A stretch of 51,987 bases of DNA from Flammeovirgaceae bacterium BBD 1991-12 (lineage in GTDB: Bacteria > Bacteroidota > Bacteroidia > Cytophagales > Cyclobacteriaceae), in contig LYSV01000029.1 in the NCBI GenBank assembly GCA_001657315.1, positions 1 through 51,987 of the forward strand, read 5' to 3'. Shown piece by piece: positions 1-51,987 of the stretch. Made by a program: the position numbers and the translations under genes. A model generated the notes under the pieces. The model saw only the letters and a program-made list of their open reading frames with translations. It did not search any database and was not told where the DNA came from. The number at the start of each line of letters is the position of its first letter. Within the stretch, counting starts at the first letter, position 1.

Positions 1-14
1 ATCAGCCCAACTGA

Positions 15-80
15 ACTGGCACAGTCTGAACCGAAATCACTGGCACAGCTTCACCGAAATCACTGGCATAGTTAGAACCG
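15..80. repeat. Three tandem ~23-nt repeats, probable end of an IS21-like element
   Basis: Three near-identical units start at 15, 39 and 62; each begins ACTGGCAYAG and continues to GAACCG or CACCGAAATC. The period is 23-24 nt. Multiple short subterminal repeats of this kind are typical of IS21-family ends, and I recall similar ACTGGC...CCGAAAT units at such ends in Bacteroidota; that link is from memory. No transposase lies within the window, so the element body would be to the left. The repeats stop about 25 nt before the first open frame. Confidence 0.5.
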
Positions 81-105
81 TAGTATCCAAAAGCTGCTGG
101 TTTCC

Positions 106-522
106 ATGTATAGCAATTTATTTATCCATTGGTTTGATCTGTCTGAAACCTACCTGCCGGGCGTAGGCGAAGTGATCAAACCTGAGGAAATGCCAGACCT
201 GATGATCATCTATGGAAGTGGCGCGGCGCTCATTTTTCTTATTCTGGGACTGATGTATAAATACGCACTCAGAAAGGCGGCAGAACTGGAACTGAATGAG
301 ATCGAGATCTTTGACACCAAAAGCAGTCTGCAAACCATGATCATCATGGGTGCCGTACCGGTACTTTCTGTCTTGATCGCATTGATATTCGGCTATTCCA
401 GGTTAGGTGGGGCTATCTCAGGATTCGTTTATATGTCCTATCCCCTGATCTTTGCCCTGTACATGCCCAAGCGTCATCGAAAAAGGGATGCCGTTCTGGC
501 AAGGGTAAAAACAGATGGTTGA
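106..522 (+). CDS. TMEM175-like (DUF1211) channel, probably 5'-truncated
   Basis: A 138-residue membrane protein with three hydrophobic segments (about 33-52, 76-95 and 100-118) and a basic C-terminus (KRHRKR). The stretch LELNEIEIFDTK followed by a hydrophobic helix resembles the C-terminal half of bacterial TMEM175-like potassium channels, but the family's N-terminal RxxxFSD signature is absent. The same frame reads back to a stop at 73-75, inside IS-like repeats, so the gene was probably cut by an insertion and now starts at an internal ATG. Its stop codon (520-522) directly abuts the stop codon of the convergent ABC transporter (523-525). The family call is tentative; an unrelated small membrane protein is possible. 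Confidence 0.5.
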   Translation: MYSNLFIHWFDLSETYLPGVGEVIKPEEMPDLMIIYGSGAALIFLILGLMYKYALRKAAELELNEIEIFDTKSSLQTMIIMGAVPVLSVLIALIFGYSRLGGAISGFVYMSYPLIFALYMPKRHRKRDAVLARVKTDG

Positions 523-2259
523 TCAGATACGTGCCTGATAGGTATACAATTGGTAATATCGTCCCTGCTTTTCGATCAATTCATCATGCCGGCCACGCTC
601 AGCTATTTGTCCGTCCTCAACCACCAGTATCTGATCTGCCTGCCGTATGGTGCTCAGCCGGTGGGCGATGACGAACGTAGTGCGACCCTTCATGAGCTCT
701 TTCAGGCTGGCCTGTATAAAGGTCTCACTTTCCGTGTCCAGGTTGGAGGTAGCTTCATCCAGGATGAGAATCCTGGGGTCAGCCAGAATAGCGCGTGCTA
801 TGGCAATGCGCTGTCGCTGTCCACCGGACAGCTTGACTCCGCGTTCTCCTATAAGTGTATCCAGCCCATCCTCAAAACGATCGGTAAATTCGTTTACGTG
901 CGCAGCGGCCACCGCTGTATGTAGCTGCTCCTCTGAAGCATCCGGCCTGGGGAACAGGATATTTTCACGTATGCTCCCTTCAAACAGAAAGTCATCCTGT
1001 AAAACCACCCCTAACTGGTTTCTGAAGCTTTGCAGGGTCACTTTGGAAAGATCGAGGCCATCTACGGTGATGGTGCCACTTTCAGGATTCAGAAAAGAGG
1101 CAGCCAGACCGGCAATAGTGGTCTTGCCACTACCGGAGGTTCCCACCAAAGCAGTAACAGAGCCTGCCGGGGATTCAAAACTCACGTCTTTCACTACATT
1201 TTTGCCCTCTTCGTAGGCGAATGATACATGATCAAATCTGACATCTCCGTTAATGATGTCCAGCTTTACATTTCGTTCAGACCCATCGTCCTCCAGTGGC
1301 ATATTCATGATCTCTTCCGTACGGTCCAGCCCGGCAAATGCTTCCGTCAGCTGACTGCCTATGTTACTCATTTGTACAATAGGTGCTATCATAAAACCAA
1401 GATACAGTGTGAATGAAAGGAATTCGCCAAAGGTCAGGTTGTTCTCCATGATCATGTAACCGCCAATGCCCATAATACCCGTAGAAGCCAGCCCCAGCAG
1501 GAAGGTGGCCGAGCTGGTGACCAGACTGGTAGATGTCAGGCTTTTGCGTACGTTCCTGAACAGCCGCTCCACTCCTTCTTCAAAGGTCCGTATCTCCTGA
1601 GCCTCGGCGTTAAACCCCTTGATCACCCTTACTCCACCGAGTGTTTCCGTAAGCCGGCCGGTAACTTCAGCGTTGATCTTGCCGCGCTCTCTGAAAATAG
1701 GACGGATGTAACCAAACGCCTTTAATGAGATCACGCCAAAAATAGCTACCGGCACCAGTACGTACAGGGTCATCATAGGGCTGATGCTGATCAGCAGGAA
1801 GAGAGAAATAAAAGAAGTTAGAATGCCTCCGAAAAGCTGCACCAGGCCGGTGCCCACGAGATTTCTCACCCCCTCCACATCTGTCATAATCCTGGATACG
1901 AGTTCGCCTGTTTTGGTATTGTCAAAAAACCGGACAGGTAGCTGTATAATATGCCGCTGAACCCTCGCCCTTAGCTGTGCGATCAGGTGCTGTGCTTCCA
2001 CACTCAGTATTCTGGTCAGTGAAAAAGAGGTGATGGCCTGTATCGTCACCGCAGAAACTACGACGATCAGTAGCGTTTTCAGCTGGTTCATATCCCCTTC
2101 AGGAATGATGTCATCCATCAGGATCTTACTGGCATAGGGCAGTACCAAATTGGCCAGGCGGCTTATGATGATCAGGAACAGCCCGATAAAAACATACTTT
2201 CTTCTGGGCCATATGATGGTACTGAATACATAGCCGATCGTCACTTTTGATTTGCTCAT
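523..2259 (-). CDS. ABC exporter, fused membrane and ATPase domains (MsbA-like)
   Basis: A 578-residue half-transporter. Residues 1-310 hold the type I exporter membrane domain with about six helices. The ATPase domain follows, with Walker A GTSGSGKTT near 372, Q-loop, signature LSGGQRQR, Walker B ILILDEATSNLD and H-loop IAHRLST, all intact. Such proteins act as homodimers in the inner membrane and export lipids, drugs or peptides using ATP; nothing here fixes the substrate. The ATG start is preceded on its strand by AGAGG, a reasonable ribosome site. It is transcribed alone, divergent from the AraC remnant and convergent with the upstream truncated channel gene. Confidence 0.95.
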   Translation of the reverse strand: MSKSKVTIGYVFSTIIWPRRKYVFIGLFLIIISRLANLVLPYASKILMDDIIPEGDMNQLKTLLIVVVSAVTIQAITSFSLTRILSVEAQHLIAQLRARVQRHIIQLPVRFFDNTKTGELVSRIMTDVEGVRNLVGTGLVQLFGGILTSFISLFLLISISPMMTLYVLVPVAIFGVISLKAFGYIRPIFRERGKINAEVTGRLTETLGGVRVIKGFNAEAQEIRTFEEGVERLFRNVRKSLTSTSLVTSSATFLLGLASTGIMGIGGYMIMENNLTFGEFLSFTLYLGFMIAPIVQMSNIGSQLTEAFAGLDRTEEIMNMPLEDDGSERNVKLDIINGDVRFDHVSFAYEEGKNVVKDVSFESPAGSVTALVGTSGSGKTTIAGLAASFLNPESGTITVDGLDLSKVTLQSFRNQLGVVLQDDFLFEGSIRENILFPRPDASEEQLHTAVAAAHVNEFTDRFEDGLDTLIGERGVKLSGGQRQRIAIARAILADPRILILDEATSNLDTESETFIQASLKELMKGRTTFVIAHRLSTIRQADQILVVEDGQIAERGRHDELIEKQGRYYQLYTYQARI

Positions 2260-2337
2260 ACCTCTGAATTACGGATTAAACAGGACATAGGTACAAATAT
2301 TTCCGATTTTGTATGGTACGAAGTTCGTAATATTCCC

Positions 2338-2529
2338 TTGATTGGAAGAAATCATTTGAATAACGAACTACGGTTACAAGACATTGCCGCTGTGTTGAAT
2401 ACTCCGGCTCACCACCTGTCACAGATATTTGGAAGATATTTAGAAACTACCTTTTTCGATTACATGAAAAAAAGACGGATAGAAACGGCCAAAATACTGA
2501 TTATGGTCACCCAATATCAGTTATCCTGA
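2338..2529 (+). pseudogene. Remnant of an AraC-family regulator (HTH only)
   Basis: The frame encodes one helix-turn-helix and the start of the next helix of an AraC-type DNA-binding domain: LRLQDIAAVLNTPAHHLSQI, then KKRRIETAKILI. The frame is open upstream to about 2260 without any recognisable sensor domain, has only a TTG as possible start, and stops before the second HTH is complete. Its end overlaps the 3' end of the convergent Gre-like gene. In Bacteroidota this HTH usually sits at the C-terminus of a much longer protein, so this is best read as a decayed fragment, not a working small regulator. Confidence 0.6.
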
Positions 2530-2968
2530 TCTCTTTGCCATTAAAAGTAACCGTAGCTCCCTTTTCCCTGTTCAGCATCAGGCTGCCTATGGGAGATGAT
2601 GGGGATACAGCCATATAATCCTTTCCGTCTATTGTCAGTTTTCCTACACTTACGGACAAATAGAAGGTACCTATGCTGGTAGTTACCAGGCTTCCTGTAA
2701 CCACCGTGTCACAGTCAGCTAGCGGATTGATCTGGTCCAGTGCCTTTTTAAGTTTTTCTGCCTCTGCCATTTGCAGCATTTGATTTTCGATCTCCAGTTG
2801 CATCATGGCACGGCCCGTCTCGTATTTGTCACCGGCTGAACTCTTCGTTTCTTCATGGGCAGCTTCCTGGGCAAGTTCAATAGCCTCCCGTATATTGTTC
2901 ACCCTCTCTGTTATGTGCTCGCCACACAGGTGGTGCAGTTGCTGTTTTAAAACCACAGTATTCTTCAC
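2507..2968 (-). CDS. GreA/GreB-like transcription elongation factor family protein
   Basis: A 153-residue protein with an N-terminal helical hairpin (about 8-80) that includes SSAGDKYETGRAMMQ, then a beta-rich C-terminal domain (85-153) with SPIGSLMLNREKGATVTFNG, the layout of Gre factors (coiled-coil reaching into RNA polymerase, FKBP-like C-terminal domain). It is shorter than GreA and belongs to a Bacteroidota group sometimes mislabelled as 3-oxoacyl-ACP synthase. The start is GTG (2966-2968). Its strand upstream carries TTG, 21 nt, TATTTTTA, a weak match to a Bacteroidota promoter. It stands alone between the AraC remnant and the AT-rich TAC island. Confidence 0.75.
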   Translation of the reverse strand: MKNTVVLKQQLHHLCGEHITERVNNIREAIELAQEAAHEETKSSAGDKYETGRAMMQLEIENQMLQMAEAEKLKKALDQINPLADCDTVVTGSLVTTSIGTFYLSVSVGKLTIDGKDYMAVSPSSPIGSLMLNREKGATVTFNGKEIRITDIG

Positions 2969-3097
2969 ACTAACTACAATCTTGAGGTTATGCTTTATTA
3001 CTTAAAAATACCCTGAAATATTTCAAACTTGCAACAGTACCCATAGCATTAAATTTTTCTTAAGTTTATCAAAAAAATTACATCTAATTTTTAATAA

Positions 3098-3113
3098 TTA
3101 AGCAATAGCTTAA
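3098..3113. promoter_or_regulatory. Palindrome TTAAGC-aata-GCTTAA upstream of the TAC module
   Basis: Perfect 6-nt arms with a 4-nt spacer lie five bases before the GTG start of the first gene and overlap TAACTTTG (3111-3118), a match to the Bacteroidota -7 element. HTH antitoxins commonly repress their own operon through such palindromes, so this is the best operator candidate. The TAACTTTG position would put transcription start inside the annotated first codons, so the promoter assignment is uncertain. Confidence 0.45.
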
Positions 3114-3117
3114 CTTT

Positions 3118-3552
3118 GTGAGTAGAAAAGCTGTTAAATACAACATAGAAAATTTTCTAGAAAAATTTGTTATTGATAACCAGAGAGGATATGAAATATA
3201 CTTAGACATTGGAAATGAACATACTTTAGTAGATTTCATAAGGGAGAATGTCTCGAAATTTATATACGTGTTAAGGTTCATACTTGGACCCTTTCCCGGG
3301 AAAGTATACAAAAAGGGACCTCATTGCACAATGGAAATGAGGTTTCTAAAAAATGGAAAGCATCGAGGAAAAAAGGGATTGAACTCTAGGGTTTATGTTA
3401 TAACCCATGGAAATAAGTTGGTATTGTGTTTATTGGATCCTCATAAAAAGAGTGAAAAGGTTGAAAGTAAAGTTTCAGATCAACTAAAAGAGATGTGTGA
3501 TAGCGTTTATACCTATGATAACACCAATACCAAAAATCTAATTGAAATATGA
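3118..3552 (+). CDS. Putative toxin of a toxin-antitoxin-chaperone module
   Basis: A 144-residue basic protein that I do not recognise by family. GTG at 3118 is the only usable start, since a stop (TAG) lies four codons upstream in frame. The C-terminal half has a pattern like RelE/HigB-type mRNA interferases: an MEMRF strand near 71, a basic turn KHRGKKG, then SRVYVIT and KLVLCLLD strands followed by HKKSEK, comparable in outline to the LELR, RVLFF and KNQQK positions of HigB. That similarity is an inference without alignment. It overlaps the HTH gene by 4 nt (ATGA), the tight coupling usual in toxin-antitoxin pairs, and the region is clearly AT-richer than its surroundings. Confidence 0.6.
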   Translation: MSRKAVKYNIENFLEKFVIDNQRGYEIYLDIGNEHTLVDFIRENVSKFIYVLRFILGPFPGKVYKKGPHCTMEMRFLKNGKHRGKKGLNSRVYVITHGNKLVLCLLDPHKKSEKVESKVSDQLKEMCDSVYTYDNTNTKNLIEI

Positions 3553-3917
3553 AGAAGATTATGAATAACTCTGAGATAATCGAAATCGAGAAGCATTTGA
3601 TACAAGCCGAAATCGTTGAACAGCTTGAGCGAATGAGATCAGCCAATAAAATTACCAAAAAAGACCTAGCTGTGAAACTTGGTGTGAAAAACTCATTTAT
3701 CTCCCAGTTATACGGAGCAAACAAGTTTTTTAACCTCGAACACCTAGCAAAAATTCAACACTTTCTTGATGTCAAAATCAACATATCTTTCACCCCAAAA
3801 TCCGAAATTCGTTGGCAGCAAAACCAAAGAAAATTTAGAATAGAAAAGGAAAGTATCACTTCAACAGACACCCAAGTGGCCCCGGATATTCAGATCAAGC
3901 ATAAATTGGCTAGTTAG
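3549..3917 (+). CDS. HTH (Xre-type) antitoxin with C-terminal extension
   Basis: A 122-residue protein. Residues about 24-75 form an Xre-like helix-turn-helix (EQLERMRSANKITKKDLAVK, then VKNSFISQLYG, then a third helix with LAKIQHFLDV). After the domain a polar tail of roughly 40 residues includes WQQNQRKF. In chaperone-addicted antitoxins of the HigBA-SecB type, a C-terminal extension of this sort is the chaperone-addiction region that makes the antitoxin unstable unless bound by the SecB-like partner; by analogy the tail here may do the same. The gene overlaps the toxin candidate by 4 nt and is followed after 20 nt by the SecB-like gene. ATG codons at residues 1 and 5 are both possible starts. 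Confidence 0.75.
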   Translation: MKKIMNNSEIIEIEKHLIQAEIVEQLERMRSANKITKKDLAVKLGVKNSFISQLYGANKFFNLEHLAKIQHFLDVKINISFTPKSEIRWQQNQRKFRIEKESITSTDTQVAPDIQIKHKLAS

Positions 3918-3937
3918 TCAAGATACGGAGAATTACA

Positions 3938-4450
3938 ATGTCGAAATCCAGTAAATTGATTGTTGAGAGTAAAACGAAACTATCTTATAGTCTTATGGCA
4001 ATGAGTATAGATAGTTTCATGATGAATAATGTCAAATCCCTTAGCCATAAACTGCAAAGGGACGAAGCCGGTGGTATTCTTGTTAACTATGATATTCAGG
4101 GAGGATCAGCGGCATTCGTCAACCTTAAGGTTATTCAAACTCAAATATTTGTTTCCGCTCATGGAACTGATAAGTCAGACCATGAAAAAACGCATGAAAT
4201 CTGTAGTTTGACGTGCGCTTTCGACTTCTTCATGGAGCAGTTTAATCAACTATACAATCAAGACGGGAATTTAGTAATTCCATTTAGATTGGTGTCTACC
4301 TTCACATCAATTGCCTATGGTTCTACAAGAGGTGTTTTATATACTAAAATGCTCGGAACACCTCTAGGAAACTTTTCTATGCCTCTGCTCGACCTACAAA
4401 AATTACCTCGGGAAGACCAAATTATATTGAAAGAATCTTTTATTCATTGA
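3938..4450 (+). CDS. SecB-like chaperone of a toxin-antitoxin module
   Basis: A 170-residue protein whose C-terminal part carries the typical SecB-like pattern: a polar strand pair, then IPFRLVSTFTSIAYGSTRG, then KMLGTPLGNFSMPLLDL, matching the STxRG...GTPL...P(L/I) pattern of SecB-like proteins in Bacteroidota. SecB is otherwise a proteobacterial export chaperone; solitary SecB-like genes elsewhere are often linked to toxin-antitoxin pairs (HigB-HigA-Rv1957 in Mycobacterium tuberculosis is the model). Here it is third in a toxin-antitoxin-chaperone order. It is expected to bind the antitoxin tail, protect it from proteolysis and help it fold. I see no signal peptide or membrane segment. Confidence 0.7.
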   Translation: MSKSSKLIVESKTKLSYSLMAMSIDSFMMNNVKSLSHKLQRDEAGGILVNYDIQGGSAAFVNLKVIQTQIFVSAHGTDKSDHEKTHEICSLTCAFDFFMEQFNQLYNQDGNLVIPFRLVSTFTSIAYGSTRGVLYTKMLGTPLGNFSMPLLDLQKLPREDQIILKESFIH

Positions 4451-4523
4451 GTAAATAGATACTGATTTTCAACAGTATAATCAACATCAGTGGCTGCTGG
4501 TAACAGCAATTAAAAACAGGATC

Positions 4524-5537
4524 ATGAAATACAAACCTCTTGGCCGCAGTGGCCTGATCGTTTCAGAACTGGCATTGGGCACCATGCTTTATGGTGAAGA
4601 AACCGGACGTGGCACGGATGAGAAGGTTGCCCAAAGGCAGATTGACTATTTTCTGGATCAGGGTGGCAATCATATCGACTGTGCTGATGTCTATGCCAGT
4701 GGCTGCTCGGAGGAGATCGTTGGCAGAACGCTCAAGGGAAAGCGTGACAATGTAGTACTGGCTACTAAGGTAAGATTTCCGACAGGTGAAGATGTCAATG
4801 CACAGGGACTGTCCAGAAGACATATTATACAGAACGTGGAAGAATGCCTGAAAAGACTCCAGACTGATTATATCGATCTTTTTTACATGCATTGCTGGGA
4901 CCCCGTCACGCCCATAGAAGAATCCCTGAGAGCTTTTGAAGATCTGGTAACCACAGGCAAGGTCAGGTACACCGGCGTTTCCAATTTTAAGGCATGGCAG
5001 GTCATGAAAGCGCTGGGTATCAGTGACCAGAACCGATGGGTAAGGTTTATTGCAGCCCAGTACCAGTACAGCCTGGTAAAACGGGATATTGAACACGAGT
5101 ACAGCGATCTTTTTAAAAGTGAAGGTTTGGGACTGGTTCCCTGGGGACCTTTGGGTGGAGGATTTCTGAGTGGCAAGTACCATCCTGACCAAAAGCCTAC
5201 GGACGAAGGCAGGATCGCCACTACAGCGGAGCACACTGAAGAAGCATGGGAAAGAAGAAATACTGACCAAAACTGGAAGGTGCTGGAGGAGGTGAATGCG
5301 CTGGCAAAAAAGTATGAAGCCACTATTCCTCAGGTAGCACTTACCTGGCTCAGGCAACAGCCAAACGTAAGCTCTGTCATACTGGGCGCACGCACCTTTG
5401 AACAGCTTGAAGATAATTTGGGCTCCGCCCATTTGGAGCTGTCCCTTGAGGAGTTGAAAAAACTTAATGAGCTCAGCACCTTACCGGAGCTTTATCCCTA
5501 TCGTATGATCGAAGCCTATGCCAGTCGTGAATTCTGA
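4524..5537 (+). CDS. Aldo/keto reductase
   Basis: A 337-residue NAD(P)H-dependent oxidoreductase with the full catalytic tetrad: D52 and Y57 in IDCADVY, K82 in ATKVR and H123 in YMHCWD. The opening MKYKPLGRSGLIVSELALGT and the late PNVSSVILGART (cofactor phosphate region) are typical of the AKR TIM barrel. Family members reduce aldehydes and ketones; the substrate is unknown. It is probably the first gene of a four-gene run, since the next gene (DUF985) starts 20 nt before its stop and the following two are separated by 0-1 nt. Confidence 0.93.
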   Translation: MKYKPLGRSGLIVSELALGTMLYGEETGRGTDEKVAQRQIDYFLDQGGNHIDCADVYASGCSEEIVGRTLKGKRDNVVLATKVRFPTGEDVNAQGLSRRHIIQNVEECLKRLQTDYIDLFYMHCWDPVTPIEESLRAFEDLVTTGKVRYTGVSNFKAWQVMKALGISDQNRWVRFIAAQYQYSLVKRDIEHEYSDLFKSEGLGLVPWGPLGGGFLSGKYHPDQKPTDEGRIATTAEHTEEAWERRNTDQNWKVLEEVNALAKKYEATIPQVALTWLRQQPNVSSVILGARTFEQLEDNLGSAHLELSLEELKKLNELSTLPELYPYRMIEAYASREF

Positions 5538-6030
5538 TCATACCCCTGAAGACTATGTGAGCCTGCTGGGGCTGTTGCCTCACCCGGAAGGTGGTTTTTA
5601 CAAGGAAACCTACCGCGCAGATCTGACTTCAGATTATGATGATTTTAACGGACCCAGGAATGTTTCCACCGGCATATTTTATCTGTTACCCTTTGGCCAC
5701 TTTTCCGCTTTCCACAGAATACGGTCAGATGAAATGTGGCACTTTTATGACGGAACGGACCTATCTGTTTACATTCTTAAAGCCGATGGACAACTGGACG
5801 TCATCAGGCTGGGCCGGCGTCTGGAGCAGGGAGAACAGCTACAGGCAGTGGTGCCTGCTGGCTGCTGGTTTGCTTCCCGGGTAGAGCAACCGTCCGGTTT
5901 TGCGCTGACGGGCTGTACGGTAGCACCTGGCTTCGACTTTCAGGATTTTGAAATGGCCAAAAGGAATGACCTTATCACTCAATTCCCGGATCACAGGAAA
6001 CTAATTGAAGAACTGACAAGAGATACCTGA
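5518..6030 (+). CDS. DUF985 cupin-fold protein
   Basis: A 170-residue single cupin. The family markers are all present: LLPHPEGGFYKETYRA near the start, SAFHRIRSDEMWHFYDG in the centre, VVPAGCWFASRV, then GCTVAPGFDFQDFEMA close to the end. The fold (YML079w-like) resembles sugar epimerases and other small-molecule-binding cupins, but no reaction is established for the family. The ATG lies inside the end of the aldo/keto reductase gene (20-nt overlap) and places the conserved block at the usual distance from the N-terminus. Translational coupling with that gene is likely. Confidence 0.9.
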   Translation: MPVVNSDHTPEDYVSLLGLLPHPEGGFYKETYRADLTSDYDDFNGPRNVSTGIFYLLPFGHFSAFHRIRSDEMWHFYDGTDLSVYILKADGQLDVIRLGRRLEQGEQLQAVVPAGCWFASRVEQPSGFALTGCTVAPGFDFQDFEMAKRNDLITQFPDHRKLIEELTRDT

Positions 6031-6031
6031 T

Positions 6032-6610
6032 ATGAAGAGACTAACACTGGTAGCTGTCATGTGCTGTACCTTTACCATATACGGCCAAGAAAAGCGCGAA
6101 CAGGAAAAGAGAATAAAAAAACATCAAATGCCTCAGGCAGCCCTTGACATTCTGCAAGAGACCCTTCCTGTCCGTACAAAAAAGCTACGTTACTATCAGG
6201 AATTGGACGGTAGTCATATGTCCTACGAGGCTAAATTCCGGTATCACAGACGACCTTTTAGCGTAGAGTTTGACAAATACGGTGTATTGGAGGATGTAGA
6301 AGTGGGCATGGACTTCAATACATTGTCTGTGGAAACCAGAAACAACATTAAAAAGTATCTGGAAAAGGAATGCGAAACCTTCAAGGTGCTCAAGTGCCAA
6401 AAGCAGTTCAAACATATTGGTGACAACCCTCAAAGAACCTTGAATAATGCACTCCATAATAAGGAGAGTGACAATATTTTTTATGAACTGGAGGCTGACC
6501 TGCGGATGGAGAAGGGCTGGAGCAGCTATGAAATACTTTTTGATGAGTCCGGCCGGTTCATTTCAAAAAGACGCATCGTAAACCAGCCATTGGATAATTT
6601 ACTTTATTAA
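6032..6610 (+). CDS. Secreted PepSY-like protein
   Basis: A 192-residue protein with a signal peptide (about 1-18, ending IYGQ). The mature part begins with a PepSY-like unit: MPQAALDILQETLP, then a YEAKF strand and VEFDKYGVLEDVEVG, followed by a second half of similar length. PepSY-like domains are periplasmic or surface modules thought to bind or inhibit partners; no enzymatic residues are visible. It starts 1 nt after the DUF985 stop and its own stop abuts the ATG of the DUF2490 barrel gene, so the two envelope genes are almost certainly cotranscribed and may work together. Confidence 0.7.
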   Translation: MKRLTLVAVMCCTFTIYGQEKREQEKRIKKHQMPQAALDILQETLPVRTKKLRYYQELDGSHMSYEAKFRYHRRPFSVEFDKYGVLEDVEVGMDFNTLSVETRNNIKKYLEKECETFKVLKCQKQFKHIGDNPQRTLNNALHNKESDNIFYELEADLRMEKGWSSYEILFDESGRFISKRRIVNQPLDNLLY

Positions 6611-7306
6611 ATGAGATATTGCCTTTTGCCCACACTATTGTGTATAGTGACACAATCCGGCTGGTCACAATCGGGTGACCTGATCGGACATTGGGAGCTT
6701 TCCGTACCCATCAGCTACACATTAAATGAACGATGGAAATTCAACACCACCATTTCCAACCGCAATGGCCTCTATGAAGAAGCAGAAGAAGACAATGCTG
6801 TAAACTTTTTTGTGAACTTTGTAGAGGTGACCCAATACGCAACCTACAGGGCAGGTAATCAGCTGTCTCTTACACTTGGGTATCGTTATCGCGACCGTGA
6901 GCCCTTCGAAGGTGTATCACTTTACGAGCACCGGCTCATTCAGCAACTTGGCTATGTCCACCTCCGGTCCCCCACCCGGCTGGCAAGCCGTCTCCAGACC
7001 GAGCAAAGGTGGCAAACTGAGATCTTCTCCCACCGCGTGAGATACAGACTTTCGGTAGACCGGCCCTTCTCCGGAGAAAAACTGGATGTGGGTGAGTATT
7101 ATTTCATTTTTTCTGATGAGCTTGTGTCAGAATTCCCCGATGAGGGAAACAATACGCTTGAGAATCGCATAGCCGCAGGCGCAGGCAGGCTTTGGAGCAG
7201 GAATCTGAGACTTCAGCTTGACCTTCAGCTACGATCAGATGACCTCTTTGGAAATACGGAACATATTTTCTTTGTCATGACGGGTTTTTATATACGGCTG
7301 AATTAA
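6611..7306 (+). CDS. DUF2490 outer-membrane beta-barrel protein
   Basis: A 231-residue protein with a signal peptide (ending SGWSQS near 20) and alternating amphipathic strands, including LSLTLGYRYRDREPF, TRLASRLQTEQRW and NRIAAGAGRLW, ending in an aromatic/hydrophobic strand (FYIRLN). The pattern of RLxxEQRW strands and overall length fit DUF2490 proteins of Bacteroidota, which are predicted small outer-membrane barrels of unknown function. It starts directly after the stop of the PepSY-like gene and is the last gene of this run. Confidence 0.75.
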   Translation: MRYCLLPTLLCIVTQSGWSQSGDLIGHWELSVPISYTLNERWKFNTTISNRNGLYEEAEEDNAVNFFVNFVEVTQYATYRAGNQLSLTLGYRYRDREPFEGVSLYEHRLIQQLGYVHLRSPTRLASRLQTEQRWQTEIFSHRVRYRLSVDRPFSGEKLDVGEYYFIFSDELVSEFPDEGNNTLENRIAAGAGRLWSRNLRLQLDLQLRSDDLFGNTEHIFFVMTGFYIRLN

Positions 7307-7411
7307 GAACTGCTATGGCCTGCAACCGGCCTTGCTAAAAATAGAGATGGATAGCATACGAACCATCCAAAAAACCTAAAAGAACATACCCGGCAATATT
7401 TTCTTCTGGTA

Positions 7412-7433
7412 AGGGGCAACCCCTCAGCAGGGG
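7412..7433 (+). promoter_or_regulatory. Leader with mutually exclusive AGGGG/CCCCT hairpins
   Basis: AGGGG (7412-7416) can pair with CCCCT (7420-7424) across a 3-nt loop, while the same CCCCT can pair with a second AGGGG (7429-7433) across CAGC. The three segments lie about 75-95 nt before the ATG of the secreted hydrolase. Such an either/or arrangement is what a leader switch would need, but the arms are short and no T-run or known riboswitch motif is present. Confidence 0.25.
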
Positions 7434-7507
7434 TATACGTGTTGTAGCGGGCCATGGAAACTGTATTCACTGGCCTTATGACCCCAAAACATTATATAAA
7501 AATACAC

Positions 7508-8566
7508 ATGACGAATAACAAGAAATTTACCCCTGCCGGTAAGTGGTGCATACGATTCTTTACGATAATACTGTGCGCCCTTCCGTTCACTGTTTTTTCA
7601 CAGGGCAGGCTCCATGTTGCAGAGTTAGGCGATTACACGCTGGAAAACGCTCAGGTGATAAAAGATTGCAAGCTTGGCTTCAGAACATTTGGCAAGTTAA
7701 ATGAAGCACGGTCCAACGCCATTCTATTTCCCACCTGGTACGGTGGTACCAGCGAAAATCTTGTTTCCTACATAGGAGACGACCAGATGCTTGACTCTAC
7801 ACGGTATTTTATCATTGCCGTTGATGCTTTTGGTGACGGTATTTCCTCCTCTCCTTCCAACAGCAAGGCCCAGCCCGGTAAAGAATTTCCGGAATTTACC
7901 ATCGGGGACATGGTGCGCTCCCAACATAAGCTGCTGACGGAACAACTGGGGATAGATCATCTTCATGCTGTAACCGGAATATCCATGGGAGCTCTGCAAA
8001 CCTACCAGTGGATGGTGAGTTATCCCGATTTTGTAGATCATGCCATTCCGATTGTAGGTACGCCGCAGCTCACCAGCTATGATCTGCTGCATCTGGAAAC
8101 CTTTACAAGAATACTGGGAGCTTGTGAAGTTAATGAAAGAGAGTGTAGCGATGCCAGTACCCTTGCTCTTATGCTGGAATATGTAGTAGGCATGACACCG
8201 GAATTCACCGCTGCAAGGACAGCCCCCTCCGAATTCGGGAAACTACTTCAAACCATTACAAAGCAATCAAAGGCGTATGACGCTCTGGACCTGCTGAGGC
8301 AGATGCAGGCGATAAAAAACTATGACCTGACGTTAAGCCCAGGGATTGATACACCTGAAGCAGCACTAAGCGTTTTTAAGGGAGAGTCGCTGATCATTGT
8401 TGCGGAAAAGGATAACATGCTTTATTCACCGCCAGGCATTATCGTGGCAGGGCAAATTGGAGCGGATGTTCTTTCTCTGGACTCTAACTGTGGACACTAT
8501 GCCTTCTCCTGCGAAAAAGATAAATTCAGCCCAAGGGTAAGAGAATTTCTTCTGGATGGTGATTGA
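7508..8566 (+). CDS. Secreted alpha/beta hydrolase related to homoserine acetyltransferase
   Basis: About 352 residues from the ATG at 7508. I prefer this over an upstream ATG in the same frame (7454) because it yields a normal signal peptide, with a basic start and a hydrophobic core ending TVFSQG. The catalytic triad of the MetX-type hydrolases is visible: nucleophile in [12 protein letters not shown], Asp in IVAEKDNML, His in NCGHYAF; the TWYGGTSEN motif is also MetX-like. Cytoplasmic MetX makes O-acetylhomoserine, so an exported version is unlikely to serve methionine synthesis and may be an esterase or peptidase-like hydrolase. It stands alone, convergent with the beta-CASP gene. Confidence 0.85.
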
Positions 8567-8592
8567 GGTTGGTTCAGGCTCCTCCCGGGTAT

Positions 8593-8613
8593 CCCCGTTA
8601 TGGGTCTACGGGG
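8593..8613. terminator. Short hairpin between convergent genes
   Basis: CCCCGT (8593-8598) pairs with ACGGGG (8608-8613) around a 9-nt loop, within the 51-nt gap between two convergent genes. The flanking CTCCC and GGGAG could extend it imperfectly. No T-run follows on either strand, so it is only a candidate bidirectional terminator. Confidence 0.3.
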
Positions 8614-8617
8614 GGAG

Positions 8618-10009
8618 TCAGACAAACTTTTCTGCCTCTTTTAATGTGAAACTTTCCCCATGGATAGGTATGGTCACGTCAGTTATCCCATGGTGATGCA
8701 GCGATTGTTTAAAATTCTCCATTGACTCTGCCTCACCATGTACCAGGAATACTGCCTTTAACCTGTCCTTGTCCTGTGTCCTGAAAAAATCCAGCAGATC
8801 GTTATAATCGCCATGTCCGCTAAGCACATCTGTGCTGATGATCCTCGCATTTACCCGAAGCTCTTCCTCAAGGCTCCTGACGGTTTTCAGGCCGTCTATC
8901 AATCGCCGGCCCAGCGTACCCTCTGCACAGTAGCCTATAAAGAGTATGGTGCAATAGCTGTTTTCAAGATTTCTTAAAATATGATCTTCGGACTTGCCTC
9001 CTTTCACCATGCCGGAAGAGGTGATCACAATACAGGGCTCGTGATAGTTATCTATCTCCTCGGCGCTGTTCATATCACTGAGATAGATTAGATTATCAAA
9101 GCCAAAAAGGGAGCCATGCTGCTGCTGGAAGTCTCCGGCCTCTCCATTCATGTATTCCACAAAGTCCTGATATACCTGTGTGCTCTTCCTCGCCAGTGGG
9201 CTGTCAGTAAAAATCCTGATAGGAGGCAATTTTCCTGTAGCCTGCAGCCTATGCAGGATGTATAATAAGGTTTGTGTACGACCTACACTGAAAGATGGGA
9301 TGATCAACCGGCCAGGGATATCTACGCAAGAATCGTGAATGATAGTGCTCAGAATTTTCTCAGGATCCTTATCCTTATGGGAACGCATGCCGTAGGTAGT
9401 CTCACAGATCACATAATCGGCTGCTGGTATCGGTTTGGGGTCTTGTAGCAGAGGATAATTACTTCTGCCAATATCTCCTGAAAACACAATGGTATGTTCA
9501 CTGGTCTCGAGTATGATGTGTGCAGCACCCAGCAGATGGCCGGCGGTACGGAAATAAAAGGACACCTGATCATTCAGCACTGTTTTTTGCTCAAAATCAA
9601 TGGGCTGGAAGTAATCCAGGCACAACTGTACCTCACGGGGGCCGTAGAAGTCGGGTCTCGTTTTCCTTTTGCGGCCTCCGGCCTTTTTCATATTAATACG
9701 TGCAGCATCAAAAAGCAACAGCCGTGTGAGGTGGTAGGTAGCATATGTACAATAGATCATCCCTTCAAAACCCTCCTTTACGATGAGGGGTATCAGGCCG
9801 GAATGATCTATATGGGCATGAGTGAGTAAAAGTACGTCAATCGTTTTGGGGTCGAAATCAAAAGGGTTAGGATGCTCGTCTTCGTCACGAGTCTCCATGT
9901 CTATGCCACAATCGATCAGTATCCTGAAATCATGGTATTCAAGCAGGAACTTGCTTCCCGTTACCTGCTGCGTAGCCCCCAAAAACTGTAAGGTGTTATT
10001 CATCTCCAC
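8618..10009 (-). CDS. Beta-CASP metallo-beta-lactamase-fold ribonuclease
   Basis: A 463-residue protein of the CPSF73-like group. Zinc motifs run HAHIDHSG (H64, H66, D68, H69), AGHLLGAAH (H158 and following) and SGDIGR (D179). The beta-CASP cap follows with CETTYG (motif A near 203), IIPSFSVGRTQ, and SGHGDYNDL (motif C) near the C-terminus. These bacterial/archaeal enzymes process or degrade RNA; the substrate is not known for this subgroup. The ATG at 10009 puts the first strand at residues 6-10, as usual. It is monocistronic. Confidence 0.92.
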   Translation of the reverse strand: MEMNNTLQFLGATQQVTGSKFLLEYHDFRILIDCGIDMETRDEDEHPNPFDFDPKTIDVLLLTHAHIDHSGLIPLIVKEGFEGMIYCTYATYHLTRLLLFDAARINMKKAGGRKRKTRPDFYGPREVQLCLDYFQPIDFEQKTVLNDQVSFYFRTAGHLLGAAHIILETSEHTIVFSGDIGRSNYPLLQDPKPIPAADYVICETTYGMRSHKDKDPEKILSTIIHDSCVDIPGRLIIPSFSVGRTQTLLYILHRLQATGKLPPIRIFTDSPLARKSTQVYQDFVEYMNGEAGDFQQQHGSLFGFDNLIYLSDMNSAEEIDNYHEPCIVITSSGMVKGGKSEDHILRNLENSYCTILFIGYCAEGTLGRRLIDGLKTVRSLEEELRVNARIISTDVLSGHGDYNDLLDFFRTQDKDRLKAVFLVHGEAESMENFKQSLHHHGITDVTIPIHGESFTLKEAEKFV

Positions 10010-10183
10010 TGGTCTGCTACCCCTTCTTCCGTAAGATGCACAAAAATAGTATTTATCGATGAGTAGTGCTATGCGAATAGCTTCATTTACAGTATCGTAC
10101 CCCTTACTAGAAGCATATTTTTACATCACGAACAAAAAAATCCATATCAAGGTTATCCCTGTAAGGCATATAGAACATTCACA

Positions 10184-10432
10184 ATGACCTGTATATCAAA
10201 TAAAAGGACCTATCTGTCTAAAGAGCAGGCTGAGGAGGCTCTTATAGAGCACCATATCCATTTTGATCATAGCGAAGGACAAGGCCCAGTAAACTTCTAT
10301 CCGTGCGGGTTATGCAATGGCTGGCACTTTACAAGCAAGGGGCCTGTAGCGGGAATACTGAAATCCGGTGAAGTCAAAAAACGAATAACAAGAGAAAAAC
10401 TGGCCCGCGACTGGGAGAGAAAACTAAGGTAA
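10184..10432 (+). CDS. Small conserved protein with a CxxC ... WHxT motif
   Basis: An 82-residue protein of the type MxCISxKxxYLxxEQAEEAL, found in Bacteroidota as short uncharacterised proteins. C41 and C44 in YPCGLCNGWHFTSKG plus the histidine may form a small metal site of the kind seen in short nucleic-acid-binding zinc ribbons, although a second Cys pair is lacking. The C-terminus is basic and helical. There is no signal peptide. It sits alone between the beta-CASP gene and the MaoC gene; function unknown. Confidence 0.7.
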   Translation: MTCISNKRTYLSKEQAEEALIEHHIHFDHSEGQGPVNFYPCGLCNGWHFTSKGPVAGILKSGEVKKRITREKLARDWERKLR

Positions 10433-10537
10433 AGTGCCTGTGGTCAATACAAAAGGCCCCGGATAGCTTCTGAAAACTTCGCAGTAGGGCTCCACATTTG
10501 GAGAAAATCACTAAATTGCCGCGCAAATCACACACCC

Positions 10538-10999
10538 ATGCCACAACTTGTTATCGGAAGCTTTAAGGAATTTGAACAATATGTAGGGAAAGACCTTGGT
10601 ATATCTGACTGGCTCGAGATCACACAGGAGCAGGTAACACAGTTTGCCGATGCCACACTCGACCACCAGTGGATACATCTGGACCCGGAAAAAGCGAAGG
10701 AGGGTCCTTTTGGTACTACGATTGCACACGGTTATCTCACACTGTCCATAGCACCATACCTCTGGAAGCAAATTGCTGAGATACGCAATCTTAAAATGAT
10801 GATCAACTACGGGATAGAAAAGCTGAAGTTCAACCAGCCGGTAAAAGTAGGCGGGCAGGTGAGGTTAAAGGCCTTTCTCAATTCCCTTATCGACCTCAGG
10901 GGGATCACAAAGGCACAGCTTGATATCACATTGGAGATCAGGGACAATCCCAAGCCGGCCTACACGGCTTCACTGATCTTCCTGTATCATTTTGAATGA
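10538..10999 (+). CDS. MaoC-family (R)-enoyl-CoA hydratase
   Basis: A 153-residue single hot-dog domain. The hydratase-2 motif is present in the form FADATLDHQWIHLDP, giving the catalytic pair D42 and H47, followed by GPFGTTIAHGYLTLSIAP, the characteristic second segment. Enzymes of this type hydrate trans-2-enoyl-CoA to (R)-3-hydroxyacyl-CoA. Length matches the family (about 150), and the start MPQLVIGSFKEFEQYVGKDL is also typical. No neighbouring fatty-acid genes are present to narrow the pathway. Confidence 0.92.
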   Translation: MPQLVIGSFKEFEQYVGKDLGISDWLEITQEQVTQFADATLDHQWIHLDPEKAKEGPFGTTIAHGYLTLSIAPYLWKQIAEIRNLKMMINYGIEKLKFNQPVKVGGQVRLKAFLNSLIDLRGITKAQLDITLEIRDNPKPAYTASLIFLYHFE

Positions 11000-11077
11000 T
11001 CTAAGACGAAAAAAAAATCTGGTGACCTTGTGATGTTTAGTCCGTTTTGGAGACTAATATGTTAAAACAAGATCACT

Positions 11078-11572
11078 TTGAAAGAGCAGTTCGTCAGGAT
11101 AGTTCAGGAGAACATCGGCATCATCAACAGTCTTTGCCGCGCATGGTACCGGCATGAAGAAGACAGAAATGACGCCCGACAGGATATTATTCTGCAACTC
11201 TGGAAATCCTTCCCTTCTTTTAGACACGAGGCAGGCATTGGTACCTGGATATACAGGGTAGGTCTGAATACGATCCTTTCAGGGCGAAGAAAAGCCAAAA
11301 GAAGCCCAAAAAGTGAGCCCCTGGAAGACCATAGACTTGCCGACCGCACGATCCGGATTGCCTTTGATGATGAAGTACAGCTACTGGAGCAGATCACAAG
11401 CTCCCTCAGGGATGATGACAAGGCGCTGTTGATATTGCACCTGGAAGGTTATCAGCATCATGAAATAGCCACTATACTGGGCATGAAGTATTCGAACGTA
11501 AGTACACGACTGAACAGGATCAGGGCATACCTGAGAAAAAAGTATAAATACAAAGCACATGAACCTGAATAA
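11078..11572 (+). CDS. ECF-type RNA polymerase sigma factor
   Basis: A 164-residue sigma-70 family protein. Region 2 covers about 8-75 (NDARQDIILQLWKSF, FRHEAGIGTWIYRVGLNT) and region 4 about 105-155 (HHEIATILGMKYSNVSTRLN helix-turn-helix). The start is TTG at 11078, because a TAA lies five codons upstream in frame and no ATG or GTG is available near it. The 3' end overlaps the next gene, a small membrane protein, by 14 nt; that pairing suggests an anti-sigma-like partner. The lgt gene follows, so the run may link sigma control to envelope lipoprotein maturation. Confidence 0.88.
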   Translation: MKEQFVRIVQENIGIINSLCRAWYRHEEDRNDARQDIILQLWKSFPSFRHEAGIGTWIYRVGLNTILSGRRKAKRSPKSEPLEDHRLADRTIRIAFDDEVQLLEQITSSLRDDDKALLILHLEGYQHHEIATILGMKYSNVSTRLNRIRAYLRKKYKYKAHEPE

Positions 11573-11744
11573 CTTAAAAGATGCGTGGGCATATCTCAAG
11601 ATCCGGAATTCCATGTATACCATGGCGGCAGATGAGATCCTTTACATCATTGAAAGAGAGGATGATCGCATCAGTCTAGGCAAAAGAATGCTGATGGATG
11701 CCCTGATCGGAATGTTTTTATTGCTTCTTACACAAAGTAGCTAG
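11559..11744 (+). CDS. Small membrane protein, possible anti-sigma partner
   Basis: A 61-residue protein beginning MNLNNLKDAWAYLKIRNSM, with a C-terminal hydrophobic segment (about 43-58). Short proteins of this shape follow ECF sigma genes in several Cytophagales as I recall them, so it may be complete and not a truncated anti-sigma factor. The N-terminal helix would face the cytoplasm and could bind the sigma factor. Its ATG lies inside the sigma gene (14-nt overlap), and its stop precedes the likely lgt start by only 7 nt. The role is inferred from context alone. Confidence 0.6.
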   Translation: MNLNNLKDAWAYLKIRNSMYTMAADEILYIIEREDDRISLGKRMLMDALIGMFLLLLTQSS

Positions 11745-11751
11745 CCAGCCC

Positions 11752-12570
11752 CTGGAAAGCTCCTTTATCATATGGGACGTTGATCCTCAGGTATTCTCAT
11801 CTTTCGAACATTTAAGGTGGTATGGTCTGTGCTGGGCCGTTGGGCTTATTCTGGGTTACTGCGTAATGCACCATATTTACAAAAAGGAAGAGGTTGCCAT
11901 CCATCGCCTGGATCAACTCACCCTGTACCTGCTCCTGGGCGTGATCGCAGGCGCCAGATTGGGTCACATTCTTTTCTATTATCCACTATACTATCTGGAA
12001 AGGCCGGTGGAGATATTACCTTTCAGGCTGGAGCCGGAATTTCACTTCACCGGGCTTGCTGGTCTGGCCAGTCATGGTGGGGTGGCAGGAGCAGTGATCG
12101 CATTATTTCTCTGCTGCCGTAAAGATCACAAAGGCTTTTTATGGATATCCGACCGAACAGTGATAGCAGGAGCGCTGCTGGGTAGTTTCATCAGGATAGG
12201 GAACCTCATGAATTCGGAAATTCTGGGAAAAGGAACAGATGCAGGCTGGGCATTTGTTTTCACCCGGGCGGACAATATTCCACGGCATCCTGCTCAGCTC
12301 TATGAGGCAGCAGGCTACCTGCTTACCTTCATAGTACTCTTTGCCATGTGGAAGTCACCGAAAACAAAACCTCCCGGATTTATATTCGGATCATGTCTGG
12401 TCCTTGTTTTTGTTCAGAGATTTGTCATTGAGTTCCTCAAAACAGATCAGGTCCCTTTCGAGGCTTCACTACCCATCAATATGGGGCAGATACTGAGTAT
12501 ACCACTGATCATAACAGGGCTGATCATAATTGTCATAAGCCATCGCCACGCCCGCTCAGGTTTTCATTAG
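11752..12570 (+). CDS. lgt: Prolipoprotein diacylglyceryl transferase, non-standard start
   Basis: About 272 residues, an integral membrane enzyme that transfers diacylglycerol from phosphatidylglycerol to the lipobox cysteine of prolipoproteins. Motifs: IIWDVDPQVF and LRWYGLCWAVGL at the N-terminus, GLASHGGVAGA in the centre, IRIGNLMNSEILG (Lgt signature), then RHPAQLYEA and a final QILSIP. The first ATG in frame (11866) would remove the conserved N-terminal block, which is clearly encoded upstream. Between the in-frame stop at 11704 and that block there is no ATG, GTG or TTG; CTG at 11752 is the best available start. An unusual initiator, a frameshift from the preceding small gene, or a sequence error are the options. 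Confidence 0.88.
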   Translation: MESSFIIWDVDPQVFSSFEHLRWYGLCWAVGLILGYCVMHHIYKKEEVAIHRLDQLTLYLLLGVIAGARLGHILFYYPLYYLERPVEILPFRLEPEFHFTGLAGLASHGGVAGAVIALFLCCRKDHKGFLWISDRTVIAGALLGSFIRIGNLMNSEILGKGTDAGWAFVFTRADNIPRHPAQLYEAAGYLLTFIVLFAMWKSPKTKPPGFIFGSCLVLVFVQRFVIEFLKTDQVPFEASLPINMGQILSIPLIITGLIIIVISHRHARSGFH

Positions 12571-12772
12571 GCCCGGTATGCTTTGGAATAATCTCCGGTT
12601 CACAGAGTGTCTTGTGCCGGGGCCTGTTTTTCCTCTGATCCCTTTAAATTTTAGTAGATATAAACTCCTGATTCGTAGTTGAATAAGCTTGCTATGTTGA
12701 TTTTATGATTTTGAGCCCAATATCAGCACCAAAAACATCGTACTAGTAGAGTACTACAAAAAATTTCCCGCT

Positions 12773-13627
12773 ATGAAAAAACTTGTTGTGATCTTACCTA
12801 TGGGCTTGTTGCTCGTCACATTCTCATGTGATGATTCCGCGAATGATGAAAGTGCTCTGGAAGAAAGTGAAATTTCCATAGCCGACTACACCAGGATCAA
12901 TGCTGTCATTTCCGGCCTGGAAGACCTTGGTTTCAGTGAAGTAGAAAGTGAAGGGCTATCCGGCGATAATTCCGGAGGCAGAACTTCCTTTACAAGAGAC
13001 TGTGTCGAATTCACCTTCGACAGACAGGAAGACGGTACCGTTTCCTATACCTACATCTACGATTTTGGTGACGGATGTGAAATCGATGAAATAATGCTGG
13101 ACGGCAGGGTGACCGTTTCCCTTTATCTGAACGAGGAAATGACCTTTGAACAAAGGGTATTGTATGAAGACCTGACAATGGATGAATGGGCTGTGGACGG
13201 AGAAGAAATTACCATTGGAACGTACTCATTCGGTATGGGTGAAGGTGTGGATCTTGCACTTGATTACACTATTGAACAAAACCTGGCTATCACTGCCTGC
13301 GACGGGTCGGACTACGGGATCATGTCGGGTATGGCTTTCAGTATTACAAATGAAAGCAAAACGGTCACTTCTCTGGAGCAGACCATTGAAACCAATGACC
13401 TGACCTACGTTACTACTCTGGAAATCCCTCTCGTACAGGATTTTATCTGTGGCCGAAGAGAAGTCTACACCTATACGCAGGGTGTGATAAAAACAACAGC
13501 AGGCACATCGGAATTCCTATTGGACTATGGCGATGGTGCCTGTGACAATCTGGTGTTTGTAACAGAAAATGATGATACTACGGAAAAAGAAGCCAGTGAG
13601 CTGGTACAGGATGACCTATGTAACTGA
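12773..13627 (+). CDS. Uncharacterised acidic lipoprotein
   Basis: A 284-residue lipoprotein: signal peptide with lipobox ending FSC at residue 19, then a very acidic linker (DDSANDESALEESE). The mature chain is beta-rich with scattered cysteines (near CVEF, GDGCEID, TACDG, ICGRR, GACDN, DLCN), suggesting disulfide-bonded strands on the cell surface or in the periplasm. I do not recognise a domain. It is monocistronic, with about 200 nt of non-coding DNA before it (including GTACT-agtag-AGTAC near 12740) and a strong terminator after it. Confidence 0.8.
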   Translation: MKKLVVILPMGLLLVTFSCDDSANDESALEESEISIADYTRINAVISGLEDLGFSEVESEGLSGDNSGGRTSFTRDCVEFTFDRQEDGTVSYTYIYDFGDGCEIDEIMLDGRVTVSLYLNEEMTFEQRVLYEDLTMDEWAVDGEEITIGTYSFGMGEGVDLALDYTIEQNLAITACDGSDYGIMSGMAFSITNESKTVTSLEQTIETNDLTYVTTLEIPLVQDFICGRREVYTYTQGVIKTTAGTSEFLLDYGDGACDNLVFVTENDDTTEKEASELVQDDLCN

Positions 13628-13654
13628 GACTGACTGACAGCTGTTATTTTGACC

Positions 13655-13711
13655 AGCCACCCTGGGGGTCGGGTTGATCCTTGCGTTCAACCTACCCCTG
13701 GGCTGGCTTTT
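13655..13711 (+). terminator. Strong hairpin terminator after the lipoprotein gene
   Basis: A long GC-rich inverted repeat: AGCCACCCTGGGGGT... on the left and ...TACCCCTGGGCTGGCT on the right, with a loop around 13678-13687, followed by TTTT (13708-13711). It begins 27 nt after the stop codon, exactly where an intrinsic terminator is expected. Confidence 0.8.
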
Positions 13712-13757
13712 ATCCTGAGCTTTTGATCTTATTCATAACGTGTGAGAAGGGCACGTA

Positions 13758-15053
13758 TTATTTTTCGTGGGTCAATCTGTACATAAACAGCGCGGCCCGT
13801 TTGGTAAGTACCGGCAGCCTGTGGAGTTCGCCAAACTCGTCTACAGTGTGGTCCTTGCCGCCACTAAGCCCGAGTCCGTCAATTGCCGCATCCACCAGCC
13901 CTGAGGTAAAGGAAACATCAGCAGCGCCTGCATTAATAGGGTGTACGGGCTCTACCTTTCCGTAGCCAAGGTCTTCACTGACCTTACTGTATACCTCTAA
14001 TAGCTTTTTATTCGCTTCTGAAGGGGCCAGCGGTGGATATCCGGAATCTCCGAAGGTCAGCTGTGCGCTGGTTTTGGGATAGTTTTCCGTAACTATCTGC
14101 TGCATGATCTTCTTTGCCCTCTCCAACTGCTCCCGGGAAACTGCCCTGATATCTCCCCCGACCAGGGCATCTTTGGCTACAACGTTGCTCTTGCCGGAGG
14201 CAGAGCCACCATCACTTCCCGGCTTAAAATCAATTGCTGTTCCGGCCAGCATAAGTCCGGGGTTGAATGTAAGGTATTCTTCAGATGAAAGCCGGGTATA
14301 AAACTCATTCAGTATTCTTGACGCCTCATAAATGGCCCCGGCGCCTATCTTATCTGAAAATATCTGGGAGGAGTGTGCGGCCTTGCCGGTAACCTTCAGC
14401 TCCCATCCTGTAGAGCCCCGGCGTGAAACCACTGCAGTTCTGTAATTGCTATCACCATTCTCAAATCCAATGGCAATATCTGCTCTTTCCGCCGCTTCCG
14501 TGATCGCCTGCTTTGACAGTGCCAGCGGGCTTCCGCTTTTCTCCTCATCTCCGGTCATAACGATCTCAATGCTCATTTCATCCAGTACACCGGCCTCCTT
14601 AAACGCCTGCATAGCGTACAGTATGATGACATTTCCACCTTTCATGTCCACCACCCCCGGGCCTTTCATGATCGTATCATTCACCATTACATATTCCTGA
14701 TTGGGGCTGTCCGGCTCAAATACTGTATCCAAATGCCCAATCAGTAACAGCCGTGGACCATTTCCACTACCTTCATGAACAGCCACCAGATGTCCCGCAC
14801 GGTTAAAGGTCTTGCCCTCCACCCACGTGGTTTTGAAGCCAAGGGCATCAAACTTTTCACGAAAAACTGCTCCTACCTGCCGTACCCCTGACAGATTCAT
14901 GGTGCCGCTGTTGATGTTGACCACCTCTTTGAGCAGGGCGACGGCATTTTCGTTATGCTTGTCCACTGAACGGACCATCTTTTTTTCTACACGGGAGATC
15001 TGCGCAGTGAGGACCAGCGGAAACAGAAGGAGCAAAACAGAAAGGGTTTTCAT
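13758..15053 (-). CDS. Secreted M20-family metallopeptidase (glutamate carboxypeptidase-like)
   Basis: A 431-residue protein with a signal peptide (ending LVLTAQ near 18). Zinc-site motifs of the M20 family are complete: IGHLDTVFEP, GPGVVDMKGGN and MTGDEEKSGS. The dimerisation lid follows (GKAAHSSQI) and the C-terminal HPINAGAADVSF and GGKDHTVDE supply the last ligands. The closest pattern is carboxypeptidase G2 / glutamate carboxypeptidase, which removes C-terminal glutamate from peptides or folates. It is monocistronic, in the periplasm or secreted, and is divergent from the SemiSWEET gene. Confidence 0.9.
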   Translation of the reverse strand: MKTLSVLLLLFPLVLTAQISRVEKKMVRSVDKHNENAVALLKEVVNINSGTMNLSGVRQVGAVFREKFDALGFKTTWVEGKTFNRAGHLVAVHEGSGNGPRLLLIGHLDTVFEPDSPNQEYVMVNDTIMKGPGVVDMKGGNVIILYAMQAFKEAGVLDEMSIEIVMTGDEEKSGSPLALSKQAITEAAERADIAIGFENGDSNYRTAVVSRRGSTGWELKVTGKAAHSSQIFSDKIGAGAIYEASRILNEFYTRLSSEEYLTFNPGLMLAGTAIDFKPGSDGGSASGKSNVVAKDALVGGDIRAVSREQLERAKKIMQQIVTENYPKTSAQLTFGDSGYPPLAPSEANKKLLEVYSKVSEDLGYGKVEPVHPINAGAADVSFTSGLVDAAIDGLGLSGGKDHTVDEFGELHRLPVLTKRAALFMYRLTHEK

Positions 15054-15150
15054 AGTGCTAAATTTTCCTGATTTTAGTGAATTATCAGTTATTTGACAAT
15101 AGTTTTCCTGTATCCGATGGAATCAAGACAGGGAATAAATTGAGAGTTTT

Positions 15151-15408
15151 ATGAATTGGATAGAAATAGCAGGACATTCAGGCGCTTTACTGAGCAGCAT
15201 CACCTTTATACCGCAGGTTTATAAAGCATGGCAGACAAAAAGTGTCGGGGACCTTAGCCTTGTCATGATGTTTATCATATTTACCAGTACCATTGTCTGG
15301 CTGATCTACGGTATAGCCCTGGAGCTGTGGCCCGTAATAGTGGCCAATGCTATCATATGCCTTCTAAGTGTGACCCTGATCTATTTCAAGTTTACCTTTA
15401 ACAGGTAA
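15151..15408 (+). CDS. SemiSWEET sugar transporter
   Basis: An 85-residue protein with three transmembrane helices (about 4-22, 36-55 and 60-80), one MtN3/saliva unit. The PQ-loop FIPQVYKAWQTKS (20-32) and the later IVWLIYGI are the recognisable family motifs. SemiSWEETs dimerise to form a facilitative sugar pore. The ATG at 15151 gives the usual N-terminus. The gene stands alone between the M20 peptidase and ypdA. Confidence 0.93.
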   Translation: MNWIEIAGHSGALLSSITFIPQVYKAWQTKSVGDLSLVMMFIIFTSTIVWLIYGIALELWPVIVANAIICLLSVTLIYFKFTFNR

Positions 15409-15580
15409 ATGCAGGTGACTATCGCTGGGATAAAAAAAGGGAAGCGGCCCTTGGCCACCCCCCTAAACTTAAACGAAACCTATCTATTTTGATCTTCAGC
15501 GTATTCCCATCAAGGTTTAATGAACCTTTTGAACTAATATTGTTGTATAGAATACTTAGGGTAATACAAAAGGTTACACC

Positions 15581-16561
15581 ATGTATGATGTAATAGTTAT
15601 AGGGGCCGGGCCGATAGGCCTTGCATGTGGCATAGAGGCCAAAAAAGCGGGGCTGAGTTATGTGATAATAGATAAGGGCTGTCTGGTAAACTCCATCTAC
15701 AACTACCCGCTCAACATGACCTTTTTTTCTACTTCTGAAAGGCTGGAGATCGGAGATGTACCCTTTATCTCCCACGGGAACAAACCCAACCGGTTTGAAG
15801 CCCTCGAATATTACCGCAGGGTAGCTTCCAACTGGGCCCTAAAGGTAAAGCTGTATGAAAAAGTAACTGAGGTGAACTCCTCGGCTGAAGGTTTTGAGCT
15901 TCGAACAGACCGCGGCACCTATACTACCCGAACTGTAGTACTGGCTACAGGGTTCTACGACTACCCGTACATGATGGATGTACCCGGTGAGGATCTTCCC
16001 AAAGTCCGGCATTACTATGACGAGCCTCATCCGTATTTCGGTCAGAAAGTAATAGTGGTAGGCGCTGCTAACTCCGCAGTGGATGTAGCGCTGGAAACCT
16101 ACCGAAAGGGTGCCGATGTAACCATGGTGGTACGTGAGCCGGCCTTGCTGGATTCTGTGAAGTACTGGGTAAAACCTGATATTGAGAACCGGATCAACGA
16201 GGGCTCTATCAAGGCTTACTTCAACTCAGAAATAGTAGCCATACGTAAGTATGAGGCGGATATCATCACACCTGAAGGAGGCATGACGCTTGAGAATGAT
16301 TTCGTTCTGGCCATGACCGGATACAAACCCAATTTTGAACTTATGGAGTCCATGGGCATCCGGTTTCATGACGATGAGTTCCATACGCCCGTGTATAATG
16401 AAGAAACCCAGGAAACCAATGTGAAAGGCATTTATCTGGCAGGGGTGGTTTGCGGAGGTCTGAAAACCAACAAGTGGTTCATCGAAAATTCAAGGATACA
16501 TGCTGAAGTGGTCATGCATTCCATTCAAAAGCAGCTGACCGTAGACTCCGGAGATATCTGA
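15581..16561 (+). CDS. ypdA: YpdA-type flavin disulfide reductase
   Basis: A 326-residue FAD/NAD(P)H oxidoreductase related to thioredoxin reductase. FAD site VIGAGPIGLACGIEA (6-20), then CLVNSIYNYPLNMTFFSTSE and the NAD(P)H site VVGAANSAVDVALE; the C-terminal GIYLAGVVCGG closes the FAD domain. The thioredoxin-reductase CxxC is absent, as in YpdA, which reduces bacillithiol disulfide in Firmicutes and presumably also in Bacteroidota that make bacillithiol. No bacillithiol synthesis genes are visible nearby. Confidence 0.9.
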   Translation: MYDVIVIGAGPIGLACGIEAKKAGLSYVIIDKGCLVNSIYNYPLNMTFFSTSERLEIGDVPFISHGNKPNRFEALEYYRRVASNWALKVKLYEKVTEVNSSAEGFELRTDRGTYTTRTVVLATGFYDYPYMMDVPGEDLPKVRHYYDEPHPYFGQKVIVVGAANSAVDVALETYRKGADVTMVVREPALLDSVKYWVKPDIENRINEGSIKAYFNSEIVAIRKYEADIITPEGGMTLENDFVLAMTGYKPNFELMESMGIRFHDDEFHTPVYNEETQETNVKGIYLAGVVCGGLKTNKWFIENSRIHAEVVMHSIQKQLTVDSGDI

Positions 16562-16630
16562 ATTTGCCAGTGAACGATCATAACAGTGCTTAAGGCGTGA
16601 TATAAAAGTCAGGGTAAAAAAACACCAAAG

Positions 16631-16664
16631 TTTGTTAGGGAGCATCAAAAATGTACTATTTTAG
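16631..16664 (+). promoter_or_regulatory. Possible Bacteroidota-type promoter
   Basis: TTTG at 16631-16634 and TATTTTAG at 16657-16664, separated by 22 nt, approximate the TTTG / TAnnTTTG promoter with one mismatch. The ATG of the cation antiporter follows 23 nt downstream. Confidence 0.3.
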
Positions 16665-16687
16665 GCCCGTCACACGAAGAAGTATCT

Positions 16688-17647
16688 ATGTTGGTATACG
16701 TTCTGTTTGTTGTTGGATTCGTTTTTTTGATCAAGGGTGCAGATCTTATGGTAGAAGGAGCTTCCTCTATCGGTAAGCGTTTGAATGTTTCCAGTCTCAT
16801 TATCGGTCTTACAATCGTTTCCTTTGGCACATCATTACCTGAGCTACTGGTAAACATCATTGCCAGCTACAATGATAGTCCGGATATAGGAGTTGGAAAT
16901 GTTCTGGGCAGCAATGTGGCCAACATTCTGCTGATCCTGGGTATTTCGGCCATTATCAGTCCTCTTCCCATCACAAAGAATACCTACTTTATTGAAGTTC
17001 CTTTTTCCCTCACGGCTACACTGCTGGTCGGGTTTCTGGCCAATGCCTCCATATTTGGCCGCTCTACTGAATTTGTGATCAGCAGAAATGACGGATTGGT
17101 CCTGCTGTTCTTTTTCTTTCTTTTCCTGGGGTATGTTTATATAGTTTCCAAGCAGCGAAAATCCGAGTTCTCCGCAGATGAATACAAGGTCATGTCCATG
17201 CCACGTTCCATCGTGTATATTGTACTTGGGATTGCCGGACTGTATTTCGGTGGGCTATGGGTAGTGGATGGAGCCGTTACAATGGCTCGTTTCTTTAACA
17301 TGAGTGAACATTTTATCGGACTGACGATAATTGCCATCGGCACTTCCCTGCCAGAACTCGTGACCTCTGCCGTGGCCGCCTTTAAAAGAGATACGGACAT
17401 AGCCGTAGGCAATGTAGTGGGCTCCAATATATTCAACCTCTTATGGATACTTGGACTAAGCGCCACACTTAAACCCATTCCCTATGATGTCATCTCCAAT
17501 TCGGATATTTTTATGATCATAGCCTCCAGCACAGCGCTTATCCTTGCCGTGGTGGTAGGGAAAAGACCTGTGATCAGCCGTTGGGAGGGGTTTTTCTTTC
17601 TTGTAGCCTATATCTGGTACATTGCTTTCCTTATCGAGAGGGGCTAA
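16688..17647 (+). CDS. Calcium/sodium antiporter (CaCA family, YrbG-like)
   Basis: A 319-residue membrane protein of about ten helices formed by two inverted repeats. Both alpha-repeats are present: GLTIVSFGTSLPELLVN (about 38-54) and GLTIIAIGTSLPELVTS (about 212-228), each followed by a VGNVxGSN segment (GVGNVLGSN, AVGNVVGSN). These glutamates and asparagines bind the exchanged cations. The protein exchanges Ca2+ for Na+ across the inner membrane. It is monocistronic and convergent with the lipid kinase gene. Confidence 0.94.
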   Translation: MLVYVLFVVGFVFLIKGADLMVEGASSIGKRLNVSSLIIGLTIVSFGTSLPELLVNIIASYNDSPDIGVGNVLGSNVANILLILGISAIISPLPITKNTYFIEVPFSLTATLLVGFLANASIFGRSTEFVISRNDGLVLLFFFFLFLGYVYIVSKQRKSEFSADEYKVMSMPRSIVYIVLGIAGLYFGGLWVVDGAVTMARFFNMSEHFIGLTIIAIGTSLPELVTSAVAAFKRDTDIAVGNVVGSNIFNLLWILGLSATLKPIPYDVISNSDIFMIIASSTALILAVVVGKRPVISRWEGFFFLVAYIWYIAFLIERG

Positions 17648-17660
17648 TGCCTGCTGTTCT

Positions 17661-17674
17661 CAGGACTGGTCCTG
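17661..17674. terminator. Hairpin between convergent genes
   Basis: CAGGAC-tg-GTCCTG is a perfect palindrome in the 34-nt gap between the convergent antiporter and lipid kinase genes. There is no T-run, so termination is only suggested by position. Confidence 0.3.
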
Positions 17675-17681
17675 GGGGTCG

Positions 17682-18593
17682 TTATCTGTTTGCCGGCTCC
17701 GCTTCATAAAGGAAATTGAGCTTTTTCCTTTCCAGCTCTATGATAAACGACCCGTTACCGATAAACTCACCGTCAGCTTCTATTCCCAGTGGTATTTCTG
17801 AAGAGATCTCCAGTCTGTCAGCTACCTTGTACGTTACTTCAGGGTGATCGATCTTCAGCCCCTTTCTAATCTTACGGACGTGGCTGAGGTAATCCCTGAT
17901 GGTAATATCGCCGATGATCACCACGGAAAAGCTCTCGCTGGCCAGGCTTGCTCCGGGAGCTATACATAGGCCACTGCCGAAATATTTTCCACTGGCGATC
18001 ACAAATGAATTGATCTTTCCGCTCCATTCCCATTCTTTTGTCTTCACCCTGATCTGCTGATTTTTGTAGGATAACAAGGTCAGCAGGATGGCCTTGAAAA
18101 AAGTGAAGTTACCACCAAACAGCCTTCCGGATCTGTTAACACGATGTACTACATCTACTCCCAACCCCAGGTCAGCAATGTTTACAAACTTCCTTTGTGA
18201 GTGATCGGCGAACGTAATACTCCCCAAATTGATCGGAACACCTTGTCCTGAATTGATCAGGTTGATCAACTGTTCCATATCCCCTGATACATTTACTGTT
18301 TTTGCAAAATCATTGGCCGTGCCACCAGGGAACAGACCTACCGCGCAAGTAGGATTTTGAGAACAGACAATGCCGTTGACCACCTCATGCAGGGTGCCGT
18401 CACCTCCTACGGCGATAACATGCGTAAACCCTTCATTTGCCATCTCCCGCGCAAGACTAAGGGCATGTCCCGCTTCCGAAGTATACACAACGCTAAATTC
18501 TCCCTTTAGCAGGTGCCGGTGGAGGTTAAGTTTTTTCAGGAACCTCTTTTTATTTTTGCTTCTACCGTTTACTATAAAAGCGGTCTTTATCAT
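17682..18593 (-). CDS. Diacylglycerol kinase-family lipid kinase
   Basis: About 303 residues from the ATG at 18593 (start MIKTAFIVNGRSKNKKRF). A longer frame reaches 18671, but its first 26 residues are low-complexity polar sequence not seen in the family, while the chosen start gives the usual first strand. The nucleotide site is VGGDGTLHEVVNG (about 60-72) and the downstream LFPGGTANDFAKT completes the catalytic domain; the C-terminal beta-sandwich ends with GIEADGEFIGNG. The family phosphorylates diacylglycerol, sphingoid bases or related lipids; substrate unknown here. Confidence 0.9.
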   Translation of the reverse strand: MIKTAFIVNGRSKNKKRFLKKLNLHRHLLKGEFSVVYTSEAGHALSLAREMANEGFTHVIAVGGDGTLHEVVNGIVCSQNPTCAVGLFPGGTANDFAKTVNVSGDMEQLINLINSGQGVPINLGSITFADHSQRKFVNIADLGLGVDVVHRVNRSGRLFGGNFTFFKAILLTLLSYKNQQIRVKTKEWEWSGKINSFVIASGKYFGSGLCIAPGASLASESFSVVIIGDITIRDYLSHVRKIRKGLKIDHPEVTYKVADRLEISSEIPLGIEADGEFIGNGSFIIELERKKLNFLYEAEPANR

Positions 18594-18725
18594 GTTATCA
18601 GAAGTTAGCCGTTGGGGGAAACTGGACGTCTTACTCGTTTTTGGACCTGGACAGGCTTTCCAATCTTTCAAAGATAGTAAAAGAGATTATGTACTTTCCA
18701 ATCCAACTGCCTGAGAGACCAGAGA

Positions 18726-18897
18726 AAACGCATCTAACTTGTTCATGACTTACCTTTTTGAATGGTTAATAAACCGCTAAGACGCCCCAAAAGCTTTTGT
18801 GGACGCAAAGCAGACATAAACAAGGATGCATTTTGATGTAAAGCAACTCTTTCTTAGCGTCTCATGCGTCTCCACGGTTAAAAACCAAGATGCGTTT
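18726..18897. repeat. MITE-like inverted-repeat element, copy A
   Basis: Outer arms AAACGCATCT (18726-18735) and AGATGCGTTT (18888-18897) are a perfect 10-nt inverted repeat. Inside them lie AACCGCTAAGACGC (18772-18785) and, inverted, GCGTCTCCACGGTT (18866-18879, 10 of 14), plus CTTAGCGTCT at 18853-18862. No reading frame fills the centre. The ACCGC-AAGACGC motif recurs in copy B at 36891-37009. It occupies most of the gene-free stretch 18594-18929 between the lipid kinase and a lipoprotein gene. Confidence 0.65.
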
Positions 18898-18929
18898 GTC
18901 CTGCGTGGACGACAGGGGTAAGTAATGTA

Positions 18930-19505
18930 TTAGTCGAAATCCAGTTTACCCACCACTTCAAATCTTACAGTGTCCTGAAGGATCATTTTTTGAGTTCCAT
19001 CGATTTTATAGCCTTTCAAAAGCAGCTTTTCACTGATGTCCTCAAAGGTCAGCGATAGTTTTCTGCTGCTGATGTAGATGGGATTTTGTTCTACCCACAA
19101 GGCTTCCATCTTTCTGAGGTTTTTGATCTCGTTGAGGTAGTAGAGTTTTAAGTATTTAACCTCGGCCTCCCTGCTGTCTGTAGCCAGTGTTCTTATAGTC
19201 AGGTTACTGTTGGTGTCATCAGCAACGGAGCTGGTATACAAGCCCCTGAGCATGGCCTTGTTGATATCGGTTTTTTTAAAAATACTCAGCTCATTGACCC
19301 ATTGCAGGCTGTCTGGCACAAAATCCTTTTCCGACGAGTCGGAATCTATCCGGGCCTGTTTGATCAACCTTGCGCCACGGATGGTCAGGAGATTTTGCTG
19401 AGCGGATATCAGACTGTCAACGTCGTAGTACATTACTACCCGGTCACGCTGCTGACCGGAGCAGCCAAGCAACAGAGGAAAAACAATCAGAAAGACTATT
19501 CTCAT
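18930..19505 (-). CDS. Uncharacterised lipoprotein cotranscribed with gpmI
   Basis: A 191-residue lipoprotein: signal peptide with lipobox LLLGC (C15). The mature chain begins VVMYYDVDSLISAQ and is mixed helix/strand, with a helical centre (VKYLKLYYLNEIKNLRKMEA) and a beta-rich end (KMILQDTVRFEVVGKLDFD). I do not recognise a domain, though short lipoproteins of this pattern recur in Cytophagales. The start ATG overlaps the gpmI stop (ATGA, 4 nt), so the two are translated from one message; a functional link to glycolysis is not obvious. Confidence 0.75.
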   Translation of the reverse strand: MRIVFLIVFPLLLGCSGQQRDRVVMYYDVDSLISAQQNLLTIRGARLIKQARIDSDSSEKDFVPDSLQWVNELSIFKKTDINKAMLRGLYTSSVADDTNSNLTIRTLATDSREAEVKYLKLYYLNEIKNLRKMEALWVEQNPIYISSRKLSLTFEDISEKLLLKGYKIDGTQKMILQDTVRFEVVGKLDFD

Positions 19506-21025
19506 TCAACCAAAACTTCGCCCGTCATTTCTGCCGGTATTTCCAACCCCATGAACTTTAAAATAGTGGGAGCCAGGTCACCAAGTTTACCATCTTTTAC
19601 AGCCCCACTGTATTCATTATCCGCAATAATGCAGGGCACAAGGTTGGTAGTATGGGCAGTGTGAGGGCTTCCGTCGGGGTTGATCATGATATCGGAGTTG
19701 CCATGGTCCGCTATGATGATCGTCAGATAATTATTTTTAAGAGCAGTATCCACTACAGCCTTTGCACATTGATCTACGGTTTCACAGGCCTTCACAGCCG
19801 CTTCAAACACACCGGTATGCCCTACCATATCCGGATTGGCAAAATTGAGACAGACGAAATCCGGCCATCCTGCCTCAAGTTCAGGGATGATCCTGTCGCG
19901 AATGTCCGTGGCACTCATCTCAGGCTGCAGATCATAGGTAGCTACTTTGGGAGAAGGGCAAAGGATCCGCTTTTCGTCCTTAAACTCCTCCTCACGGCCG
20001 CCTGAAAAGAAAAAGGTGACATGTGGATACTTTTCAGTTTCAGCAATACGGATCTGATTTTTATCATATCGTTCGAGTATCTCACCCAGCGTATTATTCA
20101 GGTTGTCCTTTTCAAATATCACCTTTACTCCCTTAAAGGTCTCATCATACCTGGCCATGGTCACATAGTGAAGATCCAGCTTATGCATGTTCTGTTCATG
20201 GAAGTCTTGCTGGGTCAGTGCCATTGTGATCTGCCTGCCACGGTCAGTTCTGAAGTTGAAGCATATCACAACATCTCCATTCTCGATTCTTGCTACGGGA
20301 GTTCCATTTTCATCAACCATGGCAATGGGTTTAATGAATTCATCGGTAACGTCATTATCATAGCTGGCCTGCATAGCTTCAGAAATATCTGTTGCCACTA
20401 CGCCTTCTCCGTTTACAAGGAGATCATAGGCAAGTTTTACTCTTTCCCATCTCTTGTCACGGTCCATGGCATAGTACCTGCCTACAACCGAGGCAATTTT
20501 GCCTGTGGTAACACTCAGGTGATCCTCCACTTCCTTCAGATAAGCCTTCCCGCCATTGGGATCGGTGTCCCGTCCGTCCATGAACGCATGAACATAGACC
20601 TTTTCAAGTCCATATCCTGCAGCTATAGTGCAGAGCCCTTTCAGATGATTGATATGGGAGTGCACCCCCCCGTCAGATACCAGTCCGATCAGATGAACTT
20701 TTTTGTTTTCAGCCTTCGCCAGTGAAAACACTTCCTGTACCACGGCATTGTTATCTATGGTTTTTTCTTCAAAGGCCTTGTTGATCTTTACCAGGTCCTG
20801 ATATACGATCCGGCCGGCACCTATGTTCATGTGGCCTACCTCTGAATTCCCCATCTGTCCGTCTGGCAAACCAACCGCAAGGCCGGAAGCTTCCAGCCTG
20901 CTATTGGGATATTTTGAATAACAGGAATCTACAAAGGGAGTGTTGGCCTTGGCTATGGCGGATACCTCAGGATTGGTACCGAGACCCCAGCCATCCAGTA
21001 TCATCAGGAGTACTTTTTTATTCAT
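19502..21025 (-). CDS. gpmI: 2,3-bisphosphoglycerate-independent phosphoglycerate mutase
   Basis: 507 residues from the ATG at 21025; an upstream extension to 21100 adds 25 residues not found in the family. The enzyme interconverts 3- and 2-phosphoglycerate in glycolysis with two Mn2+ ions. Visible ligands: D11 in LMILDGWG, catalytic S61 in GQMGNSEVGH, HAFMDGRDTDP in the phosphotransferase insert, NFANPDMVGHTG and ADHGNSD near the C-terminus. Length is normal (about 510). It overlaps the downstream lipoprotein gene by 4 nt. Confidence 0.96.
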   Translation of the reverse strand: MNKKVLLMILDGWGLGTNPEVSAIAKANTPFVDSCYSKYPNSRLEASGLAVGLPDGQMGNSEVGHMNIGAGRIVYQDLVKINKAFEEKTIDNNAVVQEVFSLAKAENKKVHLIGLVSDGGVHSHINHLKGLCTIAAGYGLEKVYVHAFMDGRDTDPNGGKAYLKEVEDHLSVTTGKIASVVGRYYAMDRDKRWERVKLAYDLLVNGEGVVATDISEAMQASYDNDVTDEFIKPIAMVDENGTPVARIENGDVVICFNFRTDRGRQITMALTQQDFHEQNMHKLDLHYVTMARYDETFKGVKVIFEKDNLNNTLGEILERYDKNQIRIAETEKYPHVTFFFSGGREEEFKDEKRILCPSPKVATYDLQPEMSATDIRDRIIPELEAGWPDFVCLNFANPDMVGHTGVFEAAVKACETVDQCAKAVVDTALKNNYLTIIIADHGNSDIMINPDGSPHTAHTTNLVPCIIADNEYSGAVKDGKLGDLAPTILKFMGLEIPAEMTGEVLVE

Positions 21026-21158
21026 TGTGAAACGGAGTTGTGAGCTGCAAACAACGGTAATTTTGAGGTGGTTATCAACGATGATAATAAAAACATTCAC
21101 GACGTTTGTTGGTGTAAGGTCTATATTTTACTTGCATCCACAAGGGCACGAAAAAACC

Positions 21159-21190
21159 TTTGTATAAGAACTAAAACGTTCGTACTTTTG
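21159..21190 (+). promoter_or_regulatory. Bacteroidota promoter for the DUF4160/DUF2442 pair
   Basis: TTTG (21159-21162) and TACTTTTG (21183-21190), a full match to TAnnTTTG, are 20 nt apart, the consensus spacing for the Bacteroidota housekeeping sigma factor. Transcription would start near 21197, about 16 nt before the TTG start codon. Confidence 0.7.
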
Positions 21191-21212
21191 TTATCTAACC
21201 AGACAACATAAT

Positions 21213-21446
21213 TTGCCAACACTTAAAATCATAGATTCGATCAAAATAGACATGTATGCCCGGGAACACCCACCACCACATTTTCACGCTATCTATGCAG
21301 AATACGAAGAGTTGATTGAAATCAGGACATTGTTTACATATGCCGGAAGTTTGCCAAAAGCTCAACGTAAGAAGGTTATTGAATGGGCTGAAACAAGGCA
21401 AGAATATCTGATGCAGAATTTTCAGCGTTTAAATCCACGGTTATGA
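21213..21446 (+). CDS. DUF4160 protein, probable toxin of a two-gene module
   Basis: A 77-residue protein opening MPTLKIIDSIKIDMYAREH, then PPPHFHA, the hallmark of DUF4160 (MPTI...I.MY..DH.PPHFHA). The start is TTG at 21213; it is chosen because it gives exactly the family N-terminus. The C-terminal half contains SLPKAQRKKVIEWAETRQEYL. DUF4160 genes are usually followed by DUF2442 genes and the pair is predicted to be a toxin-antitoxin system, though the activity is unproven. It overlaps its partner by 4 nt (ATGA). Confidence 0.85.
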   Translation: MPTLKIIDSIKIDMYAREHPPPHFHAIYAEYEELIEIRTLFTYAGSLPKAQRKKVIEWAETRQEYLMQNFQRLNPRL

Positions 21447-21964
21447 GAAAGAAACCCAGTATACCGCGAATTGTAAAAATTAAAAAAATTCAAGGATTGA
21501 AGGTCTATTGCATGTTCAACAATGGCGAAAACAGGCTGTTGGATTTTGAACGGATTTTCAAAGAATGGGAAATAGGTGGAGATGATATTGAATACCTACT
21601 TTTAAAACCCGGGGAATTTAAAAAAGTAGAATTAAGGAATTATACACTGTCGTGGAACAATATTCCGGTCAAATTAATGGCAGAGGACGGTAGTGAAGAA
21701 ATTCATCCTTATGAACTTAGTCCTGATGAACTTTTCAGACTAAGTGAGCCTGTTGAACCATCCGGTTCCGAGAAATTTGGAAACCTAATTAGATCAGCCA
21801 GACTTAAAGCAGGACTAACACAGGAACAATTGGCACAAAGAAGCGGAACTACCCGGTTCTACATCTCAAGACTCGAGAACAATCACACTGATGTTGAACT
21901 TTCGACCTTCAGAAAAATAGTAGAAGCAGGCTTAGGAAAACACTTCAGGCTAATAATAGAGTAA
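21443..21964 (+). CDS. DUF2442-HTH fusion, probable antitoxin
   Basis: A 173-residue fusion. Residues about 1-100 are DUF2442: IVKIKKIQGLKVYCMFNNGE, then LLDFERIF, LKPGEFKKVEL and TLSWNNIPVKLMAEDGSEEI. Residues about 110-165 are an Xre HTH: LIRSARLKAGLTQEQLAQ, then SGTTRFYISRLENNHTDVEL. DUF2442 binds or accompanies DUF4160, and the HTH would repress the shared promoter. Usual DUF2442 proteins are about 80-100 residues without an HTH, so the fusion puts both antitoxin roles in one chain. Confidence 0.85.
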   Translation: MRKKPSIPRIVKIKKIQGLKVYCMFNNGENRLLDFERIFKEWEIGGDDIEYLLLKPGEFKKVELRNYTLSWNNIPVKLMAEDGSEEIHPYELSPDELFRLSEPVEPSGSEKFGNLIRSARLKAGLTQEQLAQRSGTTRFYISRLENNHTDVELSTFRKIVEAGLGKHFRLIIE

Positions 21965-22060
21965 CTTATGGCAATATTGCCGTAAAAATAATAGTTGCAT
22001 GTAACCATCAGCCGGTCTAAGCTGCTAATTTTATGGCTATAGATCCAGTCCCTATAGTAT

Positions 22061-23431
22061 ATGGCTAAGGTCAAGACATCTTTTTTCTGTCAAAATTGTG
22101 GATATGAGTCCGCTAAATGGCTGGGCAAATGCCCTTCCTGCAACTCGTGGAACACCTTTGTAGAGGAAAAGATCCAGAGTGCTTCCAGCAAAAATGAGTG
22201 GAAAGCTTCACCCAATGGCAGAACTGCCCGGCCTGCACTGGTCACTGAGATTGTTGCTTCAAAGGAGTCAAGGCTCAGCAGCAATGACAGTGAGCTGAAC
22301 AGAGTGCTGGGTGGGGGCATAGTTCCAGGATCAGTGGTGCTGATAGCAGGGGAGCCTGGCATAGGCAAATCTACTCTTATGCTGCAGATTGCCCTGGCCA
22401 TACAGCAGCAGACGCTTTATGTATCCGGTGAGGAGAGCGAAGAGCAGATAAAGATGCGGGCGGACAGGATGAAGGATAAACTGACCTCGGAGCAATGTTA
22501 CATTCTGGCAGAAACCTCCACAGACAATATCTTCGATCAGCTGGAGCAGTTAAAACCCGATCTGGTGATCATTGATTCCGTCCAAACGTTGCATTCAAAT
22601 CATATAGATTCGGCGGCTGGCAGTGTTTCTCAGGTAAAACAGTGTACAGCGGAGATCATTAAGTTTGCCAAACAAACTGCCACCCCGGTCTTTCTGGTAG
22701 GCCACATTACCAAGGAGGGTGCCATAGCAGGCCCCAAGGTACTGGAGCATATGGTAGACACTGTGTTGCAGTTTGAAGGAGACCGGCACCTGACCTACCG
22801 CATACTAAGGACTACCAAAAACCGCTTTGGCTCCACTTCCGAACTGGGGATATATGAAATGCTCGGTTCAGGCCTGAGGGAGGTGTCCAATCCTTCCGAA
22901 ATACTGATATCACAAAAAGATGCAGACATCAGTGGTGTGACCATTGGCGCTACCATGGAGGGCAACCGGCCCCTGCTGATAGAGATACAGGCATTGGTGA
23001 GTAATGCAGCCTATGGCACTCCACAACGTACCTCTACAGGTTTTGATGGCAGGAGATTGAACATGTTACTGGCTGTGTTGGAAAAGCGCTGTGGTTTCCG
23101 GTTGGGTTTGCAGGATGTTTTCCTGAATATGGCCGGGGGTGTGAAAGTGGAGGACCCGGCGATTGACCTGGCTGTGTGCGCAGCTATCGTTTCTTCCCTG
23201 GAGGAGATCACGATATCGGAAAAGGTGTGTTTTGCGGCGGAGGTAGGTCTGGGAGGCGAGCTGCGCGGGGTGAATCGTCTTGACGCCAGGATCTCTGAAG
23301 CCGAAAAGCTGGGATTTGAAGAGATCTATATTTCGAAATATGGGACCAGGGGGCTGAATACTGAAAAACGCAATATCAATATAAAGGCTTTTGCCAAAAT
23401 GACTCATGTTTTTGAAGATCTGTTTGGCTAA
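22061..23431 (+). CDS. radA: DNA repair protein RadA
   Basis: A 456-residue RecA-like ATPase that promotes branch migration in recombination. N-terminal C4 zinc ribbon C10, C13, C24, C27; Walker A GEPGIGKST (97-105); the RadA-specific KNRFGS motif near 250; and a C-terminal Lon-like domain (GFDGRRLNMLLAVLEKRCG, FLNMAGGVKVEDPAIDLAVC, then FAAEVGLGGELRGV). All parts are intact and length is normal. It is monocistronic, 96 nt after the DUF2442 gene. Confidence 0.96.
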   Translation: MAKVKTSFFCQNCGYESAKWLGKCPSCNSWNTFVEEKIQSASSKNEWKASPNGRTARPALVTEIVASKESRLSSNDSELNRVLGGGIVPGSVVLIAGEPGIGKSTLMLQIALAIQQQTLYVSGEESEEQIKMRADRMKDKLTSEQCYILAETSTDNIFDQLEQLKPDLVIIDSVQTLHSNHIDSAAGSVSQVKQCTAEIIKFAKQTATPVFLVGHITKEGAIAGPKVLEHMVDTVLQFEGDRHLTYRILRTTKNRFGSTSELGIYEMLGSGLREVSNPSEILISQKDADISGVTIGATMEGNRPLLIEIQALVSNAAYGTPQRTSTGFDGRRLNMLLAVLEKRCGFRLGLQDVFLNMAGGVKVEDPAIDLAVCAAIVSSLEEITISEKVCFAAEVGLGGELRGVNRLDARISEAEKLGFEEIYISKYGTRGLNTEKRNINIKAFAKMTHVFEDLFG

Positions 23432-23445
23432 GGAGGCCCTGCAGA

Positions 23446-24684
23446 TCAGCGAATTACCTGCTGCACCATCTTTTTTGGCAGTACCTTAATGATCCGTTTA
23501 TACCCAAGAAATTCAGCCGGCAATTTTATTACTCTCAACACCGGCAAGGTCCCTATCACTTCCAGTAGCTCTGAACTGATCATAGCCCGTGTATTTTCAT
23601 CCGGCTCCGATACCGAAGCCTGACGCAGATGCTCCACAAGGCTTCTGCTCTCCCTGATCCTATGGACAATTTCACTTTCATAGGCTGAAAGCATATCGTT
23701 GAGTCTTCTTAAAAAGCTTTCCGCAATGACCTCACCATCCAGTCTGTTGGCTATTTCGTGCAGCGTGCTCCAGAAATCCAGAAAGAAACCTTCCACCGCC
23801 AGCATACTCAGCTCGCGGTCCATATCCGAAAGGCCCAGCATTCGGGCAAAATCTCCGATAAAGCCTATTTCAAGGTCATCCAGTTCCTTATCAGACCAAA
23901 TGGTAAGGATGGACAGCTCCAGCAGGAACTTTTTTAACACCCATGAGTCAGAATCTTCGATGGTTATCTTTTGGATGCCGATGCCATGTTCGAGGTACTC
24001 CCTTGCTATGCGTTTCTTTTCTTCCTGTAGAAAGTTGTTGGCAATGAAGAACTCAAACAATTCACGCTCTTCTTTCACTACCGAATTATTGGCATGTGCC
24101 GCCGCCGCAATAACCTTAAGGGTGGTAAGGCTTATCTCCTCCCTCAGGGAGCGAAGATACTCCAGTAGAATATCATCTCCCGCGGCAATGCAGTAAAGTC
24201 TGAAAAGATAGACATCAACGAATAACTGGGTATTGTTGAAAAAAGACGCCCAGATGTTACCCTTTCCTTTCTTTATGAGCTTTGAGATCCTCCGGTCCAC
24301 CAGTGACTCACATAACCGTTCTATATTCTTTTCCCTGCCCAGCCAGTTTCTGACTGATAGGGTGAGGTCCGGGAAGAGCCCTTTGTAGAAAGTATAGATC
24401 GACTGTATACATTGCTCGATGTCATGACCGTTTGCAGGCCCACGGGAGATGGAATAAATGTTTACAAGGCCATCGACAAGCTGGATTTTGGAGATATTGG
24501 CCGGAGAAAGTTGTACATTGGAGTCCTTGCTGAGCACAGGAATACCATACATGAGGCCGGTAGGCTGCACCAGGTGATAGACCGGTTCATCAGGATGGCG
24601 GTATTCCTTCAGTCTGTTACTTTTATCATTCGACAGATGATGCTGCACTACGTTCCTGAACCAGCCTTTTTTTGAAGGATCCAT
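23446..24684 (-). CDS. LETM1-related/TerB-like protein
   Basis: A 412-residue protein starting MDPSKKGWFRNVVQHH. The middle (about 180-320) is helical and acidic, with KEERELFEFFIAN and IWSDKELDDLEIGFIGDFAR, resembling TerB/LETM1-like helical bundles, and the end runs GTLPVLRVIKLPAEFLGYKR, then IIKVLPKKM. I recall a Bacteroidota family called LETM1-related biofilm-associated protein with this layout; the match is from memory. There is no signal peptide. It lies 31 nt after the class IV aminotransferase stop on the same strand and may belong to that transcription unit. Confidence 0.55.
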   Translation of the reverse strand: MDPSKKGWFRNVVQHHLSNDKSNRLKEYRHPDEPVYHLVQPTGLMYGIPVLSKDSNVQLSPANISKIQLVDGLVNIYSISRGPANGHDIEQCIQSIYTFYKGLFPDLTLSVRNWLGREKNIERLCESLVDRRISKLIKKGKGNIWASFFNNTQLFVDVYLFRLYCIAAGDDILLEYLRSLREEISLTTLKVIAAAAHANNSVVKEERELFEFFIANNFLQEEKKRIAREYLEHGIGIQKITIEDSDSWVLKKFLLELSILTIWSDKELDDLEIGFIGDFARMLGLSDMDRELSMLAVEGFFLDFWSTLHEIANRLDGEVIAESFLRRLNDMLSAYESEIVHRIRESRSLVEHLRQASVSEPDENTRAMISSELLEVIGTLPVLRVIKLPAEFLGYKRIIKVLPKKMVQQVIR

Positions 24685-24715
24685 CTAAAAACACATTCAA
24701 TTTCCAAAAAACCCA

Positions 24716-25624
24716 TCACCTGGGGATGGTTACTCCATTCTCACTTGCCAGATCACGGTATGAATTCATTATTCGTAGTGTAATATCGCCGGGTTTTTCA
24801 GAGCCGATTTTCCTACCGTCAATAGCCAGTACAGGTGTAATCTCCCCCATAGAGCCCGTCACAAAGGCTTCATCAGCACTATACATTTCCGAAATGGAGA
24901 TCCTTTTTTCTGCAATGGGTATGTCATGGTTACAGGCAAGAGCAATAACGTTGGCCCGGGTGATCCCCGGCAGACAACTGTCTGCAAAAGGTGTTTTTAT
25001 ACTTCCGGCTTTCACAAAGAAAATGTTCGTTGCATTCGTTTCAGAAACAAATCCGTCAACGTCCAGCATTACCGCATCCTCTACCCCTGCCAGGTTGGCT
25101 TCGATTTTTGCCAGAATATTGTTGATAAGGTTGTTATGATGAATTTTTGAATCAATACATTGTGGAGGATTCCTGCGAATGGAGGACGTAATAAGCTGAA
25201 TACCTTCTGCGGCATATACTGGTTTTTTCCATTCTGCCAGCACGATCAGCGTAAGACCATACTGATTGAATTCCGGGCTCATGCCGGAGGTTACCTTTTT
25301 ACCGCGGGTAAGGGTAAGCCTGATGTGTGATTCATCATACATTCCATTGGCGTTCAACGTTTTAAAGATCTCCTTCCGCAGATGATCTTTGGAGGGAATG
25401 TCTTTAAAGGCCATAGCACGAGCCGAATCGATCATTCGTTGCAGATGCTCTTCCAGCATGAACACCTTGCCATTATAAATACGTATCCCCTCCCATACGG
25501 CGTCTCCACCCTGAACAGCGCTGTCAAAAACGCTTATTCTTGCCTCCTCACGAGGCAGTAGTTCTCCGTTAATATTGATAAGGATGTTTTCATTGCGTGG
25601 GTCTGGTAAGGAAATTCTGTTCAT
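24716..25624 (-). CDS. Class IV aminotransferase (branched-chain or D-amino-acid type)
   Basis: A 302-residue PLP enzyme. Markers: INGELLPREEARISVFD at the start, GDAVWEGIRIYNG, the catalytic lysine in CIDSKIHHNNLIN, FVSETNATNIFF, and TGSMGEITPV near the end. The fold is that of branched-chain and D-amino-acid transaminases and aminodeoxychorismate lyase; the motif set leans to the IlvE type but substrate cannot be fixed. Its ATG overlaps the stop of the preceding sulfotransferase gene by 1 nt, so the two are coupled. Confidence 0.9.
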   Translation of the reverse strand: MNRISLPDPRNENILININGELLPREEARISVFDSAVQGGDAVWEGIRIYNGKVFMLEEHLQRMIDSARAMAFKDIPSKDHLRKEIFKTLNANGMYDESHIRLTLTRGKKVTSGMSPEFNQYGLTLIVLAEWKKPVYAAEGIQLITSSIRRNPPQCIDSKIHHNNLINNILAKIEANLAGVEDAVMLDVDGFVSETNATNIFFVKAGSIKTPFADSCLPGITRANVIALACNHDIPIAEKRISISEMYSADEAFVTGSMGEITPVLAIDGRKIGSEKPGDITLRIMNSYRDLASENGVTIPR

Positions 25625-26340
25625 TACTGATTTTTTAAAGCTTTATGGTACAAATAATCATAATAGGGTTTACATTCTTCAAGCAGTGGTATCAGGTCTT
25701 CCGGAAAAGGCTCCTCCTTTCTGGCATATTCCGTAAAGCCAGAGGAAGCATGCAGTGAGTGATACCAGTATTTCGCCCATATTCCGTCCTCAGGTCGTGG
25801 TCCGGGCTTCCATGAAAGCATATTTTCATGAAACGGGATTGCCATTGCATCACATAACCGGGATAGAATATGCCGTGGGTTCAGCAACAATAACCGTGAA
25901 TCAATGACCACCGGCCTGTGTCCTTCACTGGAGAGTTTATCAAACAGGGTTACCTGCATATTCAATGCAGTATCATTGAGCCGGGCAGCGGGCAACTGCT
26001 TTACCAGTGAAGGAAGCATTTCAGCAGGATCACGGATCAGAAACACATTGGTAAAATTACACAAAAGCTCATTTTCCATACCAATCCAATGATGGGCCAT
26101 GTTTTTAATGAAGCGGAGCGGTTTTTGTCCCTTCAGCAAAAGATGCTCCATGACCCTGATTCCATCTGTTTCCATATGGGTCAGTACCTCCTCCCTGCCC
26201 GGATGATCAACCGGTACCTTACTCAGATAGTGTCCGTAAAAAGGTTCATCGATCACCTCGGTATCTTCGCGCTGCGCAAAGGAATACATCAAAGCCGTGG
26301 AAACATTTCTGGGGCCTGACCATAGCGAAATAATTTGCAT
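25624..26340 (-). CDS. Sulfotransferase-family protein
   Basis: A 238-residue protein with the PAPS-binding loop at the N-terminus (SLWSGPRNVSTALMYSFAQR), then DTEVIDEPFYGHYL, and the 3'-phosphate motif LIRDPAEMLPSL (about 114-125). The family transfers sulfuryl groups from PAPS. Members with SGPRNVSTALM often sit next to class IV aminotransferase genes, as here, hinting at a shared amino-acid-derived substrate; that is inference. It is the first gene of the unit, divergent from the potassium channel gene. Confidence 0.85.
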   Translation of the reverse strand: MQIISLWSGPRNVSTALMYSFAQREDTEVIDEPFYGHYLSKVPVDHPGREEVLTHMETDGIRVMEHLLLKGQKPLRFIKNMAHHWIGMENELLCNFTNVFLIRDPAEMLPSLVKQLPAARLNDTALNMQVTLFDKLSSEGHRPVVIDSRLLLLNPRHILSRLCDAMAIPFHENMLSWKPGPRPEDGIWAKYWYHSLHASSGFTEYARKEEPFPEDLIPLLEECKPYYDYLYHKALKNQ

Positions 26341-26392
26341 AAGGGAAACTATTAAAATTGCATAGAATAAACAATATCAATATCTTAAGCCC

Positions 26393-27430
26393 ATGACCAT
26401 ATTGCTACAACGGAGTATCCGAAAGCTGGTATTTGCCACCTTATTGTTTCTTATCAGTATGATCATAGGTACTCTGGGATATGTGACTATTGAGGATTTC
26501 AGTATGGTAGATGCGGCATACATGTCCATACTGGCATTTTCCACTGTAGGGTTTAATGAGGTCAACCCTCTTAGTGCACAGGGTAAGGTTTTTTCAGTTT
26601 TATACATCACCATAAATCTTGGCATCTTTGCCTATATTGTTTCCGTAATGTCATCTTTTTTGTTTGAGGGTGAGCTGAGGAAGATCTTTAAAAACATCGC
26701 GTCGACAAGAGAAATGAAGAAGCTCAAAAATCATATTATCGTATGTGGATTTGGTAAAAACGGAGCCATGGCTTGCAGAGAACTCCGCTCCGCCGGAAAA
26801 GATTTTGTGGTTATTGAAAAGGATTCCACGGTGATTGAGGAAGTTCCGGAGAATAAAGGGTTTTCGTTCATCAATGGCAATGCCATACTTGATGAGGTGT
26901 TGATCGAAGCTGGTGTGGAAAGGGCGTCCACCGTTATCAGCGCTCTTCGTGAAGACTCAGACAATGTTTTTATAACACTGACCGCCCGTGAACTGAATCC
27001 AAATATTAAGGTCATTGCGAAAGCTACGGAGGTAAAATCGGAAAAGAAGCTCTACAGAGCAGGAGCTACTCATGTGGTATTGCCCGATTATCTTGGAGGG
27101 GTGCATATGGCGCATCTGATCACCAAGCCTTACGTGATAGAGTTTCTTGACCTTATCAGTGGAGTGGGAGGTTCAAAACTGGAACTGGAGGAGGTGAGCT
27201 ATGTTGACCTGAAGCCGGAGTTTCGTGATAAAACCCTGAGGGAGCTGGACATAAGAAATGTAAGCGGCGCTACGGTCATGAGCTTTAAGGATGATCTCAA
27301 AGGCTTTCTGTTCAATCCCACACCTTCCAAACAGGTCACGGAAGGAGATGTATTGATCTTATTGGGGGAGCAGGAGAGTATCGTGAAGTTCAGGAAGTTT
27401 TATTTGCAGCGGGAAAACAATAGCAAGTAG
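26393..27430 (+). CDS. Two-helix potassium channel with RCK (TrkA) domain
   Basis: A 345-residue channel subunit. Helix 1 about 13-30, pore loop with selectivity filter STVGF (50-54), helix 2 about 66-92, then an RCK_N Rossmann domain (HIIVCGFGKNGAMACREL, with the GxGxxG nucleotide loop) and an RCK_C domain (YVDLKPEFRDKTLRELDIRN onward). The filter TVGFNE in place of TVGYGD is common in bacterial relatives. Tetramers open in response to a ligand bound by RCK. Monocistronic. Confidence 0.93.
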   Translation: MTILLQRSIRKLVFATLLFLISMIIGTLGYVTIEDFSMVDAAYMSILAFSTVGFNEVNPLSAQGKVFSVLYITINLGIFAYIVSVMSSFLFEGELRKIFKNIASTREMKKLKNHIIVCGFGKNGAMACRELRSAGKDFVVIEKDSTVIEEVPENKGFSFINGNAILDEVLIEAGVERASTVISALREDSDNVFITLTARELNPNIKVIAKATEVKSEKKLYRAGATHVVLPDYLGGVHMAHLITKPYVIEFLDLISGVGGSKLELEEVSYVDLKPEFRDKTLRELDIRNVSGATVMSFKDDLKGFLFNPTPSKQVTEGDVLILLGEQESIVKFRKFYLQRENNSK

Positions 27431-27537
27431 ACACTTATTGATTAAATGGATGCTCATTTATCCAATTAAATCCACGATTCACCAGCAGGTGATTTGTTCA
27501 GAACGATACCTTGACAGCAATCAGACAAAAAGGTTGC

Positions 27538-28041
27538 CTATTTCCAGCCCTTGTTTTTAATTTCCTCCACGGAATCCAGTACTTTTTCCTTTAAGCCTTT
27601 TTTGTACCTGGCCAGATTATCGCTGATCTCCTCATCAAAGGCTCCTATTATCTCTGCAGCGAGGATACCGGCATTTTTTGCACCATCCAGGGCTACGGTG
27701 GCCACGGGAATACCTCCAGGCATTTGAAGAATACTCAATACCGAATCCCATCCGTCAATGGAGTTGCGCGATTTTACAGGAACACCGATCACCGGCAGTG
27801 TAGTGAGGGAAGCCACCATACCTGGCAGATGAGCAGCCCCTCCGGCCCCGGCGATGATCACCTTCAGACCTCTGCTTTTTGCTGATTCGGCATATTCCAG
27901 CATCCTGTGAGGTGTGCGATGGGCAGACACGATGGTCAGCTCAAACGGTACCTGTAGTTCTTCCAGTATGTCAGCGGCCTCCTTCATGATAGCAAGGTCT
28001 GACTGGCTACCCATGATTATTCCCGCGAGCGGCTTACTCAT
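27538..28041 (-). CDS. purE: 5-(carboxyamino)imidazole ribonucleotide mutase
   Basis: A 167-residue class I Pur[17 protein letters not shown] at the start, [10 protein letters not shown] with the catalytic histidine, and [20 protein letters not shown]. It converts N5-CAIR to CAIR in purine synthesis. The start ATG overlaps the purK stop by 4 nt, so the pair is translated from one message in the usual purK-purE order for this strand. Confidence 0.96.
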
Positions 28042-29180
28042 GATGCAATTACTTTAAGTGTTTGTTTGACAAATTGCACTTTCTCTTTTAAACGAGCAAC
28101 ATCGTGATCCACAATTGTAATGTGACCCATCTTCCGAAACGGTTTCGTCAGTTTTTTGCCATATAAATGAACATAAACACCGCTGACATCCATCACCTGC
28201 TCCAGCCCTTCGTACCTGGCTTCGCCGCTATGGCCATCCTCACCAAGCAGATTGACCATGGCGGCTGCCATTACCTGTGAGGTGTCTCCCAGCGGCAGGT
28301 TAAAGAGAGTGCGCAGATGTTGTGCATACTGTGAGGTGATATTGGCCTCTATGGTCTGATGTCCACTGTTATGAGGCCTGGGAGCGATCTCATTGACGAG
28401 AACTTGATCCTCCCGGGTGACAAACATCTCCACTGCCAGTATGCCCACCATTTGTAGTTTTTCTATCACATCCCTGGCAATCCTGTCTGCTTCTTCCTCC
28501 ACCGGTTTTGAGATATTGGCTGGGGCAAAAAGGTATTCCACCAGATTGGCAGTAGGATGAAAGGCCATCTCCACTGCAGGGAATGTAGTGACCTCACCAC
28601 GTTCATTTCGTGCCACGATCACGGCTATTTCGGTCTTGAAATCTATAAGCTTTTCTACCAGCCCGGGCGCTTCGAAGGCATGCTCCAGATCAGCTTCGGT
28701 TCTAAGAAGCTGCACTCCACGACCGTCATAACCCTCCGTAGCCAGTTTATTGACCATAGGCAGCATGGACCTTTTCTGGAGAACATCTTCTTTGTTTTGT
28801 GTTTCCTCAAAAGGAGCTGTAGGAATACCGTTTTCTATGTAAAACCTTTTCTGGCTTACCTTATTCTGGATCAGCGCTATAATCTCAGGCTGAGGAAATA
28901 CCTTTTTACCCTGCTCCTGAAGCTTTTTGAGCGCATCTGTGTTCACGTTTTCAATTTCAATGGACAGGATATCACAATCTCTTCCGAATTCCATCACCGT
29001 ATCAAAATCTGTAAGCTTGCCCACCGTAAAGGTAGAGGCGATGTTCCTGCAGGGCGCATTTTCATCTGGATCGAGAATATGGATATCAACATTAAGATCA
29101 AGCGTGGACTGGATAAGCATACGTCCCAGCTGACCGCCTCCGAGTATCCCCAGTTTTTGTGTTTGTATCGATTTGGACAT
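28038..29180 (-). CDS. purK: 5-(carboxyamino)imidazole ribonucleotide synthase
   Basis: A 380-residue ATP-grasp enzyme. N-terminal Rossmann-like [23 protein letters not shown]-grasp core ([34 protein letters not shown]), metal site [17 protein letters not shown]. It makes N5-CAIR from AIR, ATP and bicarbonate and feeds PurE. The upstream region is occupied by REP-like hairpins, so its promoter is probably within 29181-29197 or inside that repeat block. Confidence 0.96.
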
Positions 29181-29197
29181 TGTTTTTAGCGAGTTTC

Positions 29198-29217
29198 GGT
29201 CTGTGAGGACACAGACC
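29198..29217. repeat. REP-like hairpin 1
   Basis: GGTCTGTG-AGGA-CACAGACC, a perfect 8-bp stem with a 4-nt loop. The flanks (GAGTTTC before, GAGGGTA after) match those of hairpin 3 at 29963. It lies 18 nt upstream of the purK start codon. Confidence 0.8.
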
Positions 29218-29324
29218 GAGGGTATTGGATTCTATTTTTTGTTTTTGTTAACATTTCTCTACATCCACCTTTTTCTTTTCTCATCCCGGCCCCTCTTTTC
29301 TCCATGGTCTTTCTCTTTCTCCAT

Positions 29325-29344
29325 GGTCTGTGTCTTCACAGACC
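29325..29344. repeat. REP-like hairpin 2
   Basis: GGTCTGTG-TCTT-CACAGACC, the same stem with complementary loop, preceded by CTCCAT as in hairpin 4 (CTCCGT). A partial copy of its left part, CCATGGTCT, lies at 29302-29310. With hairpin 1 it frames a pyrimidine-rich spacer of about 107 nt. Confidence 0.8.
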
Positions 29345-29372
29345 ATCATCACTTGAATCCCTAAAAACCACG

Positions 29373-29945
29373 TTAAAACCTATCCATATAGTGTGTAAGT
29401 ATCCCAAAGTCATCCTTATCCTCTTCATAAAAACTTGCTGACGACCAAAAATAGTCCTCTGGATATTTGGCCAGATTCCACTGCTCCTGTAATGGGTTCA
29501 AATGAATATATTCAATCTTCTGCTCTACTTTTTCTCTGCTATCCATTTCAATGGCCAGAGGGTCTCTTTGCCAGAAACGATGCTTCCTCTCATTATCTAC
29601 AGAACTAAATCGTCTTAGCTCTTTTGGTTCAACAGATCTCAACTGAGTCAGAAACTGATGAGCAGTGAATTTATTAAAACTGGCATGCGGCAGTTCCTTA
29701 CCATTCATTTCCAGCATTTCCCAGACAATATGAACATGATTGGGCATTATAACAAAGGCATATATCCTGACCTTCCCCTTCTCAACAAGATACTGCCATG
29801 ACTTGATTATTGTTTTCTTAAACTCATTATCTTTCAGCAGATGATACCAATCTTTTATTGTGTTCGTCCAGAAATACACCTTATTCAAAAGCATTTGAGA
29901 GGCTCTCGATCTGCTATCTTCTTCGCTAAATAGAGTGTTTTTCAT
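29373..29945 (-). mobile_element. REP-associated Y1 tyrosine transposase (RAYT)
   Basis: A 190-residue single-domain protein of the IS200/IS605-like HUH superfamily. The HUH motif is H70-V71-H72 in IMPNHVHIVWEM; the catalytic tyrosine is Y146 in EYIHLNPLQEQWNLAKYPED, followed by YFWSSASFY, all features of RAYTs. The protein is complete. It is flanked on both sides by pairs of short hairpins of one sequence family, the arrangement known for RAYTs that mobilise or copy REP sequences. Autonomous IS200 elements have different ends. The element lies between purK and the HEAT-cyclophilin gene. Confidence 0.88.
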
Positions 29946-29962
29946 TGTTGGATTTGAGTTTC

Positions 29963-29982
29963 GGTCTGTGAAGACACAGACC
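29963..29982. repeat. REP-like hairpin 3
   Basis: GGTCTGTG-AAGA-CACAGACC, 18 nt upstream of the RAYT start codon and in the same context (GAGTTTC before, GAGGGTA after) as hairpin 1. Confidence 0.8.
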
Positions 29983-30070
29983 GAGGGTACTATATTGGGT
30001 TTTGTTTTTATGAACCTCCTTATCTTATATCCGTTCTCTTTTACTATTCTCCATTATCATCTCTCTCCGT

Positions 30071-30090
30071 GGTCTGTGTCTTCACAGACC
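30071..30090. repeat. REP-like hairpin 4
   Basis: GGTCTGTG-TCTT-CACAGACC, identical to hairpin 2. It overlaps the 3' end of the convergent-side HEAT-cyclophilin gene: the TGA stop of that gene (30082-30084, minus strand) and its last two codons are made of hairpin sequence. Confidence 0.8.
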
Positions 30091-32046
30091 ATACCCCTCA
30101 CCCTCTGACAAGCGTACTTCCAAAATCCTATCCCCCACTTCTATCTTATGCACTACATCCATCCCTTCCTCTACCTGAGCAAAAATAGTATACCTTCCGT
30201 CCAGGTGCGGGGTGGGTGAGTGGGTGATGAACCACTGTGTGCCCTCGGTATCCTTGCCGGCAGAGGCCATTCCTACCGAGCCTTCCTGATATCGAATATT
30301 GGCGAATTCCGAGCGAATGGAATAGTCTTCACTTCCGTAGCCGTCACCCCGGTGACAGCCTCCCTGTACTACAAAGTTCGGTACTACACGATGGAAATTT
30401 TTCCCATCGAAGTATCCACTGTTGGCCAGGGTAATAAAGTTGGACACCGTTGCGGGAGCCTGCTCTACCAGCAGCCGAAGTACTATATCACCTGCACTGG
30501 TTTTTATGATGACTTTATGGTTTTTGGCAATGGATCCTACATGCTTCCAGTCAACAGGATGATTGAACGGGTTTTCTGTTTCAGGAATATCTTCTTCGCC
30601 ATCGAAAAAAGCAATGGCCTTATTCAGTACCTGAAGGGCCTCATTGTCCCTGGGCAGGCTGAGCCTGCTTTTAACATTTGTGAGAAAAGTGTGATCACTA
30701 TACAGCTCTCCAAATTTTAGTTCAGGTCTCAGATAGATGTTGGAAACCAGATATACAATACCTACATCACCGGTTTCCATGATCATTCTAAGCTGTTGGG
30801 CAAGATCCTTTTCTCTTTCAGCAGGGAAATCTTTACGTGTTCTCATACTTACCAGCGCTTGTGTGCCAGCAGTTCGTATGATCGCTGTCTGCTCTGAAAG
30901 TATCTGGTCAGTAATGAAGGGTGCAGCCTCAACCGCGTTTCCCAGTGCCCCCAGTAGTCCTGCCTTGTAGTAAGGATTCCCGGCAGTCTCATATTCTTTT
31001 TTGATAAGGGCAATGACAGGATCTTTATCTTTTGCGTGTTTCAGTGCGCTGCCCAGCAGCGTGCTTCTGATCCTCCAGTGCTCAATACTTAGTATTTTGT
31101 CAGGGGGGAATTGCTGAGCGGTTGCGGCAATGACATCAGCCGCAGCGATAGCCACATTTATGTTTTCATCATCCAGCAATTCTGTTAACCGGTCCCCTAC
31201 CCCTTCAAAACGAAAGCTTTCCATAGCCCTGATGCTATTGATCCTGACGCGATAGTCGGGATCCCGAGAAATAGCCTCGGTAAGTGCCCGTAGAGACTCT
31301 GGAGTGACCACGTTTTGCAAAGCTTTGGCCGCCGCCATTCTCACGTGAGGGGACGGATCTGTTATAGCACAACGAATAATACGGTTTTCACGTCCGGTAA
31401 GTGACAGATTCGGGCTTCTGGAAAAGAAGTGTGCGGCGCCCAGTCGCGTTTCATAGCTGTTGGTAGTATCCAGCAGGCTGAGAGCTATATCCATGGTAAT
31501 GCCATCATGAACATTTCTTATACCTGCTCTGTAAATTCCCCATGCAAGGCCCTCCTTCTCCTGTTCACTGCCTATCAGCACCTTATGGAGCAAGTATATC
31601 TTTTCCATAGTCACTACTTTGCCCAATGCCTCTATCAATTCACGACGGACCGTGACGGAATCTTCCTCCTGAAGAGCACCTGCCAGCAGATCGATCACCT
31701 GTTTGTCATGTATCTGTCCCAGCGCATAGGCCGCAGCCTTTCGCACCCGGGCGTGGTCATCGTAAAGCAAAAAACCAAGGGGCTGAATGGCGGCCGTATC
31801 CTGCATGGAAGCAAAGGCCAGTGCTGCCTCCTGCCTGTAGAGGGGGTTATCATCATTAAAGAAACCCAGAAGCGATTTCGTATCCCGCCGGTCCTGGTAG
31901 TCATGGATCTTAGCTACGATGGTGTCAGAAAATTTGTTTAACGCAGGGTCACCGAGCTTATCTGCCTCATGCTGACAGGCTGAAATAAGAGCAATAAGTG
32001 CGACCAACCAATACGACTCGAAAAATTTCCTGAGGGACCGGATCAT
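30082..32046 (-). CDS. Lipoprotein with HEAT repeats and cyclophilin-type PPIase domain
   Basis: 654 residues from the ATG at 32046, chosen because it starts a lipoprotein signal peptide (hydrophobic ALIALISAC, lipobox C24); the longer frame to 32163 has no signal-like start. Residues about 50-330 contain HEAT/PBS-lyase-like repeats (VRKAAAYALGQI, VRRELIEALGKV, VRMAAAKALQNV, VRINSIRAMESF). Residues about 505-650 form a cyclophilin domain (FHRVVPNFVVQGG, GSVGMASAGKDTEGTQWFIT, HLDGRYTIFAQV). It is probably a periplasmic folding factor with a scaffold for partners. Its last codons and stop come from a REP-like hairpin. Confidence 0.9.
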   Translation of the reverse strand: MIRSLRKFFESYWLVALIALISACQHEADKLGDPALNKFSDTIVAKIHDYQDRRDTKSLLGFFNDDNPLYRQEAALAFASMQDTAAIQPLGFLLYDDHARVRKAAAYALGQIHDKQVIDLLAGALQEEDSVTVRRELIEALGKVVTMEKIYLLHKVLIGSEQEKEGLAWGIYRAGIRNVHDGITMDIALSLLDTTNSYETRLGAAHFFSRSPNLSLTGRENRIIRCAITDPSPHVRMAAAKALQNVVTPESLRALTEAISRDPDYRVRINSIRAMESFRFEGVGDRLTELLDDENINVAIAAADVIAATAQQFPPDKILSIEHWRIRSTLLGSALKHAKDKDPVIALIKKEYETAGNPYYKAGLLGALGNAVEAAPFITDQILSEQTAIIRTAGTQALVSMRTRKDFPAEREKDLAQQLRMIMETGDVGIVYLVSNIYLRPELKFGELYSDHTFLTNVKSRLSLPRDNEALQVLNKAIAFFDGEEDIPETENPFNHPVDWKHVGSIAKNHKVIIKTSAGDIVLRLLVEQAPATVSNFITLANSGYFDGKNFHRVVPNFVVQGGCHRGDGYGSEDYSIRSEFANIRYQEGSVGMASAGKDTEGTQWFITHSPTPHLDGRYTIFAQVEEGMDVVHKIEVGDRILEVRLSEGEGYGL

Positions 32047-32159
32047 TATTTCTGATTTGCCATCAAATATAGTGATTCGCCTCAAGAGACATGAGAAAAA
32101 GAAAGCCGGACGGTCTTTCAAGCTTAGGTCTTCGGTATTTCCGGGATCATAAAACCAGA

Positions 32160-33809
32160 TCAACTGTCTGCATGATAAAGCTTCTTATAGTAGTCATCCG
32201 CCATCCTCGACGCTACAAACTGCTTATCCACATCTTCTGTGGCCTGCCATGCCAGCTCTACCCATTTTTCCGGGTGCTCATAATACATCGGCAGCACTTC
32301 ATCTTCCAGTATTCTGAGCATGTGATCAAAATCATGCTGATCCTGTTCCTCCTCAGTCCATGAAAGGTCTGCTTCAGGGATCACAAAGCTGTTCTTCCCG
32401 TGCTCTGCAAATTCAAGAATCCAGCCATCGTTGGTAGACAGGTTAACGGAGCCATTCATAGCCGCTGTCATTCCACTCGTTCCCGAGGCTTCCAAGGGAA
32501 TACGGGGATTGTTCAACCACACATCACTGCCTTTTTTGAGTAGCGCTGATAACCTCAATTCATAACCTGTGAGGACAGCTGCACCGGGGTAATTACGCGT
32601 CATATGTATGAGGTGATTGAAGGTACTGATGGCGTTCACATCAAGAGGATAGGGTTTGCCCGCCCAGATGATCTGCACCGGATATTTCGCATTTTGCATC
32701 AGCGTCTCGAATCTTTCCATATCACGGGTAATGAGGTCGGCCCGCTTGTAGCCGGCAAACCTTCTGGCCCACACAATGGTCAGATGATCGGGATCAAGAA
32801 GTTTACCGGTCTGATCCGCCACTTCTTCAAACAGTACCTTCTTCATTTCTTTTTTACGGGTCTGAAATGCCCTGATGTCGGCTTTCAGGCGCGCCTTTTC
32901 AAGGTCAGCATCTGCCCAGTATCTTTTGTTCTGGGCATTGGTAACGGCTTCTATCCTGCAGATCTCGCCAAAGCCTCCCCACATCTCCGTGGCTACCTGC
33001 TGGTGCTTTTTGGAGACGGCATTGGCCTTTTTCGACATTCTCAGTGCGGCCAAGGTATGATTGAACCATCCGTTTTCAAAACCGATCAGCTTTTCTACCT
33101 GTTCTACATCCAGATGATGGAAAAAACTCATCTCATTAAGAAAATTAGGGTCATTCACCTCATTACCCGCTTTTACCGGCGTGTGTGTGGTAAACACCAG
33201 CTTTTCCTTTAACCGGTCCAGGGTCTTGTACTTTTCAAGCAGATAAAAAGCCGCCGGCAAGGCATGGGCCTCATTGAGATGATATATTTCAGTTTTGTGC
33301 CCGAGAGCCTCCAGCACCTTCACACCTCCAATGCCGAGTACGATATACTGGGCAATTCTTGTTGCCAGATTATTGTCATACAATTTGTGCGTGGTAGTCT
33401 GCGCCAGATGATCATTAGCCGGATGATCCGTAGACAAAAGAAACATGGGTACCGTACCAAATACCTCAGGAGCAAGGTAAAATGCCTTTACCTTTACATT
33501 ATGTCCATGTACCATCACGTCTACCTCTATGCCTGTGTCCTCCAGAAAATGGTAATACCTTTCCTGGTTAAGTACTCCAAGTTCATTGTTGGCTTTTCTT
33601 ACCTGATCATAGTAGCCGTACTTCCACAACATACCAATACCTACCATATTCTGTTTCAGGTCATAGGCACTACGCATGTGAGAGCCCGCCAGAAATCCGA
33701 GCCCGCCGGAGTATATTTTTAAAGGCTGATCGATGGCAAACTCCATACTGAAATAGGCCACCGTCTTATCATAGCCATTACTGAATTTATAAGGATGCTT
33801 TATCTTCAT
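32160..33809 (-). CDS. Alpha-glucan phosphorylase-family protein (GT35), PLP lysine replaced
   Basis: About 549 residues from the ATG at 33809 (start MKIKHPYKFSNGYDKTVAYF); the longer frame to 33869 adds an atypical N-terminus. Family motifs: VAYFSMEFAIDQPLKIYSGG, IYHLNEAHALPAAF, VWARRFAGYKRADLI, and PLEASGTSGMTAAMNGSVNL. The enzyme phosphorolyses glycogen or maltodextrin to glucose-1-phosphate using PLP. In the short alpha-glucan phosphorylases the GTSGMK lysine binds PLP; here the codon (32466-32468, ACA) gives Thr448. Either a subgroup change or an inactive or altered enzyme; other motifs are intact. I am unsure how common the change is in Bacteroidota. Confidence 0.88.
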   Translation of the reverse strand: MKIKHPYKFSNGYDKTVAYFSMEFAIDQPLKIYSGGLGFLAGSHMRSAYDLKQNMVGIGMLWKYGYYDQVRKANNELGVLNQERYYHFLEDTGIEVDVMVHGHNVKVKAFYLAPEVFGTVPMFLLSTDHPANDHLAQTTTHKLYDNNLATRIAQYIVLGIGGVKVLEALGHKTEIYHLNEAHALPAAFYLLEKYKTLDRLKEKLVFTTHTPVKAGNEVNDPNFLNEMSFFHHLDVEQVEKLIGFENGWFNHTLAALRMSKKANAVSKKHQQVATEMWGGFGEICRIEAVTNAQNKRYWADADLEKARLKADIRAFQTRKKEMKKVLFEEVADQTGKLLDPDHLTIVWARRFAGYKRADLITRDMERFETLMQNAKYPVQIIWAGKPYPLDVNAISTFNHLIHMTRNYPGAAVLTGYELRLSALLKKGSDVWLNNPRIPLEASGTSGMTAAMNGSVNLSTNDGWILEFAEHGKNSFVIPEADLSWTEEEQDQHDFDHMLRILEDEVLPMYYEHPEKWVELAWQATEDVDKQFVASRMADDYYKKLYHADS

Positions 33810-34027
33810 TTTAGTCGCGAGTATTGAGCAGGTGCAAATTAAATGGTACCCCCCGTAAAATGAAACCAATGATCACTAATTTGTTGAATGACCGGCTCCT
33901 TAAATCCTGTCTGAAAGAATGTCGGAACCGTATCCGTGCGATTTTGACCATTACCTTACACGATCTTCTGTATCATCTTGAAAATGTTATCTTTAGGCCT
34001 GATTAAGAACTCCTGGAAAAATCGCTG

Positions 34028-35164
34028 ATGAAAGGCCTGAAGTTTCTGCTTTTTCTGCTGATCATTTGTTTGTTGATCGTGCTGTTTCTCGTACCCTTTT
34101 ACTACAGCGATATCAATACACTTATTAAAGATGTCAATGAGGGCCAGCGTACCTTTTCATCTGTATGGGATGATTTCCGGGGCTACTTTAAACATGCGGA
34201 CGGCTGGAATCTGCTGGGATTTATGTTCCTGGCGGCCTCCATTATGATCATGCACGGTATCGTTGACTACCTTGTCCTGCACCGACTTGACAGATTTTAC
34301 AGGGGCCAATTCTACTGGGACGGCTTCATGTGGTTCCTGCGCAGGCAGCTGAGCCTGCTGATCACCATGATCTTTTTCATGTTCATCGCCAACCTGATGG
34401 TTGACTTTTACTCCAACATCCGTATTGCCAGTGAGCCGTCCGAGATCATTGAAGAAAAACATACAATACTATTGCTGGGCACCAATAAATTCCTGCAGGA
34501 TGGAGTAAGCGAGAATGTCTACTTTACAAACAGAATAGATGCGGTGGTGGAACTGTACAAGGCAGGCCTGATCTCAACGATCCTCATCAGCGGAGACAAT
34601 AGTAAGAAAGACTATAACGAGCCAAGGGACATGCAACGCAGTCTTATTGCCAAAGGTGTGCCGGCTGCTCTGATAAAACTTGATTTTGCAGGCTTTCGCA
34701 CACTGGATTCCATAGTACGGTCGAAGAAACTTTTTGGGTTGAAAAGTCTGCTGGTGGTCAGTCAGGGCTTCCATCTTCAGAGGGCGCTGTTCCTGGCATG
34801 GTATTTTGGAGTGGATGCCATAGGTTATGAAGCCAGGGGGAACATGAATTTTTCTATGTTCATACGTGAACACCTGGCTGTACCCAAAATGCTGCTTGAT
34901 ATAATGGTATTGAATACTCAACCAGCCTACGGATCTACCGGGGTAAGAAGAAAGCTGAACTTCGGCCAGAAGGATGTTGTTCTGATGTCATTTATACTGA
35001 TCTACTTCGGGATTGCCTTTTACGTTTCCTACGATGCTTTTGATTTTGGCAGAAAAGATGCGATGGAGGAAAAACCGAAACCCATCGCTAAACGCCGGAC
35101 AACGAAGGCTAAACCGAAACGTACGGTAAAAAAGAAAGCAGTGGCAAGCAAAAGTAAAAGTTAA
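34028..35164 (+). CDS. SanA/YdcF-type DUF218 membrane protein with polycationic tail
   Basis: A 378-residue protein. N-terminal helices at about 3-24, 66-86 and 110-130, then a DUF218 domain: HTILLLGTNKFL, RIDAVVELYKAGLISTILIS, GDNSKKDYNEPRDM, TLDSIVRSKKLFG and VVSQGFHLQRALFLAWYFG. SanA-like proteins act at the envelope and affect vancomycin resistance and peptidoglycan precursor handling in enterobacteria. A last helix (about 323-341) is followed by some 30 residues dominated by Lys, Arg, Pro and Ala, absent from typical SanA. The tail would be cytoplasmic or periplasmic depending on topology. Confidence 0.85.
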   Translation: MKGLKFLLFLLIICLLIVLFLVPFYYSDINTLIKDVNEGQRTFSSVWDDFRGYFKHADGWNLLGFMFLAASIMIMHGIVDYLVLHRLDRFYRGQFYWDGFMWFLRRQLSLLITMIFFMFIANLMVDFYSNIRIASEPSEIIEEKHTILLLGTNKFLQDGVSENVYFTNRIDAVVELYKAGLISTILISGDNSKKDYNEPRDMQRSLIAKGVPAALIKLDFAGFRTLDSIVRSKKLFGLKSLLVVSQGFHLQRALFLAWYFGVDAIGYEARGNMNFSMFIREHLAVPKMLLDIMVLNTQPAYGSTGVRRKLNFGQKDVVLMSFILIYFGIAFYVSYDAFDFGRKDAMEEKPKPIAKRRTTKAKPKRTVKKKAVASKSKS

Positions 35165-35448
35165 CATACCTCATGCGATTTTATTTACGTTTCCATATTT
35201 TATATTGCATCCATTATTTCATTAACTTTAATAAACCAATTTTTTAAACTTTAACTTGTAGATGCCCTTAGGTCCTGCAGCAATCGCTCTCTTTGAATCC
35301 ATATCCCATGCCAGAATACATGGAGGAAGCTTTCAACCTTATCACATTAATGGGTGGTAATTGCAAACTGCTGTGGGTCATCTTGCGTTAGTTCTAAAAA
35401 GGTCAAATCGGGGGGTAGGTGCAGTTGCATAAATCAAATAGTACTCAC

Positions 35449-36882
35449 ATGAAATCACCAATTCAATTCATTTTCGTGGCAATGGTTGTATTTCTGGTCT
35501 GTGGTCCTGTTCACTCACAGGAAATTAAACCCATTCCAATCAAAAAGTTCTACAAAGACCGGGTGACCCGTAACCTGCAGTTTCTGTGCAAGGAAGCTGA
35601 ATGCCTGGACAATGTGATCATTAATGACAGGGGGCTTTATATCTATCCCACCTCACAGCGGGTGGATAAACCTGAGTTTATTCTGTACTGGCGTGAAATG
35701 TCGCATTTCAATGAATTGCTGGAGGAAAAATCGAATGAGGAGGTCATTGAGATCCTGAAGAGGAAGGGACAGCGGTATTTTCACGGCATCAAAAGTACAC
35801 ACGTTGATCCTGCAAAATATCCCGTCAGTGATTTCGGGGGCCTGAAAGTAGCCATTGATCCGGGGCATGTGGCTTCCAATATGGGAGAGGCTATTCTTGA
35901 ACGCAGGTATATGCGGGTAGAAGGAAAACATTACAATCAGAAAAGGGACATTGAGTTTTTTGAAGCCAATCTGGCCTATACCACAGGGCTAAGGCTGAAG
36001 GAAATGCTGGAAGATGAAGGGGCAGATGTAATGATGACCCACGAGTATGGTAAAAGTGCAATGGGCATCAACTTTTATGAATGGCTTGAGACTGACTATA
36101 AAAAGGATATAGTAGACGGTTACAAAAACGAATGGTACAACAGGGAAAAGTTCAATCACCTCATGTCCGGAGACGCGCCTGATTTTGTCATGTTCTATGA
36201 CGTATTCAGGAACAAGGATTTTGTAGCCCGGGCAAGGGCCATTAACAAATTCCAGCCCCACTTGACGGTGGTGATCCATTTCAATGCAAGTGAGGGTGGG
36301 CAGCGCTATGGTGACAAATACCTGCCACCTGTATCAGAAAATTACAGTATGGTATTCGTGCCCGGATCCTTTCTTGGCTTTGAGGTGGACGGACCCGACG
36401 AGATAGACCAGCGATTTGAACTGCTCAGACTGCTGGTGTCCTACGACCTTGAAGAGTCCAATGTATTTGCCAGCAATGTCATCAGGGAGCTGGACCAGCA
36501 GCTAAAGGTGGACGCCCTGCCGGCTGATAATGATTTTGAGTTTGCAGAGAAATACTCTATCAAGTCTGATCTGGCAGACGGAGTGTATCACAGAAATTTT
36601 TACCTCACACGTGCGGTGAAGGGACCTATTGCCTATACAGAGGCACTCTACCAGGATAACTATGATGAAATACCACTGTTGGGCAAAAAGGACTATACCA
36701 TAGAGGGCATAAAGACCAGCAGCAGAGTGAAGGATGTGGCACAGGTGTATTTTACGGCTATTGAAAAATGGTTGAATTATAATAAGGAATACACAAAAAA
36801 GCTTGATGCGCTTTATGACGACAAGTACGGTGATGAGGAGATCTATGAGGCAGAATTAAAGGGAATGTCAGAGAATGATTGA
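35449..36882 (+). CDS. N-acetylmuramoyl-L-alanine amidase (Amidase_3)
   Basis: About 477 residues from the ATG at 35449, chosen because it begins a signal peptide (MKSPIQFIFVAMVVFLVC, ending VHSQE); a GTG at 35419 is in the same frame. Zinc ligands of the Amidase_3 fold: H in VAIDPGHVASNMGE and the later E, and H in VVIHFNASEGG. Cleaves the bond between MurNAc and the stem peptide in the periplasm. A C-terminal stretch of about 150 residues beyond the domain (from GVYHRNFYLTRAVKGP) is unusual in length. About 280 nt before it (35165-35448) hold no gene I can see. Confidence 0.85.
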   Translation: MKSPIQFIFVAMVVFLVCGPVHSQEIKPIPIKKFYKDRVTRNLQFLCKEAECLDNVIINDRGLYIYPTSQRVDKPEFILYWREMSHFNELLEEKSNEEVIEILKRKGQRYFHGIKSTHVDPAKYPVSDFGGLKVAIDPGHVASNMGEAILERRYMRVEGKHYNQKRDIEFFEANLAYTTGLRLKEMLEDEGADVMMTHEYGKSAMGINFYEWLETDYKKDIVDGYKNEWYNREKFNHLMSGDAPDFVMFYDVFRNKDFVARARAINKFQPHLTVVIHFNASEGGQRYGDKYLPPVSENYSMVFVPGSFLGFEVDGPDEIDQRFELLRLLVSYDLEESNVFASNVIRELDQQLKVDALPADNDFEFAEKYSIKSDLADGVYHRNFYLTRAVKGPIAYTEALYQDNYDEIPLLGKKDYTIEGIKTSSRVKDVAQVYFTAIEKWLNYNKEYTKKLDALYDDKYGDEEIYEAELKGMSEND

Positions 36883-36890
36883 TCCTTTTT

Positions 36891-37009
36891 CACCGCAAAG
36901 ACGCGCAAGGAAGGCGCTAAGTGACTTGTAATATTAGATCACCCTTACCCATATAACTGTTAAGTTTAGCACTGCATACTCAGCGCGCTTAGTGTCTCTG
37001 CGGTTAAAC
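36891..37009. repeat. MITE-like inverted-repeat element, copy B
   Basis: The left arm CACCGCAAAGACGCGCAAGG (36891-36910) continues to GCGCTAAG; the right arm CGCGCTTAGTGTCTCTGCGG with TTAAAC (36984-37009) is its inverse with few mismatches. The core ACCGC-AAGACGC motif is shared with copy A at 18772. The element fills nearly all of the 126-nt gap between the amidase and nudC, two convergent genes, and may serve as their terminator. From memory, repeats of this ACCGCAAAGACGC type occur in many bacteria. Confidence 0.65.
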
Positions 37010-37947
37010 TAGTGTTTGAGGTTTTCCTCCACCCACCGCTGGATAAGGTACCGGGCAATGGAATCCTCCCTTGAAAGAATAAGTTCACCCTGGCTAACCA
37101 GTTTATGGATCTCCGCAGGATTGAACCACAGGGCCTCGCTCACCTCCTGTTTGTCAAGTATGAGATCCGTGGAATATGCTTCTGCAAAAAAGCCCACCAT
37201 AAGGGAAGATGGGAAAGGCCAAGGCTGACTGGCGATATATCTGACATTGTGGACTTCCAGCCCTACTTCTTCCATCATCTCACGCTTTACGGTTTCCTCC
37301 AGACTTTCGCCGGGTTCAACAAAGCCAGCCAGCGTAGAGTACATATTCGGCATACCACCGCGGTGCCTTCCAAGTAAACAGCGTGGTTCTCCATGCTTTG
37401 AAAGATTTTCTATCAATACAATAACTGCCGGATCAACTCTTGGATAAAGCGTGTGGTTGCACGCTGTACATACCCGGATGTGCCCGGCTTCCTGACTGGC
37501 AGTGGGCCGGCCGCACCGGTTGCAAAACCTGTGATTTTCGTGCCATTGGAATAGAGCCCTTGCATAAGTGAGTAATGGAGCGTAGTAAGAGTGTTTTAGG
37601 ACCAAAGTCATCCGCAGATCTACAAATTCTCCGGTACCGAGAATTTTATTGGCTTTTTTCTCTTCGTAGGCTGAAAAATCCATACCAAAAAAGGACTCTG
37701 AGTTGTAGGTGCCGAGAAATGCAATTTCAATGTTCTGTATTGTATGAAGGCCCTTGTTAAGAAATGAGAACTGGTTCATTTCATGAGATGTATCAGTGCT
37801 GATCCAATGCTTTTTCTTCCAAAACGGGATCATGCGGGCCCTGCCCGAGGCCAGCGTAGTTTCAAGCCATTTTTTATCTTTACGCAGATGGCTGGTCCGG
37901 TCCAGTTTCAGCCCGGAATAGAATATCCTGTTCGTTTCAAACATCAT
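37009..37947 (-). CDS. nudC: NADH pyrophosphatase NudC
   Basis: 312 residues from the ATG at 37947 (a second ATG follows at once). The zinc ribbon has C142, C145, C160, C163 (FCNRCGRPTAS, VCTACNHTLYP). The Nudix box GFVEPGESLEETVKREMMEE plus VGL and the NudC-specific SQPWPFPSS motif (about 240-248) are complete. It hydrolyses NADH to NMNH and AMP, and in bacteria also removes NAD caps from RNA. The start overlaps the end of the HxlR-type regulator gene by 11 nt, so both are in one unit. Confidence 0.95.
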   Translation of the reverse strand: MMFETNRIFYSGLKLDRTSHLRKDKKWLETTLASGRARMIPFWKKKHWISTDTSHEMNQFSFLNKGLHTIQNIEIAFLGTYNSESFFGMDFSAYEEKKANKILGTGEFVDLRMTLVLKHSYYAPLLTYARALFQWHENHRFCNRCGRPTASQEAGHIRVCTACNHTLYPRVDPAVIVLIENLSKHGEPRCLLGRHRGGMPNMYSTLAGFVEPGESLEETVKREMMEEVGLEVHNVRYIASQPWPFPSSLMVGFFAEAYSTDLILDKQEVSEALWFNPAEIHKLVSQGELILSREDSIARYLIQRWVEENLKH

Positions 37948-38272
37948 TGTTGAATTCCCGTGCCCATTTCTTTGACCACGCTCCCAGCGGCTCGAGAAGT
38001 ACAAAAAGTTCCCTTCCCATAGCCGTCAACTGATAACCCCGGGGAGTAAGCTCTATCAGGTGGGACTCCCTCAATTCCCTAAGACGGGTATTTAATGTGG
38101 TAGGCGAAACGTCTTCACAGTAAGCCTGCAGCTTTCTGAAGTTTCCGGGGCCTTCATTCAAATGCCAGATAATACCCATAGCCCAGCTTCTTCCCAGTAG
38201 ATCAAATAAGGCCATAACAGGTACGCCGGACCGGGATCCACGAACCGGCCGGCCGGGAAGTGGTGTCTTCAT
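37937..38272 (-). CDS. HxlR-family transcriptional regulator
   Basis: A 111-residue winged-helix protein: LGRSWAMGIIWHLNEGPGNF, then FRKLQAYCEDVSPTTLNTRL, and RELRESHLIELTPRGYQLTAMG, the typical HxlR fold. Cys52 in AYCEDVS may act as a redox or electrophile sensor as in some family members, but this is conjecture. It is upstream of and overlaps nudC, suggesting control of NAD(H)-related metabolism. A perfect 8-nt inverted repeat directly precedes the ATG (38273-38293) and is a likely autoregulatory site. Confidence 0.88.
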   Translation of the reverse strand: MKTPLPGRPVRGSRSGVPVMALFDLLGRSWAMGIIWHLNEGPGNFRKLQAYCEDVSPTTLNTRLRELRESHLIELTPRGYQLTAMGRELFVLLEPLGAWSKKWAREFNNDV

Positions 38273-38293
38273 TTGCTACAATTTATGTAGCAA
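38273..38293. promoter_or_regulatory. Operator-like palindrome TTGCTACA-attta-TGTAGCAA
   Basis: Perfect 8-nt arms around a 5-nt spacer, immediately adjacent to the start codon of the HxlR-type gene. On the minus strand TATGTTTG (38291-38298), a match to the Bacteroidota -7 element TAnnTTTG, overlaps the arm, so a bound regulator would block the promoter. No clear -33 element is seen. Confidence 0.55.
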
Positions 38294-38308
38294 ACATAGC
38301 TAATTTTT

Positions 38309-38320
38309 ATGAGATCTCAT
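38309..38320. promoter_or_regulatory. Second perfect palindrome ATGAGATCTCAT
   Basis: A 12-nt perfect palindrome about 36 nt upstream of the HxlR-type start codon, between this gene and the divergent end of the lipoprotein gene. A possible second regulator site; palindromes of this length occur by chance. Confidence 0.3.
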
Positions 38321-38325
38321 GTAGA

Positions 38326-38862
38326 TCAGTAAGGATCCGTAGAGTAAAGAGGCACAGGCTCGTGATCAAAATGATCCTGTTGTACATACCATGTCATAAT
38401 ATGTCGCTGAGGCATTCTTTTGGCTACTTTATGATCTCTTCTATTGTACCAGACGGCATCAAATTCTCCTTTGGTAGATAGTACCACCCGCCACTCAAGA
38501 TCCAGCAGACTGGAGTCGACGTAGTTGGCAGAAAGGCTGTCCCATACCGTATACGACAAGACCTGAGGGTCCAGGTGAACGATCACCTCCTCATCATTCA
38601 GTACAAGATGCCAGATAGGCTCACTAAGATGCTCCATGCTTTTATCGTCTTTTTGCCAGCCCCAGCCCACTTTAAGGGTACTGCCTGAACGAATAGCCCT
38701 GACAAGGTCTGTTTTGTTACCGGCAAGTGCATTGCCATGTTGATCATTTTTATAGACAGCCCTCCATTTCAGAGCAGTGCCGGCATTTTGTTTTGGTCTG
38801 TAATGACAGCCCAATAACAAACCAAAAATTGCCGGTAGTGTTATCATCAGTATTTTCTTCAT
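38326..38862 (-). CDS. Uncharacterised lipoprotein
   Basis: A 178-residue lipoprotein: MKKILMITLPAIFGLLLGC, lipobox C19. Mature motifs KWRAVYKNDQHGNALAGNK, then LVRAIRSGSTLKVGWGWQ and FDAVWYNRRDHKVAKRMPQR. I do not recognise the family, but the beta-rich pattern with WRVVLSTKGEFDAVWYN suggests a soluble periplasmic domain. It ends 53 nt from the hxlR start on the same strand, and may be read before hxlR-nudC in one unit, although the palindromes in between argue for a separate promoter. Confidence 0.75.
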   Translation of the reverse strand: MKKILMITLPAIFGLLLGCHYRPKQNAGTALKWRAVYKNDQHGNALAGNKTDLVRAIRSGSTLKVGWGWQKDDKSMEHLSEPIWHLVLNDEEVIVHLDPQVLSYTVWDSLSANYVDSSLLDLEWRVVLSTKGEFDAVWYNRRDHKVAKRMPQRHIMTWYVQQDHFDHEPVPLYSTDPY

Positions 38863-38988
38863 AACAGGATCTGGTGATTGTCACAATAAACGATCAGAAC
38901 AGGTGGGAGATACCGGGAGAGTCAGAATTTAGATGAAAAAAGCCTCAGGGACTGTGAACGGGCAAGTTCAAAGGTCTTATACCTGAAT

Positions 38989-39147
38989 TTATTGTGTGGC
39001 ATTTCTGATCAGCTGTATGTAGAACCGTACGGCATTGTTGAAATCCTCCACCGGAATACGCTCATTTATGCCATGAAATGTGCTGACGTTATCCTCATTC
39101 AGGTAAAACAGGATCACGACCATCAGTGAAAGTAGATTTTTTTTCAT
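38989..39147 (-). pseudogene. Internally deleted M20-family peptidase remnant
   Basis: A 52-residue frame joins a signal-peptide-like start (MKKNLLSLMVVILFYL) to NEDNVSTFHGINERIPVEDF, then NNAVRFYIQLIRNATQ, the closing segment of M20 dipeptidases (pattern HGVNERxxVENF...IRFYxxLI). The catalytic middle is gone, so an in-frame deletion removed almost all of the gene. It is the only coding trace in the 383-nt stretch 38863-39245. Confidence 0.65.
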
Positions 39148-39245
39148 GGTAAAAAGTTACCAGGTTACCTGAATGATCACAGGGATGTTAACCAACATTT
39201 ACCCATGGCACGTCATGTCGGACGGTTATTTTCAATGCTGGATAG

Positions 39246-39683
39246 CTACGGTACAAAAGGATAATCCCTGATGATCTTTACCTCTGCATACCGTGTACTT
39301 CGCGGATTAAGGAGATAATTATGTGCCAACGGGTCACAAACGGAAGGTACTTTAAAGCACAATGTATCGGAATGTTGCAGATGTTGATCCCCGGTCTTTT
39401 TTGCACTTTCCGGTTCGGGATCAGTATGCCAGTTATCAGGAAGAGGTTTGATCTCTTTACACTCGCCATCAGGAATCCTGATCTCATATACACGAAAGCC
39501 ATCGGGTATCACTTCCAGATTGAGGTGTCTGGCCAGCTCACTACGGGCCAGTGCGAGGGACTCTGATGTGTAAACCACGTGGGTACCTATGGAATTCCAA
39601 CGTCCTCCATGTTTATATGCTCCAACTCCGTCAATAGGGTCATGATCCGGAGGGTAAGTCTGGCAGATACGATAAACGATCAC
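39246..39683 (-). CDS. RES-domain toxin (type II toxin-antitoxin)
   Basis: A 145-residue RES domain: start MIVYRICQTYPPDHDPIDGV, GGRWNSIGTHVVYTSESLAL with the conserved Arg, Tyr and Ser, ELARHLNLEVIPDGFRVYEI, and the end RSTRYAEVKIIRDYPF. RES toxins (MbcT-like) degrade NAD+ and thereby arrest growth. The start overlaps the antitoxin gene end by 4 nt. It lies downstream of its antitoxin, the usual order for this family. Confidence 0.92.
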   Translation of the reverse strand: MIVYRICQTYPPDHDPIDGVGAYKHGGRWNSIGTHVVYTSESLALARSELARHLNLEVIPDGFRVYEIRIPDGECKEIKPLPDNWHTDPEPESAKKTGDQHLQHSDTLCFKVPSVCDPLAHNYLLNPRSTRYAEVKIIRDYPFVP

Positions 39684-40144
39684 GCGAATATACCGTGCTT
39701 TATCCTACCCAGCTCATGGGATACAGCCTCAATGCCTTGTTGAGTATCCAGCCATTCCCTGGGGGTAGTGTTTCCAAGAGCAGGTGAGTTTGAAGTGAGC
39801 CACTTCAGGAATTTTTGCTTGTTGCCAAATACCTCAATACCCTGGTTATACAGATCCGCAAGCTCAAGTATCCTGTCCGATTGTAATCCTTTAAAAAGAC
39901 GCCCACCCTGCAAATGGCGATCGAGGGTTTTGGGTGAGATATCAATTAATCTGGCTGTTTCCGCCTTGTTGATCTCCAGTGATTTCATGAGATCTGTAAC
40001 AAAAGCAGTGGATATTCCATGCCTGGCCATAGCGGCTTTTTGAAAGGGGGTTTGATATTCAGCGACCATTTCAGAAACGCGACTTGGGCTTTGCATATCC
40101 TGATAGGTTTTGCTTGATTTATCGGTTTTTTTGGAATTAGACAT
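39680..40144 (-). CDS. Xre/DUF2384 antitoxin of the RES pair
   Basis: A 154-residue protein. The N-terminal part is polar; about 55-80 is an HTH (LEINKAETARLIDISPKTLD) and the C-terminal DUF2384 (MbcA/ParS-like) region runs IEVFGNKQKFLKWLTSNSPA, then REWLDTQQGIEAVSHELGRI and KHGIFA. That region binds and neutralises the RES toxin, inserting its C-terminus in the toxin cleft. The ATG is at 40144, 17 nt from an operator-like inverted repeat. Confidence 0.92.
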   Translation of the reverse strand: MSNSKKTDKSSKTYQDMQSPSRVSEMVAEYQTPFQKAAMARHGISTAFVTDLMKSLEINKAETARLIDISPKTLDRHLQGGRLFKGLQSDRILELADLYNQGIEVFGNKQKFLKWLTSNSPALGNTTPREWLDTQQGIEAVSHELGRIKHGIFA

Positions 40145-40160
40145 TTGTCTTTTTTTTCAA

Positions 40161-40180
40161 GTCAATTTACCGAAATTAAC
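40161..40180. promoter_or_regulatory. Inverted repeat GTCAATTT-accg-AAATTAAC before the RES operon
   Basis: 8-nt arms with one mismatch and a 4-nt spacer, 17-36 nt upstream of the antitoxin ATG. HTH antitoxins repress their own promoter through such sites. A TTTG with TAAATTGA 20 nt apart on the minus strand overlaps it, a weak promoter match. Confidence 0.4.
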
Positions 40181-40269
40181 GTAACTTCTCAAAGTTTTGT
40201 TTCACCCTTTTCTATTAATTACGCTCGATAGCACAGAATAGGATCAATAAAGTGGATGTTCCACAACAG

Positions 40270-41781
40270 TTAAAGGGCTTCCGTTAAAACAGCAAGATAC
40301 GTTTTGATCCCATCTTTAAAATTGCCTGTCCTCAGGTTTTCATTGGGGCTATGTTGATTGTTGTCCGGATTAACAGTGGGTACGGAAACAGCTGGTATAC
40401 CCAAAGTGGTCACAAATGGTGAAATAGGAATAGAACCGCCGGCCATGCGAATGCGGATGGGTTCCTGGCCAAAAGCCCTTTTTAATGCTTTGTTCAGCCA
40501 AAGTCCTGTTTCAGAATCGTAGGCAGTTCGGAATGCCTGGTAGGAAACATCATATTCAAAGGAAATGAGTTTGTCGTATTCAGACCTTTCTGCTTCATCC
40601 GGTGCTCCTTCCACAAAATGATAACCCTGTGATCGGATATGGTCCCTTATAAGGTCGATCAGTCTTTCAGCATCACTTTCAGGTACCAGACGTACATCAA
40701 TCTCGGCCACCGCCTTATCAGGTATAATGGTTCGCACCGCATCGCCTACCCAACCCGAGCTCATACCCCGGATATTTAATGAAGGGTACTGGATCGATTC
40801 CTGATACGTTGCTGCTATGGCATCTGTTCGGGCGATACCGATCTTCTTTTTGATAAAAACTTCATCATCGGGTACCTGCTTGAGGATCTCTTTGGTGGCC
40901 TGATCCAGTACAATACCGTCATAATAACCGGGAATGGTTACGCGACCCTGTTCATCTTTCATAGAGGCCAGCAGTTGAGACATTCGTAGCGCTGGATTGG
41001 GCGCATAGTTACCGTAGTGGCCACTATGCTGTGGAACCCGCGGCCCGAATGTGGTTAGCGTAATGGTTGCTATTCCGCGGGCTCCGAACGTAAGGGTTGG
41101 CCGGTTAGTGACGTGCATGGGGCCATCGAAAATGATCAGCATATCCGCTGCCAGCAGTTCTTTGTTTTTTTCAACCGCCGCCGGCAGGTGTGGAGAGCCC
41201 AGCTCCTCCTCAAAATCCATGATCACCTTTAGATTGTAATTTGGGGAAAGCTTCTGTTCCTTCATAATATCCAGAGCTTTCAGAAACATGATTATAGGTC
41301 CTTTGGCATCTGAAGCAGACCGGGCAAATACCCTTGATTCATAATTGATATCCGTTGGTTTTTCCGGCCATGGGATTTTCTGCCAATCATCATCATCTGT
41401 CGATGCCTTCAATACAGGCAGGTAAGGGCTTTCCTGCTGCCACTCAGCACTGTCCACAGGCTGTCCGTCTACCTGAAGATAAACCAAAACGGTTTTTACG
41501 GACTTTCTCACTTCATAGTTCGCGAGTAGCAAAGGCATACCATTGGTTTCAATTCTTTGTGTGGTAAACCCACGATCTGCAAAGGCTTTTTCAGTCCATA
41601 CCATGTTTTTTTCTACATGGTCAGCATACAGCCCGTTGTTGGGTATACTAAGGCACTCCTTTAGTTCATCAAGGCCCGCAAGAAGATGATCTTTGCTCCA
41701 TGCTTCCAGCTTTTCCGCATTGGGTTGTGCAGCGAGGGCTGAACTGATGAACGGCAGGCAGAAGAGTACAAGTGCTTTCAT
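40270..41781 (-). CDS. Secreted M20-family dipeptidase, first zinc ligand changed
   Basis: A 503-residue protein with signal peptide (ending ALAAQP). M20 motifs: bridging Asp in ARSASDAKGPI, EE pair in DFEEELGSPHLP, and H in NQHSPNENLR. The first motif, usually YGHYDVQPVD, reads VYLQVDGQPVD, so the histidine ligand is replaced by Gln (or the site is shifted). I recall the same LQxDGQPVD form in a Bacteroidota subgroup, so this may be a subgroup trait. It would hydrolyse dipeptides in the periplasm. Monocistronic. Confidence 0.9.
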   Translation of the reverse strand: MKALVLFCLPFISSALAAQPNAEKLEAWSKDHLLAGLDELKECLSIPNNGLYADHVEKNMVWTEKAFADRGFTTQRIETNGMPLLLANYEVRKSVKTVLVYLQVDGQPVDSAEWQQESPYLPVLKASTDDDDWQKIPWPEKPTDINYESRVFARSASDAKGPIIMFLKALDIMKEQKLSPNYNLKVIMDFEEELGSPHLPAAVEKNKELLAADMLIIFDGPMHVTNRPTLTFGARGIATITLTTFGPRVPQHSGHYGNYAPNPALRMSQLLASMKDEQGRVTIPGYYDGIVLDQATKEILKQVPDDEVFIKKKIGIARTDAIAATYQESIQYPSLNIRGMSSGWVGDAVRTIIPDKAVAEIDVRLVPESDAERLIDLIRDHIRSQGYHFVEGAPDEAERSEYDKLISFEYDVSYQAFRTAYDSETGLWLNKALKRAFGQEPIRIRMAGGSIPISPFVTTLGIPAVSVPTVNPDNNQHSPNENLRTGNFKDGIKTYLAVLTEAL

Positions 41782-41827
41782 ATTTAATAAACTTTAGTTC
41801 CTTAGAGCTTCCTGTATTCCAACGGAA

Positions 41828-43843
41828 TTAAAAAGACTTTTTTTCAATCATATTCCCCTCCTCATCGTAGGCCTTCCACATACCCACCTGCTTTCCCCTC
41901 CGGTATTTGCCTTTCAGTTTAATGTTGCCGTTGGCATGATACTCCCTGTAAGTCCCGTGTTTTTGGCCATCCCTTAAAGACACCTCTATTTTGATTTCTC
42001 CATTATCATATCTTTCTACATACTGTTTTGCGTCAAGATCTTCAGGGGCGATCTCCTCGACCTGAATGAGCTCCTGCTCCTCTATCAGTCCCAGCAGAAA
42101 ATTATTGTTCAATGTGCCGGCGGATGGCATCTGTGGTCCATAAAGCTCCGCCTTTCTCAGTTCCGGGTTTTTGGCAAACTGGATTTTCCTCTCCACTTCT
42201 TTAGGGTCAAGGTATTGGATCACAAGTCTGCTTTCAAACAATCCATCGTCAGGTATAAGCTGAAAACCTATTTGAGGAAAACAATAGATATAGGGTTTGT
42301 TTTTTTGCATGCCTGACCATGTCTGGGTATTGACAAAGCTTTTTACACCATCATACATTACAGGAACATTGATGTAGTTGAAGATAGCAGACTCCTCCTG
42401 GAATTCATCCCTGAACTTTTCAAAGTCCAGTGAATTAGCCAGTGTATTTTCATCCAGAAAATCATTAATGATATCCTTCAGGGTTTGTGGATGATTGCTG
42501 AATATGACGTAATCCTCCACGATCGTGAAGTAAGGCTTATCCAGATCGTTAAAAAATTTGCCCAGGACCAATTTGAAAAATCCTTTTATGGACATAAAGT
42601 TGATGGGATAACCCCTGTATGTCACCTGCTTGAATTTAACAGGGGTTTTCTTTTTTATCTGTTTAAGGATAAAATTCAGATGATCATTTGCCTCATCACT
42701 ATCTTTTGCCTTTAAGACAAGTGCGTATTCATTGGTTCTTCCACGTCCCTGGGGCTGCATCTGTAAAAAGGCAATCTCATCATCCACCCAGTCTACAAAG
42801 TTTTCTTTAACGCTGATCTTCAGAAACTTCTCCAGTTTATCGATCCCCTCCTGATACTCTCTGAAACGGTCAGGATCGTCCTTTTTCCATGATTCCAGTT
42901 CTTCGTAGAATCCTGAAAAGCTGCCAAACCCCATTCCCATGTAAAAGGCGGTCCGTTGAGGAGCTACTTCAGGAATGTGTATAGCGCCCTTGCCGGCATT
43001 TAACAAGGTGCGGGCATATGACCTTTCCTCAGAATTCACATTGGTGAATCCTTTGAGATTCAGGAGTTCATGATCAAGAGTGAACATAAATCCACTATAG
43101 CTCAGGTCCCGACTGAGTGAACGAATATAATCATTGCTCTCATGCATGTAGGCCATCAGGTAATCATCGAGATAATCATATTGAAAATAGAATCTGATCA
43201 TTCCGTCGTCTCCTATTTCACTTTTGATCTCCAGATAGTCGCTGTTCCTGCCGATTATGGGCTCCTCCAGTTGATCAATAGATGCTTCCACCAATGAAGG
43301 CTGCCATGATAGGGCCATGAGATTGTCTATAAAAAAGATGTTTAATGTATTGTGTGTGTTTTTGTTATATAATTCAACAATCTCCTTTCCGTGATAGGGG
43401 CGGTGGGTGATCTTAAAATCATCCGTCAGTAAGCCGTAGAGGTAATTTTTAAGTTGAGTAAGCTTTGAGACTTTTTGAAGATCTACTACAAACAAAAAAT
43501 CGTAGTCATTTTTTTTATACATATGAGCCGAGATCATCACCTGCCGCGAACCCAAAAACCTGAAAAGGGTCTCGTTTTCCCTGAACGAAGAATCGAGGCT
43601 GTTGGCACCGGCTGTCAGCTCACCGAAGGAACGGTTTTGTTGTAAATGCAGCCATACCCCGCTCTGGCTGATCTTCTCCCAGTTCTTTACCGGATCATCG
43701 GTTTCGATGATATAGACAGCATTGTTTGGTACAAGATAGATGGGTCTTCGGCCTCCTTCGTGTTTTGCGTAAAATGTATAAAGGAAGAATGACAAACCAC
43801 CTGCAAGCAGCAGTGCAGTCAGACCAAAAATTAACTTGCGCAT
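41828..43843 (-). CDS. DUF3352-like membrane-anchored protein with MORN/YwqK repeats
   Basis: A 671-residue protein with an N-terminal helix (about 3-24) followed by a long extracytoplasmic region. VPNNAVYIIETDDPVKNWEK and GGLSFFLYTFYAKH resemble the start of DUF3352 proteins, with further matches such as AFYMGMGF and DEIAFLQMQP. The C-terminus (from about 610) has YwqK/MORN-type units: ERYDNGEIKIEVSLRDGQKH, then GTYREYHANGNIKLKGKYRR, then GMWKAYDEEGNMIEKKSF. MORN_2 repeats are surface modules in Bacteroidota; DUF3352 function is unknown. The join of the two is worth noting. Monocistronic. Confidence 0.75.
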   Translation of the reverse strand: MRKLIFGLTALLLAGGLSFFLYTFYAKHEGGRRPIYLVPNNAVYIIETDDPVKNWEKISQSGVWLHLQQNRSFGELTAGANSLDSSFRENETLFRFLGSRQVMISAHMYKKNDYDFLFVVDLQKVSKLTQLKNYLYGLLTDDFKITHRPYHGKEIVELYNKNTHNTLNIFFIDNLMALSWQPSLVEASIDQLEEPIIGRNSDYLEIKSEIGDDGMIRFYFQYDYLDDYLMAYMHESNDYIRSLSRDLSYSGFMFTLDHELLNLKGFTNVNSEERSYARTLLNAGKGAIHIPEVAPQRTAFYMGMGFGSFSGFYEELESWKKDDPDRFREYQEGIDKLEKFLKISVKENFVDWVDDEIAFLQMQPQGRGRTNEYALVLKAKDSDEANDHLNFILKQIKKKTPVKFKQVTYRGYPINFMSIKGFFKLVLGKFFNDLDKPYFTIVEDYVIFSNHPQTLKDIINDFLDENTLANSLDFEKFRDEFQEESAIFNYINVPVMYDGVKSFVNTQTWSGMQKNKPYIYCFPQIGFQLIPDDGLFESRLVIQYLDPKEVERKIQFAKNPELRKAELYGPQMPSAGTLNNNFLLGLIEEQELIQVEEIAPEDLDAKQYVERYDNGEIKIEVSLRDGQKHGTYREYHANGNIKLKGKYRRGKQVGMWKAYDEEGNMIEKKSF

Positions 43844-44086
43844 TTGAGCATTATTTAAAACAGTGATGGCCGGTTGGGCTATGCTTTATAAGCTGGTAAT
43901 TATCCAAATATATTAAATCATGCCTTTTCAGTCAGCTAAAACCAGATCGTTCCTGTAAAGTTCACAGGACAAAAAGGACACAAACGGCATTTGTTGAATT
44001 GTTTTTTTATTTCTTTGTCCACCAGTTTTAATTACGATCGATCGGGCGGCGTATTGCCTGTGCCCGGTAAAATTCGTTTTGGAAGC

Positions 44087-45889
44087 ATGAAGGGTAAGAT
44101 CAGCAGTTTTGAGCGACGCGCCTCTGACTATCAGGCCGGCAGCCAGTCACTGTCACGTAAATACAATCGGGTGGCTACAGTGCGCATATTGGTTTTTGTG
44201 ATCTTTTTGATCGCGCTGGTCTGGCTGGCCAACGCAGGCATTGGCACTGCCGTCGGCATTATACTGGTACTATTCCCTGTTGGATTTGGCCTGATCGTCC
44301 GCTATCACAACAAAGTCCGTTTTGAGCGTGATCAGCAAAAGTTTCTGGCACAGATCAATGAGGAGGAGCTGGTCAGGCTGGAAGGAAAGCTGAGCCAGTT
44401 TGACCCCGGAACCCCTTACCTCGATCAGCAGCATCCTTTTGTCAACGATCTGGACATATTTGGAAAAAACTCACTATTTCAACTGCTGAATCGTACCACT
44501 ACGCCTTCAGGGAGGACACTTCTTGCAGAATGGTTAAAAGCTCCCGCTGCAAAGAAAACTATCATCAACCGTCAGAATGCGATACGTGAATTAAAGGACA
44601 TGCTGGACTGGCGGCAGGATTTTCAGGCATTGGGTCTCCATGGTCAGGATGAAAAACAGGACATTGGAAAGCTGAGTCGCTGGCTTAAGGAGCCTCCCCG
44701 GCTGATGCACAGTGCGGTTTACAGAATTCTGGGATGGACTTTACCCATTACAACCATCGCGTTGATCATCCTGAGCGTCACTATGAGTGTTTCCATCTAC
44801 CTTACATTGGGAATCCTGCTGATCAATAGTCTGGTACTCAGGAGGATGCTTGATTATGTTAAGAAGATCACGGAAGATACATCGGCCAACGTAGGTCTGC
44901 TGAAGGCCTACAGCCGGCTGATACAAAAAATCGAACACTCCACTTTTGCAGATCAGCACCTTAACCATTTGCAGCAGGCCTTCAAACACACCGGATTTTC
45001 TGCTTCGTCGTCCATAGCCCGCCTTCAGCAGATCCTTGATTTTCTCAACTCCCGCGCCAATATGTTCTATGTTTTGATTGATGTGATCCTCATGATTGAC
45101 ATTCATCTGGTGCTGGCCACGGAAAACTGGAAAAAAAAGAACGAACATGATGTGAGTCTTTGGTTCGAACGGATAGGGGAATTTGAAGTGTTGTGTAGCC
45201 TGGCTGCATTTGCCTATGCCAACAAAGATTATGCCTTTCCTGCCATTTCAGATGATCTGTTTCATTTCGAGGCACAGGCCATGGGTCATCCGCTTATCCA
45301 TGCCCCAGAGCGGGTATCCAATAATTTTGATTTGCAGGGAAAAGGCAGCATAGCCGTAGTTACCGGATCCAATATGTCTGGCAAAAGTACCTTTCTGCGA
45401 ACCATTGGCATCAATACAGTCTTGGCGCTGTGTGGTGCTCCGGTTTGTGCCGAAAGGATGAGTGTTTCCGTTCTGCAGGTTTTCACCGGCATGCGCACCC
45501 AGGATAATCTGGAAGAGCATGTGTCCTCATTTTATGCTGAATTGAGAAGAATAAGACAGTTACTTCATTCAGTCGAAGAAGAAAAACAGCCCCTACTGTT
45601 TATGCTGGATGAAATACTAAAAGGTACCAACTCCAAAGACCGGCATTTAGGTTCCGTGTCTCTGATCAAACAATTATCAGAGGCCCATGCTTTCGGTTTG
45701 GTATCCACACATGATCTGGAACTCGGTAATATGGCCGAAGAGATAAAATCAGTGTGTAATTTCAGTTTCAATAGTTCCATTGAGGATGATGAGATACTCT
45801 TTGACTACAAACTCAGCCCTGAGGTATGCCACAGTTTCAATGCCAGCAAGCTTATGGAGAAGATGGGAATCAGGATTGATAGATCATAG
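44087..45889 (+). CDS. Membrane-anchored MutS-like ATPase
   Basis: About 600 residues from the ATG at 44087 (MKGKISSFERRASDYQAGSQ); a TTG-started extension to 43991 looks non-coding. Two hydrophobic hairpins, about residues 35-72 and 220-258, embed the N-terminal half in the membrane. The C-terminal MutS ATPase has Walker A TGSNMSGKSTFLRTIG (near 424-436) and Walker B LLFMLDEILKGTNSKDRH, with LVSTHDLELG after it. The mismatch-recognition and clamp regions of MutS1 are missing. Such MutS-related membrane proteins are common in Bacteroidota but their role is unknown. Convergent with the AEC permease. Confidence 0.88.
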   Translation: MKGKISSFERRASDYQAGSQSLSRKYNRVATVRILVFVIFLIALVWLANAGIGTAVGIILVLFPVGFGLIVRYHNKVRFERDQQKFLAQINEEELVRLEGKLSQFDPGTPYLDQQHPFVNDLDIFGKNSLFQLLNRTTTPSGRTLLAEWLKAPAAKKTIINRQNAIRELKDMLDWRQDFQALGLHGQDEKQDIGKLSRWLKEPPRLMHSAVYRILGWTLPITTIALIILSVTMSVSIYLTLGILLINSLVLRRMLDYVKKITEDTSANVGLLKAYSRLIQKIEHSTFADQHLNHLQQAFKHTGFSASSSIARLQQILDFLNSRANMFYVLIDVILMIDIHLVLATENWKKKNEHDVSLWFERIGEFEVLCSLAAFAYANKDYAFPAISDDLFHFEAQAMGHPLIHAPERVSNNFDLQGKGSIAVVTGSNMSGKSTFLRTIGINTVLALCGAPVCAERMSVSVLQVFTGMRTQDNLEEHVSSFYAELRRIRQLLHSVEEEKQPLLFMLDEILKGTNSKDRHLGSVSLIKQLSEAHAFGLVSTHDLELGNMAEEIKSVCNFSFNSSIEDDEILFDYKLSPEVCHSFNASKLMEKMGIRIDRS

Positions 45890-45913
45890 CGGATAAAATA
45901 AAGACGTAAGCAC

Positions 45914-47071
45914 CTATGATGCCTGCCTGGATTCGAGATCATCCGCGATGCCATGTAGTACGGCAAGGTCATTCACAGCTGTGTTATTCGATCTGGCCTT
46001 TTTAATTCTTTTGAGTGTATAAGGTATCAGAGATAAACCCGTAAATGAAAGACCGGTGATCAGAATATTCAATGGATGTACGAAGAATTCCGTAAAAGAA
46101 AGCACTCCCAGAATGGTAATAGTGGAAAAGGGGAGTGAGCATGCCAGCACAGACAATGCAAAACCAATGTTGAATGTAGGTTGAACAGCTTTGTCATTTT
46201 CCTCAAGGGCATTCACCGTGCTCATATGGGCAAAGGGCCAGAAACTGCAGGAGCTTTGAGGAAAGACAACAGCAAGGAGGATCATGACCGGACTCAGTCC
46301 CGGAGAAAGGTAAACGAACAAAGCACTAAGGCAAAAGGTAATTCCCGAGCGCCATGTGAGAAGGTACAATATGAGCTGCATTTCATGCCATTTTATCCTC
46401 ACTGCCAAACCAATAAACAACAGGACCAGAGGTGTCATCAATACACTCAGTCGCAACACCGTATTGGACAGAAATTCAGGAAACGCGTTGAGGTTTAAAC
46501 CTAACACCAGCAATATCAGCGCTACTATGATCACTATATTGATCGGTTCGTTCACCATGGAGATCAGCAGGCTTTTAAGCTTGCTGTTACCGGTTTTGGA
46601 GCTCTTCCGTGCATGACGTTGATGATACCAGTGCATGGCCAGCATGTAGAGCAGGATCAGCACAAATATTTTGTTCCCCACGTCAGCAAGGGCAGCCAGC
46701 GCAAGAGGGTTGTCCCCCAAATATTCGATCAAAAATGGGAAACAGGACAGCCCCGGAGCCAGAGAAGGAAGGAGCATCATAAGTGTACGCAGGTTGGAAG
46801 AGCCTTTATCAACACCAAAAAAACCAGGCACATACCTTGAAGCCAGTAGCATCAGGAAATTGAAAACCAGCGCCAGCACAGGTAGAAGTATGAGTGAACG
46901 CTCCAGCTCGATCTTCAAAAGAGCCACGAAAATAGTAGCCGGTAATGCTACGCTCAGTATCAGTACCTTGATGCCTTTCAGGTTGTCCTGAGAGGAGATT
47001 TTTCGTTGAAGGAAAATCCCCAGAATAATGAGCAGTAAAAGCCCGAGTGTTTTTTGTAGCGCTACATTCAT
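45914..47071 (-). CDS. AEC-family permease
   Basis: A 385-residue protein with about ten transmembrane helices arranged as two bundles. The motif around LSVALPATIFVALLK and the central SVNEPINIVIIVALI-type (read here as MVNEPINIVIIVALILLVLG) are features of auxin-efflux-carrier-family permeases, which move organic anions. The C-terminus (about 350-385) is cytoplasmic and polar. No substrate can be assigned. It is downstream of, but separate from, the HisC-like gene. Confidence 0.8.
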   Translation of the reverse strand: MNVALQKTLGLLLLIILGIFLQRKISSQDNLKGIKVLILSVALPATIFVALLKIELERSLILLPVLALVFNFLMLLASRYVPGFFGVDKGSSNLRTLMMLLPSLAPGLSCFPFLIEYLGDNPLALAALADVGNKIFVLILLYMLAMHWYHQRHARKSSKTGNSKLKSLLISMVNEPINIVIIVALILLVLGLNLNAFPEFLSNTVLRLSVLMTPLVLLFIGLAVRIKWHEMQLILYLLTWRSGITFCLSALFVYLSPGLSPVMILLAVVFPQSSCSFWPFAHMSTVNALEENDKAVQPTFNIGFALSVLACSLPFSTITILGVLSFTEFFVHPLNILITGLSFTGLSLIPYTLKRIKKARSNNTAVNDLAVLHGIADDLESRQAS

Positions 47072-47187
47072 GGTGATATGATCAAGGGTTTAGGTAGTCA
47101 GTGCACGGTCTGAAGCAGGCAGCACAGTGACCGGGAGCAGGACGGACAGCGAAGAGACTCGCGCTGCTTCCCGGTACCTGCTGACTT

Positions 47188-48378
47188 TCAACCTATAGTT
47201 TTTCCAAGTGCCTGAACAAACAATTTCATTTCATCCATTGTGCCCATACTTACTCTGCACCAGTTACCTCCCATGATCTCGAATGACCTTACCGCCACCT
47301 GCTGGTCCTGCATTTTTTGCAGGAATGTCTTCCCGTCCATGTCGATAGGGAAAATGATAAAGCTGGTAAAAGAGGGCACGTAGTCATATCCCATCTTCTT
47401 AAGATTTTCGTACACGTACTCGCGCGCCTCAGCATTCAGCTTTCTGGATTTCACCTGAAACTCTGCATCATCCATGCTAGCAGATGCCGCAAATATGGAA
47501 GGGTAGGATATGCCCATGCCACCCCGTGTTATTTTTTGTATGCCGGCCAGGGTTTCCGGCTGTGCCACTATATAACCCACCCTCAGGCCCGCCATACCGT
47601 GTATTTTGGAAAAGGTACGGGCTATGATCACATTTTTGCCTTTGTTGATCAGTGATACCATACTCTTTTTGTCAGCATCTTCCAGGAAATCCAGATATGC
47701 CTCATCGATGAAAACCGGCACCTTGTCCGACACTCTTGAGCAGAAATCCACCAGTTCATCATGATCTGTGAGGCTTCCGGTAGGATTGTTGGGATTGCAA
47801 ATGTAAACCAGTTTTGTATCGGCATCTATGGCCTTTTCCATAGCCTTAAGATCATGCGACCAGTCTTTTTTCAGTGGAACACTTTTCCATGAAGCTCCGG
47901 TAGCCTCTGCTACTCTGATCAGTGACATATAGGAAGGGTCTGCAGAAACAACATTGCCTCCCTTCAGAAACAGGACTATACCTGTCTTTTCAAGCAGATC
48001 GGAAGATCCCGGACCCATCATTATACTCTCGGCGCTTACCCCCTCTCTTGCGGCAATTTTATCAATCAGGCCAAACAGCTCACGCCATGCATAGCGATTC
48101 CCCTTGCGTGCCACCTCTTTCAAGGCTGAAACGGCCTTAGGGGAAGGTCCATAAGGATTTTCATTAGCATTCAGCTTCGCAAGTATACCCGAGGGCTCAG
48201 GGAACGGATCATGAACATGCTCCTTGAAAAAGGGGCTGTATATCAGGTTTCCGTGGGAGTCCCGTCTTACAGGGGAGCGTAACATCTCTCCTGCACTTAC
48301 ATGTGGCATTATGGCCATTCCCCCTGCAGTTAAAAGGCCTGTTTTTAGCCAGTTTCTTCTGTTTACTGTGGTATTCAT
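47188..48378 (-). CDS. Tat-exported class I/II aminotransferase (HisC-like)
   Basis: A 396-residue PLP enzyme. It begins with a Tat signal: R7-R8-N-W-L-K12 and a mild hydrophobic core to about 30 (MPHVSAGEM). The HisC-like core has LNANENPYGPSPKAVSAL, SYMSLIRVAEATG, CNPNNPTGSLTD, DEAYLDF and the PLP lysine K258 in ARTFSKIHGMAGLRVGY. HisC normally acts in the cytoplasm on histidinol phosphate; export of a folded PLP enzyme implies a periplasmic amino-acid or amine transamination. It precedes, on the same strand, the AEC permease by 116 nt. Confidence 0.9.
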   Translation of the reverse strand: MNTTVNRRNWLKTGLLTAGGMAIMPHVSAGEMLRSPVRRDSHGNLIYSPFFKEHVHDPFPEPSGILAKLNANENPYGPSPKAVSALKEVARKGNRYAWRELFGLIDKIAAREGVSAESIMMGPGSSDLLEKTGIVLFLKGGNVVSADPSYMSLIRVAEATGASWKSVPLKKDWSHDLKAMEKAIDADTKLVYICNPNNPTGSLTDHDELVDFCSRVSDKVPVFIDEAYLDFLEDADKKSMVSLINKGKNVIIARTFSKIHGMAGLRVGYIVAQPETLAGIQKITRGGMGISYPSIFAASASMDDAEFQVKSRKLNAEAREYVYENLKKMGYDYVPSFTSFIIFPIDMDGKTFLQKMQDQQVAVRSFEIMGGNWCRVSMGTMDEMKLFVQALGKTIG

Positions 48379-48402
48379 CTTTTTATTTTATGTTTCTCTG
48401 GA

Positions 48403-48691
48403 TTAGTTTGTTTCTACGGGATCGGCATTTAACCCCAGGTTACCGGCAGCAATTACAATATCATCCGTTGAGTTCAAGTGGAGAATATCAGAACAAAATT
48501 GGACGATGTTGATAGTGTGTAGCGGCCTTCCATATCAGTAAGGGTACCCCTGCCCGTGCCTTTTACGGCAATGTTTTACGCCGGGAATGGCAGTGCCTGC
48601 CTCATCGACGATCTTGCCCGTTACAGTTATGTCCTGTGCATAGATCATTGAAGAAGATATGAATAACAAAAGCAGTAGAATCTTTACTCAT
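48403..48691 (-). pseudogene. Decayed SusC-like TonB receptor N-terminus
   Basis: Read on the minus strand from 48691: a signal peptide (ILLLLLFISSSMIYAQ), then ITVTGKIVDEAGTAIPGV, then after a one-base shift in a run of As NIAVKGTGRGTLTDMEGRYT, which together form the carboxypeptidase-regulatory-like domain of SusC/TonB receptors. The start codon ATG (48691) is itself out of frame with the signal peptide by one base. The plug and barrel are gone. An open tail reads to 48403. Two small indels plus the large loss make it a clear relic. Confidence 0.75.
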
Positions 48692-49190
48692 AAGAAACAG
48701 GGTTTAGGTTCAAAAAAGATTTTAAGCATAGCCCCCTGATAACCAGCATTATATCAGGTTCGGTTATGGGGTTTACAGGAGGAGTATCAGATACTTACCG
48801 AATAGGTTTTACAATAATAACAGGCTCAAAAACCAAATAAAAATCCCACATTTCCCGAAAACGTTTGAATAAATCCGTGGAGTGGACCCTAAAACTGATA
48901 AATAGAAATTATGGCGAAAAAAAAATGATGATATGTAAATTTCACTATGGATGATAAAGGCCAAACTGCCAAATCGCCAATGTGATGGCGACACCCTCAT
49001 TTTTGAAATGTTTTTAACAAAATCAACTGATAATTGCAAATATTGCAAATATTTGGGCTGACATTATCTTTTCTTAAATAAAACTTTTTCAGTCTTACTT
49101 ATTTATTCATTATCTTCAGCCAATTATTTTTACCAGATCAAGTGAATATTCCGGCTCAACTTTGAGCGGATCATTACATTATTTTGAGGA
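48692..49190. other. Gene-poor interval before the Lrp-type gene
   Basis: Apart from the thi-box-like segment at 48725-48805, I see no gene in this stretch; it is AT-rich from about 48830 onward, with several poly-A and poly-T runs and no strong inverted repeat. The Lrp-type gene start follows at 49191. Confidence 0.6.
48725..48805 (-). promoter_or_regulatory. Thi-box-like (TPP riboswitch) remnant upstream of the TonB receptor relic
   Basis: On the minus strand: CTGATACTCC, then ACCCCATAACCGAACCTGAT and ATAATGCTGG, ending AGGGGG, which parallels the CTGAGA ... ACCC ... GAACCTGAT(CTGG)ATAATGCCAGCG ... AGGGA consensus of TPP riboswitches, but with about 4 nt missing in the P5 stem. Thiamine TonB receptors in Bacteroidota are often controlled this way. 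This could also be coincidence. Confidence 0.3.
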
Positions 49191-49649
49191 ATGAAGAAAC
49201 TAGATGCAGTTGATTTTAGAATACTTTCGCTCCTTTCCGAGGATGCTCAAATGGCCTACACGGAAGTAGCCAAAAAATCAAATATCTCCAGCGGTACTGT
49301 TCATATGAGGATGAAGAAGATGAGAGACATGGGGGTGATCACGGGCACTACGCTGAATATGGACTACGCCCGGATGGGATGGAAGCTGACGATTTTCATA
49401 GGCATTTATCTAAAGGAAAGCGCTTCCTACAAGGAGGTTATCGAAACGCTAAAGCTTATACCTGAAGTGGTTAAGATACATCATATTACCGGTAAATATG
49501 GAGTATTCATAAAGGTTCACGCCAAAGACTCCGGGCACTTCAGGGAGGTTTATCAGGATCGTATTCTGACCATTGAAGGAATTAAACTAACGGAATCCTT
49601 CATGTCTCTGGAAGAAAGCCTTAACCGGCATATTCTTTTTGGGGAGTGA
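49191..49649 (+). CDS. Lrp/AsnC-family transcriptional regulator
   Basis: A 152-residue protein with an N-terminal HTH (about 5-55: LDAVDFRILSLLSEDAQMAY, EVAKKSNISSGTVHMRMKKM) and a C-terminal RAM ligand-binding domain (about 70-145: IFIGIYLKESASYKEVIETL, PEVVKIHHITGKYGVFIKVH). Bacteroidota members with this length respond to amino acids and act as octamers. The ligand is unknown. Monocistronic with AT-rich upstream DNA. Confidence 0.93.
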   Translation: MKKLDAVDFRILSLLSEDAQMAYTEVAKKSNISSGTVHMRMKKMRDMGVITGTTLNMDYARMGWKLTIFIGIYLKESASYKEVIETLKLIPEVVKIHHITGKYGVFIKVHAKDSGHFREVYQDRILTIEGIKLTESFMSLEESLNRHILFGE

Positions 49650-49871
49650 GGACTGAAAGATTCAAACCAGCTCGTATGGTGAACATAAAAAGTGACAGAC
49701 AAAAGCAATGCTTGATTTGTCTGCCACTTTTTTAATATCAAACTTAGTATCCAGTCACCTGTAAAAGTTTCATCTTTCTCGCATTCACATTCGCATTCGC
49801 AGAATCCCGTGGATCCACAGGACTCTGTGAGGAGTCTGGTGGACTGATCCAGATCTCATATTTTCATCAAA

Positions 49872-50438
49872 TCAGTCCCGTCGCGGCAGTATCTGATCGG
49901 TGGATCGCCTTTTCAACTCCGGAAGCCCCAGCCTCTCTGCCAGCTCCTCATAACTTAGCTCCGAAGCGGCCTTTCTGCCACCTACAAACGTTCCGGGGAG
50001 CACTACCACACGCACTATCCAGTCATCCGTATCGTTGGCTCCAAGAATATTCAGATCGAAATCAGCATCCATGAATAGTTTTACATCTGCGAGAGTAAAA
50101 TCATAGTTGTATTGAAGAAGACCTTCCGGTATGATAAGAGTCTGAGGTAAAGGCCTCCATACCTCAAGTCCCGTCTCTGTGTCTACCTCCCAAAGGAAAT
50201 AGACCAGTGAAATATCAGACGTATCACCCTGAAATGCAAAGTCGCTGAAGTCCAGTAGTGCAGTATAATCATTGCCGGCTGTAAAGTCAACATCCTCCCA
50301 TTCCATGACAAATCCGGTGCCACCACGTGCACCATCAACACCATCCAATCCGGGAGGTCCTGCGGGTCCAGTCGGTCCTTCACAAGCCATAAACGTTAAA
50401 AACGAAACCAAACACCCTATTGTAGTCAAATATTTCAT
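49872..50438 (-). CDS. Lipoprotein with collagen-like segment
   Basis: About 188 residues from the ATG at 50438, chosen for the lipoprotein signal (MKYLTTIGCLVSFLTFMAC, lipobox C19). Directly after it come Gly-X-Y triplets (GPTGPAGPPGLDGVDGARGG), a short collagen-like stalk of six to seven repeats, then a beta-rich domain of about 140 residues with no family I recognise. Lipoproteins with such stalks are surface displayed in several Bacteroidota. An upstream start in the same frame (50477) lacks a signal-like shape. Confidence 0.8.
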   Translation of the reverse strand: MKYLTTIGCLVSFLTFMACEGPTGPAGPPGLDGVDGARGGTGFVMEWEDVDFTAGNDYTALLDFSDFAFQGDTSDISLVYFLWEVDTETGLEVWRPLPQTLIIPEGLLQYNYDFTLADVKLFMDADFDLNILGANDTDDWIVRVVVLPGTFVGGRKAASELSYEELAERLGLPELKRRSTDQILPRRD

Positions 50439-50529
50439 GATAGTATCCATTTGATTCTGCTTCAATATACCAAACATTGTTCCAATTTAAATTTTACTGT
50501 TTCCTATCTTAGAACAAATTCAGGGGAGT

Positions 50530-51870
50530 ATGTTTAATGATCAGGAAACAGAGCTAATAAAAAAATGTCTTGCCCGGCTGGAAAAGGGGTTTCCGTTGCC
50601 AGAGTTCAAGGCTGAAGTCAACTGGACAGAAATAGAAAAAATTCTTTCGGTTGTAGCTGAAAAAATGCAGGACAACTTTCCGTATTTCCATCCTCTTTAT
50701 GCCGGTCAAATGCTCAAACCACCTCACCCGGTGGCACGTATCGCCTATGCAATGGCTATGTATATCAATCCCAACAATCACGCTTTGGATGGCAGCCGTG
50801 CCAGCTCTCCCATGGAAAGGGAGGCTGTTGTACTTCTGGCAGAAATGTTTGGCTGGAGAGATGGGCATTTGGGACATCTCACGGGAGGCGGGACCATGGC
50901 CAACCTGGAGGCCCTGTGGGTAGCTGGTCAATCACATCCGGGTAGAAAGATCGTGGCCTCGGAATTATCACATTACACTCATGAGCGGATCACAGCGGTA
51001 CTTGGTCTGCCTTTTGAAAAAATACCCTGTGATCATTCAGGTAGAATGGAGATGACGGCACTCGAAGAAGCGCTGAAAAGTGGTGAAGTGGGCACCGTCG
51101 TGGTCACTATGGGCACCACGGGCACAGGGTCCGTAGATCCTCTTGCTGAGGTCCTGGAGCTTAAATCCAACTATTCCTTCAGGGTACATGTTGACGCCGC
51201 CTATGGAGGATATTTCGTCCTTGCAGAAAATCTTTCATCTGAAACAGCGATTCATTTCGCAGCCGTTCATAATGCAGACAGTATTGTCATTGATCCACAT
51301 AAGCATGGCCTGCAGCCCTATGGGTGCGGTTGCGTGATCTTTAAAGATGCTGAGGTGGGTAAATTCTACAAACACGATTCCCCCTATACCTATTTCACCT
51401 CGGCTGAGCTGCACCTCGGGGAAATAAGCCTGGAATGCTCCCGTGCGGGAGCCGCCGCTGTGGCACTATGGGCCACACTGCAGCAATTTCCATTGGACAA
51501 AGGCGGAGCCATGGCTCAGGGAATGGAACGGTGTCATGAAGCAGGCCTTCTGCTTTACAATAAAATCATCTCCGATGACCGTTTTATTCCACTTTTTGTG
51601 CCAGAAACCGATATTGTGATCTGGGCGCCCCGTGCAGGATCACTGAAAGAGATAAGCGCGAAGTCGAAGGTCCTTTTTCATGACTGCGCCCAAAATGATC
51701 TACATCTGGCGCTTTTCAATTATCCCGCTCACTTGTTGCCGGATCATTGGGCAGCTATTCGAAGAGATAGTGAATATGTCACCTGTTTGCGTTCCTGTCT
51801 TATGAAGTGGGAGCATGTAGACTGGGTGGAGGAAATATGGGCAAGAACAGTGACGGTATTTGAAAAATAA
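50530..51870 (+). CDS. PLP-dependent group II decarboxylase-like protein
   Basis: A 446-residue fold-type I PLP enzyme. Landmarks: LTGGGTMANLEALWVA (PLP phosphate loop), SELSHYTHER with the ring-stacking His148, HVDAAYGGYF (D222), and the Schiff-base K258 in VIDPHKHGLQPYGCG. This set fits group II amino acid decarboxylases (aromatic, glutamate or diaminobutyrate types), but the usual N-terminal pairing segment is short. Substrate cannot be assigned. An inverted GTTC/GAAC pair lies in the upstream 50 nt. Confidence 0.88.
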   Translation: MFNDQETELIKKCLARLEKGFPLPEFKAEVNWTEIEKILSVVAEKMQDNFPYFHPLYAGQMLKPPHPVARIAYAMAMYINPNNHALDGSRASSPMEREAVVLLAEMFGWRDGHLGHLTGGGTMANLEALWVAGQSHPGRKIVASELSHYTHERITAVLGLPFEKIPCDHSGRMEMTALEEALKSGEVGTVVVTMGTTGTGSVDPLAEVLELKSNYSFRVHVDAAYGGYFVLAENLSSETAIHFAAVHNADSIVIDPHKHGLQPYGCGCVIFKDAEVGKFYKHDSPYTYFTSAELHLGEISLECSRAGAAAVALWATLQQFPLDKGGAMAQGMERCHEAGLLLYNKIISDDRFIPLFVPETDIVIWAPRAGSLKEISAKSKVLFHDCAQNDLHLALFNYPAHLLPDHWAAIRRDSEYVTCLRSCLMKWEHVDWVEEIWARTVTVFEK

Positions 51871-51896
51871 CCATTACTATCCTGAACTTCAGGTAT

Positions 51897-51987
51897 TCAG
51901 CCATTCCCTGAAGGAGCGGATCTTCTCTGCGGGCACGATGACATCGAATTTTGAGGCCGGAATAAGGTCTACCTTAAGTCTGCGTGT
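51897..51987 (-). CDS. 3' end of an unidentified gene, cut by window edge
   Basis: On the minus strand the frame from the window edge reads TRRLKVDLIPASKFDVIVPA, then EKIRSFREWLNT and stops at TGA (51897-51899). About 30 residues are too few for a family call. It is convergent with the decarboxylase gene, with a gap of 26 nt. Confidence 0.5.

Follow-up and report, generated by a model that had tools for sequence, protein, structure and literature searches.

A probable toxin-antitoxin-chaperone operon from a Flammeovirgaceae bacterium, with a predicted HigB-type toxin and a chaperone of different ancestry

Positions 3118 to 4450 of the window, by which we mean the whole stretch of 51,987 nucleotides analyzed here, very probably form a tripartite toxin-antitoxin-chaperone (TAC) operon in which the antitoxin would depend on the chaperone and the toxin would act on translation. 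The preliminary description of this DNA had proposed a TAC module, a reading now supported by the operon order, the HTH antitoxin and the SecB-like third gene. TACs as a kind are known, and what distinguishes this one is a toxin from a HigB-fold family that lies outside curated models, joined to a chaperone of another clade. Gene order, the predicted fold, the toxin family, conservation of the operator, co-occurrence of the antitoxin tail end with the chaperone, differing ancestry and two empty sites are observed; the further steps of the following mechanism are inferred.

The HTH antitoxin would block the toxin and would repress the operon at a palindrome lying over the promoter, and its tail would make it dependent on the SecB-like chaperone. 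While bound, the chaperone would hide a C-terminal KLAS degron, as judged from CmdA and HigA1. If the chaperone were drawn away, by analogy by a phage structural protein, the antitoxin would be degraded and the freed toxin would halt translation. TAC chaperones are reported to bind the antitoxin tail and to shield it from aggregation and protease (PMC5105189, PMC6377645, PMC11618068), and chaperone addiction has been demonstrated with ordinary antitoxins that had received the tail of a mycobacterial one (PMC5105189). The toxin is reported to be freed by competitors, phage structural proteins among them (PMC11618068; Mets et al., 2024, as cited in PMC11980606). The module had been put forward as a possible new type of TAC in which the chaperone guards the antitoxin, but such guarding is known in TACs (PMC5105189, PMC11618068), so its newness does not hold.

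Toxin-antitoxin pairs of TACs are generally HigBA, HicAB or MqsRA (PMC5105189), and by its predicted fold the present module would fit the HigBA kind. Compared with the M. tuberculosis TAC (HigB1-HigA1-SecBTA, Rv1955-Rv1956-Rv1957), its toxin and chaperone have no similarity detectable by phmmer against PDB chains, and its operator and promoter are those of Bacteroidota. HigBAC of E. coli, which senses a phage tail protein, resembles it in its components, a HigB-type toxin, HigA and a SecB-like chaperone (Mets et al., 2024, as cited in PMC11980606). The three-gene plan is also common to CmdTAC of E. coli, although CmdT is an mRNA ADP-ribosyltransferase (PMC11618068), whereas the toxin in the window has a predicted HigB-type fold.

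Layout, insertion site and possible role

Three co-directional open reading frames on the forward strand make up the module, the first two overlapping by 4 nt and the last two separated by 20 nt, as originally described. The toxin gene (3118-3552) begins with GTG and encodes 144 amino acids. It is followed by the gene for a 122-residue antitoxin (3549-3917), with its HTH domain at about residues 26-77 (3624-3779) and then a tail, and by the gene for a 170-residue SecB-like chaperone (3938-4450). The same layout recurs in another genome of the class (L026), where a toxin of 144 residues overlaps by 4 nt an HTH protein of 152, with a chaperone of 159 after an 11-nt gap. The AT-rich island noted earlier is confirmed: GC content across the module is 0.30-0.37, compared with 0.41-0.52 on either side in 500-base windows.

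Two genes outside the module mark its insertion site. On the left, at 2507-2968 of the reverse strand, lies a gene with a weak GreA/GreB C-terminal match (Pfam GreA_GreB, E 0.0017), and on the right, at 4524-5537 of the forward strand, an aldo/keto reductase gene (Pfam Aldo_ket_red, E 9.6e-80). Homologues of both are side by side in two of the 14 other genus genomes examined (G501 C45 and G502 C133), spaced by 134 nt and 52 nt as against 1555 nt here; the module was thus either inserted at this site or lost there. Among the matches listed, the adjacent pair was not seen in the other 12 genus genomes.

Carriage by phages or plasmids is rejected on the basis of the following searches. Neither the viral contigs nor any of 72,556 plasmid and 50,697 phage records contain a match to the toxin, viral contigs likewise yield no match to the toxin alignment A6 and no copy of the exact operator string, and the chaperone has a single weak match among plasmid records (Persicobacter, E 3e-3).

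The setting also bears on what the module does. It stands alone among ordinary genes, outside any defence island, and its site is empty in two congeners; these facts, the lack of any phage or viral contig with the toxin family, and the description of the M. tuberculosis TAC as stress-responsive would suit genetic addiction or stress-induced growth arrest as the role of the same TAC module, which we consider possible but do not favor. The E. coli precedents CmdTAC (PMC11618068) and HigBAC (PMC11980606) are anti-phage and the chaperone belongs to a PADLOC defence-candidate family, both of which argue for phage defence instead. The genomic context gives thin evidence of defence: from 187 flanking open reading frames in 59 loci of the family, 107 were scanned with PADLOC, and single models of type I restriction-modification match up to four of these 107 proteins, a count taken without a control. 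The locus also draws attention to a set of Bacteroidota HigB-fold modules, whose toxins are left unnamed by four family libraries in the members scanned, as candidates for phage defence.

Two upstream neighbours deserve separate mention. The gene immediately preceding the toxin in L047 (L047:1572-2966) encodes a type I restriction specificity subunit (PADLOC E 1.2e-106), and the open reading frame upstream of the toxin at L036:2067-3272 resembles it, by eye only.

The toxin and its family

The toxin is predicted to adopt the HigB/RelE fold, and in structural comparison the TAC studied most thoroughly supplies its best match, the toxin of that system. It has no relevant family match in Pfam, PADLOC, NCBIfam or PHROGs. 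Thus, the earlier characterization of the toxin as unfamiliar and not a recognizable HigB is borne out by sequence models but not by the structure-based check that had been suggested for 3118-3552, and a new toxin fold is rejected. Candidate active-site residues are K66, R75, R91, K110 and K114. Among 46 toxins compared, R91 and K110 are invariant and position 75 is always K or R, with the correspondence to HigB1/RelE residues made by spacing and not by superposition. From the fold and these conserved basic residues, the toxin is most likely a ribosome-dependent mRNA endonuclease. That the same RelE/ParE fold comes here without mRNase activity, the protein either having another target, as ParE does, or being inactive, we judge improbable.

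The toxin in the window does not match Pfam Gp49 (PF05973), and among relatives L037, at 18.2 bits, stays below the cut-off of 23.9 and one of the 46 toxins of alignment A7 matches at E 0.06. Weak Pfam matches of the toxins, such as PIN_11 (three of 46, best E 0.027), are taken as chance. Sequence searches of the PDB with the toxin, the chaperone and profiles A2 and A7 return nothing informative. A literature search, with most subscription papers outside its coverage, found no description of the toxin family, although one may exist.

Relatives were gathered by searches of increasing depth. The toxin sequence identified one further locus, L026, in 395 class genomes (E 0.0012), and a scan of genome contigs with the window toxin alone gave 33 stretches, none of them confirmed. 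Alignments were then extended stepwise: A1 added two loci from 98 genomes of the window's family, A5 has matches in 14 of the 395 class genomes at E <=0.01, the weaker ones being doubtful, and A6 reaches 60 loci in a collection of 84,980 species genomes. As a control for drift, a profile of 54 A6-locus toxins that excluded those of the window and L026 was compared with 3000 shuffles. It scores the window toxin at 19.9 bits and the L026 toxin at 67.7, and the best shuffle at 8.7.

The locus scan gave 77 rows, or 72 non-repeated loci after removal of five repeats of the window and L026. Setting aside six cut by contig ends (L064, L066, L078, L087, L099 and L100) and ten near-duplicates leaves 56 modules, of which 36 have a detectable chaperone and 20 do not; "no chaperone" here means no profile match within 1200 nt downstream, a definition that a very divergent chaperone could escape. 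Throughout the 72 loci, the antitoxin gene is missing beside the toxin only where the contig ends nearby, the apparent gaps in L047 and L048 being the effect of a distance filter. Separate occurrence of the three genes in most genomes had been named as grounds for doubting the module. Toxin and antitoxin do not occur apart in this way, yet 20 of the 56 modules lack a detectable chaperone.

In two distant members (L037:2233-2619 and L039:2359-2748), a third gene of about 128 codons takes the place of the SecB-like gene. It matches DUF6941 weakly, below the cut-off (E 5.6e-4 and 8.9e-5), and possibly represents a different antitoxin partner.

Operator and promoter

The palindrome reported just before the first gene, TTAAGC-AATA-GCTTAA, is present at 3098-3113 of the forward strand. 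It merges with a Bacteroidota-type -7 box, TAACTTTG (3111-3118), which overlaps the GTG start of the toxin, so that operator and promoter together occupy 3098-3118. With two mismatches allowed, the motif TTAASCWATAGSTTAAYTTTG marks the toxin start in 46 of 55 loci, of which 33 carry a chaperone and 13 do not, against a shuffle mean of 0.00; the loci scored were also those used to derive the pattern, and L095 was excluded for having too little upstream sequence. Such conservation at the toxin start supports control by the antitoxin.

The 3' part of TTAASCWATAGSTTAAYTTTG fits the -7 box consensus of Bacteroidota, TAnnTTTG (PMC6847099), and in 43 of the 46 carriers the start codon lies between 3 nt before and 4 nt after the motif end. 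As far as sequence can indicate, this proximity suggests that the toxin mRNA has little or no leader. Leaderless mRNAs are uncommon in flavobacteria, amounting to 5.5% in F. psychrophilum (PMC9723704). In Flavobacterium johnsoniae the transcript starts 4-5 nt from the -7 box (PMC6847099). At this usual spacing, most predicted start codons of the toxin family would precede the transcript start and be absent from the message.

The perfect operator core occurs once in the 8.6-Mb genome, at this locus. Allowing one mismatch adds a single site (L105, G000 C83, about 10123) upstream of a small gene pair, and the backwards control also gives one, for which reason this site is taken as chance. The gene pair resembles DUF433/DUF5615.

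Antitoxin tail, chaperone and their separate histories

The HTH domain of the antitoxin matches Pfam HTH_26 (E 1.2e-4), and its tail ends in KLAS (3903-3914, forward strand). Whether the tail is conserved only where the chaperone is present had been proposed as a test. Sequence conservation does not extend over the whole tail, but for its end the outcome is favorable. An A within the final three residues combined with an uncharged final pair, a criterion framed after the tails had been seen, occurs in 35 of 36 chaperone-bearing modules (the exception is L026) and in none of the 20 without chaperone. Taken singly, A is the final residue in 18 of 36 versus 1 of 20, and a charge occurs in the last two residues in 0 of 36 versus 16 of 20. 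Antitoxins accompanied by a chaperone are also longer (medians 151 versus 130 residues, p 1.9e-6, a value that ignores kinship), although none of the 36 is shorter than that of the window, with its 122 residues. The same kind of ending is seen in 10 of the 16 M64-type antitoxins.

This tail end also changes together with the chaperone. On a tree of toxins from 55 of the 56 modules (L038, a fragment, was excluded), the best topology implies 11 switches of chaperone state, and at least five of them when only well-supported branches are counted. In five independent pairs on supported branches, the tail end tracks the chaperone in 4.9 on average and never runs opposite (median p 0.0625). These changes suggest repeated turnover of such chaperones among relatives, and evolution seems to have made and undone chaperone addiction several times within one family. 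Matched pairs, such as Algoriphagus antarcticus with and A. locisalis without a chaperone, allow a direct test of the need for it.

The toxins of A. locisalis and A. antarcticus group as sisters (95/82). At the A. locisalis locus (L050:3423-4134) the antitoxin has GSKSE at its terminus, not AMAG, and the chaperone gene is missing behind it, whereas other Algoriphagus loci keep both; this is a natural chaperone loss with a changed tail.

By analogy with CmdA and HigA1, the KLAS end may be a degron of the ClpXP type. In common with other known TAC antitoxins, CmdA has a ClpXP recognition sequence at its end, LAA, and ClpP degrades it when the chaperone has been drawn away; ClpP is required for CmdTAC defence (PMC11618068). 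The degron idea is therefore not new; the addition made here is that members of a single family are compared in the presence and absence of the chaperone.

The third protein matches PADLOC PDC-M64C (E 3e-10) and has no Pfam or NCBIfam family. In its C-terminal part the residues STRGVL...GT...LP...L are conserved as a block, encoded at about 4322-4408. It can be called a SecB-like chaperone through a chain of profiles: the M64C type matches the family's usual type at E 3.6e-10, and the latter matches PF02556 proteins at E 1.5e-8, compared with E 0.0027 for the M64C type directly. In the PF02556 comparison, one open reading frame per locus was chosen with the family profile, and 8 of 10 loci were used. 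The proposed check of 3938-4450 against SecB thus yields remote homology but no match to curated SecB models. Structure prediction is uninformative, and against the PDB profile A8 finds E. coli-type SecB (5jtl, 1qyn) at E 0.0047 but ranks an unrelated adhesin higher, at 0.00031. A PHROGs tail-fibre match (E 0.026) is taken as chance. SecB had been called otherwise rare in Bacteroidota; PF02556 has matches in 13 of 295 class genomes, 12 over the cut-off, and none in the window's own genome, and PDC-M64C-type proteins occur in 29 of the 295.

The window's genome holds a second complete TAC (L116, G000 C49, about 10621-11073) with a PDC-M64C chaperone (E 7.3e-30), comprising a toxin of 157 residues, an HTH antitoxin of 131 ending in KTA and a chaperone of 157.

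The chaperone and the toxin-antitoxin pair differ in origin. A tree of 51 chaperones separates the family's usual ones (33) from the PDC-M64C type (16) with support of 100/100, and those of the window and L026 fall within the latter, not adjacent to each other. By comparison, the family profile, built without the window antitoxin, gives the antitoxins of the window and L026 73.3 and 67.4 bits, versus 31.7 and 31.4 for the M64-type profile. The long branches of the window (2.51 in the chaperone tree and 3.7 in the toxin tree) make its exact positions unsure. Because the chaperone clade differs while toxin and antitoxin score with the family, the pair and the chaperone have different histories. 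Other family members (e.g. in Algoriphagus, Belliella, Nafulsella and Lutibacter) share the toxin and antitoxin family, the operator and, in chaperone carriers, the tail-end type, but their chaperones belong to the separate clade or are undetected. With the PADLOC candidate PDC-M64 the module has its chaperone type in common, and the second TAC of the same genome is a complete module resembling PDC-M64. The window toxin matches no PADLOC family, including the PDC-M64A/B models, M64-type toxins are unrelated to its family in profile comparison, and membership in the PDC-M64 toxin family is rejected (hhalign E 0.028 and 0.11, probabilities below 2%).

An ordinary two-gene pair beside an independent SecB-type export chaperone that does not control the antitoxin is very unlikely. 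In its favor, a chaperone goes undetected beside the pair in 20 of 56 relatives, the chaperone gene in the window is not overlapped, and its clade is not the family's usual one. Against it, the tail end accompanies the chaperone and changes with it on the toxin tree, its alteration coincides with chaperone loss in A. locisalis, and in the 35 modules with both coordinates the chaperone gene begins close to the antitoxin end, at most 26 nt before it and at most 20 nt after it.

For the chaperone-dependent operon, we tentatively suggest, short of holding it probable, that chaperone and degron tail constitute a removable sensor cassette, repeatedly gained or lost, such that unrelated chaperones can fit one pair, and that operator, -7 box and start codon have merged, which would leave the toxin mRNA with little or no leader.

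At one further locus (L023:856-1731, G277), a single open reading frame of 291 residues seems to encode both an HTH antitoxin and a SecB-like chaperone, and may be a natural fusion of the two.
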